Source: Geobacteraceae bacterium (GTDB lineage: Bacteria > Desulfobacterota > Desulfuromonadia > Geobacterales > Pseudopelobacteraceae). Taken from it: DNA of 46,837 nucleotides. Made by a program: the position numbers and the translations under genes. The DNA is taken from assembly GCA_025355325.1 (NCBI GenBank), contig JANXZX010000226.1:1-46837 (forward strand), in the 5' to 3' direction. Under the pieces are notes generated by a model, which saw nothing but the letters and a program-made list of their open reading frames with translations, was not told where the DNA came from and ran no database searches. Positions 1 to 46,837 of this stretch are shown piece after piece (positions within the stretch are counted from its first letter, which is position 1; every line of letters starts with the position of its first letter).

Positions 1-1
1 A

Positions 2-2161
2 AAAGGTTTTTTTGACTGCAATCCGAGGACTCTGGAGTTGTTCGGTTTTGAAAACAAGGAAGATTTCACCAATACTCATCCGTCACAAGTATCACCGCCA
101 TTTCAACCGGATGGGACGGATTCTCTCACTGCATCGCTTGAACGAATCGAGACCGCATATACCAAAGGGTTTAACTGCTTTGAATGGATGCACCGCAAGT
201 TGAACGGGGAGGATTTCCCCGCCGAAGTCATTCTTTCCCCCATGATGCTTGAAGATGAACATGTTCTGATAGCGACTGTCCGCGACATCACCGAAAAAAA
301 ACGATCAGAAGAAGCTTTGGGAAATTCGGAAAAAAAGCTGAACGATTTAATAAACCTGCTTCCGGACACAACCTTTGCTATCGACATGAATGGCGTAATC
401 ACAGTCTGGAACCGGGCAGCCGAGGAGTGTACCGGCTTCAAAGCCGAAGATATGATCGGTAAGGGCAATCGCGAATATGCAATACCTTTTTACGGCGAGA
501 GGCGTCCTATATTGATTGACCTGGTCTTTGAACCATCTGAGGAAATAATTAAAAAATATCCCAGCGTCAAAATAGAGGGAGGGATTGTTTCAGGAGAAAG
601 CTATACGCTCAACCTGAAACGGGGAGAATCATATATGCAGGCCCTTGCGGCTCCCTTGTATGACTCCGACGGCATTATGGTCGGCGCGATCGAATCAGTC
701 AGAGACATCACTGATCGCAAACTGACGGAAGATGCCTTAAAGAAAGCCCTGGAAGCAGCCGATGCCGCCAATCGGGCAAAGAGCATCTTCCTCGCCAATA
801 TGTCTCATGAAATCAGAACGCCGTTGAATGCAATCCTCGGTTACTCGCAACTCCTCAGAATCGATAATACCTTAAGCGAAAAACACCGGAGGCAGGTAAA
901 TACTATCAACCGGGGTGGAGAACACCTCCTGGCTCTTATCAATGACATCCTGGAAATATCAAAGATTGAGGCGGGTTGTGCTACGCTTAACCCATCAAAC
1001 CTTAATCTTCATGCACTGATCAGCGAAATTGAAATGATGTTTGCCGAGCGGACTCAGCAGAAAGGGCTCTCGCTCGTTGTGCAGAAGCCGGATGATACCC
1101 GTTTGTATATCGTTGCTGACGAGGGGAAGCTGAAACAGATCCTTATCAACCTCCTGAGTAACGCCGTCAAGTTTACCAAAGCGGGGGGGATTACCTTACG
1201 CATTCATACTGAAAGAGAAAATGAGAATATTCGCCTCATCGGAGAGGTTGAAGATACCGGCGAAGGCATTGCACAGGAAGAGATGGACAAGCTTTTTAAG
1301 CAGTTTGAACAGACTTCAGCCGGCACTCGTTCTCTTGGCGGCACCGGCCTTGGCCTTGTAATCAGCAGAGAGTACGTCCGTCTTATGGGAGGGGATATCT
1401 CGGTTGCCAGCGAAGTAGGGAAAGGAAGCTGTTTCAGATTTGAAATCGACGTATTGGAAGGTGAGGCAGCAGAAGCGAAAGAAAATCTGTCACAGCCCCC
1501 CGTTGTTGGAATCAAGCCTGGCCAGGGGCCTTTACGTGTTCTGGTTGTTGATGACGATGTGACAAACAGAAAAATTCTCTGTGATATGCTGAACATACCC
1601 GGTTTTGAAACCTGTGAAGCCACAAACGGTGAAGAAGCCGTGAAGGTGTTTACCGAATGGCACCCCCACCTGATTTTAATGGATATGCGAATGCCGGAAG
1701 TTGATGGACTGGAGGCAACAAAACGGATCAGGTCACTTGAAACCGGCAAGACGATTCCGATCATCGCCGTTACGGCAAGCGCCTTTATACATGAGAGGGA
1801 TAAAATATTTGAAGCAGGTCTGAATGATTACATTTCAAAGCCGTTCAAGCTGGATGATATATTCAGGATAATTCGCCAACACCTTTTGGTGGAATACGAA
1901 TATGCTGATATAATGAACGAGGGCATCGGAACCTCTTGCGAAACAGACTTCCTGACATCCGAGGAGGTTTTGATGATTCCTGAAGATATCCGGCAAAGGA
2001 TTTATGCCGCTGCGGAACGAGCGGATATAGATGACCTGATAAAAGCTGTCAGCGATGTTGAAGGTTATACTATTCCCGCTGCCCGTACCCTTTATGGACT
2101 CGCCAGGCAGTTTGATTACGAACTAATATTGGAAATTATTAAACCGGGAGGCCGCCAATGA
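2..2161 (+). CDS. Hybrid sensor histidine kinase/response regulator, 5'-truncated by window edge
   Basis: The reading frame is open to the left edge, so the true start lies outside; the first internal start codon would be a TTG at 38. Visible parts in order: the end of a PAS domain (FFDCNPRTLELFGF), a second PAS domain (DTTFAIDMNGVITVWNRA), a HisKA phosphoacceptor box (FLANMSHEIRTPLNAILGYS), an HATPase_c domain with N box (NLLSNAVKFT) and G boxes (DTGEGI, GGTGLGL), and a receiver domain (VLVVDDD, phospho-Asp in LILMDMRMPE, Lys in ISKPFK). A roughly 90-residue C-terminal tail follows (IPEDIRQRIYAAAERADID), of the type seen at the end of BvgS-like hybrid kinases. No membrane segment is visible in this part. 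The stop overlaps the next start (ATGA), so the three signalling genes are probably co-transcribed. The signal sensed is not evident. Confidence 0.93.
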   Translation, partial: KGFFDCNPRTLELFGFENKEDFTNTHPSQVSPPFQPDGTDSLTASLERIETAYTKGFNCFEWMHRKLNGEDFPAEVILSPMMLEDEHVLIATVRDITEKKRSEEALGNSEKKLNDLINLLPDTTFAIDMNGVITVWNRAAEECTGFKAEDMIGKGNREYAIPFYGERRPILIDLVFEPSEEIIKKYPSVKIEGGIVSGESYTLNLKRGESYMQALAAPLYDSDGIMVGAIESVRDITDRKLTEDALKKALEAADAANRAKSIFLANMSHEIRTPLNAILGYSQLLRIDNTLSEKHRRQVNTINRGGEHLLALINDILEISKIEAGCATLNPSNLNLHALISEIEMMFAERTQQKGLSLVVQKPDDTRLYIVADEGKLKQILINLLSNAVKFTKAGGITLRIHTERENENIRLIGEVEDTGEGIAQEEMDKLFKQFEQTSAGTRSLGGTGLGLVISREYVRLMGGDISVASEVGKGSCFRFEIDVLEGEAAEAKENLSQPPVVGIKPGQGPLRVLVVDDDVTNRKILCDMLNIPGFETCEATNGEEAVKVFTEWHPHLILMDMRMPEVDGLEATKRIRSLETGKTIPIIAVTASAFIHERDKIFEAGLNDYISKPFKLDDIFRIIRQHLLVEYEYADIMNEGIGTSCETDFLTSEEVLMIPEDIRQRIYAAAERADIDDLIKAVSDVEGYTIPAARTLYGLARQFDYELILEIIKPGGRQ

Positions 2162-2862
2162 GTGATAATACAGCCAAACAGAGCATTCTTATTGTGGACG
2201 ATACACTCGCTAATCTCCAACTGCTTGTGGAGATGCTGAATGATCTCGGCTACAAAGTCCAGCCTGCCAAGAGCGGCAAAATGGCACTTAAGGCGGTCGA
2301 AACAGCGCCACCCGATCTCATACTCCTCGACGTAAACATGCCTGAAATGGACGGATACGAAGTGTGCAGACGGTTGAAGGCGAACGAGAAAACCAGTGAG
2401 ATACCGGTTATCTACTTAAGCGCCATGTACGAGACCAAGGATAAGGTCAAAGCCTTTGAGGCCGGAGGAGTGGACTACATTACCAAACCGTTCGAGATAA
2501 AGGAAGTTCAAGCCCGAATTACTACACACCTTAACATAAGCCAGCAAAAACGGCAGCTCGTGGAACAAAAACTGCTGCTGACAGAACAGAAACAGCAGAT
2601 CGAGAAAAACTACGGGAGTCTTAAGGAGCTTGAACGCAATTTACAAATCCGCAATGACGAACTTGAGGCGGCTATTAACAGAATCAAGAGGCTTGAGGGG
2701 GTCATCCCCATCTGCGCATATTGTAAAAAAATCAGGGAAGAGGACCGTTCCTGGCAGCAACTTGAACAGTACATCTCGGAACATTCGGAAGCCCTGTTCA
2801 GCCATGGAATTTGCCCTGAGTGCCTTAAAAAACATTTTCCCGAGATGCTCTTGACCAAATGA
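2158..2862 (+). CDS. Response regulator with C-terminal four-cysteine domain
   Basis: 234 aa. Residues 8-125 form a CheY-like receiver with acidic pair D14/D15, phospho-acceptor D58 (LILLDVNMPE) and Lys in ITKPFE. A coiled-coil linker (about 130-180, Gln/Glu/Lys rich) leads to a compact C-terminal module with two Cys-X2-Cys pairs (C186/C189 in ICAYCKK, C219/C222 in GICPECLK) and the block EQYISEHSEALFSHG between them. The four cysteines suggest metal binding; the module recurs in Geobacter-type response regulators but I know of no assigned function. It overlaps the upstream hybrid kinase by 4 bp. Its receiver is nearly identical, also at DNA level, to that of the gene at 2927. A plausible role is as phosphorelay partner of the flanking kinases; output is unknown. 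Confidence 0.9.
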   Translation: MSDNTAKQSILIVDDTLANLQLLVEMLNDLGYKVQPAKSGKMALKAVETAPPDLILLDVNMPEMDGYEVCRRLKANEKTSEIPVIYLSAMYETKDKVKAFEAGGVDYITKPFEIKEVQARITTHLNISQQKRQLVEQKLLLTEQKQQIEKNYGSLKELERNLQIRNDELEAAINRIKRLEGVIPICAYCKKIREEDRSWQQLEQYISEHSEALFSHGICPECLKKHFPEMLLTK

Positions 2863-2926
2863 CACCGTAATACGGGTTGTCAGCGGCGCTTAACTCTATT
2901 TGGAGGACCACTAAGGAGGAACACCA

Positions 2927-4078
2927 ATGAATGAGAACTCCGTCAAGCAGAGCATCCTTGTTGTAGACGATACACACGCTAATCTCCAACTTCTTGTGGA
3001 GATGCTGAGTGATCTCGGCTACAAAGTCCAGCCTGCCAAGAGTGGGAGAATGGCGCTTAAAGCGGTCGAAACGGCTCCTCCCGATCTTATTCTTCTCGAT
3101 GTAAACATGCCTGAAATGAATGGTTACGAGGTATGCGAGCAGTTGAAGGCACAGGAGGCAACCAGGGAAATACCGGTTATCTTCATAAGTGCCATGAACG
3201 AGGTTATCGACAAGGTCAGGGCCTTTGAGGCCGGAGGAGTTGACTATATTACAAAACCCTTTGAGATACAGGTAGTCCAGGCCCGTATTACAACCCATCT
3301 AAATATTTGTCTGCAAAAAGCGCAGCTTATGGAACAAAAACAGTTGCTTACAGAGCAGAAGCAAAAAATTGAGAATAACTATGAGAAACTGAAGGAATTG
3401 GAAACTCTCAGGGACAATCTTAATCATATGCTTGTCCATGATATGCGCGCCCCACTGACAAGTATGAGTGTGTACTTGTATCTGTTGGATGGAATTATCG
3501 GGGAAATTGAGCAATTCTCCTCCAAGGGGTCTAAATACCTGAAACACATCAAGGCGTTAGCCAATTATCTTATCGAATTGGTGTCATCTTTACTCGATAC
3601 TAATCGTATGGAATCAGGGGAATTGAAGCTTGATATTGTCAGCTGTGATCTGAACTCCGTCATTACAAATGTAACTGACTCCATGGAAAGCCTGACTGAT
3701 AACCAGCAGATCATGTTGGATCTTCCTGATGAGGGACCAACTGTTTCGTGTGACCCTGGCATCATCTCGCGAGTGATCCAAAACCTCCTGTATAATGCGA
3801 TCAAGTATACTTCAAGTGATGGCAATATCCGTATCGGGATAGAACAAAACAGCGGGAACATCCGCATATCTGTAAGCGACAATGGCCCTGGCATACCGCC
3901 TGAGTATCATGAAAAAATCTTTGAGAAGTTCGGACAAGTGAATAGAGAGGGACATAAACAGAAATATTCCACCGGTCTGGGTCTTACCTTTTGCAAATTG
4001 GCTGTAGAGGCACACGGAGGGCACATCGGAGTTATAAGCGAAAGCGGAAAAGGAAGTACCTTCTGGTTTATGCTGTAA
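2927..4078 (+). CDS. Response-regulator/histidine kinase hybrid (REC-HisKA-HATPase)
   Basis: 383 aa, start with a strong Shine-Dalgarno (AAGGAGGAACACCA before ATG). An N-terminal receiver (D14/D15, phospho-Asp D58, Lys in ITKPFE) is followed by a coiled coil and then a soluble histidine kinase core: HisKA box HMLVHDMRAPLTSM with H171, N box NLLYNAIKYT, G1 box DNGPGIP, and G2 box STGLGLTFCK. No membrane segment, so it is cytoplasmic and probably driven by phosphorylation of its own receiver. The receiver is a close duplicate of the preceding gene's receiver. It ends 4 bp before the converging smc stop codon, leaving no room for a terminator between the two. Confidence 0.92.
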   Translation: MNENSVKQSILVVDDTHANLQLLVEMLSDLGYKVQPAKSGRMALKAVETAPPDLILLDVNMPEMNGYEVCEQLKAQEATREIPVIFISAMNEVIDKVRAFEAGGVDYITKPFEIQVVQARITTHLNICLQKAQLMEQKQLLTEQKQKIENNYEKLKELETLRDNLNHMLVHDMRAPLTSMSVYLYLLDGIIGEIEQFSSKGSKYLKHIKALANYLIELVSSLLDTNRMESGELKLDIVSCDLNSVITNVTDSMESLTDNQQIMLDLPDEGPTVSCDPGIISRVIQNLLYNAIKYTSSDGNIRIGIEQNSGNIRISVSDNGPGIPPEYHEKIFEKFGQVNREGHKQKYSTGLGLTFCKLAVEAHGGHIGVISESGKGSTFWFML

Positions 4079-4082
4079 GGAT

Positions 4083-7000
4083 TTAATGCAACCTCACCGA
4101 TACAACCCGCGATGCACCAGGTTCTTCCATGGTGATACCGTAGAGAGAGTCGGCTACCTGCATGGTGGTTTTGTTGTGGGTAATAATGATGAATTGGGAA
4201 ATTGAACTCATTTCCCTGACCATATCGTTGAAACGGCCGATATTTGCATCATCCAACGGCGCATCGACCTCATCCAGCAGGCAGAACGGAGTCGGTTTGA
4301 TCAGGAATATCGAGAAGATCAGCGCCACGGCGGTCAGTGCTTTTTCTCCTCCCGAAAGCAGTGTCACATTCTGTAGTTTTTTACCTGGCGGTTGAACGAT
4401 AATGTCAATGCCGGTCTCCAGCAGATCTTCTTCGTCAGTCAGCCGCAATTCAGCCCGGCCTCCGCAAAACAGGCGCGGAAAAACCTCCTGAAACTTCGCA
4501 TTAATCAAGTTGTACGTTTCCAGAAAACGCTGGCGGGTGGTGCGATTGATCCGCTGAATTGCCTGCTGCAGACTGCGCAGAGACTCTTCAAGGTCTTCCT
4601 TCTGGCCGGTCAGAAAATTATATCTTTCCTCCATCCCGGCGCACTCCTCAATTGCCATCAGGTTGACTTCACCCATTTCATCCAGAAACCGCTGCAACTC
4701 AACCTGCCGTGCCCGGCGCGACACTTCATCGAATTCCGTAGACTCCAGTTTTGCCACAGCTTCTGACATGCTTATGCGACTTCGCTCCAGCAACGCCTGC
4801 TCCAGATGTTCGGTCTGCATGGTCAGAGTTGTGAAGCGAAGATTAAGATCTGTTTGAGACTGGCGAACGGTATCTCCCTCTTCACGATTTTTCTTAAGGT
4901 GCGCCTCAATCAGGTTCAACGCGCCGCCCGCCTCCTCAAATCGGCTGCGAATCGCGGCCAAGCGACTTTCAGACTGCAACTGATCACGAACGAGAACTTC
5001 CAGACGCCCCGTTGCCACAGCTATCTCCGCCTCAAGCTGCAGCCGTGAAGCAGCACTGGATTCGATTTCCTGCCTGTCGGCGGCCATGCGCCGTGCAATC
5101 TCTTCCGTCTGCCGTTCCAGATCCGCCAATGCGCGCACTCCGGCATCGTGCTGTTCCTTGATAGTTGCGGTCTGCACCCGAATCGCGGTTACCTTTTCGC
5201 GAACAACCGCCACCTGCGCACGACGTGAATCAAGCTCAGCCTTCAGGCGAACAGTATCCAGCTCCAGGTTCTTTGAGGAGTCACCGGTCAGCGCCATCTG
5301 TTCACCAGCCAGCTTCACCTCGGTTTCCAAAGTCCCCTGTTCCTCAGCAAGATTGTCCGCCTCCAACGCCTGAACATCCAGACGCTCGGCGATACGGGCG
5401 CTTTCATCGCGGGCCTGTTGGCAGTCTTTGCGCAAACCGATCAATTTCAACTCTGTCTGGTGCAACTGCATCCCACCGTTCTTAAGCTCTTCGGCAACTT
5501 CCTGGCTCTGGCGACGTACGTCATCTCGCTGCCTGCCAAGAGTGGCAGTCTCTTCCTCCAGTCTGGCGACTGACAGCTCCAGCTCCCTGATTTCACGTTT
5601 CTTATGAATTAATCCGGTGCCGACCTGCTCGCCCGAGCCACCACTGACGATTCCTCCCTGAGCAACCATGTCACCGGCGCGAGTGACAAAAAATAGCCCG
5701 GGATACTGACGGGCAAGACCGAGTGCCGTACTGATGTCATCCACCAGCATAACGGTGGCAAGCAGATTCCGGATCAATCCGGCAAACGGGCCATCAATCT
5801 GCACCTGTTCCAGCAACGGCATTGCTTCCGAGATTACAACCGGTGCAACTTCCGAGACCTCCAACCGCACGGCAATTCCGGCACGCCCGCCATTCTTTGC
5901 TTTAAGAAATTCCAGTGCTTCAATGGCACTCTGATCGTCGGAGCAGAGGATACACTGCAAACGATCCGCAAGTGCCGCTTCCAGTGCCGCCTCCAATTCG
6001 GCGGGAGCCTGGATGGCATCCGCCAGTACGCCGCTGAAACGGGAACGCTGCCCGGCATCCTGCATCAACGTGCGCACCCCCTGTCCAAAACCGGCAAATT
6101 GGGCTTCCAGCTCTTTCAGCGAATGAAGGCGCGATGAGCTGCGATTCAGCCCGTCCCTGCAGGATTGCCACCTTTTTTCAATTTCCGGAAGCCGCCGCTT
6201 CAACTCATCCTCCTGACCACGCAAGGATGAAATGTATGCCTGCAACTCTTCCTGTTCCTTCTGACCGGTGGCGATTTCTTTTTCCAGAGCGTCAGCCCGC
6301 TGGCGCTGCTGTTCACGCCGTTCGCCCAATTGCATAGCTTCGCGTGTATGGCGATCAACCCGCTCACGGAGCACGACCAGGCGTTTCTGAGCGTTCTCGA
6401 ATCGACTCTTGAACTGAGCCGCCTCAGCCAGAGCGGTAAAAAGTTCCCGGCGACGGTTTTCCAGCTCCCGACTCAGTTTTTCTTCAGCCAGCTGATGCCC
6501 GGCCAGCAATTCCTCCGCTTGTTCAAGATCCGCCTGAATACCGGCGGCGTCGACAGCCCCGTTGTTACGGCGAAGCTCAAGCAGCTCCCGCTGGGCAGCG
6601 CATTCTTTCAGGCGGATATCCAGCTCAGCAGCCTCCGCTGCGAGCCGCGCCAAACGGCCATCCAGCCCCCCCAGTTCTTTACGCTGAAACTCCAGCCCAT
6701 TCGAGGTTGTATTGTAGTCACTCCTGACACGGAAGATTTCCTCCTGGGCAACTGTCAGCTGTTTCTCCGCCTCCAGCAGTGCTATGCGGGCCTCCTCGGC
6801 CTGCGACTCTCCGAGCGCGGAGGCGGCAAACACTTCGCGGATCCGCTCGTTGAGCGCAGCAAGCTCCCGCTCGGCCACCACCCGTTGCTTCTGCGCCTCG
6901 CAAAATTCACGCGCGGTAAACAGCAGCTCTATTTCACGCAGCTCATCACGATATTCGCGAAATTTTTCGGCCTTTTTTGCCTGTCGCTGCAGGGACGCCA

Positions 7001-7613
7001 GCTGTCGTCGAATTTCTCCCAGCACGTCGGCCAGTCGGGCCAGATTCAGACGGGTGCCTTCAATTTTTTTCAGTGCCAGCTGTTTGCGAGACTTGAATTT
7101 GGTCACACCAGCCGCCTCCTCGATCAGAAAACGGCGTTCTTCCGGCCTAGAATGAAGGATCTGGCCGATCTTCCCCTGTTCGATGATCGAATAGGCACGG
7201 GTACCGACACCGGTATCCATAAACAGTTCCGTAATATCCAGAAGACGGCAGGGGGTCTTGTTGATCAGGTAATCACTCTCACCATCACGGTAAAGACGGC
7301 GGGTGAGCTGGATCTCCGCATAATCAAGGTACTTGGCGGGAGCACGTCCATCTTCAGTAGAGAATACCAGCGACACCTCCGCAACACCAAGAGGTTTGCG
7401 GTTCTCGCTGCCGACAAAAATCACGTCTTCCATCGCCTTTCCGCGCAGATTCTTGGCGGACTGTTCCCCCATGCACCAGCGGATAGCATCAACGATGTTC
7501 GACTTACCGCAGCCGTTAGGTCCGACCACACCGGTTACCGGCTGCTGAAAGTCCAGCACAACCTTGTCGGCAAAGGATTTAAATCCTGATATTTCAAGAC
7601 GCTTGATTTTCAT
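4083..7613 (-). CDS. smc: Chromosome segregation protein SMC
   Basis: 1176 aa from the chosen start, the usual length for bacterial SMC. N-terminal head: Walker [10 protein letters not shown] at residues 31-38 and the family-typical opening [17 protein letters not shown]. Two long coiled coils rich in Glu/Arg/Gln flank a globular hinge with glycine-rich segments ([13 protein letters not shown]). C-terminal head: ABC signature [16 protein letters not shown] and Walker [17 protein letters not shown]. It would condense and segregate the chromosome with ScpA/ScpB, neither of which is in the window. An in-frame ATG 36 bp upstream (7649) is possible, but I chose the internal ATG because family members begin with this motif. 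No strong Shine-Dalgarno is seen at either start. Confidence 0.96.
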
Positions 7614-7854
7614 AGTACCATTACGTGTGCTAAAGTATTGTATTGCCATATTACTTGTTGATTCTTATGTGCTGGTTTGTTGCTTTGTTTCTGCCACTGC
7701 TGACTTTGTTAAAATGGTTCGGCTGAGTAAAACGACTAATTTCTATAGACGCAATAACCCGTTAGAAGCTACTATTCACAATCGTTTATCCACTTTGCAG
7801 TTCATCGCAAATTGTAACGCAAGTCGATAACATTCTACCTAAGAAGGGACTATC

Positions 7855-8334
7855 ATGGACTTAGATACTGTTCAGAAACAACTTGTCGATTCATTTGCAG
7901 AACAGGAAAATCTTATTGGAACTCTGTATAAGCTTTACGCAAAAAGATACCCTGAATACAAAATGTTTTGGGCTGAAATGGCCAATGAAGAATATCAACA
8001 TGCCTCTATGATTCGACGAATAGTCAAAAGTGATACAGCCAATATATTCCGATTTTCTCAAGGAGAATTAAGATCAAGCAACCTTGATTCTAGCATTAAA
8101 TTCATAAATAATCTTATTATTGAATTTAAGGATAATTTGGATTTCCCAATTACTAGGGCAGTAAGCATTGCGCTTCACATCGAAAAAGCACTTTGGGAAA
8201 GAAAAATTTTCCAATATTTTGATGGTGACTCTGATGAAGTTAAAAGAATTATGAATTTGCTAAATTTGGAACAAGAAATTCATATAAGTAAACTTAATAA
8301 ATTTGCAGAGCCGTTTCATAAAATAAATCCATGA
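7855..8334 (+). CDS. Ferritin-like (rubrerythrin-type) diiron-domain protein
   Basis: 159 aa, preceded by AGAAGGGA at good spacing. The protein is all-helical and carries the spaced acidic/histidine pattern of ferritin-like carboxylate-bridged diiron proteins: an early Glu (AEQENLIG), an E-E-x2-H helix (ANEEYQHASM), a later HIEKALWE helix, and EQEIH in the last helix. There is no C-terminal rubredoxin Cys4 domain, so it is a short ferritin-like protein rather than full rubrerythrin. A peroxide or iron-handling role is inference. It is flanked by its own terminator and is richer in A/T than its neighbours. Confidence 0.72.
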   Translation: MDLDTVQKQLVDSFAEQENLIGTLYKLYAKRYPEYKMFWAEMANEEYQHASMIRRIVKSDTANIFRFSQGELRSSNLDSSIKFINNLIIEFKDNLDFPITRAVSIALHIEKALWERKIFQYFDGDSDEVKRIMNLLNLEQEIHISKLNKFAEPFHKINP

Positions 8335-8388
8335 TGATATACAGTGCAGACTTCTGAAAACAACCTCTCATTCTGTCATTTATGCATT

Positions 8389-8416
8389 AAAACCCGCTTC
8401 GATTGAGGCGGGTTTT
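8389..8416. terminator. Bidirectional intrinsic terminator
   Basis: A near-perfect 12-bp stem with a GATT tetraloop: AAAACCCGCTTC pairs with GAGGCGGGTTTT (one G-T wobble). It has a T tract on one side and an A tract on the other. It sits between the converging ferritin-like gene (+) and lipoprotein gene (-), so it can end both transcripts. Confidence 0.9.
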
Positions 8417-8446
8417 AATTTATACGATATTAGTTAATTTAGCTCT

Positions 8447-8761
8447 TTACTTTTTTGTTGAACGGCCTCCATTGTTGCCAATAATAGTTTTCCCCTCTAT
8501 TTTACCCTCTGCAACTTCTCCAGTACTGCGAGTTAGAAAGAGACGATTCCCATCAATCAAGTATTTTCCGTTTATGGTCTGATTACCAAAACGAATCAAA
8601 AATGTCCCATCAGCTTTTAGATCGGTGAAATTATTAGAATTTTTTTCATCCAGGTATTTTCCAACTATCGTAGAATCACCATTACAACCGAACAGAAACA
8701 ACACACACAACACGATAATAATATATAAGAAACCATATTTTATTGAACTTTTAAAATTCAT
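8447..8761 (-). CDS. Small putative lipoprotein
   Basis: 104 aa, start supported by AAAGGATCAAT before ATG. A lipoprotein signal peptide runs to a lipobox LFGC with Cys at about residue 26, followed by Asn/Gly (CNGD). The mature part is a short beta-rich domain with repeated Gly-Lys-Tyr and Gly-Lys-Ile/Thr motifs (VGKYLDEK, NGKYLIDGN, EGKIEGKTI), reminiscent of small lipocalin-like or DUF5640-type lipoproteins. No specific function is assigned. It stands alone and is transcribed divergently from the kinase-like gene at 9038. Confidence 0.7.
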   Translation of the reverse strand: MNFKSSIKYGFLYIIIVLCVLFLFGCNGDSTIVGKYLDEKNSNNFTDLKADGTFLIRFGNQTINGKYLIDGNRLFLTRSTGEVAEGKIEGKTIIGNNGGRSTKK

Positions 8762-8896
8762 ATTGATCCTTTTATAGAAAGGTTATTAATCCAGATTTTA
8801 ACAACCCGTTAGATATATACGAGATATAACATATTTTCACCTGAAAAATACCGTCAATTCTTCCATATTTCAAAGAAATCCTGAGAGGACGCTCTG

Positions 8897-8934
8897 TCCA
8901 GCAGGATGTTGCGGCACCGGAACATCCTGCTGGA
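8897..8934. repeat. Perfect 14-bp inverted repeat between divergent genes
   Basis: TCCAGCAGGATGTT and its exact complement AACATCCTGCTGGA flank a 10-nt GC-rich loop. It lies upstream of both the lipoprotein gene (-) and the cytidylate-kinase-like gene (+), so it is not at a 3' end, and neither side has a T tract. It could be a REP-type palindrome or a regulatory hairpin in the long leader of the 9038 gene. Confidence 0.6.
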
Positions 8935-9037
8935 TCATCCTGATACTGACACAAACAGATTACAACCGGTTGCGAATATTGCCGTTCATGCTACACTTTA
9001 TGCGGGAGTTGATTTCAGATGTACAAAGGGGGATGCC

Positions 9038-9757
9038 ATGTCAGAAAGACTTCTGGTACCATCAATTGAAATGAGGCTTGGAGCACTTCTGGAGTTCAAT
9101 CGCAGGAAGGATGAAATTGATGCCTCTCGCGGCAAGGTGCGCCCCACTATAACCGTTTCCCGTGAGTTTGGTTGCGAAGCATATCCAATGTCCGAATGTC
9201 TCAAGCATATCATGGAAAAGAAAACCGGCGAAACATGGGCGATCATGGACAAAGCTCTGCTGGAGGAGGTGGCAAAGCATCACAATCTGTCGGAAGAGCT
9301 GGTGAGTAGACTGGGGGAGAAAAAAAGCCGCATACTCGACGATGTTCTGGGCACGTTCTCACCGCGCTGGAAAAGCGACAACGATCATTTCCGCTTACTC
9401 TGCAAGCATGTATTCTCTCTGGCAGAGAAGGGAAATGTGATCATTGTCGGAAGGGGCAGCTCCATCGTCACACAGCAGCTGAAAAATTGTTATCATTTCC
9501 GCATGTATGCCTCCCACCAGTTCAAAGTGGCGTCGATCACCAAGAGACTCAAGGTAACCAAAGAGGAAGCAGAAATCACCGTAGAAAAAAATCAGAAACA
9601 GCGCGAAGCATTTATTCGTGACTACTTCAATCTTGATCCGCGAGACCAGCGCTTTTATCATCTGGTCTTCAACAACGACAAGAACTCTCCGGAGCGGATT
9701 GCGCAGATGATTGCGGAGTATGTGACAATCGGGTGTGGTGATTTAAAAAAGGAATGA
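9038..9757 (+). CDS. Cytidylate kinase-like family protein
   Basis: 239 aa from the ATG preceded by AAAGGGGG (5-nt spacing); an upstream in-frame start at 8906 lacks such a site. The central part reads as the cytidylate-kinase-like (AAA_26) family: TITVSREFGCEAYPM near the N-terminus, ILDDVLGTFSP, and NVIIVGRGSSIVTQQL, then an Arg-rich lid/LID-like region (SITKRLKVTKEEAEITVEKN) and a Tyr/Asp segment (IRDYFNLDPRDQRFYHLVF). The N-terminal 35 residues precede the kinase fold. The substrate is not known; the family is common in Deltaproteobacteria-type genomes and distinct from true CMP kinase (cmk). Confidence 0.82.
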   Translation: MSERLLVPSIEMRLGALLEFNRRKDEIDASRGKVRPTITVSREFGCEAYPMSECLKHIMEKKTGETWAIMDKALLEEVAKHHNLSEELVSRLGEKKSRILDDVLGTFSPRWKSDNDHFRLLCKHVFSLAEKGNVIIVGRGSSIVTQQLKNCYHFRMYASHQFKVASITKRLKVTKEEAEITVEKNQKQREAFIRDYFNLDPRDQRFYHLVFNNDKNSPERIAQMIAEYVTIGCGDLKKE

Positions 9758-9811
9758 TAGAAAAAACTGGCCGGCTCTGAATAGGGCGGAAATACTCGCT
9801 GTTCACTGTAG

Positions 9812-9841
9812 AGCTGCGGAACCGTGCACTGTTCCGCAGCT
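9812..9841. terminator. Hairpin between converging genes, probable terminator
   Basis: A perfect 11-bp stem, AGCTGCGGAAC paired with GTTCCGCAGCT around an 8-nt loop, overlaps the stop codon of the minus-strand gene and lies 54 bp after the plus-strand gene. There is no U tract on either side, so efficiency is uncertain. Confidence 0.6.
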
Positions 9842-10964
9842 AGAAATCTTTCATCCCGCGATACTTCAATTTGGCAGTTGCCAATTCCGCTTTCAGTGAA
9901 TCAGGAAGGGTTGATTTAAGCTTTTGTGATGCCTGGTCCATGTTTTTGGCAAGACCTTCAATAGAGTCGTTAAGTCCCTGTAGGGAGGCCGGTTTCGTTT
10001 GCACTAACGCTTCGGAAGCCAGATATATTTTATGAATTTCCAGCAGGATGCCATTCGCCTGAAGAAACTTTTTGGGCGGGTCGTTAATCTTCTGCAAATA
10101 TTTGTCAACCTCGCCATGTAATTTAGCCGATTTTGCCTCATACTTAGTGCTGGTTCTTGGAGTATAGCTCAATCCCGATCTGGTCGCAGCTTCCCATTCC
10201 GCCTTTGCAGCACTGCATGTTGTAAGATTCGTATCTACACCGGTCTTGATGCAATAGAGCGCCTTGACATAATTCTCCGCATACAGTTGCCCCGCCTTAT
10301 ACGAATCGTAGGAAAACTTGCCCGCAACAATCAAAGCAATTGCAGCAATGAGGAGCACCGCGCGGATCGCTATAGCGCGAAACGTCGTGCTTGATGAACC
10401 GGGTGCGGATGAATCACTGACTGGAGTGTACTGGCCTATCGTACGGTCTGATGCGCTGCGGTCAAAAGAAGGGCTGAATGAAAAATTCAACTCTTTGATG
10501 GAGCCCCATATCCTTGAGTAAGACTCGCTCCGGGCCTTTTTACGGACTGCAACCGGATCTATCGCAACAAAGTAATCGGGAAACAACTCTCCGCATGCTG
10601 GACAGTGTGCATGGTTATCAAGCTGACTGCCACATCTGGCACAGGCTATTTCAAATGGTTTCCGTTTGGCCCGGCACGCATGCGACTCTCTTACAACATG
10701 GACTTGATTACTGCATGAGGGGCAGGTCGTAACGAAATCATTATTAGGCGCAACATCAAAATCAACACCTGATTTTCCTGCACATTTGGTGCATAGGCAA
10801 TCCATATGCCATACGTCTTCATCCGAATCGGAGACTTCTTCATCCAGCGTAATAATGTCATCAGTCGGTGATTCACCAAAACCGAAATCCACATCGTCAA
10901 ACGCAAAGGGGTCGTCAGAGTTAGAATGCTTGATATTTGATTTTGAGGTATCATTATGGCTCAT
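9840..10964 (-). CDS. Zinc-ribbon, single-pass membrane protein of unknown function
   Basis: 374 aa. The N-terminus (1-50) is very acidic (Asp/Glu/Ser). Residues about 56-130 hold several Cys-X2-Cys pairs (CLCTKCAGK, TTCPSCSNQ, CARCGSQ, HCPACGELF), indicating at least two zinc ribbons. A Ser-rich linker leads to one transmembrane helix (AIAIRAVLLIAAIALIVAGK, about 200-220). The C-terminal ~160 residues are helical and rich in Lys/Ala, and would be extracytoplasmic if zinc ribbons stay inside. The start codon lies 3 bp after the stop of the pilin-like gene, so the two form an operon. I do not recognise the family; a regulatory or assembly role linked to the pilin-like partner is only suggested by context. 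Confidence 0.78.
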   Translation of the reverse strand: MSHNDTSKSNIKHSNSDDPFAFDDVDFGFGESPTDDIITLDEEVSDSDEDVWHMDCLCTKCAGKSGVDFDVAPNNDFVTTCPSCSNQVHVVRESHACRAKRKPFEIACARCGSQLDNHAHCPACGELFPDYFVAIDPVAVRKKARSESYSRIWGSIKELNFSFSPSFDRSASDRTIGQYTPVSDSSAPGSSSTTFRAIAIRAVLLIAAIALIVAGKFSYDSYKAGQLYAENYVKALYCIKTGVDTNLTTCSAAKAEWEAATRSGLSYTPRTSTKYEAKSAKLHGEVDKYLQKINDPPKKFLQANGILLEIHKIYLASEALVQTKPASLQGLNDSIEGLAKNMDQASQKLKSTLPDSLKAELATAKLKYRGMKDF

Positions 10965-10967
10965 AGA

Positions 10968-11450
10968 TTAAGGCCTCGGACCAACAAAGGAACCATCGCC
11001 TGATCGTACAATATCATCCTCATTTCCAGCAGCCCCTGAGGCTGTCCCACTCTGTCCATCTTCCCCCTTGGAATAAAGGTCGTAATCCAGATTCAGGCGT
11101 TCCCCGAGTCCAAGACTTTCCCTAAGTGCTGCAGGATTATCAGGATCCGGACCTAATACTTTATATGTATATGGGCGTTTCCAAGGATCCAACGTATTTC
11201 CAATAGCTAAAACGCTTAAATCGCCGTCGGGGGGCAGCACACCTTTCTCGACAAAATAGCCCTGTATAGCCTTATCAATGGTGCGAATATCGGCAGCGCA
11301 TGCACTGTTTCTAGCTTTTTTGCGAATATCGCTGAAAGACGGAATAGCTACCGCCGCCAGAATCCCTAAAATAGCCACGACAACAAGAAGCTCAATAAGA
11401 GTGAAGCCACCACTGCCAAGAGCAGCAATCTGTTGCCTGCGCATCTTCAT
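10968..11450 (-). CDS. Type IV pilin-like / GspG-like pseudopilin
   Basis: 160 aa from the ATG at 11450. A prepilin leader ending in Gly is followed by the N-methylation motif and hydrophobic helix: GSGG|FTLIELLVVVAILGILAA with the conserved Glu at mature +5. The rest resembles the major pseudopilin group (ADIRTIDKAIQGYFVEKGVLPP, DPWKRPYTY), where Pro-Trp and Tyr residues precede the C-terminal loop. The frame continues 40 codons upstream to 11570, but the leader is much too long from there, and an internal ATG at 11444 is also possible. No secretion ATPase, platform protein or peptidase is encoded nearby, so it must use machinery encoded elsewhere. It is operonic with the zinc-ribbon membrane protein downstream. 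Confidence 0.87.
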   Translation of the reverse strand: MKMRRQQIAALGSGGFTLIELLVVVAILGILAAVAIPSFSDIRKKARNSACAADIRTIDKAIQGYFVEKGVLPPDGDLSVLAIGNTLDPWKRPYTYKVLGPDPDNPAALRESLGLGERLNLDYDLYSKGEDGQSGTASGAAGNEDDIVRSGDGSFVGPRP

Positions 11451-11707
11451 TCGCCGGAATAATAATTCGATACACTCTGTTACAAAATATGTATCAACCT
11501 TTATTTTGTCAGCCACGACGGTTTCCTGTGCATTGCTTAATCTCCGGCGAAACATAACGCAAACCATCACAAATAAATGTAAAATTTTAACATTAAGAAA
11601 CTGAAAAAGTCAAAAGATATATGTCAGACCCCATACAAATAAAATACTTGATTTCGGGTAGTTAGCGTATACAGACAAAGCCGACCAAAAGCAGATAGAG
11701 AATCAGC

Positions 11708-12265
11708 TCAATCTCTTCCGTGACCGTGCTGTTTTTCCTCCCGTCTTTCCTGCTTTCGTTCTTCCTTCTCGTGCCGACGTTCGCTTTTCAGCTCTTCCTT
11801 GTCATGACGACGCTCTTCTTTTATCTGCTCCTTCCGTTCATGTTCAGGGCGGAAGGTGCGGCCACGATAACGCTCTCTCTCGTTACGATACGTGCGGTAC
11901 TCACGGTCACGATACGAGCGTATTTTCTCGATCCGGTACCGGCTGATAGCAGGCGGCAGATCCCGATACGGAACTTCAACCCAGGGGCCGTTGTGGTGAC
12001 GTGATCGGTGCCAGCCGTTGCCATAGTACAGATAGAAGAAATCCGAACTGAAAAGGATGTCATACGGCGTGTCCACTCCGACATAGAAACCGAGCTGCGG
12101 CGGAGCTACAAAGAGTGGCGGCGCGTCAAAACGAACCGAAGGCGGCGAGGAGACAATAACTCGGGGTGCCGGCACACCGACACTGACATTGACGTTTACC
12201 TCTGCAATTGCCAAGGAAGCAACAGCAACGGCAGCCAGCGCAAAAACGAACACTGATTTTTTCAT
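11708..12265 (-). CDS. Secreted protein with charged, repetitive C-terminal tail
   Basis: 185 aa from the ATG preceded by AAAAAAGGGGTCTCAAT; the frame extends 26 codons further upstream without a comparable site. A clear Sec signal peptide (MKKSVFVFALAAVAVASLAIA) precedes a Val/Pro-rich N-terminus (VNVNVSVGVPAPRVIV), a Tyr/Trp-rich middle (FFYLYYGNGWHRSRHHNGPW), and an Arg/Glu/Lys-rich helical tail with repeated ERRHEKEERK-like units, ending in a His/Gly stretch. It probably acts in the periplasm or at the surface. No specific function is known to me. It shares its layout with the small protein at 35751. Confidence 0.8.
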   Translation of the reverse strand: MKKSVFVFALAAVAVASLAIAEVNVNVSVGVPAPRVIVSSPPSVRFDAPPLFVAPPQLGFYVGVDTPYDILFSSDFFYLYYGNGWHRSRHHNGPWVEVPYRDLPPAISRYRIEKIRSYRDREYRTYRNERERYRGRTFRPEHERKEQIKEERRHDKEELKSERRHEKEERKQERREEKQHGHGRD

Positions 12266-12482
12266 ATTGAGACCCCTTTTTTCATCGTAGACGTAACTGC
12301 ATAAGACCATCAGACCGCAAGTTATGTGCCGATGTTCGCACATAAGATATCAACACAGGTAAAACGGCCGCGGCTAAGGCGCATCGCGACGTTGAGAGAC
12401 ACTGAGAGTCACATATGTTCACACTGTAATTGCCTGATTTAAGGTAAACATTGCTTCATTACAGCTTCGTTCCCGTTGAAAA

Positions 12483-12977
12483 TCAGCGAGAACTGCTCCC
12501 CCGAACAGGCCAGAGGCAATACGGCTTGTTCTCCGGTTTCGGGGCAATCCTGCCGCTGGTCATATCCGCAGTCCACATTTCGGTCGGCGACTTGCGGGTG
12601 GATGTCCAGTAATCATAGTCACGCACGTCGATAAAACCGAGCTGGCGAAGTTTCTGATATGGCCAGGTGTCCATTTTTTTCTCGTCATAACCCATTGATT
12701 TGGCGTATTCGACCAACTTGGCGATCTCTTCCTTGGTGGGTACCCGCCAGTCGGCATATCCGGCATAGTTCGTTTCGTTTAGGCGTTTCATGTACTCGTA
12801 GACATTGTCGTCGCCGCGCCAGATGAGCTGACGACCGGGCATGTTGGCATTGCGAGCCCATGTAAGACCGGTATTCTGATCCACTGCCGTTTTTTCCAGA
12901 AAGGCAAAATTCGGTTTGGCAGCGGAACAGGCGACAACAAGCAGTGCTATCGGAAGCAGCAATAGCAGTTTTTTCAT
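12483..12977 (-). CDS. DUF1566 (Lcl-type) lipoprotein
   Basis: 164 aa, start chosen at ATG 12977 because a GGAGG lies 8 nt upstream and the signal peptide begins there. Lipobox LLVVAC at residues 12-17. The mature part has the DUF1566/Lcl C-terminal domain signature: DQNTGLTWARNANMPG, YAGYADWRVPTKEEIAKLV, YWTSTRKSP and a terminal CLWPVRG. Such domains occur in secreted or surface proteins; biochemical function is unclear. It is the last gene of the five-gene lipoprotein operon, 4 bp after the LpoB-like gene. Confidence 0.87.
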   Translation of the reverse strand: MKKLLLLLPIALLVVACSAAKPNFAFLEKTAVDQNTGLTWARNANMPGRQLIWRGDDNVYEYMKRLNETNYAGYADWRVPTKEEIAKLVEYAKSMGYDEKKMDTWPYQKLRQLGFIDVRDYDYWTSTRKSPTEMWTADMTSGRIAPKPENKPYCLWPVRGSSSR

Positions 12978-12981
12978 GGTG

Positions 12982-13584
12982 TCAGCCTCCAAAAGTTCCG
13001 CGTTTGAACACCTTGCGGATTTCTTTTTCATCAGACCATTCCAGAATGCCGGTTTTCAGATTTTTGAGCGACATCGTAAATTTGTAATACACATCGGTGA
13101 TGCTGCCCGCCTTCTGCCTGATCTCGGAGAAATTAGAGGTCAGCAAAAACTCGGCGCCAACCTGCTGACCGAATGGTACCGCGCTCTTCTTATCAACCAG
13201 ACCACTATCCTGCTGGGTTTTTAGCTCTTCAATGGTTTGTGCGTCGGTGGTACGGTCAATAAACCGGAATTTGCCGGAGCGGATCAGCTTGGCCCGAATC
13301 GAGTCGGTAATCGATTCTGTGTCAATATGCTGCATCGTCTTGTTTTTGACCACGTCAACACTCACAACCGGGCGCCGACCGGCTGTCAACTCCACCAGCG
13401 GCGGGAAGGCAACCATTGAATCGACCATTGTTTCGGCAATCTGCTGCAGATCGGAAGAACCGAATTCCGTCGTAAGCGGCTTTGCCGAGCCGGCATCTCC
13501 GTATTGCATAGTTGATGCGCATCCTGAAAGAGACAATATGCCAATTGCCCCCATGACCATTAGTGTTTTAATGCCATTTCTCAT
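12982..13584 (-). CDS. lpoB: LpoB-type penicillin-binding protein activator lipoprotein
   Basis: 200 aa from ATG 13584 (GTGAGGATT upstream); a GTG at 13599 is an in-frame alternative. Lipobox LSLSGCAS. The mature domain fits the LpoB family: TEFGSSDLQQIAETMVDSM, VSVDVVKNKTMQHIDTESI, IRAKLIRSGKFRFIDR, and a last block TDVYYKFTMSLKNLKTGILEWSDEKEIRK. In E. coli LpoB is an outer-membrane lipoprotein that reaches through the periplasm to activate PBP1b. The neighbouring gene encodes a YcfL-like lipoprotein, matching the E. coli ycfL-lpoB pair. Whether this protein activates a PBP here is inference. Confidence 0.88.
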   Translation of the reverse strand: MRNGIKTLMVMGAIGILSLSGCASTMQYGDAGSAKPLTTEFGSSDLQQIAETMVDSMVAFPPLVELTAGRRPVVSVDVVKNKTMQHIDTESITDSIRAKLIRSGKFRFIDRTTDAQTIEELKTQQDSGLVDKKSAVPFGQQVGAEFLLTSNFSEIRQKAGSITDVYYKFTMSLKNLKTGILEWSDEKEIRKVFKRGTFGG

Positions 13585-13643
13585 AATTTGAATCCTCACT
13601 TGATATTAGTTTGTTCATCGGCTCAACTTTTCAGTTCAGCCGA

Positions 13644-14087
13644 TTAATCCGGTTCACGTAGTTTCAGTTTAAACTCTTTTGCTCGCGGATCCGGCGCAAC
13701 ACTCTGAATAGTTTTGGTTTCACGGCCATTCAGAATCAATGGTTTCCAGGAACCGGCTCCGGAATTTAATTCAATGCCGTCTGAATCATACCAATCAAAC
13801 CGGTACTGAAACGGCAGAGTGTCTTTGTCCTTGGAGCGCACCGTAGCCTGAGCTCTCATTATATTGCCCGCCATGACACTTTTCACATCTACAATCAGAA
13901 GATCCCTCTTCAAACTGCTGTTGTTGTACACGACATTCTTCTCCAGCATCCTGGCGCCCTGCTCATCCCACCCTGTTTTGCCGGTTGCTTCCACGCCGGC
14001 TGTCGTACTGCAACCAGCCAACCCCAGCGCTGCAATCAGAACTGCCGCCGACACCCCGTTCATAATAAGACTTCTATTCAGTGTCAT
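13644..14087 (-). CDS. ycfL: YcfL-family (DUF1425) lipoprotein
   Basis: 147 aa. Two consecutive ATG codons (14090 and 14087) follow GGGAGG; the second has the better spacing. Signal peptide with lipobox LGLAGC. The DUF1425 domain follows: DLLIVDVKSVMAGNIMRAQA, LPFQYRFDWYDSDGIELNSG, and GRETKTIQSVAPDPRAKEFK. In E. coli ycfL sits directly upstream of lpoB, as here. Function is uncharacterised; an envelope role with LpoB is inferred from the conserved pairing. Confidence 0.86.
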   Translation of the reverse strand: MTLNRSLIMNGVSAAVLIAALGLAGCSTTAGVEATGKTGWDEQGARMLEKNVVYNNSSLKRDLLIVDVKSVMAGNIMRAQATVRSKDKDTLPFQYRFDWYDSDGIELNSGAGSWKPLILNGRETKTIQSVAPDPRAKEFKLKLREPD

Positions 14088-14097
14088 CATTTCCTCC

Positions 14098-15123
14098 CTA
14101 TTTCCATTTAAGTGGTTTTTCGCTTGAGCCCGGAGTCATTCCAGTATCGTTTTTAGTCCCGAAGTCCGGCAATGTCGCAGCGGAGGGCGACTCAATTTCA
14201 GTCGCGCGACTGGCTGCTGTTTTTTCGAAACGTACTACGCACCCTTTGACAATTCCCAAACCTTCACCGATTATTGTCGCATAACTCTGATTCTTGTCAA
14301 TCCTGTCAATAATCGCCTGGCCAACAGCCACCTCGTTGCGAAACATTTCGCCGGCATCATCATCCTTTACATTCTGAACGGAATATACTTGAACCAGATC
14401 ACCTTTGGCAAACCCCGCATCGCTACCCCGGTTAAACAGAATCTGTTTGCCGGTCACTGAAAGAACCTTTGCCGGACGAAGCAGCGCAACGGCCTCTTGT
14501 GAAAGTTTTTTTGCCATTTCCTTGGCCAGAGAAACGATAACTGCATCACTTCCCGAAAGCTGCCCAATTCTGGCATTCTCCACCACTTCGGTTTTGGTAA
14601 GCTGTAGACTGGGCGAGTCGGGAATCAGCTTGCCGGTCGCTGTGTCTACAATTTGTACCACTGCCGACAAAAAAATCGTGCGGTTCAAAGACGCCCTGCC
14701 GATTGCTTTATATTCCGCAGTTTCACTCTTGTCCTCAAAACCATCGATCTGGAGCATAAGCGCAAATTTAGCGCCGATTTTTTTGGCACTCTGTGCGGCA
14801 ATGTTGACATTCGGATCGGCAGGAACCGCTGCGATGTTCTCCTCCTGCTCCATATCGTCCTTTGGGCTTAAATCTACCAGCTGAAAAACACGGGTAGCAT
14901 TCAGTGCTGATATAAGCTGGCTTTCCAGGGAGTCAACTGCCAGCTTCAGCTCTGACTGTTTCTTTTTTTTATCAGCCATTTCAATCACTGATGGCTGAAC
15001 TTTGGGAGCACCGATAAAAATGGTATCCTTCTCTCCCGTACTCAGATCTGATGCTGATGCACACAAAGGCGAAGTAAGAACCAAAATAATCAACGTTGCA
15101 ACAGGCAGAATAAATAATTTCAT
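14098..15123 (-). CDS. Secreted CsgG-like/curli-type domain protein
   Basis: 341 aa from ATG 15123, which has AAGGAGG upstream. Signal peptide MKLFILPVATLIILVLTSPL with cleavage near CASA; the Cys (TSPLCAS) is a poor lipobox. The middle (ELKLAVDSLESQLISALNATRVFQLVD, AAQSAKKIGAKFALMLQIDGFED, VVQIVDTATGKLI) has the pattern of CsgG/LpoB-like envelope proteins, where a family member senses or builds on a TolB-N-type fold. The C-terminal part (ILFNRGSDAGFAKGDLVQVY, NQSYATIIGEGLGIVKGCVV) resembles the FlgT C-terminal barrel. It is second in the operon, with a 10-bp gap to ycfL. A partner role in the LpoB system is inference. Confidence 0.75.
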   Translation of the reverse strand: MKLFILPVATLIILVLTSPLCASASDLSTGEKDTIFIGAPKVQPSVIEMADKKKKQSELKLAVDSLESQLISALNATRVFQLVDLSPKDDMEQEENIAAVPADPNVNIAAQSAKKIGAKFALMLQIDGFEDKSETAEYKAIGRASLNRTIFLSAVVQIVDTATGKLIPDSPSLQLTKTEVVENARIGQLSGSDAVIVSLAKEMAKKLSQEAVALLRPAKVLSVTGKQILFNRGSDAGFAKGDLVQVYSVQNVKDDDAGEMFRNEVAVGQAIIDRIDKNQSYATIIGEGLGIVKGCVVRFEKTAASRATEIESPSAATLPDFGTKNDTGMTPGSSEKPLKWK

Positions 15124-15158
15124 AATACATTCCTCCTTAATAACCAATTGATCCGTTC

Positions 15159-16592
15159 CTAAAACTGCGTGACCGAACTATATATCTGCGGACCGGCTCG
15201 AACTATCTGCAAAATGCTTTTACCTTTGGCTACTATATTAACATCAACGAACGTTGCTACAGCAGCCATCGGATGCTGGAGAGTCAGCCTGTAACTGCCG
15301 ACAGGCAATGTGGTCCGCAGGATCTGGGCATTAGCCGGCAAAGTGAGCCAACTGCGCAGATCAGCTCTCTCACTGAGTAAATTCCAGATATTAGTGGCAA
15401 ACTGCCCAAGATCGCCAAATTGCTTCCTTGCTTCCGCCGAAGCCACCCCTTTGGCTACCGCCCTGATTATCTGGCGGGTGGCAATAACCGGCGCCATTTC
15501 CTTAAGCGCCTTGACCGCCAAAGCCCGGACATCACAAATAGGCTCGGTACTGCCGATAAGGACATTTTTATCGAGAATCCGCAGGGGAGCCTGAGCCGAC
15601 CATTTTTCCAGATAAATTGGAAATGCAATAGAGACAAGTCCACTCCTTCCGAGAGGAATGGGAATATAAATTTCGTGTTTCCGGGGCACAAAACCGTCCT
15701 CGAACAAAACCAGAAGCTCTCCGGAGTCCTCAATGGCGGTATTGGGAATAAACTCCTTATTGTCCGGAAATCGCCGCTGCAGTTCTTCGAGATCCTCTCG
15801 CATCTCCAGCTTTGCCGCCAGTCTCAGCACATCCTTTTGCAGATATCTGTTCTCCGGATAAATCTCCAGCGCCTTTTTATAGTCAATATAGGCATCGTTC
15901 GGCTGGCGGAGCAGTTCATAGATAAACCCGGAAACGTAGAACGTATACGCGTTCTGGAAAGAGTTCTTCACTCTCCCCGCCACCTCATCCATCTGAGCAT
16001 ACCGGCTGTCTATCTGTGATACGCTTCCCGGGTTGATTCTTTTTGCGGACGCTTCTTCCCGACTATTTTCCAGTTCCTTTTCAAAGCGGTTCAGAGACTC
16101 ATTCTGTTCGGCATTCGCCCGACGCACCTCAACCCCGGCTCCTTCAAGATCCCTCTTTTTCAAATAATTCAGCGCCTGATAGTGGTGCAGCAACACCCGC
16201 TCGTACCCTTCGCTTTCGTACGGGATTGCGTTATCATTAACCAGCGTTGCCGCCACATTGGCACCAATGCCGGACATGCTGATCATAGCTTTTTCGTCGT
16301 TCTCCGCAATTTTCTGCATCGAAGCCCTGAAATCGGACATACTTACGTCAATGTTGCCGAGAATCTGGGCATATCTCCCCTGCTCCATGCTATAGAGTAT
16401 CAGATCACTGCCATTGCGCTCACTCAAAAATAGCTTCGACGTATCAACTGGGGTTCGATTTGTAATTGAAGTGATAAGCGGCTGGATTTTTTGTGGATAA
16501 GCGGTAAAAGTCGAAGAAGAGGCACAACCGGTTACGGTAATAAAAACAGCAAGAATTGTAACTATCCTGCAAGCATTGAATAACACGTTCAC
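15159..16592 (-). CDS. COG3014-family lipoprotein with TPR-like repeats
   Basis: 477 aa from a GTG at 16592 with GGAG five nt upstream; the frame is open further up, through the palindromic repeat, but without a credible start. Signal peptide followed by lipobox ITVTGCASS. TPR-like helices are visible at VLLHHYQALNYLKKRDLEGA and NAYTFYVSGFIYELLRQPND/AYIDYKKALEIYPENRYLQ. A later beta-rich region (GELLVLFEDGFVPRKHEIYI) and SYRLTLQHPM follow. COG3014 proteins are commonly encoded next to LpoB and YcfL. It is the first gene of the operon, so its upstream region should hold the promoter, which here borders the repeat element at 16635. Confidence 0.83.
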   Translation of the reverse strand: MNVLFNACRIVTILAVFITVTGCASSSTFTAYPQKIQPLITSITNRTPVDTSKLFLSERNGSDLILYSMEQGRYAQILGNIDVSMSDFRASMQKIAENDEKAMISMSGIGANVAATLVNDNAIPYESEGYERVLLHHYQALNYLKKRDLEGAGVEVRRANAEQNESLNRFEKELENSREEASAKRINPGSVSQIDSRYAQMDEVAGRVKNSFQNAYTFYVSGFIYELLRQPNDAYIDYKKALEIYPENRYLQKDVLRLAAKLEMREDLEELQRRFPDNKEFIPNTAIEDSGELLVLFEDGFVPRKHEIYIPIPLGRSGLVSIAFPIYLEKWSAQAPLRILDKNVLIGSTEPICDVRALAVKALKEMAPVIATRQIIRAVAKGVASAEARKQFGDLGQFATNIWNLLSERADLRSWLTLPANAQILRTTLPVGSYRLTLQHPMAAVATFVDVNIVAKGKSILQIVRAGPQIYSSVTQF

Positions 16593-16634
16593 ATCCGCTC
16601 CATGAGGAAATCGGCGATAAGAACCAACGGATGC

Positions 16635-16794
16635 TCTTGCAAAAGTCCATTTAAGTCCCCTCCCCCCTTGCGGGGGAGGGTTAGGGTGGGGGGTAAGGTG
16701 CCATGAAATCAGCATGTTACTCTTGGCAACCTCCCCCACCCCCTAACCCCCTCCCGCAAGGGGAGGGGAGACTGTTTTTTATACTTTTGCAAGA
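16635..16794. repeat. 160-bp palindromic interspersed element
   Basis: The ends are perfect 12-bp inverted repeats (TCTTGCAAAAGT ... ACTTTTGCAAGA). Inside, two inverted G/C-tract arms (about 16655-16694 and 16729-16770) each read CCCCTCCCC..TTGCGGG..GGGTTAGGG..TGGGG on opposite strands. The layout, inverted G-rich blocks in an intergenic gap, is that of REP/MITE-like repeats that occur in many copies in bacterial genomes. No target-site duplication is visible. It lies between two minus-strand genes, downstream of uup and upstream of the COG3014 operon, and would form a long hairpin in RNA. Confidence 0.85.
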
Positions 16795-16838
16795 ACCTCA
16801 ACTGTTAATAGATTACCGCAATCCCGTTTTTCTGCAAG

Positions 16839-18731
16839 CTATACTTTAAGAGTTTCCAGTTCGTCCCAGCGGAGAAATGCCGACTCCAGCTCCTGTTCCA
16901 ATCCGGCAAGACGGGCATTGACAGAGGCCACCTCTGTACCGGCATTCTTGTAAAACTCAGGATCGGCAAGACGGGCGTGCAATTCTTCCTGTTCCTTCTC
17001 AATAGCGGCGATCCGCTCCGGAAGAGCCTCAAGTTCACGCTCTTCCTTGAACGAAAGCTTACGGACACGCTCTTTCTGGGGTTTGCCTTTTTCCGGAGAC
17101 GCTTTTGCTATTGATTGAGTTGTGGCGGTGACTTCCGCCGCAGATTGACTGAGCCAATCGTCGTACCCGCCGACAAACTCTCGCACCGAACCGTCGCCTG
17201 ACAGCACCAGCGTACTTGATACAACATTATTGAGGAATTCACGGTCGTGGCTTACCAGCAACAGTGTGCCGGGATACTCCATCAGTAAATCCTCCAGAAG
17301 GTCAAGCGTCTCGGCATCAAGATCATTGGTCGGCTCATCCATGACCAGAATATTGGACGGTCGGGTAAAAAGTTTCGCCAGCAGCAGTCGGTTGCGCTCG
17401 CCACCGGAAAGGATGCTGACCGGTGAGCGGGCCCGCTCCGGTGAGAAAAGGAAGTCCTGCAGATAGCCGATAATATGGCGCGACTGGCCATTGATGATCA
17501 ACGTATCGTTCCCCTCCCCCACATTTTCCTGCACACTTTTATCCAGATCCAGCTGTTCACGCAACTGATCGAAATAGATCACCTCGCGGCGGGTTCCCAG
17601 CTTGATTTCCCCCTGCTGTGGCTCCAGCTCTCCCAGCAGCAGACGGAGCAGGGTCGTCTTACCCGAACCGTTCGGGCCGATAATGCCGAGCCGGTCGCCA
17701 CGCATAATAGTGGTAGACAGGTTTTTCACAATTGCCCGGCCGTCGTAGGCAAATGTCACACCTGCCGCCTCGGCCACCAGCGCCCCTGAGCGATCCGCCA
17801 CCTGTAGCTGGATCTTGGCTGTTCCCTGCCGTTCGCGCCGCTGGCGGGATTCTTCGCGCAGCTTCTTCAGCGCCCGGACTCTCCCCTCGTTGCGGGTACG
17901 GCGAGCCTTGATTCCCTGCCTGACCCAGACCTCTTCCTGCGCCAGCTTCTTATCGAACAACGCCTGCCGGGTGATTTCAGCCTCCAGCAACGCTTCACGA
18001 CGCTCCACAAATTCATCATATCCGCAGGAAAAGGCGTAGATCCGACCGCGATCAATCTCCGCCACCCGGTTGGCCAGCCGCCGGGCAAAAGCCCGGTCAT
18101 GGGTGACAAACACTACCGTTTTGACATTTTTCGCGAGAAACTCCTCCAGCCAGAGTATCGTATCGATATCAAGATGGTTGGTCGGCTCATCCAGAATCAG
18201 GATATCCGGATTTGACACCAGGGCGCGGGCCAGCAGCACCCGCCGCTTGGTCCCCCCCGAGAGCGCGGTGAATTCCGCCTCGGCATCCAGATCAAGCCGG
18301 TTCAAGACCCGCTCCACCTCTTGATGCAGGCTCCAGCCGTCGTTCTCCTCCAGCTCCTTTTGCAGCGACTCCAAACGTGCCAGCAGTTTTTCACTGCTGT
18401 CATGCGCCAGTTCATGGCTGACATGGTGGTACTCTGCCAGCAGCGCAGCAGTGGTCCCCATGCCGGAAGCAACCACATCAAAAACATTCCCGGCCAGCCC
18501 CTGCGGTACATCCTGGGTAAGCTGAGTCACTTTAAGTCCCTGCTGGCGCTGGATGTCGCCGCTTTCAGGAGTCAGCTCACCGCCGATCAGTTTCAGCAGC
18601 GTCGATTTACCGCTGCCGTTGCGCCCCATCAGACAGAGCCGGTCACCCGCCTCGATCTGCAGATTGATGCCGTCAAAAATCGGAGGTCCGCCGAAGGCCA
18701 GGGTTATGGTGCGAAGGGATATAAGTGCCAC
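16839..18731 (-). CDS. uup: ABC-F family ATPase, Uup type
   Basis: 630 aa from GTG 18731 (AAGAGGT five nt upstream); the frame also has an ATG at 18773 without such a site. Two ABC domains in one chain and no membrane segments: Walker A GRNGSGKST and GPNGSGKTT, signatures ALSGGTKRR and ILSGGERNR, Walker B LILDEPTNHLD and LVMDEPTNDLD. The inter-domain linker is Arg-rich (RRTRNEGRVRALKKLREESR). The long C-terminal coiled coil (EERELEALPERIAAIEKEQE) is the hallmark of Uup, which acts in ribosome or DNA-related processes in the cytoplasm. A second ABC-F protein is encoded at 22970. Confidence 0.92.
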   Translation of the reverse strand: MALISLRTITLAFGGPPIFDGINLQIEAGDRLCLMGRNGSGKSTLLKLIGGELTPESGDIQRQQGLKVTQLTQDVPQGLAGNVFDVVASGMGTTAALLAEYHHVSHELAHDSSEKLLARLESLQKELEENDGWSLHQEVERVLNRLDLDAEAEFTALSGGTKRRVLLARALVSNPDILILDEPTNHLDIDTILWLEEFLAKNVKTVVFVTHDRAFARRLANRVAEIDRGRIYAFSCGYDEFVERREALLEAEITRQALFDKKLAQEEVWVRQGIKARRTRNEGRVRALKKLREESRQRRERQGTAKIQLQVADRSGALVAEAAGVTFAYDGRAIVKNLSTTIMRGDRLGIIGPNGSGKTTLLRLLLGELEPQQGEIKLGTRREVIYFDQLREQLDLDKSVQENVGEGNDTLIINGQSRHIIGYLQDFLFSPERARSPVSILSGGERNRLLLAKLFTRPSNILVMDEPTNDLDAETLDLLEDLLMEYPGTLLLVSHDREFLNNVVSSTLVLSGDGSVREFVGGYDDWLSQSAAEVTATTQSIAKASPEKGKPQKERVRKLSFKEERELEALPERIAAIEKEQEELHARLADPEFYKNAGTEVASVNARLAGLEQELESAFLRWDELETLKV

Positions 18732-18810
18732 AGGTACCTCTTGAATTGTTATATTCTGGTGAGTCGATATCAAATAGAGACGTAATCGGGGAAATTTGCA
18801 AGTTCAACTT

Positions 18811-19029
18811 TCAATTTTCCCCAATCCACTCAAAGCGCGCCACTAAAAGCCCGTCAACCGGGACATTCTCAACAAAAATGTCAAGCGGCCTGACCCACAG
18901 TGAATGGTCACCATACAGCTTTCGGTAGACAACCATCTCCTCTTCGGTTTCACTGTGACGCGCGACGTCAACCACTTTGTAGAAATTACCTTTGTAATGC
19001 CGGTAGCGGCCGGGTCGGACAGATGTCAT
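18811..19029 (-). CDS. DUF1653 domain protein
   Basis: 72 aa. The whole protein is the DUF1653 domain: VRPGRYRHYKGNFYKVVDVA, HSETEEEMVVYRKLYGDHSL, WVRPLDIFVE. The family is small, cytoplasmic and widespread, with no established function. Start supported by GGAG nine nt upstream. It is followed by uup and preceded by a hairpin terminator that ends the NifU-like gene's transcript. Confidence 0.9.
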   Translation of the reverse strand: MTSVRPGRYRHYKGNFYKVVDVARHSETEEEMVVYRKLYGDHSLWVRPLDIFVENVPVDGLLVARFEWIGEN

Positions 19030-19045
19030 TCTTCATGCTCCAAAA

Positions 19046-19080
19046 CAAACGCTCCGCCAGTTTACCTGAAGGAGCGTTTG
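19046..19080 (-). terminator. Intrinsic terminator after the NifU-like gene
   Basis: A perfect 10-bp stem (CAAACGCTCC with GGAGCGTTTG, 15-nt loop). On the minus strand it is followed by TTTTGG. It lies between the NifU-like gene and the DUF1653 gene. Confidence 0.72.
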
Positions 19081-19102
19081 AATTTAATTATCCGGAATAC
19101 GG

Positions 19103-19324
19103 TCAGACCTGAACGACTTCCACAACTCCCGGAATTTGTTCCTTCATGGCGCGCTCGATCCCCATTTTTAGAGTCATGGTGGACATTGGGCAACTGCCAC
19201 AGGCGCCTTTAAGGCGAACCTTGACGATACCATCTTCCGTAACTTCGACCAGTTCCACATCGCCGCCATCGGCCTGCAGAGCCGGACGTACCTGCTCAAG
19301 AACCTTCAGTACTTCTTCTTTCAT
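19103..19324 (-). CDS. NifU-like Fe-S scaffold domain protein
   Basis: 73 aa, preceded by AAAAAGGAGAATGAGCA. This is the NifU C-terminal/Nfu domain alone: [20 protein letters not shown], then the Fe-S ligand motif [10 protein letters not shown] with C42 and C45, and [17 protein letters not shown]. Nfu-type proteins carry a 4Fe-4S cluster bridged between two subunits and pass it to target enzymes. It is closely followed by aspA upstream (46 bp), so the two may be co-transcribed. Confidence 0.93.
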
Positions 19325-19370
19325 TGCTCATTCTCCTTTTTATGTGGTGATGCTCAGCGAAACACTTTTA

Positions 19371-20765
19371 TCACTTCGGCAGCCCCGGTTCGGTCAGGTG
19401 TTCCGGCTGCATGATCTTGTCAAGTTCGTCTGCCGCCATCAACTCCTGCTCCAGCACGATTTGGCGGATACTTTTGCCGCTGGCGACCGATTCCTTGGCG
19501 ATGGCCGCCGAAGCGTTATAGCCGATGTAAGGCGCCAGCACGGTTACCAGACCAAGAGAATCTTCCAGATAATGACGACAGCGAACTTCATTTACTTCTA
19601 TACCGTTTATACAGGATTCGGTGAATTTCTGCACGCAATTCTTGAGCAATTCCATTGAAAATGTCAGATTCCATGAGATCAGCGGCATCATGACATTCAG
19701 CTCCAGCTGCCCCGCCTGGGCTGCCAGCATAACCGCCTGATCACAACCAATCACCTGAAAGCAGACCATGTTGGTCATCTCGGCCATGGAGGGATTAATC
19801 TTGCCCGGCATGATCGACGAACCGGGCTGAATAGCGGGGAGACGGATTTCGTCAAACCCGGTGCGGGGACCGGAAGCAAGCAAACGGAGATCATTGGCGA
19901 TCCGGCCCAGATTGACTGCCGTCCGTCGCAGCGCCGAGGAGAGCGCCAGAAACGGATCCATATTCTGCATCGCTTCGAACAGGTCGGCACTGGCAATCAA
20001 TGGAAATCCGGTGGCAATGGACAGTTCTTCGATCACAGCGGTGATATAGGCCGGTTCAGCATTCAGACCGGTACCGACAGCGGTGCCACCGATGCCAAGC
20101 TCCAGCAAAGCCGGAATACATGCTTCCAGTCCCTCGCGGTTCTTGCGGATCGCAGCGGCGTAGGCGCCGAACTCCTGTCCCATCCTGATCGGTACGGCAT
20201 CCTGCAGGTGGGTGCGCCCCGATTTGAGGATATGATCAAACTCTTTCGCCTTCACAGCCAGGGCCAACTCCAGCCCCTCAAGCGTTTCCAACAGCGGATC
20301 AAGCATCTCCAGCGAGGCGAGACGGATAGCGGTCGGGATAACATCGTTGGTGGACTGCGCCATATTTACGTGGTCATTCGGGTGGAGTGTGGAAAAATCT
20401 CCCCGTTGACGCCCAAGAAGCTCAAGCGCCCGGTTGGCCAGCACCTCATTGGCATTCATGTTGTGCGATGTCCCGGCGCCGGCCTGAAACGGATCGACGA
20501 CAAACTGGTCGGTCAGCGCTCCGGCCAGCACTTCGTCGGCGGCAGCCACAATCACATCGCCGATTTCGGACGCAAGTCGCCCGGTTGCCATATTGGCCTT
20601 CGCAGCGCACTTTTTGATAACCACCGTGCTCCAGACAAAGGCCCGGTGCGGCTTCAAACCGGAAATAGGAAAGTTCTGCACGGCCCGTGCAGTCTGCGCT
20701 CCGTAATAGGCATCCGCCGGTACCGGCATTTCTCCCATGGAGTCTTTTTCAATGCGTGTTGTCAT
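19371..20765 (-). CDS. aspA: Aspartate ammonia-lyase
   Basis: 464 aa, the usual length, with TTGGAGG seven nt before ATG. Aspartase/fumarase superfamily: the N-terminus RIEKDSMGEMPVPADAYYGA, the conserved blocks GAGTSHNMNANEVLANRA, STNDVIPTA, SGRTHLQDAVP and the signature loop GSSIMPGKINP carrying the catalytic serine. The pattern (VDPFQAGAGTSHNMN, GMP-free LNAEPAYI) is closer to B. subtilis/E. coli aspartase than to FumC, so L-aspartate to fumarate plus ammonia is the likely reaction, feeding the citric acid cycle. Class II fumarase is the alternative. Confidence 0.85.
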   Translation of the reverse strand: MTTRIEKDSMGEMPVPADAYYGAQTARAVQNFPISGLKPHRAFVWSTVVIKKCAAKANMATGRLASEIGDVIVAAADEVLAGALTDQFVVDPFQAGAGTSHNMNANEVLANRALELLGRQRGDFSTLHPNDHVNMAQSTNDVIPTAIRLASLEMLDPLLETLEGLELALAVKAKEFDHILKSGRTHLQDAVPIRMGQEFGAYAAAIRKNREGLEACIPALLELGIGGTAVGTGLNAEPAYITAVIEELSIATGFPLIASADLFEAMQNMDPFLALSSALRRTAVNLGRIANDLRLLASGPRTGFDEIRLPAIQPGSSIMPGKINPSMAEMTNMVCFQVIGCDQAVMLAAQAGQLELNVMMPLISWNLTFSMELLKNCVQKFTESCINGIEVNEVRCRHYLEDSLGLVTVLAPYIGYNASAAIAKESVASGKSIRQIVLEQELMAADELDKIMQPEHLTEPGLPK

Positions 20766-20790
20766 GCGGAACCTCCAAGGCTCTAAATAT

Positions 20791-21852
20791 TTAGGCGTCC
20801 GCCTCTATCGCGCAGCTTTGCTCAAGCATAGCGCGATCTCTCTCTAATTCGGCACGTAACTCTTCCTCGCTGGGAAGCACCAAACTGTATTTGCTGGCAA
20901 AGAGCTGGGATTTGTCAGCCAGCAGTGAATATTTGGCAACGGCGGCATTACGTTCGGAACAGAGGATAAGTCCCAGAGTAGGGTTATCGCCTTCGCCACG
21001 CAGCTGTTCTTCAAACACCCGTACGTACATATCCATCTGCCCCACGTCCTGATGAGTGAGCTTGCCAACTTTTAGGTCAATCAGGACAAAGCACTTGAGC
21101 AAGTAGTTATAAAAGACCAGATCGACGAAACAATCCTCTCCCTCAACACGCAGGTGTTTCTGGCGGGCGACAAAGGCGAAACCTTTTCCCAGTTCCATCA
21201 GAAATTGCTGGAGTTGATTGAGCAGCCCCTGTTCGAGATTTTGTTCGTATAGTCCGGAATCGGCGCGAACGCCAAGGAATTCGAGGACATATGGATCACG
21301 GATAAAATCACGCGGGTCAGTGGGTGCCTGTTGAGCAATTAGGGCATCAGCCTCGGCATGCACACCCTCCTTGTCCTGGCTGGCCAGCAGGCGCTCATAA
21401 AACAGCGTACTTATCTGGCGGTCCAGTGCCCGTACGCTCCAACCCTGATTTGCGGCTTCGTTGACATACCAGAGGCGGGCTTGCGGGTTTTTGATACGCA
21501 TGAGCATCTTGAAATGAGACCAGCGCAATTCTCTCCACACTGTGGAGAGAATTGGGAATTCCAGGTAAAACTGCCGGTAATTCCAAAGGCTCTATGCGGA
21601 GAATCCCTCGCCGAACTCTGCTGAAAGGCGCTTCGCTAGTTCCGGAAGAACACGTTTGCCGTATTCCGCCCTTTTTTCCCCACCCTGTTCATCTTCCACA
21701 ATTAACCGCCCTACCTGCCAGTAGGCCTGAACCATGGTGTCGTTAATCGCCTGGCGCGCATGTTTTCTGGCAGACAGGAGCACATCGCGGATGCCGTGGT
21801 AGAGTTCGATTTTTTCAGCGGCGTCCGTCTGAACGGGGGTAAGATCAATCAT
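20791..21852 (-). pseudogene. PDDEXK nuclease domain (DUF1016, YhcG-like) gene interrupted by one amber codon
   Basis: The two halves lie in the same frame with a single TAG at 21592-21594 between them; read through, the product would be 353 aa, the normal length of DUF1016 proteins. N-terminal part: RQAINDTMVQAYWQVGRLIV and YGKRVLPELAKRLSAEFG. Across the stop the family motif continues without a gap (GFSA-stop-SLWNYRQFYLEFPILST). The C-terminal part has the nuclease core VDLVFYNYLLKCFVLIDLK and GQMDMYVRVFEEQLRGEGDN. The N-terminal half has a good Shine-Dalgarno (GAGGAGGTGGCCACCG before ATG). Internal initiation at GTG 21540 could make the nuclease half alone. A glutamine CAG to TAG change is the simplest origin. 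Confidence 0.85.
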
Positions 21853-21951
21853 CGGTGGCCACCTCCTCGCCGATTAGGCCCATGCGGTTTTTGATTACGT
21901 GGCATGTTTCACCGTTATCACAAATTATTGAAGAGCTATAGCAAAACATGA

Positions 21952-22959
21952 CTAAAATTCAATATTGGGCCGGATAACCGCTATGACTCTCTGAGAGCCG
22001 CTATCATGCAGCCGACCGCTGTAAATTGCCGGATTTTCCCAGATAAATCCGACATCCAGCTTCAGGGCAACGTGCCATTTGGGGATCGGAATTTTTTTGC
22101 CTACCGTATATTCCTGACGGAGCGGAGTACCGTCCTTCATGGAAAAATCCCAGCGAAAATCAACTGAACTGTTATCGAGAAAACTTAAAAAAGCCGCACC
22201 GAAATCAAGGTTACTGCGCCTGAACCCAAGATAGGCGGTGTTGGAGATATCCGGGTTGTCATGAATTTTTGCACCAACGCGAAAACTCCAGCTTAATTTA
22301 TCATCTTTAAAAGCCCGGTCACCTTTCAGTTTCCACTCTGATTCAAGGTTATTGTCCGGGATCAGCACGTTACGCTTGATATGCTGGTTGGAATAACTGA
22401 AGAGATACCCCATGTACCCCTTGTTTGAGCTGATTTTCCCCTCGCCCGGCCTGACGAAGCTGACCAGGTCGCCAAAAAAAACCGTGAATGCGTACGGTTC
22501 CTGAAACCCGGCGGTGACAGCCTCCAATAAATTAAGATCGCCACTGCCAAGATTAAAATTTCGGTAAAAAACAGGGGTGTATTTTTTAGTGCCAACTCCA
22601 AGGAGCGGCATTGGAAAGACCGCTGCTTCCAACAGCATGAAGCGTGGAGAGAGGACGTTTTTGAAAAGGTGGCGATAGATTTCAAATTCATTTTTTTCGG
22701 TTACCTGCGGTATCGGCGCATCGGTAAACGGTATTATGAGCGACACATTGCTGTAATACGGATCAAGCTCCCAGCTAAATTCGTTTGGCGCTTTTATTGG
22801 TGCTGGACGTGGAGATTGAGATGATTGAGAGGCAGGCGCAGTGACGGGAGCCAGACCATTCTCCAGGTTATTTTCCGTAACGCTGCTTCCCTCTCCGTAA
22901 ACCAGCACTGGAATGAGCACTATAAGGATGCAGGACATCAAAACAAAAAGCCTTGTCAT
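21952..22959 (-). CDS. Outer-membrane-like protein of unknown function
   Basis: 335 aa. Signal peptide MTRLFVLMSCILIVLIPVLV, then a Pro/Ser/Ala-rich linker (30-58). The remainder alternates aromatic and polar residues (MGYLFSYSNQHIKRNVLIPD, LSWSFRVGAKIHDN, VDFRWDFSMKDGTPLRQEYT) and ends in phenylalanine (RPNIEF), all typical of beta-barrel outer membrane proteins. I do not recognise a family. It starts 10 bp after the ABC-F stop codon, so it is probably translated from the same mRNA. Confidence 0.72.
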   Translation of the reverse strand: MTRLFVLMSCILIVLIPVLVYGEGSSVTENNLENGLAPVTAPASQSSQSPRPAPIKAPNEFSWELDPYYSNVSLIIPFTDAPIPQVTEKNEFEIYRHLFKNVLSPRFMLLEAAVFPMPLLGVGTKKYTPVFYRNFNLGSGDLNLLEAVTAGFQEPYAFTVFFGDLVSFVRPGEGKISSNKGYMGYLFSYSNQHIKRNVLIPDNNLESEWKLKGDRAFKDDKLSWSFRVGAKIHDNPDISNTAYLGFRRSNLDFGAAFLSFLDNSSVDFRWDFSMKDGTPLRQEYTVGKKIPIPKWHVALKLDVGFIWENPAIYSGRLHDSGSQRVIAVIRPNIEF

Positions 22960-22969
22960 AGTTGGTCAC

Positions 22970-24910
22970 TCACCCCGATAGCTCTTCCCACTCCCCATAC
23001 AACTCTTCCAGGCGGGCATTCAGCACTGCATGACGTTCGCCCCCCTGCAGCCCCCGCTCCGGATCGTCGAAGAAACCGGGGGCATTCATCTCCCCTTCCA
23101 ACTGTGCAAGCTCCTTTTCTACGGCTGCAATCAGTGCCTCGATCTCTCCCATTCGCTTCTGGCGCGATTGATCCTCGCGCTTGCGGCGTTTTTCCTCTTC
23201 ACGGTCTTTCAGCCGCACTTCCTTGTTCTGCGGTGGTAACGGGGACAGAGATGTTTCGTTGACGGCTGACGGCACAACAGCTCCCGATAACGGCGTAACC
23301 GCTGCCTGAATTCCGGCCTTCTTTCCCAGATAGTATTCGTAATCACCAAAATAATTCTCGACCCTGCCGCTGTCAACCTCAACGACCCGCGTCGCCAGGG
23401 CATTAACGAAATAACGATCATGCGATACGAACACGACAGTGCCGTCAAAACCCTTGAGGGCATCCAGCAATACTTCCTTGCTGTTCAAATCCAGATGGTT
23501 GGTCGGTTCGTCCATCAACAGCAGGTTGGACGGACGCAAAAGCATCTTGGCCAGCGCCAGACGATTGCGTTCTCCTCCGGACAGGACACTGACTTTTTTG
23601 TGAATATCGTCGCCCGAGAAGAGAAACGCACCGAGAATATCCCGCAGCCGCGGCACCATATCGTACGGGGCATCGGCATACAGTTCGTCGTAGGCCGAGC
23701 GGGACTGTTCCAGAACGTTAGCCTGATCCTGAGCAAAATAATCCATACTGACATTGTGCCCGATAATCCGCTCACCCCCCTGAAATTCTCCCCCGGCCAG
23801 CACCGCCATGAGGGTCGATTTCCCGGCGCCGTTATGTCCGACGAGGGCGACGCGTTCACCTTTTTCAATCGTCAGATCGATCCGGTTCAGAACGGTATGG
23901 TCGCCAAACGAGCGCGTCAATCCCTTTAGTTCAACGACATTTTTTCCGCTCTTGGGAGCTTCCGGAAACTGGAAACGGATTCTTTTCCGTTCGGGTGGGA
24001 GCACGATCCGCTCTACTTTTTCAAGCTGCTTGATCCGTGACTGCACCTGTGAGGCCTTGTTGGCCTGATAACGGAAACGGCGGATAAAATCCTCTGTTTT
24101 CTCAATCTCATCATCCTGAATCCGCTTCGCATTGCGCAGAGCGGTGACGCGTTCCTCGCGCTGGACAAGGTAGGTCGAATAGCGGCAGTGATAATCCGTT
24201 ATCGTGTGGTTCCATACTTCGGCAATGCGGCTGCAGACGCTATCCATAAAGAAACGGTCATGGGAAACCAGAATCACCGAACCGGGGTAGGCGCAGAGAT
24301 ATTCCTCCAGCCAGTTGCGGGCCTCGATGTCCAGGTGGTTGGTCGGTTCGTCCAGCAGCAACACATCCGGTTTCTGCAACAGCAGACAGGCCAGGGCGAT
24401 GCGCATCTGCCAGCCGCCGGAGAATTCGCCGCAGTCGCGGTGCCAATCGGACTGGGCAAATCCAAGTCCCTTCAAGACCGTACCGATTTCAGCCTCCATC
24501 GTGTAGCCGCCGCCGTGGCGAAACTGTTCCTGCAATTCGCCGTAACGCGCCAGGAACTGATCATGCTCTGGGGAATCGTGGGGGAGCTTTTCCAGATCCT
24601 GTCCGATCCGGTGCAGTTCCTCCTCCATCGCCAGCAGTTCGGCAAGGGCGGCACGGGCTTCGTGGAACAGCGACCGGCCGGTCGTGACAATACCGTCCTG
24701 CGGCAGATAGGAAGCTTTGGCTCCACGGGCAAACTGGATCTCGCCGGAAGACGGTTCGGTCAAACCGGCGACGATTTTCATCAGCGTCGATTTTCCAGCG
24801 CCGTTTTCGCCGACCAGCGCCACCCGCTCACCCTTTTTCAGGTGCCAGGAAATGGTGGTGAAGAGAGGGGTTCCTGCGAAGTCTTTGGATAGATTTATGA
24901 GTTGGAGCAT
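22970..24910 (-). CDS. ABC-F family ATPase (YheS/YfmR-like)
   Basis: 646 aa. Two ABC domains: Walker A GENGAGKST and GHNGAGKST, signatures EFSGGWQMR and VLSGGERNR, Walker B LLLDEPTNHLD twice. The linker (RIQDDEIEKTEDFIRRFRYQ, KASQVQSRIKQLEKVERI) matches the P-site tRNA interaction motif region of ABC-F translation factors. The C-terminal coiled coil (KRMGEIEALIAAVEKELAQL) and the linker distinguish it from the Uup at 16839. No export function is expected because there is no membrane domain; a ribosome-associated or translation role is inferred. No Shine-Dalgarno is seen before ATG 24910. Confidence 0.9.
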   Translation of the reverse strand: MLQLINLSKDFAGTPLFTTISWHLKKGERVALVGENGAGKSTLMKIVAGLTEPSSGEIQFARGAKASYLPQDGIVTTGRSLFHEARAALAELLAMEEELHRIGQDLEKLPHDSPEHDQFLARYGELQEQFRHGGGYTMEAEIGTVLKGLGFAQSDWHRDCGEFSGGWQMRIALACLLLQKPDVLLLDEPTNHLDIEARNWLEEYLCAYPGSVILVSHDRFFMDSVCSRIAEVWNHTITDYHCRYSTYLVQREERVTALRNAKRIQDDEIEKTEDFIRRFRYQANKASQVQSRIKQLEKVERIVLPPERKRIRFQFPEAPKSGKNVVELKGLTRSFGDHTVLNRIDLTIEKGERVALVGHNGAGKSTLMAVLAGGEFQGGERIIGHNVSMDYFAQDQANVLEQSRSAYDELYADAPYDMVPRLRDILGAFLFSGDDIHKKVSVLSGGERNRLALAKMLLRPSNLLLMDEPTNHLDLNSKEVLLDALKGFDGTVVFVSHDRYFVNALATRVVEVDSGRVENYFGDYEYYLGKKAGIQAAVTPLSGAVVPSAVNETSLSPLPPQNKEVRLKDREEEKRRKREDQSRQKRMGEIEALIAAVEKELAQLEGEMNAPGFFDDPERGLQGGERHAVLNARLEELYGEWEELSG

Positions 24911-24982
24911 GCTGGTGTTGTAGCATGAAACGTGCTCATCGGCAAGTGGAGCGGAAACACAGGGAACAGACCATCGCTGCGC

Positions 24983-25010
24983 TTGCTCAATTGGATAAAA
25001 CTGTTAGAAT
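24983..25010 (+). promoter_or_regulatory. Candidate sigma-70 promoter for the serine protease gene
   Basis: TTGCTC (-35) and TAGAAT (-10) with a 16-bp spacer, about 60 bp before ATG 25069. This is the best match I see in the 158-bp gap, but it is only a visual match. Confidence 0.35.
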
Positions 25011-25068
25011 GAGGCATTGCCGCAAGGATGAGTAAGGACATCACGTCGATGATAGTTGAGGAGCCGTC

Positions 25069-25998
25069 ATGAAGAACCTTTTTTTGAGCATCATCATATC
25101 GTTGCTGATATCCGTATCAGCATCCCCTGTTTTTTCTGATGAAGCGAAAGAGACCCTCTATTCTCAAATCAATAGAACCGTGATCAGGCTTGAGCATTAT
25201 GAAACTGTAAGCCAGGAGGGGTCGAACGTTGCCAGAAGAAAAAACGTCCCGGACGGCACCGCATTCTTCGTGGTCAATGGCAGCAATCTCTTCATAGTGA
25301 CTGCCCGCCACGTGGTGGATAGAGCATACAACCTCCACGCCCGGGTTCAGTGTAAAAACAGCAAAACCGGCGAAAAGAAGGTCGTCATATTGAAACTGCC
25401 CAGAGACAAATGGACATTTCATAAAAACACCGGGGACAGCACGACAAGTTTTGTGGATGTTGCCGTGATGAAAATATTTGCGATGCGCGATTGGTCAATT
25501 GTGCATTTCCGGTATGAACCTGATGAATCTGCCAGCCTGAACAAAAACCAACTCCCTCCGGAGGATGCCGAACCGCCTGCGCCTATTCTCGTGTTCGGTT
25601 TTCCGGCCAATGTCGGCTTCGAGCTGAATGAGCAAAATCCCCTGGTGCGTTTCGGCATCGTTTCGCTGAAGGCGGGGAAAAAGTTCATCAAGCTGAGTAG
25701 CGGCAAGTATGTTGATGAACGATGCTGCCTTATTGACGCACGAATTTTTGGCGGCAACAGCGGCAGTCCCGTCATGAATCAAATAGCTCCCGGCAATGCA
25801 GAGCCGAAACTGCTCGGCCTGGTAACGGCAGCAAGTAAAAATCTCGATTTCGCCATTATCGAGCCGGTATCAAGAATCAGGGAAACGATAGATTCCGCCA
25901 AAGACAAAGAGCCATACGGCACGTGGGAAGAAATAAAGGGCAAGACCGAGTTGGCCACGGACAGGGAAATTCAGGACAATGTGGACGAGATCAAATAA
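25069..25998 (+). CDS. Secreted trypsin-like serine protease
   Basis: 309 aa, with GAGGAGCCGTC before ATG. Signal peptide MKNLFLSIIISLLISVSAS with cleavage near VFSDEA. The chymotrypsin-fold triad is visible: H81 in FIVTARHVVD, D130 in SFVDVAVMKI, and S231 in FGGNSGSPV, with FVVNGSNLFIV forming the preceding strand. No PDZ domain follows; the C-terminal 60 residues are charged and helical. It resembles the non-PDZ trypsin-like peptidases of the HtrA superfamily acting in the periplasm. It lies 15 bp upstream of the HlyD-like gene and could be co-transcribed with the efflux operon. Confidence 0.88.
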   Translation: MKNLFLSIIISLLISVSASPVFSDEAKETLYSQINRTVIRLEHYETVSQEGSNVARRKNVPDGTAFFVVNGSNLFIVTARHVVDRAYNLHARVQCKNSKTGEKKVVILKLPRDKWTFHKNTGDSTTSFVDVAVMKIFAMRDWSIVHFRYEPDESASLNKNQLPPEDAEPPAPILVFGFPANVGFELNEQNPLVRFGIVSLKAGKKFIKLSSGKYVDERCCLIDARIFGGNSGSPVMNQIAPGNAEPKLLGLVTAASKNLDFAIIEPVSRIRETIDSAKDKEPYGTWEEIKGKTELATDREIQDNVDEIK

Positions 25999-26013
25999 AG
26001 GATCAACCTTACG

Positions 26014-27006
26014 ATGAACGGAACGGGACCTATGAAATGCAGTCTATTCAAGTATATCGCTACTTCCGTAGTACTTATCTCCGGTTTGGCCGCCTGTAAT
26101 CGCACTCCGGCGGCGGACACCGTGCAGGGCTACATCGAAGGGGAGTTTGTTTATATTGCCGCTCCCCAGGCTGGCAGGCTGGAGACGCTTTTCGTGCAGC
26201 GCGGTGCCAGCGTAAAAGCGGGCGAGCCGCTGTTCGCACTGGAAAACGTTCAGGAAAAAACGGCTCGTGACGAAACAAAGCTCCGCCTTGCCCAGATTCG
26301 GGCCCAGGTGGCAGATGCCAAAAAAGGGAAAAGGCCGACGGAAATTGAAGCCACCACCGCACAGCTGAATCTGGCACGAACCGCATTGCAATTCTCGGAA
26401 AAAGAGCTTGCCCGCCAGGAACGCCTGTTAACGGCTAAAGTGGTGCCGTTGCAGGAGGTTGACCGGCTGCGCTCCCTGCGCGACCAGGATCGGCAGCGCG
26501 TGGCCCAGCTTGAAGCCGAGCTAGGCACGGCAAAGCTCGGCGCACGCAATGACCAGATAGCGGCGACCGAGGCCAGCATGCAGGCTCTGGAAGCGGCATT
26601 GACCAGGAGCGAATGGGATCTTGGCCAGAAGCGACAGACTGCACCAGCGGCAGGATTGGTGTTTGATACGCTGTTCCGTAGCGGCGAATGGGTCACTGCC
26701 GGGAAGCCGGTTGTAATCCTGCTGCCGCCGCAGAACATCAAAGTCCGTACTTTTGTGCCGCAGCCGCTTTTGGCATCAATCCATCAGGGGAGCAAAGTAC
26801 AGGTGACGGTTGATGGCGCGCCTGCCCCGCTGTCCGCAACCGTGAGCTTCATTTCGCCCCAGGCCGAGTACACCCCGCCGGTCATCTATAGTCGGGAGAA
26901 TCGTCAGAAACTGGTCTACATGATCGAACTGGCCTTCGATCCGGCAACGGCGGCCCGGCTGCATCCGGGGCAACCGGTTGATGTACGGTTCGGCTCAGGA
27001 TCATGA
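26014..27006 (+). CDS. HlyD/YbhG-like membrane fusion protein of an ABC efflux system
   Basis: 330 aa from ATG 26014; ATG 26032 (MKCSLFKYI) is an alternative that gives a cleaner signal peptide. Lipobox ISGLAAC. The lipoyl-like domain is in AAPQAGRLETLFVQRGASVK and PLFALENV; a long alpha hairpin covers about 75-215 (LRLAQIRAQVADAKKGKRP, ARQERLLTAKVV, QVAQLEAELGTAKLGARNDQ-like); beta domains follow (RTFVPQPLLASIHQGSKVQV). It would link the inner-membrane ABC transporter to an outer membrane channel. Stop and next start overlap (ATGA). Confidence 0.86.
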   Translation: MNGTGPMKCSLFKYIATSVVLISGLAACNRTPAADTVQGYIEGEFVYIAAPQAGRLETLFVQRGASVKAGEPLFALENVQEKTARDETKLRLAQIRAQVADAKKGKRPTEIEATTAQLNLARTALQFSEKELARQERLLTAKVVPLQEVDRLRSLRDQDRQRVAQLEAELGTAKLGARNDQIAATEASMQALEAALTRSEWDLGQKRQTAPAAGLVFDTLFRSGEWVTAGKPVVILLPPQNIKVRTFVPQPLLASIHQGSKVQVTVDGAPAPLSATVSFISPQAEYTPPVIYSRENRQKLVYMIELAFDPATAARLHPGQPVDVRFGSGS

Positions 27007-27929
27007 CGGATAGCTTCGCCATTGATGTGCGCGGCATGACGAAGCGCTTCGGGGAGCATACCGTCGTCAACGGCATCGATCTACAGGTGCGCCGGGGTGA
27101 GGTGTATGGCTTTCTCGGCCCGAACGGCAGCGGCAAAACCACCTTTATCCGTATGCTCTGCGGTCTGCTGGCAGCAGACGCGGGCGAAGGAACCTGCCTC
27201 GGCTTCGATGTCATCAACGAAAGTGAAGCGATCAAGCGCCAGGTCGGTTATATGACCCAGCGTTTCAGCTTTTATGAAGATTTAAGCATTGCCGAAAATC
27301 TTGATTTCGTGGCACGCATGTACGGCATCCCGAACCGCCGTGACGCGGTGCGGGAAAGCATAGAACGGCTCGGCCTGGCCGGGCGGCAAAAACAGCTGGC
27401 CGGCGAACTTTCCGGGGGCTGGAAACAGCGCCTCGCCCTCGCGGCCTGCCTGATACACCAGCCAAAACTGCTGCTGCTCGATGAACCGACCGCCGGGGTT
27501 GACCCAAAAGCGCGCCGTGACTTTTGGGAACAGATTCACGATCTAGCTGGTCAGGGCCTGACGTTTTTGATCACCACGCACTACATGGACGAGGCTGAGC
27601 GTTGCGACCGCCTTGCCTACCTTTCCTATGGCAATCTTCTGACCAACGGCACGGCAGCCGAAGTGATTGCCGGTGCGGGGTTGACCACCTGGCTGGTTAA
27701 CGGCCCGGATCTGCAGGAGATTGCCAGCCGACTGCGCAGCACGCCAGGGGTGCAGCAGGCGGTGGCATTCGGTACCCGGCTCCATGTAAGCGGCACTGAT
27801 GCAGATTCCCTGGAACAGGCGATTGCCCCCTTCCGCGCGGAGCCATGCATCTGGCAGCAGATCAACCCCGGGCTTGAGGATGTCTTTATTCATCTGATGG
27901 GCAGATCCAAGGATAATTTTTCCCTATGA
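27003..27929 (+). CDS. ABC transporter ATP-binding protein (YbhF-half-like)
   Basis: 308 aa. Walker A GPNGSGKTT, Q loop VGYMTQRFSFYEDLS, signature ELSGGWKQRLALAAC, Walker B LLLLDEPTAGVD, H loop FLITTHYMDEAERC. The C-terminal ~90 residues form the accessory domain of ABC-2-type exporters. E. coli YbhF has two ATPase halves; this one has a single half, so it probably works as a dimer with the permease. Overlaps both neighbours by 4 bp. Confidence 0.93.
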   Translation: MTDSFAIDVRGMTKRFGEHTVVNGIDLQVRRGEVYGFLGPNGSGKTTFIRMLCGLLAADAGEGTCLGFDVINESEAIKRQVGYMTQRFSFYEDLSIAENLDFVARMYGIPNRRDAVRESIERLGLAGRQKQLAGELSGGWKQRLALAACLIHQPKLLLLDEPTAGVDPKARRDFWEQIHDLAGQGLTFLITTHYMDEAERCDRLAYLSYGNLLTNGTAAEVIAGAGLTTWLVNGPDLQEIASRLRSTPGVQQAVAFGTRLHVSGTDADSLEQAIAPFRAEPCIWQQINPGLEDVFIHLMGRSKDNFSL

Positions 27930-29068
27930 AGAAGCGTACTCCATTATCGTTTGCACGCTTCTGGGCAATCGTAATCAAGGAATTTGTCCAGATGCGGCGC
28001 GACCGCCTGACCTTCGGCATGATTATCGGCATTCCGGTGGTACAGCTGATGCTGTTCGGTTATGCGATCAACGGCGATCCGAAACGCCTGCCGACGGCGG
28101 TACTGCTGGCCGACAGCAGCCAGTTCGGGCGTACCCTGCTCTCCGCCCTCAAAAACAGCGAATATTTTACCTTTGTCCGCGAAATACATACGGAAGCAGA
28201 AGCGGAAGGCGCCCTCGCGCGAGGGGAGGTCCAGTTTGTCGTCACAGTCCCGGAGAACTTCAGCCGGGATCTGCTGCGAGGCGAAAAACCGGCCATTCTG
28301 GTTGAAGCCGATGCCACGGATCCATCAGCCACCGGCAACGCCATCGCTTCCCTGCGCACCGTGCTGAATGGCGGACTGCGCCATGACCTCACCGGTCCAC
28401 TGGCGTATCTGGCCGCCACCGCCGATCCAATCGACCTGCGCGTCCACGCCCGCTACAACCCGGAAGGAATCTCCCAGTACAACATCGTGCCGGGACTTAT
28501 GGGAGTCGTCCTGACGATGACGATGGTCATGATTACCGGTCTGGCCATCACCCGTGAACGGGAACGGGGCACGATGGAAAATCTCCTGTCGATGCCGACC
28601 AGACCGCTGGAAGTGCTGCTCGGCAAGATCGTCCCCTATATTTTCGTCGGCTACATCCAGGTCGGGCTGATTCTGACCGCCGCACGCTTTCTCTTCCACG
28701 TGCCGATGGCCGGCAGCATCCCGCTGCTGTTACTGGCCGCTTCGGTCTTCATCGCCGCCAATCTGGCAATGGGCATCACCTTTTCAACTCTGGCCAAGAA
28801 CCAGCTCCAGGCGGTGCAGATGACCTTTTTCTTCTTCCTTCCGTCACTGCTGCTGTCCGGGTTTATGTTCCCGTTTCGCGGCATGCCCGGCTGGGCGCAG
28901 GTCATCGGCGAAGTCCTGCCGCTCACTCATTTTTTGCGAATCGTCCGGGGGATACTGCTGAAAGGCAACGGTTTTCAAGAGGTGGCTCTGCAACTGTGGC
29001 AGATAGTTCTGTTTGCGCTGGTTGTGTTAACGGTCGGGGTGAAGCGGTACCGGAAAACGCTGGATTGA
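27926..29068 (+). CDS. ABC-2 type transporter permease (YbhR/YbhS-like)
   Basis: 380 aa. N-terminal helix (MIIGIPVVQLMLFGYAIN), a large periplasmic loop, then five hydrophobic helices (MGVVLTMTMVMITGLAITRE, YIFVGYIQVGLILTAARFLF, IPLLLLAASVFIAANLAMGI, TFFFFLPSLLLSGFMFPF, LWQIVLFALVVLTVGVK). The conserved ABC-2 motif RERERGTMENLLSMPTRPLE is present. Only one permease gene is seen, so a homodimer is likely. Substrate unknown; an export or drug-efflux role is inferred from the HlyD partner. The gene ends ~35 bp before a strong terminator. Confidence 0.93.
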   Translation: MKKRTPLSFARFWAIVIKEFVQMRRDRLTFGMIIGIPVVQLMLFGYAINGDPKRLPTAVLLADSSQFGRTLLSALKNSEYFTFVREIHTEAEAEGALARGEVQFVVTVPENFSRDLLRGEKPAILVEADATDPSATGNAIASLRTVLNGGLRHDLTGPLAYLAATADPIDLRVHARYNPEGISQYNIVPGLMGVVLTMTMVMITGLAITRERERGTMENLLSMPTRPLEVLLGKIVPYIFVGYIQVGLILTAARFLFHVPMAGSIPLLLLAASVFIAANLAMGITFSTLAKNQLQAVQMTFFFFLPSLLLSGFMFPFRGMPGWAQVIGEVLPLTHFLRIVRGILLKGNGFQEVALQLWQIVLFALVVLTVGVKRYRKTLD

Positions 29069-29104
29069 CTTTGGTTTGAGAACACTCGATTTATGCCTTA
29101 AACA

Positions 29105-29151
29105 AATCAAGGCCGTAGAAGCATCCATGCGATGTTTCTACGGCCTTGATT
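29105..29151. terminator. Hairpin between converging efflux and cysN genes
   Basis: A perfect 16-bp stem, AATCAAGGCCGTAGAA with TTCTACGGCCTTGATT, around a 15-nt loop. It lies between the permease gene (+) and cysN (-). There is no long T tract, but stem strength and position make a bidirectional terminator likely. Confidence 0.72.
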
Positions 29152-29174
29152 ATTCCGGTCACCACAAAATTAAA

Positions 29175-30851
29175 TCATATCCCGGTCCCATCATCATCCG
29201 GCACCCTGCTTCCGAATCGTGTATCCCGTTTGAATACCAGAATGCTCACCCCTTCCGCAGTACGGTCAAATTCAAATGACAGGGTGTGTTCGTACGCCAT
29301 GACAGCCACAGCGGACAATTGTCCCACATTCCGCAGACGGAACAGAACCCGGTTGCCCTTGCCGAGATAATCGAGGAAACCGGCCGATACATCCAGGCCA
29401 ATCGTTCCCGCTTCTCCGGCCAGATCAACAACACTTACGGTGCCATTAAAAGAAGCATCGCTCAGGTTGATTCGCCGTGAGGGTTCACCGTCAACATCAA
29501 ACGAGTTCGCGTTGAATCCGACGAGCGGTGCATTCTGCGGCTCCAGAGGCGCAGCCGAGATTATCATGCCGGCAGCGACTGTGGCATTAGTGAAGCGGTC
29601 AATCAGGATAAAGCTGCCGGTATGCCGGTTCAGCCGGTACGGGTCGAATGATATCGGACGATCAAGTTCCAGACGGACGACGCCGATTTCGTTCAGTCCC
29701 AGTGTCGTCGTCTTCTTCTGTTCCAGAGTGTTGACGTCCACCGCATATTGTACCGTTGTGACCCGACCGGGGGTGACCGCCGAAGCTGTTTTGACCAGGT
29801 AGATCTGTCCCGGCTGCAGCGGTTCATCGTGCATCCAGACCAGGTGCGCTTCCGGATGACGGGCGTGAATTGGTGGCGTGTCTGGTATGGAGAGCATGTC
29901 ACCACGGCTGATATCGATCTCATCCTCCAGGGTCAGCGTAACCGACTGCCCGGCAACCGCCTCCGGCAGATCACCGTTCATCGTGACAATCCTTGCAACC
30001 CGGCTGGTACGGCCTGACGAGGCGACCAGCAATTCATCACCCGGATGGATAACGCCTGAAGCTATGGTGCCGCAGAAACCACGGAAATCAAGATGCGGTC
30101 GGTTGACCCACTGCACCGGCATGCGGAATGGCTTCTCCCGGTTTTCTCCCTCGATCTGCACGGTTTCCAGATAATTCATCAACGTGGGACCCGTGTACCA
30201 GGGGGTGTTGGCGCTCGGTTCGATCATATTGTCGCCGCCGAGAGCTGAAAGCGGAATGGCCGTGATGTCGCCAAAACCGAGCGATGCGGCAAACTGCTCG
30301 TAGTCGCGCCGGATCGCCTCGAACTGCTGTTGGTCAAAGTCAATCAGGTCCATCTTGTTGACCGCCAACACGATATGTTGAATACCGACCAGTGAGACCA
30401 GATAGCTGTGGCGCCGGGTCTGAGTCAAAAGACCTTTACGGGCATCAACCAGGATGACCGCCACCTGGGCGGTGGAAGCGCCGGTTACCATGTTGCGGGT
30501 ATACTGCTCATGGCCGGGAGTATCGGCAACGATGAACTTGCGCCGGTCGGTTGAGAAATAGCGGTATGCAACATCGATGGTGATCCCCTGCTCCCGCTCA
30601 GCCTGTAGACCGTCCAGCAGCAGGGCATAGTCGATGGCGCCCCCCTGAGTGCCTACCTTTTTGCTGTCCGCTTCCAGCGACGCCAACTGATCTTCGAACA
30701 CCATCTTCGAATCCCACAGCAGCCGACCGATCAGGGTGCTTTTTCCGTCATCGACACTGCCGCAGGTGATAAAGCGTAGCAGCGATTTTTCTTCCTGGCT
30801 TTTGAGATAGGCGAGGATATCCTGTTCGATCAAATCTGATTGATGTGCCAT
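29175..30851 (-). CDS. cysN: Sulfate adenylyltransferase subunit 1 (CysN) with extra C-terminal domain
   Basis: 558 aa. GTPase core with G1 GSVDDGKST, G3 DTPGHEQYTRNM and G4 NKMDLIDF, followed by EF-Tu-like barrels that end at about residue 436 (IDRFTNATVAAGMIIS), where E. coli-type CysN ends. A further ~120 residues follow (SFDVDGEPSRRINLSDA, VSVVDLAGEAGTIGLDV, VLFRLRNVGQ) that look beta-rich and do not contain the P-loop or length expected of an APS kinase (CysC). CysN drives APS formation from sulfate and ATP by coupling GTP hydrolysis to CysD. cysD overlaps it (TAATG), so the pair is translationally coupled. The role of the tail is unknown. Confidence 0.92.
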   Translation of the reverse strand: MAHQSDLIEQDILAYLKSQEEKSLLRFITCGSVDDGKSTLIGRLLWDSKMVFEDQLASLEADSKKVGTQGGAIDYALLLDGLQAEREQGITIDVAYRYFSTDRRKFIVADTPGHEQYTRNMVTGASTAQVAVILVDARKGLLTQTRRHSYLVSLVGIQHIVLAVNKMDLIDFDQQQFEAIRRDYEQFAASLGFGDITAIPLSALGGDNMIEPSANTPWYTGPTLMNYLETVQIEGENREKPFRMPVQWVNRPHLDFRGFCGTIASGVIHPGDELLVASSGRTSRVARIVTMNGDLPEAVAGQSVTLTLEDEIDISRGDMLSIPDTPPIHARHPEAHLVWMHDEPLQPGQIYLVKTASAVTPGRVTTVQYAVDVNTLEQKKTTTLGLNEIGVVRLELDRPISFDPYRLNRHTGSFILIDRFTNATVAAGMIISAAPLEPQNAPLVGFNANSFDVDGEPSRRINLSDASFNGTVSVVDLAGEAGTIGLDVSAGFLDYLGKGNRVLFRLRNVGQLSAVAVMAYEHTLSFEFDRTAEGVSILVFKRDTRFGSRVPDDDGTGI

Positions 30852-31756
30852 TAGAAGTATCCCTCCTGCTTCTTCTTTTCCATGGACCCTGCCGAGTCAT
30901 GGTCGATCATGCGCCCCTGGCGCTCAGAGGTGCGGGTCAGCAGCATTTCCTGGATGATCTCAGGCAGTGTAGTGGCGGTCGATTCGACGGCGGCGGTAAG
31001 CGGGTAGCACCCCAGAGTGCGGAAACGGACCGATTTGTACTGCACCGTTTCCCCCGGTTTAAGCTCCATCCGGTCATCATCCACCATGATCAGCATGCCG
31101 TCCCTTTCCACTACCGGCCGGACTGCCGCGTAGTAGAGCGGCACAATCGGGATGTTCTCCAGGTGGATGTATTGCCAGACATCCAGTTCAGTCCAGTTGG
31201 AAATGGGAAATACGCGGATACTTTCTCCCGGTTTGATACGGGTGTTGTAGAGATTCCAGAGTTCCGGACGCTGGAGCTTTGGATCCCAGCGGTGGTTGGC
31301 GCTGCGGAACGAAAATATCCGCTCCTTGGCCCGGGATTTTTCCTCATCCCGCCGGGCGCCACCAAAGGCGGCGTCGAACTTGTAGCGGTCAAGCGCCTGT
31401 TTCAGCCCTTCAGTTTTCATGATATCGGTATAAAGTGATGAGCCGTGGGTAAATGGGGATATTTTCTGACGCACCCCTTCCTCGTTCACATGCACGATCA
31501 GGTCAAGGCCGCATTCAGCAGCCATCCGGTCGCGGAACTGGATCATCTCGCGGAACTTCCAGGTGGTGTCCACATGCATCAGCGGGAATGGCGGCGGCGC
31601 CGGGTAAAAGGCCTTGCGGGCGAGGTGCAGCATGACCGCTGAATCTTTGCCGATGGAATAGAGCATTACCGGGTTACCAAATTCGGCGACTACCTCTCGG
31701 ATAATGTTGATGCTCTCGGCTTCAAGTTGCTGTAAGTGGGTCAGGTTTAAGCTCAT
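30851..31756 (-). CDS. cysD: Sulfate adenylyltransferase subunit 2 (CysD)
   Basis: 301 aa, matching E. coli CysD length. The ATP pyrophosphatase P-loop is [17 protein letters not shown], with [11 protein letters not shown] and the PAPS-reductase-like block [20 protein letters not shown]. The substrate-binding part continues through [20 protein letters not shown]. It adenylates sulfate to APS together with CysN. GAGGTAACTGT precedes ATG. The 195-bp gap to cysH is filled mainly by a repeat element. Confidence 0.96.
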
Positions 31757-31787
31757 ACAGTTACCTCATTGTATAAAAAATTCTATA

Positions 31788-31916
31788 TTTAACAGGGATG
31801 AAGGGGATACAGGGGATAAGATCGAAATCAAGTCCTTTAGAATTTAAAACAAAAAACATTGAAGCCTCTTCGTGTTTTAAGGTTTCATCCTGTTCATCCC
31901 CTTTATCCCTGTTAAA
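31788..31916. repeat. 129-bp interspersed inverted-repeat element within the cys operon
   Basis: The ends are inverted copies: TTTAACAGGGAT at the left and ATCCCTGTTAAA at the right. Next to each end are further G/C-rich repeated units (GAAGGGGATA, AGGGGATAAG; CATCCCCTTTATCCC). The spurious translation of this type of repeat (HFNRDKGDEQDE) is a recognisable marker of a dispersed intergenic element in many bacteria. It separates cysH from cysD. Confidence 0.82.
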
Positions 31917-31951
31917 ATGCCTTTGTTTTTTTGTGCTCTGTTTCATTTGGT

Positions 31952-32647
31952 TTAACGTCTATGCAGTCCGCACTCTTTATGTTCCGCATTCTCCCACCAC
32001 CACCGTCCTGCTCGGACATCCTCACCCTGTTCTACCGCCCGCGTACAGGGGGCACAGCCAATGGAACGGTAACCCTGATTGTACAGGCGGTTCTTCGGCA
32101 GCTTCTGCTCCTCGGTGTAGCTGATCAGCTGGTCCTCGCTCCAGTCAATGAGCGGATTGATCTTGAGGATGCCGCCGTTCAGCTCGTCGCGCTCGATTGC
32201 TGTCAGGTCACAGCGGGAGACGCTCTGCTCACGGCGCATGCCGGTCACCCAGCCGCTCAGCCCCTTCAGTGCCCGCGACAACGGCTCAACTTTGCGGATT
32301 GTGCAGCAGGCATGCCGTTTATCCAGCGACTCACGGAACGAGAACAGCCCCTCCGTCCGCTCCAGTTGCTCCACCGCCTCATGGCGGGGAAAATACCAGT
32401 CGATCTTCAGCCGGTAGCGCTCAACCAGGGCATCGGCTACTTCGTAGGTTTCTTCATTCAACCGCCCGGTATCAAGAGCAAACACCCCCAGCTTGATGCC
32501 GGCCTGATGTGCTATATCGATGATAGCCACATCCTCCAGCGAAAATGAGCAGGCCAGCGAGACCGGGCCGGCAGCAGCATCAATACCGGCACGCAGTATT
32601 TCCTGAGGAGTGGCGTCCGGAGAAGCAGCAGGAATATATGTACTCAT
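31952..32647 (-). CDS. cysH: Assimilatory adenylylsulfate (APS) reductase, CysH family
   Basis: 231 aa from ATG 32647 (AAAAGGAAAAGATT upstream); the frame extends 25 codons further without support. Pyrophosphatase-like loop LACSFSLEDVAIIDIA (PAPS-reductase fold), LDTGRLNEETYE, and GMRREQSVSR. C114/C115 (HACCTIRK) and C198/C201 (IGCAPCTR) are the CC...CxxC cluster ligands that mark 4Fe-4S APS reductases rather than PAPS reductases. C226 in the C-terminal KECGLH is the catalytic cysteine. No APS kinase is seen in the cluster, which fits APS as substrate. The reaction is APS to sulfite plus AMP, with thioredoxin-type electron supply. Confidence 0.95.
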   Translation of the reverse strand: MSTYIPAASPDATPQEILRAGIDAAAGPVSLACSFSLEDVAIIDIAHQAGIKLGVFALDTGRLNEETYEVADALVERYRLKIDWYFPRHEAVEQLERTEGLFSFRESLDKRHACCTIRKVEPLSRALKGLSGWVTGMRREQSVSRCDLTAIERDELNGGILKINPLIDWSEDQLISYTEEQKLPKNRLYNQGYRSIGCAPCTRAVEQGEDVRAGRWWWENAEHKECGLHRR

Positions 32648-32693
32648 AATCTTTTCCTTTTCAAGACACTGAAACTTAAAAATAATTATTAAA

Positions 32694-32722
32694 TCTATGG
32701 TTTTTATAGATATTTGTTGCAA
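32694..32722 (-). promoter_or_regulatory. cysH promoter with overlapping candidate Rrf2 operator
   Basis: On the minus strand TTGCAA (-35) and CATAGA (-10) are 17 bp apart. The palindrome TCTAT-N7-ATAGA covers 32694-32710, thus the -10 and the adjoining part of the spacer. The same placement is seen at cysK. Binding there would block RNA polymerase. Confidence 0.6.
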
Positions 32723-32751
32723 AAAAAATCGGCTACGCTCTATGCCGATTT
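32721..32751 (-). terminator. Intrinsic terminator between sir and cysH
   Basis: On the minus strand, AAATCGGC pairs with GCCGATTT around a 10-nt loop, followed directly by an uninterrupted T tract. This ends transcripts coming from sir, so cysH needs its own promoter, or transcripts are attenuated here. Confidence 0.85.
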
Positions 32752-32799
32752 AAATGTAACGCACCCGGAACAAAGATGTCAACATAATATTTCTATATG

Positions 32800-32816
32800 T
32801 CTATAGTTTTTATAGT
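32800..32816 (-). promoter_or_regulatory. Second TCTAT-N7-ATAG(T) operator-like palindrome upstream of cysH
   Basis: TCTAT-N7-ATAGT differs at one base from the other sites. Its centre lies 106 bp upstream of the cysH site, about ten helical turns. A TTGACA...TTACAT promoter-like pair (32754-32782, 17-bp spacer) lies just downstream but would start inside the terminator hairpin. A bulged hairpin (32819-32847) without U tract precedes it. Confidence 0.4.
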
Positions 32817-32885
32817 TAATGCCTGAATCTTAACAGATTTCAGGCATTCGCTATCAAGCCAACTGCCTATGACCCGTTCACGTCC

Positions 32886-34181
32886 CTATCCGATCTCGTG
32901 CACCACGTCAACAAGCTCCTGCCTTGTCAGGCCTTCATTCACCTTTTCACCCAGCCCTGCACCGTTTCTTCGATAAACATCAAATCGCGTAGTTTTCTGT
33001 CCGTCGGATTCGGCACTCAGGCGGGTTGCAACAATTCCCACATCAGCCAACTGCGGCTGAGTGCAGGAATTGTTACATCCCGATACGGCCCAGCTCAAGG
33101 CACGACCCTTCTGACTGAAGTGGTCAAGAATTTCACCGGCCAGGTCTCGTGTTGCCGCCAACCCCATCCGGCACTCATGGCTTCCAGGACAGACTCGCAG
33201 CACCGGGGCAGGTTCAGCCAAAGCAACACCGGTCGTTTGCTGTAACAAGAGAAGTTCTACAGTCGCATCTACACCTGCTGACAGTAACAGCGCAATATCC
33301 TGGTTAACCGTTATCATAATTACGCCATCGGCAACCCGTTCCGCCGTTTCGGCAATCAGTTCCAGTTGGGCAGCGGTAAGTTTTCCGGCGAATACCGGCA
33401 ACTCCAGGCGTTGCCGCCCGTTTGCTTCAGTCACAATATTTTCAGGCAACCCACTGGCCGCCGATATATCTTCGCTAAATGCAGTCTCTGCTTCTATCAG
33501 TAGGCGCAGCTTTGTTTCGCCAAACTCCGCTGCCAGAAATTTAAGGCGCTTCGGTGGTGGTGCATGGGTGGCATACACCGCCACAACCGCCTCAATGACT
33601 GGAATTATCCTCTTTTCGGCAACACGCTCAATTAGCAGAAATCCAGGGCGAGGCTCTCGCCCCAACCCTCCGGCAATCCAGACATCATAGAATGCCTGCC
33701 CATCTTCAAATGCTGCCAGAACCAGCCCGACATCCTGGATCAGGTGTTTTCCACCGACGACATCAGCCTCAATGCCGATCTTGAATTTTTTCGGCAGGCG
33801 TTCAAAACGCGGGTTGCCGGTAAAGTGCCGGTGCAGCCGCCGGGCAAGCGACTCCAACGCCGGAAATCCCTGGGCACTCTGGCTGCCGCAGGTAATTCCT
33901 CGAACCGCGCCGCCACAAGCACCGCGAGACGTCAGACCGGCCTTGGCAAGTTCCCGTTTGATCTGCGGCAGATCATCTTCTTTCAGCCAGTGAATCTCGA
34001 TACTGCCCCGAGACGTCAGATGGATCGAACCCTGTCCGAACCGCGTTGAAACTGATGCAATTACGCGGGCCTGACCGGCTGAAATCACTCCCGCCGGAAG
34101 CTTGACCCGCTGCATGAAGAAGTCATCCTGTCGCTGCTTGTAAATGCCATCGAGGCGATAGTCGGAAGCGGCTGCTGACAT
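32886..34181 (-). CDS. Ferredoxin/NAD(P)H-type nitrite-sulfite reductase, siroheme protein
   Basis: 431 aa. Two-fold repeated sulfite/nitrite reductase half-domains: IYKQRQDDFFMQRVKLPAGV, GSIHLTSRGSIEIHWL, and GLTSRGACGGAVRGITCGSQ. The siroheme/4Fe-4S ligands are Cys in RVCPGSHECRMG and Cys pair in SGCNNSCTQPQ. Because it sits in the cys cluster between cysK and cysH, assimilatory sulfite reduction to sulfide is the likely role. It is shorter than E. coli CysI (570 aa) and similar in size to Desulfuromonad-type Sir-like proteins; nitrite reduction is an alternative. A GAGGGG precedes ATG, and its start is 3 bp after the cysK stop. Confidence 0.88.
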   Translation of the reverse strand: MSAAASDYRLDGIYKQRQDDFFMQRVKLPAGVISAGQARVIASVSTRFGQGSIHLTSRGSIEIHWLKEDDLPQIKRELAKAGLTSRGACGGAVRGITCGSQSAQGFPALESLARRLHRHFTGNPRFERLPKKFKIGIEADVVGGKHLIQDVGLVLAAFEDGQAFYDVWIAGGLGREPRPGFLLIERVAEKRIIPVIEAVVAVYATHAPPPKRLKFLAAEFGETKLRLLIEAETAFSEDISAASGLPENIVTEANGRQRLELPVFAGKLTAAQLELIAETAERVADGVIMITVNQDIALLLSAGVDATVELLLLQQTTGVALAEPAPVLRVCPGSHECRMGLAATRDLAGEILDHFSQKGRALSWAVSGCNNSCTQPQLADVGIVATRLSAESDGQKTTRFDVYRRNGAGLGEKVNEGLTRQELVDVVHEIG

Positions 34182-34184
34182 AAG

Positions 34185-35138
34185 CTAGATCCCCTCAAAC
34201 AGAGCTGTTGAAAGATAGCGCTCTGCTCCGTCCGGCAGAATAACCACTATGGTCTTGCCGGCAAATTCTTCCAACTGACCGAGACGCACCGCTGCGGCGA
34301 CCGCTGCCCCGCACGAAATTCCGACCAGAAGACCTTCTTCTCGTGCCAATCGCTTGGCAAATTCAATCGCTTCGGCGCTTTCCACCAGCTCAACGCGGTC
34401 AACAAGAGAGAGATCAAGCGTGTCCGGGATAAAGCCGGCGCCGATTCCCTGGATTTTATGCGGAGCCGGCTGAAGCGGCTGTCCGGCCAGTGTCTGGGTG
34501 ATGACCGGGCTTTCTTTCGGCTCAACCGCTACCGAAATGATTTTTTTGCCTTTAGTGTTTTTGATGTAGCGCGAGATCCCGGTAATGGTACCTCCGGTAC
34601 CGACCCCGGCAACTATTACGTCAACCGCGCCGTCGGTATCATTCCAGATCTCGGGGCCGGTGGTTTTTTCGTGAATTTCCGGATTAGCCGGGTTTTTGAA
34701 CTGCTGCGGCAGGAAGTATTTCTCCGGTTCCGCTGCGGCCATATCCTCGGCTCGGGTGATGGCACCCTTCATTCCTTCGGCACCGGGAGTCAATATCAGA
34801 TTGGCGCCCAAAGCGGCCAATACGCGGCGGCGCTCAATACTCATTGTTTCCGGCATGGTCAGAGTCAGTTTGTAACCGCGAGCTGCGGCAACATACGCCA
34901 GGGCAATACCGGTGTTGCCGGATGTCGGCTCAATGATTTCAACGCCCGGCTTCAAAACGCCACGCTTCTCGGCATCCCAAATCATGTTGGCGCCGATGCG
35001 GCATTTAACCGAATAAGCCGGGTTACGTCCCTCGACTTTTGCCAGAATGGTCGCCTTTGAGTTGCCAACGACATGGTTTAATTTCACCAGTGGGGTGTTA
35101 CCGATTGACTGCGAGTTGTCTGCATAAATCTTGCTCAT
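34185..35138 (-). CDS. cysK: Cysteine synthase A (O-acetylserine sulfhydrylase)
   Basis: 317 aa. PLP fold type II: PLP Lys in [20 protein letters not shown], substrate loop [20 protein letters not shown] phosphate loop [16 protein letters not shown], and the 3' cofactor contacts near [14 protein letters not shown]. It condenses O-acetylserine with sulfide. It is the first structural gene after rrf2; its promoter carries the TCTAT-N7-ATAGA palindrome, and GAGAGGAG precedes ATG. Confidence 0.97.
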
Positions 35139-35165
35139 GACGCTTCTCCTCTCGATTTATCTATC

Positions 35166-35194
35166 TCTATAGAATAGATAGATATTAATGACAA
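35166..35194 (-). promoter_or_regulatory. cysK promoter with overlapping candidate Rrf2 operator
   Basis: On the minus strand TTGTCA and TATAGA are 17 bp apart, a good sigma-70 match, about 30 bp before ATG. TCTAT-N7-ATAGA (35166-35182) lies over the spacer and -10; a longer 8-bp inverted repeat TATCTATC/GATAGATA (35158-35184) overlaps it. The arrangement is the same as at cysH. Confidence 0.65.
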
Positions 35195-35200
35195 AAAAAT

Positions 35201-35662
35201 TTAAATACTGAAATCCACGATTTTGGATTTCTTCCGACGCGCTGATTCACTTCTCTCAACCATATCAGCAAGAGTTGTGGATTCAAGTACCGAATCTATC
35301 GACTTCTTGACATCGCTCATCACCAGGCGAATGCCGCAACAGGCCGGGTCGCCACACTCTTCGCACACAACCTTGACATTATCGTTGAGGCACTCAACCA
35401 GAGCAAAGCCGCCTTCAAGGATTCCAACCACCTTGCCTATGGTGATGGCAGAGGCAGGGAGTGCCAACATGTAACCGCCACCCTTACCGATTTTGCTCTT
35501 CAGCACCCCGCCCTTCCTGAGTGCAACAAGGATCGCTTCGAGAAACTTCCGGGGGATATTCTCCTCCTTCGCAAGCTCGGAAATGAGAATCGGATCCCCC
35601 GTCGAATGTTCTGCGAGATAACCAAGCGCCTTAAGCGCGTATTTAGTCTTTTTAGATATCAT
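35201..35662 (-). CDS. Rrf2-family transcriptional regulator
   Basis: 153 aa. N-terminal winged helix-turn-helix typical of Rrf2 (SKKTKYALKALGYLAEHST, LAKEENIPRKFLEAILVAL, GGVLKSKIGKGGGYMLALP). The family includes IscR and CymR. A cysteine cluster follows at C91, C100, C103, C108 and C109 (CEECGDPACCG), which could bind a Fe-S cluster or sense thiols, as in IscR-type members. It sits at the head of the sulfur assimilation cluster and has the candidate operator over its own promoter, so it is probably a cysteine-responsive repressor with autoregulation. The ligand is unknown. Confidence 0.9.
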   Translation of the reverse strand: MISKKTKYALKALGYLAEHSTGDPILISELAKEENIPRKFLEAILVALRKGGVLKSKIGKGGGYMLALPASAITIGKVVGILEGGFALVECLNDNVKVVCEECGDPACCGIRLVMSDVKKSIDSVLESTTLADMVERSESARRKKSKIVDFSI

Positions 35663-35664
35663 GG

Positions 35665-35706
35665 TCTATTAAGACTATAGATAATATAAGCCAGCGACAT
35701 TGTCAA
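35665..35706 (-). promoter_or_regulatory. rrf2 promoter with overlapping operator
   Basis: Minus strand: TTGACA (35701-35706), a 17-bp spacer, TATCTA -10 (35678-35683). The palindrome TCTAT-N7-ATAGA (35665-35681) covers the -10 and start region. The start codon follows within about 10 nt of the expected transcription start, and no Shine-Dalgarno is present, so translation may be nearly leaderless. Confidence 0.6.
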
Positions 35707-35750
35707 GAACAATTATTTCTGCCACGCCACGACCCGACTTATCCGGCATA

Positions 35751-36011
35751 TCAATCGTCATGCTTATCATGTTTTTTGTGTTTCTTGTCATGCCCCTTAT
35801 GCTTGCCGTGATCTTTTTTCCCTTTTACGACCTCTTTCTCTCTTACAATTACCCTCTCCCGCTCAATCACGGTAGTTGTTTGTTGCGGTGGCGGGGTGCC
35901 CACCTGAACTCTCGCGTTTGGAGTGCTGACATCAACATTTACCGCAGCTTGAGCCAGGGACATATTAACCATTACCAAAGCAAACAACAGACCACCAGTA
36001 GTGTATTTCAT
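35751..36011 (-). CDS. Small secreted protein with Lys/His/Asp-rich tail
   Basis: 86 aa. Sec signal peptide MKYTTGGLLFALVMVNMSL with Ala-X-Ala cleavage before VNVDVSTPNARVQVGTPPP, then an Arg/Glu/Val stretch and a C-terminus of repeated Lys, His, Asp and Gly (KKDHGKHKGHDKKHKKHDKH), likely metal binding. The start is preceded by AAGGAGA (rc of tctcctt). The first mature residues resemble those of the 11708 protein (VNVNVSVGVPAPRVIV), so they may be paralogous. Function unknown. Confidence 0.75.
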   Translation of the reverse strand: MKYTTGGLLFALVMVNMSLAQAAVNVDVSTPNARVQVGTPPPQQTTTVIERERVIVREKEVVKGKKDHGKHKGHDKKHKKHDKHDD

Positions 36012-36272
36012 AATAAAAATTCTCCTTTTTTTGATGCGGAAGTAAGTATGCCTGATTTAGTTTCACCCAGTCCGGGTATTTCAGCTTGATTACTTTAGTT
36101 GGATGAAGGAGGTTTGATAAATTTTGATGTTGCAACAGACAGGCAGATTCAATAACGTAGCAACGGAGTATAAATCAGGATTATTTCTCTACGGGAAATC
36201 CTTACCACAAGCGAAGGAATCCATACTACCATATACGCTGAAATCAGATTTTGCTTTTAAGGATTTGCTACG

Positions 36273-36563
36273 CTACATATCCTTAAAAAGCGATCCATTC
36301 ACAAGAAATCTCAACCCGTAATTGTTTTTGGAATCGATCCTGACAACTCTGCTGATGTGCTTTACAGGATAAAAAACAGCTTCATCCTTTAACTTTAAAG
36401 CAATCATATCACCTGCATGCAAGCGGGTCTTGCAATCAACCGTGACCAATGCTCCACCAGCAGATATATCGTTTAGCAACGCAGGATATGCACTACCGTC
36501 GCGATTTACCAGGTCACACTGTGAATTACAACTAACCCTGTAATGCTTCCTCTGATCACGCAT
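36273..36563 (-). CDS. PilZ-domain protein
   Basis: 96 aa, with GGGGGTAAGAT before ATG. A compact PilZ domain: c-di-GMP motif RKHYRV (residues 5-10) and DISAGGALV (D/N-x-S-x-x-G type), then the barrel segments GDMIALKLKDEAVFYPVKHI and VVRIDSKNNYGLRFL. It would bind cyclic di-GMP and act on an unidentified partner. It is the last core gene before the tRNA and island. Confidence 0.88.
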   Translation of the reverse strand: MRDQRKHYRVSCNSQCDLVNRDGSAYPALLNDISAGGALVTVDCKTRLHAGDMIALKLKDEAVFYPVKHISRVVRIDSKNNYGLRFLVNGSLFKDM

Positions 36564-36667
36564 ATCTTACCCCCGTCACTTACAGTACATTGTTAAAGGA
36601 TATACCATATATATGCATAATAATCTATATGGAAAAATAATTCCACGTCATACAGTACCTAAGCAAA

Positions 36668-36697
36668 CAGGGTGCCACGAATTAACGTAACACCCTG
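36668..36697 (-). terminator. Terminator downstream of the tRNA gene
   Basis: On the minus strand CAGGGTGTTACG pairs with CGTGGCACCCTG (two G-U wobbles), loop TTAATT, followed by TTTG. It lies 3 bp after the tRNA CCA end. Confidence 0.7.
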
Positions 36698-36700
36698 ATT

Positions 36701-36776
36701 TGGTGGAGATGAAGGGATTCGAACCCTCGACCCCTGCCTTGCGAACGTACCGCTCTCCCAACTGAGCTACATCCCC
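36701..36776 (-). tRNA. tRNA-Ala (anticodon CGC), probably hybrid with broken anticodon stem
   Basis: 76 nt with encoded CCA. The acceptor stem (GGGGATG/CATCTCC), D arm (GCTC..GAGC), T arm (GAGGG TTCGAAT CCCTT) and discriminator A all fit. The loop is TTCGCAA, giving anticodon CGC, alanine. The anticodon stem strands are GTACG and GGCAG, which form only 2 of 5 pairs. GTACG would need CGTAC; GGCAG would need CTGCC. The 3' half lies on the core side and the 5' half on the island side, so a strand exchange in the 7-nt loop could have made a hybrid. A sequencing error is unlikely to change several bases coherently. The tRNA may be inactive. Confidence 0.8.
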
Positions 36777-36926
36777 ATATCATACTATAAACAAATATAC
36801 ACAACAAATTCACTTGATTACCAAGGTATTACAAGCTACTGTATTTTTACTTTGTACATACTCGTTCATTCGTCAAACGCAATTTGCGCATTATCTCTGC
36901 CGCATATTTGCCGCATGGAGTTCAAT

Positions 36927-38189
36927 GTGTCTGACATCAAGAAGAAAATCTATATAGCCAGCAAGCTGTTCAAAAAACCGGAATTAGAAGACAAGCCGTA
37001 TCGCATATACGATACCGACATCAAAGGCTTTGTCGTACGTGTTCTGCCGTCCGGCAGGGTGAGCTACTACTATGAATACCGCAATGAGGCAGGGAAAAAC
37101 AAGAGTTTTTATATTGGAAGGCACGGCGACATCACCGCAGACCAAGCCCGTGATGTTGCCAAGAATAAATCTGCTGATAAAACCAAGGGTATAGACGTTC
37201 AAGCTGAAAAGAAGAAAAGCAAAAAGGTGGCTAAGGATAACCTCACTAAAACAATAGAAGGGTATATTGACGCTGAATATGAAGATTGGGCAAAAGCCAA
37301 CCTGACCTCAGGGGAAATAACCATTAAACGGATTAAAAGGAATTTTGTTCACTTGCTTGACACCCAAATGGAAGAGCTGACGTTGTGGGATTTAGAGAAG
37401 TGGCGAACGGAGCAACAGGCTAAAGGTAAGAAGCCGGTTACTGTCAACCGTGAAGTTTCTGATCTTAAAGCCATGCTTGCCAGAGCTAAAAAATGGGGAC
37501 ATATAAAACATCACCCTCTTGTTGATCTTGAACCACTTAAAATAGAAGAACTGCCACCGCCACGATATTTATCAATTGAAGAATCAAAGAGATTATTGGA
37601 TGCACTGAAAGACAGGGAAGAGAACAAGAGAATAGGAAGGGCAAGCGGAAACAAGTGGAGGGCAGAACGTAAAAAAGAATTGATGCCGGAGTTCGACAAG
37701 TATTTTGTTGATTATCTCAGACCGATGGTGTTGGTCAGTCTGTTCTCAGGGATAAGAAGAGGCGAGTTGTATAAACTGAAATGGGAAGACATAAACCTCG
37801 ATGGTCGTGTATTAGTCGTAAAGGGATCAAACGCAAAAAACAAAAAAACGAGGCACGTCCCGCTGCATCCCGAAATAGTTGCTGTTCTTAAAGCGTGGCA
37901 AGATCAAACCACGACTAAAGGTCTAATTTTCCCTAACTCAGAGGGAGAGCAATTCTATGACATTAAAAAGTCATGGAAAAAGCTCTTGCTTGCTGCAAAG
38001 ATTGAATCTTTCAGATGGCATGATCTACGTCACGACTTCGCTAGCCAACTTGCCATGAGCAGTGTTGACTTGAACACTGTCAGGGATTTGATGGGCCACT
38101 CTGACATAAGAATGACACTGCGCTACGCTCACTTATCACCGGAACACAAGGCAGAGGCTATCAACAAACTCGGCAGTAAAGGACTTTGA
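36927..38189 (+). CDS. Tyrosine integrase of the island
   Basis: 420 aa from GTG 36927, which has GGAG six nt upstream; ATG 36915 is an in-frame alternative lacking a site. N-terminal arm-binding (DUF4102-like) domain: KPYRIYDTDIKGFVVRVLPS, YYYEYRNEAGKNKSFYIG. A core-binding SAM-like region follows (ANLTSGEITIKRIKRNF). The catalytic domain carries the Arg (LFSGIRRGELYKLKW), Lys in VVKGSNAKNKK, HxxR (RWHDLRHDFA), second His (LMGHSDIRM) and nucleophile Tyr (TLRYAHLSPEH). It starts 150 bp from the tRNA and points away from it. Confidence 0.95.
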   Translation: MSDIKKKIYIASKLFKKPELEDKPYRIYDTDIKGFVVRVLPSGRVSYYYEYRNEAGKNKSFYIGRHGDITADQARDVAKNKSADKTKGIDVQAEKKKSKKVAKDNLTKTIEGYIDAEYEDWAKANLTSGEITIKRIKRNFVHLLDTQMEELTLWDLEKWRTEQQAKGKKPVTVNREVSDLKAMLARAKKWGHIKHHPLVDLEPLKIEELPPPRYLSIEESKRLLDALKDREENKRIGRASGNKWRAERKKELMPEFDKYFVDYLRPMVLVSLFSGIRRGELYKLKWEDINLDGRVLVVKGSNAKNKKTRHVPLHPEIVAVLKAWQDQTTTKGLIFPNSEGEQFYDIKKSWKKLLLAAKIESFRWHDLRHDFASQLAMSSVDLNTVRDLMGHSDIRMTLRYAHLSPEHKAEAINKLGSKGL

Positions 38190-38196
38190 GGGGACT

Positions 38197-38628
38197 ATGG
38201 AAACGAATATATTACCATTTTTAGTATGGGATGAACAGCTTGATACTGCTCTTGAACAGATTGCTCACGGCAACACTTCTGAAGGTTATGTTGTCTTGTC
38301 GCACTTTGTAAATACAGCTGGTTCTGGTGGCAACCCAGACCCCAAAGCCATGAAATTCGTTATAGAGGCTTTTAGTGAAATATTATTACAATATCACTCC
38401 GGCGATAAAATTGATTTTGCTACCGCTTTAAAAATGAAAAGGAGTCGGGGAAGAGCCTCCAAAGGTAAATTCTATCTTGCTCTTCGATATGGTGACGAGA
38501 TCACGCAGTTGCAGCAGTATGGTTTTACAAGTAAGAAAGCCTTTGCGATAGTAGCCAAAAAATATGGACATACCGATGAGACTATTGAAAAGTATTACAC
38601 TATATATAATAAGATTGCAGGGAATTAA
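38197..38628 (+). CDS. Hypothetical protein next to the integrase
   Basis: 143 aa, with GAGGGGACT before ATG and only 7 bp from the integrase stop, so likely co-transcribed. The N-terminus is acidic and helical; the C-terminal part (SRGRASKGKFYLALRYGDEI, FTSKKAFAIVAKKYGHTDET) is basic and helical and could bind DNA. I do not recognise a family. Possible directionality or transfer partner of the integrase; this is a guess from position only. Confidence 0.75.
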   Translation: METNILPFLVWDEQLDTALEQIAHGNTSEGYVVLSHFVNTAGSGGNPDPKAMKFVIEAFSEILLQYHSGDKIDFATALKMKRSRGRASKGKFYLALRYGDEITQLQQYGFTSKKAFAIVAKKYGHTDETIEKYYTIYNKIAGN

Positions 38629-38715
38629 CCGCATTTAAACACCCCGTTTAAAAGGCACCGCATTAAATCATCCCTTTATCAGCTAATCCACAAATTAAAA
38701 ATTTTCATTCATTAT

Positions 38716-38753
38716 CCTCCTGAGTCTACTAAAGACTACTAAAACTCAGGAGG
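38716..38753 (+). promoter_or_regulatory. Perfect hairpin sequestering the Shine-Dalgarno of the excisionase-like gene
   Basis: CCTCCTGAGT (38716-38725) is exactly complementary to ACTCAGGAGG (38744-38753), and the second arm contains the AGGAGG ribosome-binding site of ATG 38760. The 18-nt loop contains a tandem CTACTAAA repeat. Folded RNA would hide the site. The same palindrome could also be a DNA operator. Confidence 0.8.
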
Positions 38754-38759
38754 TCAGCA

Positions 38760-39005
38760 ATGTACAAAACCCCGCAACAAAAAAGAGGCTTCAAAGAAGA
38801 AGAGGCATCCGATTACCTCGGATTTTCTCGCTCATTCTTGCGACAAGGGAGAATGACGGGCGAACTCGAAAACAAAATCCCCCCACCACCGTTTATAAAA
38901 GTAGGTAATCGAGCCATCAGGTATCTCAAAGAAGATCTTGACGAGTGGCTTGACCAATTCCTCAAGTATCAGCACACCCACCAAACAATGAAAGGGGGTA
39001 ACTGA
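38760..39005 (+). CDS. AlpA/excisionase-like small DNA-binding protein
   Basis: 81 aa. A MerR-like/AlpA winged helix: EEEASDYLGFSRSFLRQGRM as helix-turn-helix, PPPFIKVGNRAIRYLKEDLD as wing, EWLDQFL as last helix. AlpA family members act as recombination directionality factors or regulators of integrase in P4-like elements. Its Shine-Dalgarno lies in a hairpin (38716-38753). It is followed by two small genes (ATG one base after its TGA). Confidence 0.85.
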   Translation: MYKTPQQKRGFKEEEASDYLGFSRSFLRQGRMTGELENKIPPPPFIKVGNRAIRYLKEDLDEWLDQFLKYQHTHQTMKGGN

Positions 39006-39006
39006 T

Positions 39007-39201
39007 ATGTCAAGCATGAGAGGAACAATGAAACTGGTAAACCCCTACACAGGCAGGATGGAGTGCAAAGTCTGCGGCGAATATCACAATGCTTGTATTC
39101 GTCCTATGTCAGGGGGGAAATATTACCGTGGTTCTTGGCAATGCAGATTCGGGTGCAAGCAAGAAGATGTCATACCCAAACACAAGGAGGTTACATTATG
39201 A
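39007..39201 (+). CDS. Small zinc-finger-like protein
   Basis: 64 aa. CKVCGEYH and the later CRFGC give a Cys pattern for one zinc site, with Arg/Lys/Tyr between. GGGGGTAACTGAT precedes ATG. The stop overlaps the next gene's start (ATGA). Small zinc-binding proteins of this sort are common in phage-like and integrative elements. No defined function. Confidence 0.75.
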   Translation: MSSMRGTMKLVNPYTGRMECKVCGEYHNACIRPMSGGKYYRGSWQCRFGCKQEDVIPKHKEVTL

Positions 39202-39728
39202 AACCAAATATTAAGACTATGCAGATAGGCTCAAAAAAAATAGAAACCGAGGTTCAACTGAGTTCAGAAAAAATGTGTGCCGAGTTAGCTGCTGCGAGAA
39301 AGAACCTAAGGAAAGTAAACGATAATTTTATGACTAATAATGTTCTGCTCAAATTAATTGATAAGCTGGTCGAATGCCTGTTCATTAAAGACGCAACGGA
39401 GTCAACTGATACGGCGTTCGATTATTTGTTTGCCGCTGAAGCGCATTACGAAGAGTTGCCTAAATCTTCCAATGAAGTAAGTAAAGAAAATCACAGAATT
39501 CTTTATGACATCCGTGAAGTAATTGACCATCTCAGTGATTTGGTCAATAGCGTCCCACCACCCCAGAGCGGATGCGACTTGTCGGAGAGTAAGGCAGATT
39601 TTTGTCCGACGATAAAGCAAGAAGATACCGTGTCTTACTGCTTTGCTGACTGCATTAGTGCAACAGCAAGTCACAGCACTATTTATTTTTTATTAGTAAT
39701 TTTTATTGACAATCCCATCTTCATATAA
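39198..39728 (+). CDS. Hypothetical protein of the island
   Basis: 176 aa from ATG 39198, with CAAGGAGGTTACATT upstream; the open frame extends to 39063 but that part overlaps the preceding gene and has no site. The first ~110 residues are helical (MCAELAAARKNLRKVNDNFM, VLLKLIDKLVECLFIKDATE, NHRILYDIREVIDHLSDLV). The C-terminal ~50 residues become Cys/Ser-rich and end in a short hydrophobic stretch (TIYFLLVIFIDNPIFI). I recognise no family. It may be a short coiled-coil protein. Confidence 0.65.
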   Translation: MKPNIKTMQIGSKKIETEVQLSSEKMCAELAAARKNLRKVNDNFMTNNVLLKLIDKLVECLFIKDATESTDTAFDYLFAAEAHYEELPKSSNEVSKENHRILYDIREVIDHLSDLVNSVPPPQSGCDLSESKADFCPTIKQEDTVSYCFADCISATASHSTIYFLLVIFIDNPIFI

Positions 39729-39745
39729 GATCGTATAAATATGAA
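39720..39745. repeat. 7-bp inverted repeat upstream of the small recombinase gene
   Basis: TTCATAT ... ATATGAA with a 12-bp spacer, overlapping the end of the 39198 gene. A TTGACA at 39706-39711 could be a -35 element, but I see no convincing -10 at 17 bp. Perhaps an operator of the 39797 gene. Confidence 0.3.
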
Positions 39746-39796
39746 TCCTAACTATTGACGTTAATTGCACTGAAGTTAGCATTCAAGGAGAACGCC

Positions 39797-40393
39797 ATGC
39801 CAAATCCTAATCACCCGAAAAAAGGTTCCATCATCAAGACTGAGCCAATCCGAGAACTGAAAGACATAAGGAACATCAAAAAGCTCTTGGCAGATAAGCC
39901 CCGTGATTTAGCCATATTCGTCATAGGCTGCAATACTGCATTAAGAAGTATCGACCTGCTCAAATTGAAAGTTGGACAGGTTAGGCACCTGAAAGTTGGT
40001 GACAGCCTGTGTGTCAGGGAGCAGAAGACCGGCAAGTCAAAAGACATCTGCATCAACAATGCAGTATTTGATGTAGTTCAAAAGCTCCTGAAGCATTTGG
40101 GGGAAGAGGCCAAAGATACTGACTACCTGTTCCAGAGTCGCAAAAGTCGGGGTAAGCTATCGACTCCTACACTCAATGCAATGGTCAAGTCGTGGTGTAA
40201 GGATATTCGCCTAAAAATTAACGCAGGATCACATACCCTTCGTAGGACAGCAGGTTACCAACATAGGGTTCAGTTCAATACAGATGTACCGACTTTGATG
40301 GTCATGTTCAACCACAGCACGCAACGTCAGACTCTATCGTATTTGGGGATTCAGGAACAGGACGTTCAGGATGCCTATATGAAAGAGATATGA
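39797..40393 (+). CDS. Catalytic-domain-only tyrosine recombinase
   Basis: 198 aa from ATG 39797 (AAGGAGAACGCC). It shows the catalytic residues of the tyrosine recombinases: Arg in GCNTALRSIDLLKLKVG, Lys in REQKTGKSKDICIN, HxLR in GSHTLRRTAGYQH, His in VMFNHSTQRQTLSYLGI with Tyr as candidate nucleophile. There is no arm-binding or SAM-like core-binding N-terminal domain; only ~30 residues precede the catalytic fold. Proteins of this size (FimB-like, or recombinases that rely on accessory factors) invert or resolve DNA. It is followed by a gene-free stretch with direct repeats that could hold its sites. Confidence 0.85.
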   Translation: MPNPNHPKKGSIIKTEPIRELKDIRNIKKLLADKPRDLAIFVIGCNTALRSIDLLKLKVGQVRHLKVGDSLCVREQKTGKSKDICINNAVFDVVQKLLKHLGEEAKDTDYLFQSRKSRGKLSTPTLNAMVKSWCKDIRLKINAGSHTLRRTAGYQHRVQFNTDVPTLMVMFNHSTQRQTLSYLGIQEQDVQDAYMKEI

Positions 40394-40871
40394 ATGTAGA
40401 GCCGGGCAAATGTCGTCAATAGACAAAATACCCAAAAAATTCACAATATTTTGTATTGAGCTGTCTCCTCAATATGAACTGAGAGAACACAAAATGGTTA
40501 GTTTTCACTAAATCCGGCGATACAAGTAGGTCAATGGGCAATTTGAATCGACCACTCGAATTGTCCAAAGTGTCTATGAAAATGACGTATTGATCCAAAA
40601 TGTCTCAGAATAAGAATGCTCAAAGACACTGATAGTTTAGGAAGAATTGGGAGCATGAAACAGAAACAAGCCATATAGCCATGCAGAGTGGCCGTTTGAA
40701 TCATTCACTCGAAATATCGAATGTCTCAAAGATGTTCGGAAACCTAGAATCGAATCAAATCCGGTTCAGGAAACATAGCTTTTCACGCAGGGGTTAAAAA
40801 ATAAATCACAGCGGCGACATTTAGTCCTGAATCCCTGTTCCATACCGAAACAGATTTATGGAGGTTACATC
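40394..40871. other. 478-bp gene-free stretch with imperfect direct repeats
   Basis: No open frame here has a ribosome-binding site and recognisable coding character. It contains the repeats at 40537 and 40690, further TGTCT-containing units at about 40570, 40601 and 40721, and the GGAGG (40864) of the next gene. No clear promoter is seen. Confidence 0.6.
40537..40737. repeat. Imperfect direct repeat pair between the recombinase and the 40872 gene
   Basis: GGCAATTTGAATCGACCACT(CGAA) at 40537 and GGCCGTTTGAATCATTCACT(CGAA) at 40690 agree at 19 of 24 positions, 153 bp apart. Each is followed by a degraded TGTCT-containing segment. They may be recombinase sites or iterons, or an old duplication. 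Confidence 0.55.
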
Positions 40872-42080
40872 GTGCAACAATTCTTGTTTGAAGATATGTC
40901 AAAGTCTCCTTCGGCAAATTACTGCCCTGCGGACTTGATGAGCGAGAACATTCCCTATGATGCAGTGGAAGCTTTGTTGGAGGATTTTCTACAAGATGAG
41001 TTATCAGAATTCGAGTTACTGGATGTGCAAGCGGTTCCTGAGACAAGCCAAAGCGTAAAATACAAGTACAGCTCCGGCTTGCAGAAAAGCATCCGTCGTG
41101 GTCACATTGATGATGCTGTCAAGTATGCCTTAACATATCACAGCGTTGATCCGATCGCCTTCTGGAACCGCCTTGTGATTATTTGCTTAGAAGATGGCGG
41201 CGTTGGTAATCCAATGGGAGTTGCGCTCACCCTTGCCGCCGCAAGAAGTAAAGTGCTCCGGCAAAGGCTTGGTGGGGATAAATTGGTAATCCACTACGTT
41301 GTCAAATTGCTGGCGGAATCAACGAAGGATAGAACGGTTGCCGATATGTATCAAATTCTTGATAACCGTTCCTTGTCTCCTGAAACCTTAACTGTTCTGA
41401 AATCTGCCACCCATCAAGAGCTATCAGATATTGTGTTGTCAGATCAGCACCCCTGTAACTTCCGAATTGCTGCGGCATGGATGTTGTGGGGAACAGACAA
41501 ACTGAAAAATGGCAGATTGCCACTACGAACCGGCGACCGTGATTTATTTGAAAACACCATTGAACGGCTGAAAGTACCGGGGATCGTCAAATATATCTGT
41601 TTGAGGGGAATGGTTGCGTGTCGATGCGCCATGAATCTGACTTACGCCTTTGTTTGGCTCATGATGAAGCAATCACCCTATACGAGAGTTATCGAAACAG
41701 CATTGCCGGTAACATTTTACATCAAGGGATTGCCTTCGGCGGCATACGACCAGCACACCAGAGACGGAAAGGCTGCATACCATTATTTCTACAAGACATG
41801 TGCTCCGGTAGATAATTTTCTGACAAGTAGGGGCATCGTGGGGAGTGATGAAATTGTAGCTGCCATCGGTATCAGTCTCTTTATTTCAGAAAGTGCTCTA
41901 CTCGACAAGAGGATTGATTTTGAGGGAGCAGAAAAGATTTACCAGATGACGGTTGAGGACGACTTCCGTAAAAACGGCCTGACGATGGAAGACGGGAGAG
42001 AACTATCAAAACTGATTCTGGATAACGCCGAAATTCTGCGCCGATCAAGAATTCGGGTGGTAGAGGGTAAAACGGTTTGA
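40872..42080 (+). CDS. Protein with RarA/MgsA C-terminal-like domain, no ATPase
   Basis: 402 aa from GTG 40872 (TATGGAGGTTACATC). The part SGLQKSIRRGHIDDAVKYAL, PIAFWNRLVIICLEDGGVGN and PMGVALTLAAARSKVLRQRL reads like the helical C-terminal domain of the AAA+ replication-associated protein RarA/MgsA (K-S-I-R-x2-D-x-D-A-A ... R-L-V-x-x-A-x-E-D-x-G-x-A-D-P), but there is no Walker A or B anywhere in the protein. The remaining 250 residues (TVADMYQILDNRSLSPETL, GAEKIYQMTVEDDFRKNG) are helical and unassigned. A DNA-replication or repair role is inferred only from this resemblance. Confidence 0.7.
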   Translation: MQQFLFEDMSKSPSANYCPADLMSENIPYDAVEALLEDFLQDELSEFELLDVQAVPETSQSVKYKYSSGLQKSIRRGHIDDAVKYALTYHSVDPIAFWNRLVIICLEDGGVGNPMGVALTLAAARSKVLRQRLGGDKLVIHYVVKLLAESTKDRTVADMYQILDNRSLSPETLTVLKSATHQELSDIVLSDQHPCNFRIAAAWMLWGTDKLKNGRLPLRTGDRDLFENTIERLKVPGIVKYICLRGMVACRCAMNLTYAFVWLMMKQSPYTRVIETALPVTFYIKGLPSAAYDQHTRDGKAAYHYFYKTCAPVDNFLTSRGIVGSDEIVAAIGISLFISESALLDKRIDFEGAEKIYQMTVEDDFRKNGLTMEDGRELSKLILDNAEILRRSRIRVVEGKTV

Positions 42081-42218
42081 TTCTGACCCTACCTACCCCC
42101 TTCACCTGCTCTTTATCACAGCTTACAAGATGAATTTGAAGCACATCAAACCACTTATACGCAAAACATTATCCAGCAACCGGATCAATGCCGATAAATC
42201 CAGAAGGCGGGGGCGAAC

Positions 42219-42398
42219 ATGCAAAAAGTAACAATCGACAGATACCGGATTGTACAGGCACCACAGACAGGGATCGGATGGGTTGCCGTTCAGGAGTGGG
42301 ATGATGCCATTGGAGAGTACCGGCACGTTTCCATATGCCGAAGCATGGGTGAGACAGAGGCCTTTATCATTAGAAGCATTTCAAAAGCCAGGACGTAA
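42219..42398 (+). CDS. Small hypothetical protein
   Basis: 59 aa, below the usual ORF cut-off. It starts at an ATG after GGCGGGGGCGAAC and runs to TAA. The composition looks like a folded small protein: an N-terminal strand (MQKVTIDRYRIVQA), GIGWVAVQEWDDAIGEYRHV, and a C-terminal helix (GETEAFIIRSISKAR). No other frame over this stretch looks better. No family recognised. Confidence 0.5.
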   Translation: MQKVTIDRYRIVQAPQTGIGWVAVQEWDDAIGEYRHVSICRSMGETEAFIIRSISKART

Positions 42399-42551
42399 TA
42401 AAAAAGTTCAGGACACTATCGAAGATAAATTTGTAATGAGATGTCCAGTATGATATATGATGAGGAGTATGGTCATGCCTAGTCATTTCAATAGCGTAAA
42501 TACAGACAAATCGACACGTTACATGCAACTAATAAATTAAGGATTTATTCC

Positions 42552-42761
42552 ATGACAGAGGAAAATGTTGAAGAAGAAATTCTGTTTTCTGGCGAAAAAA
42601 ATAGAGTTTTAAGTATAATTAAGACATGCGAAAAATGTGGGCGGAAATACCATCCACGCAGAACAGGATATGAGTATTTTAGTCGATTCTGCTCGCAGGC
42701 ATGTACAAAAAAAGGAAGAGGTAAAGGTCTCACTATACCCAAACCTAAGGTAGATAAGTAA
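42552..42761 (+). CDS. Small zinc-finger protein
   Basis: 69 aa, AAGGATTTATTCC before ATG. CEKCGRKYHP and FCSQACTKKG give a C-x2-C ... C-x3-C zinc motif like that of small Cys4 fingers. The tail is Lys-rich. It ends 17 bp from the converging nuclease-like gene, with no clear terminator between them. Confidence 0.65.
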   Translation: MTEENVEEEILFSGEKNRVLSIIKTCEKCGRKYHPRRTGYEYFSRFCSQACTKKGRGKGLTIPKPKVDK

Positions 42762-42778
42762 CATAAGAGAGTAATCGG

Positions 42779-43402
42779 CTACCTTGTTTCAGTAACGTCT
42801 ATATCCCAATGCTCTGCTTTCCTTACAATTCCCTGTTCAAGTATTTCTTCGTTGATAAACTTGCCATAACACTCTTTCATTTCGGTGTATGTATAAACTC
42901 TATTTGAAATGTGAGCTATTATTACTTCAAAAACTTTATCTAAAGAATCTGCTTCTACTGAATTTCTATAATCCAATATCAATTTGCCCTTCATTGATAA
43001 TACGTCGTGTTTTTTTATAGGTCTATTTACTCTAAGTTTAGGCATTAAAAACAGGTCTAAAATAGAATACCAGTAATACTGGTGCGTTAAATAGTCCCTT
43101 ATCAGCAATCCAGAATAAGGAGCATATGCTAATATTTTTCTGGTTGAAAGTTCATCTACTATAAATGTGTGCTTTTCATCATTGTCGCAAATCAAAGGCC
43201 AGTTAGTAGTATTGTATTTTTGTCTTTTTTCTTTGACTTCTAAATAAATATTTCGTAATGGCGCATCAATGTTATTCACATCACGGATTATGTCTTTCAA
43301 TGTAAAATCTAATTTTTTATAATCTGAAGAGTTGTCGATAAAATCATATTTACGTAGTTTGAAATACGACTTTAGTTCTTGTTCAAAACTTTCGATTCCC
43401 AT
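42779..43402 (-). CDS. Putative PD-(D/E)XK nuclease
   Basis: 207 aa. The nuclease core is at residues 29-60: D32 in KLDFTLKDII and E55-x-K57 in IYLEVKEKRQKY, the metal-binding pattern of PD-(D/E)XK restriction enzymes. The rest (YAPYSGLLIRDYLTHQYYWY, KGKLILDYRNSVEADSLDKV) is unassigned. It is downstream of the 43417 gene (14 bp away) and of the XRE gene, all on the minus strand, so it is in the same operon as the controller. It may be the restriction enzyme or an accessory subunit. Low G+C, unlike the core genes. Confidence 0.6.
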   Translation of the reverse strand: MGIESFEQELKSYFKLRKYDFIDNSSDYKKLDFTLKDIIRDVNNIDAPLRNIYLEVKEKRQKYNTTNWPLICDNDEKHTFIVDELSTRKILAYAPYSGLLIRDYLTHQYYWYSILDLFLMPKLRVNRPIKKHDVLSMKGKLILDYRNSVEADSLDKVFEVIIAHISNRVYTYTEMKECYGKFINEEILEQGIVRKAEHWDIDVTETR

Positions 43403-43416
43403 GGATTTCCCTAGGC

Positions 43417-44526
43417 TTATAATAATTTATTGTACATTACAGACAAGTCACCGTCTCTTACATGATAGAGTTTTGCTTCAGGTGTTCCATTAAACTGACC
43501 ATGAGAATATCTAAGCTCATTGCGAAATAGGAATGTTTTCCCATTTTCAGAGTTAAGTATTTCAGTAAATATATTTAATTGTGAATCTGGCACTAAGCAG
43601 TAGAACTTATTTATAATGATTTTGCGGAGAGACTCTTGAATAGAAGGCACTTTATATATTTCCACAGAAGAATATGTCGTCTTGGCGTAATAATAGGAAT
43701 AATCGTGTATTCTAAATAATCGGAGTAGTTTATCGCTAGAAGTGCCTATAAATTTTTCGTAAGCGGCTATTATACTATTACCAGCTGATTGAGAACACTC
43801 TGACTTTGATTTATTGTATTTCTGAGATTGCTTCACATTTTCATTTATCCATTTAGAGAACACCTTTTCTCTAGTTAGAGAGTTTGTATTAGTCATAAAA
43901 TCAGCATAGGTGCTTGTGCTATAGTTTTTTATTTTACATGAGGTATTATTATACATGAGGGTTAACGTGTCATTTAACAAAGTACCTTCAGAAATATATC
44001 CCGTCCCGCTGTAATTAAATTTTTTAGGGCCAAGTTGAATTAGTAAATCACGTGTAGTTTCATACCAATTAAACAATTCTCTTTCTGCAAATGTTTCAAA
44101 TACGTGTAGCCCGCGTCGATGAAGCTCAGAGTTTGATATGATATTTAATAGCTTGTATAGCCCCATGTTTTCAAGGATGAAGCTTTCCTCTTTAAGCGAC
44201 AACTTATAATCGTTGACTATCAAATCTTCTGGGGAGTCACTTTTTTTATGATTCCCAACCCATTGTATATTTGGTGTTTGAATTATTCCGAGAATTTTTC
44301 TAAATTCTATCGCCAAATTAAACCCATTTATAATTACAGCTTTCTCAGCCTGATTAAACTGACGCAAGTCAGAAGCTATATTGTTTACCGTGATTTTGCA
44401 GTGAGTAATATTTCGATTACAATTTTCTGCAAATATCTGAGGGGTTATTGATTTTGGGTCACTTGAAGGGGCGTTCAGAAAAAATGCAACACTTAATTCA
44501 CGCAGGTTTGTTAAAATGTTAGCCAT
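43417..44526 (-). CDS. Putative type II restriction endonuclease
   Basis: 369 aa. A possible PD-(D/E)XK-like block is SDSPEDLIVNDYKLSLKEES (around residue 95-115), with Asp in the DLIV strand and Lys in the LSLK strand, as in the S/T-x-K variants. Other conserved-looking segments: FRNELRYSHGQFNGTPEAKL near the C-terminus. I cannot name the family. Genes of this position, directly after a C-protein gene (8-bp overlap) and divergent from a cytosine methyltransferase, usually encode the restriction enzyme. Very AT-rich. Confidence 0.55.
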   Translation of the reverse strand: MANILTNLRELSVAFFLNAPSSDPKSITPQIFAENCNRNITHCKITVNNIASDLRQFNQAEKAVIINGFNLAIEFRKILGIIQTPNIQWVGNHKKSDSPEDLIVNDYKLSLKEESFILENMGLYKLLNIISNSELHRRGLHVFETFAERELFNWYETTRDLLIQLGPKKFNYSGTGYISEGTLLNDTLTLMYNNTSCKIKNYSTSTYADFMTNTNSLTREKVFSKWINENVKQSQKYNKSKSECSQSAGNSIIAAYEKFIGTSSDKLLRLFRIHDYSYYYAKTTYSSVEIYKVPSIQESLRKIIINKFYCLVPDSQLNIFTEILNSENGKTFLFRNELRYSHGQFNGTPEAKLYHVRDGDLSVMYNKLL

Positions 44527-44740
44527 TTTTTTCGATCTCCGAAAATATTAAAGACAAAGGTACATTCAATGCTTTTGCTATCTTATAACCATTTTCAATG
44601 GTTATATTTTTCTCGGCTCTCTCTATCATTCCAACGTAGGTACGATGCACCCCAGCTCTATGAGCCAGTTCTTCTTGGGAAAGCCCCATGTCAGTGCGCA
44701 ACTGTTTGATTATCTTTCCAAATCTCGTCTTAATTTCCAT
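44519..44740 (-). CDS. XRE-type controller (C) protein of the R-M system
   Basis: 73 aa. A single helix-turn-helix of the XRE/Cro class: FGKIIKQLRTDMGLSQEELA, HRAGVHRTYVGMIERAEKN, ITIENGYKIAKALNVPLSLI. The size and layout match R-M controller proteins, which repress their own promoter early and activate the restriction gene later. It overlaps the restriction gene start by 8 bp (ATGGCTAAC region). Its upstream gap holds a repeated motif. Confidence 0.88.
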   Translation of the reverse strand: MEIKTRFGKIIKQLRTDMGLSQEELAHRAGVHRTYVGMIERAEKNITIENGYKIAKALNVPLSLIFSEIEKNG

Positions 44741-44757
44741 TTATCCCTCGAATTCTG

Positions 44758-44799
44758 ACATAAGATAGTATTTTTATATATTGGTCTACATACTATAGT
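44758..44799. promoter_or_regulatory. Candidate C-protein operator (two direct repeats)
   Basis: ACATAAGATAGT at 44758-44769 and ACATACTATAGT at 44788-44799 agree at 10 of 12 positions, 30 bp apart, in the 125-bp gap between the C gene and the methyltransferase gene. An ATAGTAT/ATACTAT inverted repeat lies between and across them. This is where C proteins bind in known systems. Confidence 0.45.
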
Positions 44800-44810
44800 T
44801 AGCATTCGGC

Positions 44811-44839
44811 TTGACACCAGCATCGAATCCAAATAGATT
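44811..44839 (+). promoter_or_regulatory. Methyltransferase promoter
   Basis: TTGACA (44811-44816), a 17-bp spacer, TAGATT (44834-44839). The start at ATG 44866 lies about 20 nt after the expected transcription start; the in-frame ATG at 44842 would lie before it, which supports the later start. Confidence 0.6.
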
Positions 44840-44865
44840 GTATGCACTACTCAGGGGGCAATTAC

Positions 44866-46125
44866 ATGAAAAAAAGCTTGTTATCACTTTTTAGCGGTTG
44901 TGGTGGTATGGATTTGGGATTTGAAGGGAATTTTTGGGTTCATTCGCCTTGTGTAAACAAAAACATTCGCCCTAACTGGGTTCAAGAAGAAAATAATGAC
45001 TTTACTCTTTTAAAACCAACCTCATTCGAGACTGTTTTTGCAAATGATATATTACCTTTCGCTAAAGCCGCATGGGTTCCTTATTTTTTGAAACGAGGGA
45101 AAGATGAATCGACATTTCATTTAGAAAGCATTGTTGATTTAGTAAAAAAACACAAATCTGGTGACTTTGCTTTTCCTGACAATATTGACGTAGTTACGGG
45201 TGGGTTTCCTTGCCAGGACTTTAGCGTGGCAGGTAAAAGAAAGGGGTTCAGCTCTCACAAAAGCCATAAGGGCCAGCTTCACGAAGAAATTGACGAACCC
45301 ACGAAAGAAAACAGGGGTATGCTTTATTCTTGGATGCGAGAAGTGATACAAATAACTAAACCTAAGATGTTTATAGCCGAGAATGTAAAAGGTCTCGTTT
45401 CATTGGGAGATGTAAAAGAAATTATTGAACATGATTTTAGAAGTATTGATAAGGGTTATTATGTCTTACCTGCGAAAGTGTTATTTGCCCCTGACTACGG
45501 AGTACCCCAACGTAGGGAGCGTGTTATTTTTATCGGCATAAGTAAAAGGTATGCCAAAAAGAGCATTTCAAAAATATATGAAAGTAATAATATTAGTGAG
45601 GCTCTCTCTCCGTATCCTCGACCTACGCATTACAATTTTAGGGATTCTTCACAGTTGGGATTATTTGACAATGGTCTAGTTCCATACGTGACAACGGTTC
45701 AAGTGTTATATGACTTACTTGAACCATCTGTATGCACAGCAGATTTAGCTCAAATGTGTTATTCAAAGGCATCATATTGCGGAAAAACGCAAGGTCAAAC
45801 GGAAATTGATTTAAACTGGGTCGGCCCTACTATACGAGCGGAACATCATGGAAATATAGAATACCGCAGATTGTCTCTTGATCATGGTGGAAAGCATTTT
45901 CAAGAACTAGAGTCTGGATTACTTGAAAGAAGGCTTACTGTTAGAGAATGTGCCAGAATTCAAACGTTTCCTGATGACTATGAATTTGTTAGGCACTCTC
46001 ATAAAAATGATCCCTACAATATAAGCGGATCAAGCGCATATAAGGTTATTGGGAACGCCGTTCCGCCACTCCTCGCTTATAGTATTGCTCAAAGGTTAGA
46101 GGAAATCTGGGACGAGATGTTTTAA
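44866..46125 (+). CDS. DNA (cytosine-5-)-methyltransferase
   Basis: 419 aa from ATG 44866. C5-MTase motifs: SAM-binding SLFSGCGGMDLGFEG (motif I), catalytic Cys C116 in GGFPCQDFSVAGKRKGF (IV), ENV in MFIAENVKGLVSLG (VI), QRRER in YGVPQRRERVIFIGI (VIII), and RRLTVRECARIQTFPDDYEF and YKVIGNAVPPLLAY (IX/X). The target-recognition region is about 240-340. It methylates DNA for self-protection; the recognition sequence cannot be read from the protein. Vsr follows 5 bp later. Confidence 0.95.
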   Translation: MKKSLLSLFSGCGGMDLGFEGNFWVHSPCVNKNIRPNWVQEENNDFTLLKPTSFETVFANDILPFAKAAWVPYFLKRGKDESTFHLESIVDLVKKHKSGDFAFPDNIDVVTGGFPCQDFSVAGKRKGFSSHKSHKGQLHEEIDEPTKENRGMLYSWMREVIQITKPKMFIAENVKGLVSLGDVKEIIEHDFRSIDKGYYVLPAKVLFAPDYGVPQRRERVIFIGISKRYAKKSISKIYESNNISEALSPYPRPTHYNFRDSSQLGLFDNGLVPYVTTVQVLYDLLEPSVCTADLAQMCYSKASYCGKTQGQTEIDLNWVGPTIRAEHHGNIEYRRLSLDHGGKHFQELESGLLERRLTVRECARIQTFPDDYEFVRHSHKNDPYNISGSSAYKVIGNAVPPLLAYSIAQRLEEIWDEMF

Positions 46126-46130
46126 TATGA

Positions 46131-46562
46131 ATGCGAGATAAGCTGACAACAAGTAAAATAATGGCTGCGATCAAGTCCAAAGGAACTAAGCCTGAAAGGT
46201 TGCTCTCATCGGCAATGTGGTCACTTGGCTTACGTTACAGGAAGCAATATAAAATTATTGGTAGGCCGGATTTTGTTTTCTTACGAGCTAAAATTGCGAT
46301 ATTCTGTGACGGTGATTTCTGGCATGGCAATAATTGGCGTTTACGAGGGTATAATTCCCATGAGCAAGAATTGACAAAATATTCACAATTTTGGGTGGAT
46401 AAGCTCAAGAGAAACCAAGAGCGTGACCAACACGTTACCACTGAGCTAGAACTAATGGGGTGGATAGTTTTAAGGTTTTGGGAAAGTGATATTAAAATAT
46501 CACCGGAGGAATGCGCCAGAAAAATTTATGAGGAGTATCAAAAATGGAGACAAAGCAACTAG
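46131..46562 (+). CDS. vsr: Vsr very short patch repair endonuclease
   Basis: 143 aa. Vsr signature: RDKLTTSKIMAAIKSKGTKP, GRPDFVF (catalytic Asp), IAIFCDGDFWHG with Asp/His, and VTTELELMGWIVLRFWESDI. It nicks next to T:G mismatches formed by deamination of 5-methylcytosine, so it fits next to the cytosine methyltransferase. The gene at 46544 overlaps its end by 19 bp. Confidence 0.95.
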   Translation: MRDKLTTSKIMAAIKSKGTKPERLLSSAMWSLGLRYRKQYKIIGRPDFVFLRAKIAIFCDGDFWHGNNWRLRGYNSHEQELTKYSQFWVDKLKRNQERDQHVTTELELMGWIVLRFWESDIKISPEECARKIYEEYQKWRQSN

Positions 46563-46837
46563 TCGGCAAGATTAGGAAAAATGGCTTTTATAACGACTGT
46601 GTACCAATGATTCAAATTCATGCACCTGATCCCACCAATTGCTTGGACATCAAAGAAGGGGAGCGTAGAGTCGTCACAATTACGGTTGGTGACACAAAAT
46701 ATATTGCGGGAATTCGTTACTGGCCTCGGACGTCTGAATTGAAGGTCTGTCAGGATATTAAAGGACTTGATGGACTAGATTACCGTTTAGCAGATCTTCT
46801 ATCGAATATTGGTATCATTCCATATAGTAAAGTGAGC
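46544..46837 (+). CDS. Partial gene at the window edge, R-M associated
   Basis: 98 codons open to the right edge; start ATG with GAGGAG seven nt upstream, overlapping vsr by 19 bp, so it is coupled to it. The translation (GFYNDCVPMIQIHAPDP, RRVVTITVGDTKYIAGIRYW) has alternating strands with Arg/Tyr/Trp, which might be a B3-like DNA-binding fold as in EcoRII-N, but this is weak. The truncation prevents a family call. A further component of the R-M locus, such as a nuclease, is possible. Confidence 0.65.
   Translation, partial: METKQLVGKIRKNGFYNDCVPMIQIHAPDPTNCLDIKEGERRVVTITVGDTKYIAGIRYWPRTSELKVCQDIKGLDGLDYRLADLLSNIGIIPYSKVS

Follow-up and report, generated by a model that had tools for sequence, protein, structure and literature searches.

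The window, as we call the whole 46,837-nt stretch of DNA analyzed here, is one contig (C51) of a 241-contig draft genome in which a tRNA-like sequence separates two regions. The left 36.7 kb (positions 1–36700, 51% GC) looks like core chromosome: the protein of 4083–7649, which we take to be Mfd, shares 76% identity with a protein whose gene adjoins the tRNA in G058, and this flank also encodes a fumarase-type lyase, a nitrite/sulfite reductase, and a PLP-dependent enzyme. To the right lies an island with a GC content of 40%, whose features are listed in Table 1 together with those of the tRNA-like sequence. The island integrase, with domains PF00589 (E 9.3e-31), PF13356, and PF24624, starts with an ATG at 36915 and points away from the tRNA-like sequence; its start overlaps a repeated motif to which the integrase may bind. 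The cargo at 43417–46562 is a type II restriction-modification set that includes Vsr, and its restriction endonuclease (43417–44526) scored above the cut-off of no Pfam family. The island portion on a second contig, C174, encodes a PLD-domain protein. In a scan of genome contigs with the integrase, 13 loci were 28–42% identical in their best segment, on contigs titled Pseudomonas, betaproteobacteria, Synergistaceae, and others. A scan of a virus collection with the arm motif gave one match, with no tRNA or integrase start visible in the surrounding 651 bp, and an exact scan of that collection with 43 nt of the tRNA-like sequence gave none.

Table 1. Coordinates of the island, its genes, and the tRNA-like sequence in the window
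Feature	Position	Strand	Remarks
tRNA terminator	36668..36697	-	resembles the terminator after the tRNA gene in G045, G072, G002
Hybrid tRNA-Ala(CGC)-like sequence, probable integrase-side attachment junction of the island	36701..36776	-	2/5 anticodon-stem pairs; two-allele chimera
Displaced 3′ half (GGCAG...CCA), apparently native	36701..36738	-	identical to the C174 tRNA 3′ half
Anticodon loop TTCGCAA, 7 nt, crossover interval	36739..36745	-	parent alleles differ at 31 and 39, none between
tRNA 5′ half, positions 1-31 (...GTACG), within the integrase-side arm of the element	36746..36776	-
Island, first 10,061 bp of about 10,899 bp	36777..46837		rest on contig C174 (reverse strand) up to the intact tRNA
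Putative arm-type site TGCCGCATATTTGCCGCATG	36898..36917	+	two TGCCGCAT units 11 bp apart
Tyrosine integrase, P4-like, 424 aa	36915..38189	+	Arm-DNA-bind_3 + Int_N + Phage_integrase
Helix-turn-helix protein, excisionase-like	38760..39005	+	PF12728; phrog_66 E 1.3e-05
Second tyrosine recombinase, 212 aa	39755..40393	+	catalytic domain only; inside island
Type II restriction endonuclease	43417..44526	-	PDLC03456, E 6.5e-62
C5 cytosine DNA methyltransferase	44842..46125	+
Vsr mismatch/nicking endonuclease	46131..46562	+
24-bp overlap with the end of contig C174	46814..46837		would join the island to its far end

Read on the minus strand from 36776 to 36701, the tRNA-like sequence is a full-length tRNA-Ala(CGC) with a CCA end and the G3-U70 pair. 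Its anticodon arm, GTACG-TTCGCAA-GGCAG, keeps the anticodon CGC with two of five stem pairs, and the remaining arms pair. The original prediction had described a tRNA-Ala(CGC) mismatched in the anticodon stem alone, with an integrase about 150 bp beyond its 5′ end and pointing away; both points hold, the distance being 138 bp. Rfam matches the tRNA family at 36776–36704 on the minus strand with 52.8 bits (cut-off 29), compared with 64.9 bits for each of the intact tRNA-Ala(CGC) copies on C174 and in G045, and its alignment flags non-standard pairs in the anticodon stem. ARAGORN does not call the hybrid as a tRNA. A promoter scan found no sites for the hybrid or for the intact copy (1.4 and 1.1 expected in shuffles). 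We infer that the hybrid is a non-working tRNA.

The two halves of the hybrid were compared with the alleles of the family. A 5′-half pattern with up to two mismatches matched 59 places in 56 of 76 family genomes, and all 59 were read; the 20 genomes with no match, several of them incomplete, are uninformative either way. Subtracting an orphan 5′ half in G045 leaves 58 complete genes, whose anticodon stems form all five pairs in 56 cases, four in one (G008), and two in the gene of the window. The latter is the sole such hybrid among the 58, and the relative that would have spoken against the prediction, one lacking the island and carrying GTACG/GGCAG, does not occur among the other 57. Natural stems include GTACG/CGTAC (nine), CTGCC/GGCAG (nine), and TTGCC/GGCAG (three). 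Compared with the GTACG/CGTAC allele of G056, the hybrid has no mismatch over positions 1–38 and 11 in 39–76; compared with the TTGCC/GGCAG allele on C174 of its own genome, it has six mismatches in 9–31 and none over 32–76. Since these alleles differ from each other at 17 positions, zero mismatches to both are not a matter of chance. The exact 5′ 38-mer of the hybrid recurs at seven other places among the 59 read, where its 5′ half and loop are those of the GTACG/CGTAC allele; seven others likewise contain its exact 3′ 45-mer, and the C174 allele is found unbroken in G074, of the same genus (100% over 77 bp). By this comparison, the hybrid is a chimera of two natural tRNA-Ala(CGC) alleles. 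Because positions 1–38 match one allele and 32–76 the other, the breakpoint falls in the anticodon loop, at 32–38. The allele comparison thereby bears out four proposals made from the window alone: strand exchange inside the 7-nt loop, a 5′ half from a different lineage, a 3′ half from the host side, and stem strands that are each sensible by themselves, as seen in intact relatives with GTACG/CGTAC or CTGCC (TTGCC)/GGCAG.

The window ends in 24 bases that are identical to the start of contig C174 read in reverse. The end of the window was compared with C174 only, in four orientations and over 10–199 bases, and this was the single overlap found; about 4e-10 overlaps of 24 bp would be expected by chance over all contig ends. 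An ORF starting at 46544 stays open across the overlap and stops after 14 more codons. The overlap and the continuous ORF suggest that C51 and C174 are adjacent and, because they join the window to C174, an intact tRNA-Ala(CGC) gene at C174:9777–9852 would be the far end of the island. This gene is oriented like the hybrid, the 3′ side pointing toward the island, and is adjoined by a terminator and a copy of TGCCGCATATTTGCCGCATG (C174:9909–9928) identical to the motif overlapping the integrase start. Hybrid and intact copy are identical over a block of exactly 45 bp that begins with the first loop base and runs through CCA. On its 5′ side, the C174 gene lacks the kinase-like gene end (our own reading) found there in many relatives; this flank therefore has a history of its own, a point that counts against the reading proposed below. 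We read the 3′ half of the hybrid as the native one, displaced, because its terminator resembles those in G072, G002, and G045; at the tRNA locus of G072 and G002 the resembling terminator is present with no integrase arm visible there. The 3′ half of the intact gene is, by the same sequence reading, taken as that of the element.

The far end bears on several further proposals. A partner attachment site had been expected there and was found, but in a different form: instead of CTGCC-TTCGCAA followed by non-tRNA sequence, it reads ATTGCC-TTCGCAA and continues into the full tRNA 3′ half. The element had also been thought to break the usual rule of 3′-half restoration; this is not supported, as the 3′ half of the intact gene is followed by terminator and arm site. 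The suggested search for other tRNA-Ala(CGC) copies yielded this one intact gene, and with up to three mismatches the genome holds two such 5′ halves, that of the hybrid and that of this gene. A host left with a damaged tRNA is not supported, and loss of the tRNA by the host is rejected on account of the intact far-end gene.

Related integrases occur in 8 of 76 family genomes at E ≤ 1e-60 and in 11 of 141 genomes of the order at E ≤ 1e-70, our genome being included in both counts. These integrases use three tRNAs, Ala-CGC, Val-CAC, and Arg-CCT (L055–L060, L084; far ends L079, L080, L085). Eleven integrase-side ends were counted as readable, the window and G056 among them; G034, with an integrase and no tRNA half visible in 500 bp upstream, and G136, with an integrase at a contig edge, were left out. 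Nine of the eleven hold an orphan tRNA 3′ half, from tRNA-Ala, Val, or Arg (isotypes of half genes are our own reading): tRNA-Ala(CGC) in G022, tRNA-Val(CAC) in G023, G072, G121, and G103, tRNA-Arg(CCT) in G058, G073, and G041, and Val at a decayed integrase end in G073 (C364). In each, the anticodon loop marks the transition from the tRNA half to non-tRNA arm sequence, and Rfam finds no tRNA at these nine ends. When compared with Ala and Val 5′ halves only, the nine arms match at 8–17 of ~31 positions, and those of the window and G056 at 31/31. The highest value among the nine, 17/31 to a tRNA-Ala 5′ half, belongs to G022 (L055), whose arm might be a worn-down 5′ half or a chance match. By eye, two repeats 11 bp apart precede the integrase in the aligned arms.

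An intact tRNA beside a terminator and the arm motif is present at six of seven far ends read, among them those of G015, G074, G021, G022, and G023; the seven include G065, whose tRNA is degenerate, and exclude an arm-motif match in G016 (two mismatches) that lies in unrelated sequence. In G023, assembled in two contigs, both element ends lie on one contig, ~32 kb apart. The closest precedent is G022, with the same tRNA target and an integrase 47% identical: its intact tRNA lies on C124 (63.9 bits, Rfam) and its orphan 3′ half on C22, and these contigs share a 23-bp overlap, orientation aside. As the same TGCCGCAT motif occurs in Ala and Val elements, there seems to have been an exchange of arms and targets among them. 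In G021 (C95, L079), a tRNA-Ala-like 3′-end fragment lies within ~200 bp of the arm motif, near the far end of an element that targets Val; it is perhaps the remnant of a stacked or retargeted element.

The unusual feature of the island is a complete tRNA 5′ half in the integrase-side arm, found at two of the 11 readable ends (window and G056). In the arm alignment, the 5′ half of the window replaces ordinary arm sequence of about the same length. The locus in G056 combines this arm with a broken integrase start and a GTACG/CGTAC tRNA, and 288 bp of it match the window at 76% identity. An element that restores 5′ halves, like those of the archaeal pTN3 type, would likewise carry such a half next to its integrase; with donor and host alleles mismatched, its integration would leave the target without an intact copy. 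In keeping with this, a junction built in this way is the only tRNA-Ala(CGC) found in G056, and an orphan 5′ half lies 163 bp upstream of an intact gene in G045. We nevertheless consider such an element unlikely, as the far end carries a full 3′ half rather than an orphan 5′ half, and 3′-half restoration is what we see in relatives that share the arm motif or have related integrases. A search of the genome with up to three mismatches found no orphan 5′ half, only those of the hybrid and the intact gene. The element shares a 5′ half with the pTN3 type, as far as the available part of its description goes, and differs from it in also carrying a 3′ half at the far end.

The arrangement in G045 deserves mention in its own right. 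An orphan tRNA-Ala 5′ half (G045:C41 82138–82101; L011:1762–1799, minus) comes right after a kinase-like gene end (our own reading) and is followed after 163 bp by the intact tRNA-Ala(CGC) (G045:C41 81937–81862; L011:1523–1598, minus). This mirrors the usual remnant, as if an element bringing a 5′ half had decayed.

Identity of the 3′ halves over 45 bp means that the assembler could have swapped joins, and in a 241-contig draft a repeat this short and identical could make the hybrid a misjoin or binning artefact. This is very improbable: the hybrid lies 10 kb inside its contig and, because both 3′ halves are identical, each way of joining the two loci still sets a GTACG half beside GGCAG. Decay by mutation of a single native gene once it became redundant, tolerable with an intact copy in the genome, is scarcely credible and was rejected on the allele comparison, in which all six differences from the intact copy lie in 9–31, all match another natural allele, and none falls in 32–76.

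Thus, we regard it as very likely that the locus is an ordinary ~10.9-kb tRNA-targeted island that restores the 3′ half of its target and that the hybrid is its displaced integrase-side junction. The intact far end and the same plan in relatives argue for 3′-half restoration. The features of such islands that we looked for are present: an integrase beside one end, a crossover in the anticodon loop and, across the proposed join, a regenerated tRNA and a displaced fragment at opposite ends in direct orientation. The chimera, the breakpoint interval, the arm motif, the plan of the relatives and, through that join, the far end are all read from sequence. In this proposal, an island with a P4-like tyrosine integrase and type II restriction-modification would insert into the host tRNA-Ala(CGC) by strand exchange within the anticodon loop. 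The far junction would unite the host 5′ half (ATTGCC) with the element-borne 3′ half, giving an intact tRNA that has its own terminator; the integrase-side junction would leave the displaced 3′ half of the host attached to the integrase-side arm. Because that arm holds the 5′ half of a GTACG-allele tRNA-Ala, this second junction resembles a complete tRNA, though a mismatched one. The 5′ half would have been captured in a GTACG-type host, e.g. the G056 lineage, possibly when the restored tRNA recombined, or underwent conversion, with the integrase-side junction. The simplest history would be capture in the GTACG-type host and then a jump into a GGCAG-type host.

Islands collected by Islander (PMC4383910) likewise combine a tyrosine integrase, an anticodon-loop crossover, and a regenerated tRNA with a displaced fragment; unlike in those islands, as the available part of that report presents them, the displaced fragment here is joined to a 5′ half that belongs to another allele and is supplied by the element. 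That part lists 3760 islands with 3′ fragments and 159 with 5′ fragments and names no class with both halves in attP. In tRNA-dependent lysogeny, described for mycobacteriophage Fionnbharth (PMC10865867), a tRNA is likewise not reconstructed at a junction; according to the portion of the account at hand, both junctions there are non-functional, the core spans about 10 bp, and the host is rescued by a separate tRNA of the phage. In contrast, the far junction here appears intact and the shared core is 45 bp, and on C51 and C174 Rfam matches tRNAs at the two junctions and nowhere else, with no separate tRNA of the same isotype. Element-left tRNA fragments that reach the tRNA score cut-off and are listed as tRNA genes have also been described (PMC9897764); in the accessible section of that paper these are partial genes, whereas the hybrid is full length and chimeric. 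In a limited literature search, no attP holding both tRNA halves appeared in titles or abstract starts among the matches listed.

The element is a small variant of an ordinary tRNA-targeted island, one whose arm carries a 5′ half. It is conceivable, if rather doubtful, that it has a complete tRNA gene divided between its two attachment arms, the 5′ half in the integrase arm and the 3′ half in the far arm, and so moves half-genes between species and drives allele replacement. If so, a host with the matching allele would gain two complete tRNA genes, either able to serve; later loss of the island could swap the 5′ half of the host for that of the element, as G056 suggests; and a mismatch like that of the window would mark a recent jump between allele types. 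The hybrid preserves a clear natural record of two things: the site of strand exchange by a tyrosine integrase, which the allele differences locate to within 7 nt, and a jump from a host with one tRNA allele to a host with another. Annotation can also mistake a displaced attachment junction for a full-length tRNA gene; here Rfam accepts it and ARAGORN does not. The finding suggests a route by which islands may carry tRNA 5′ halves from species to species.
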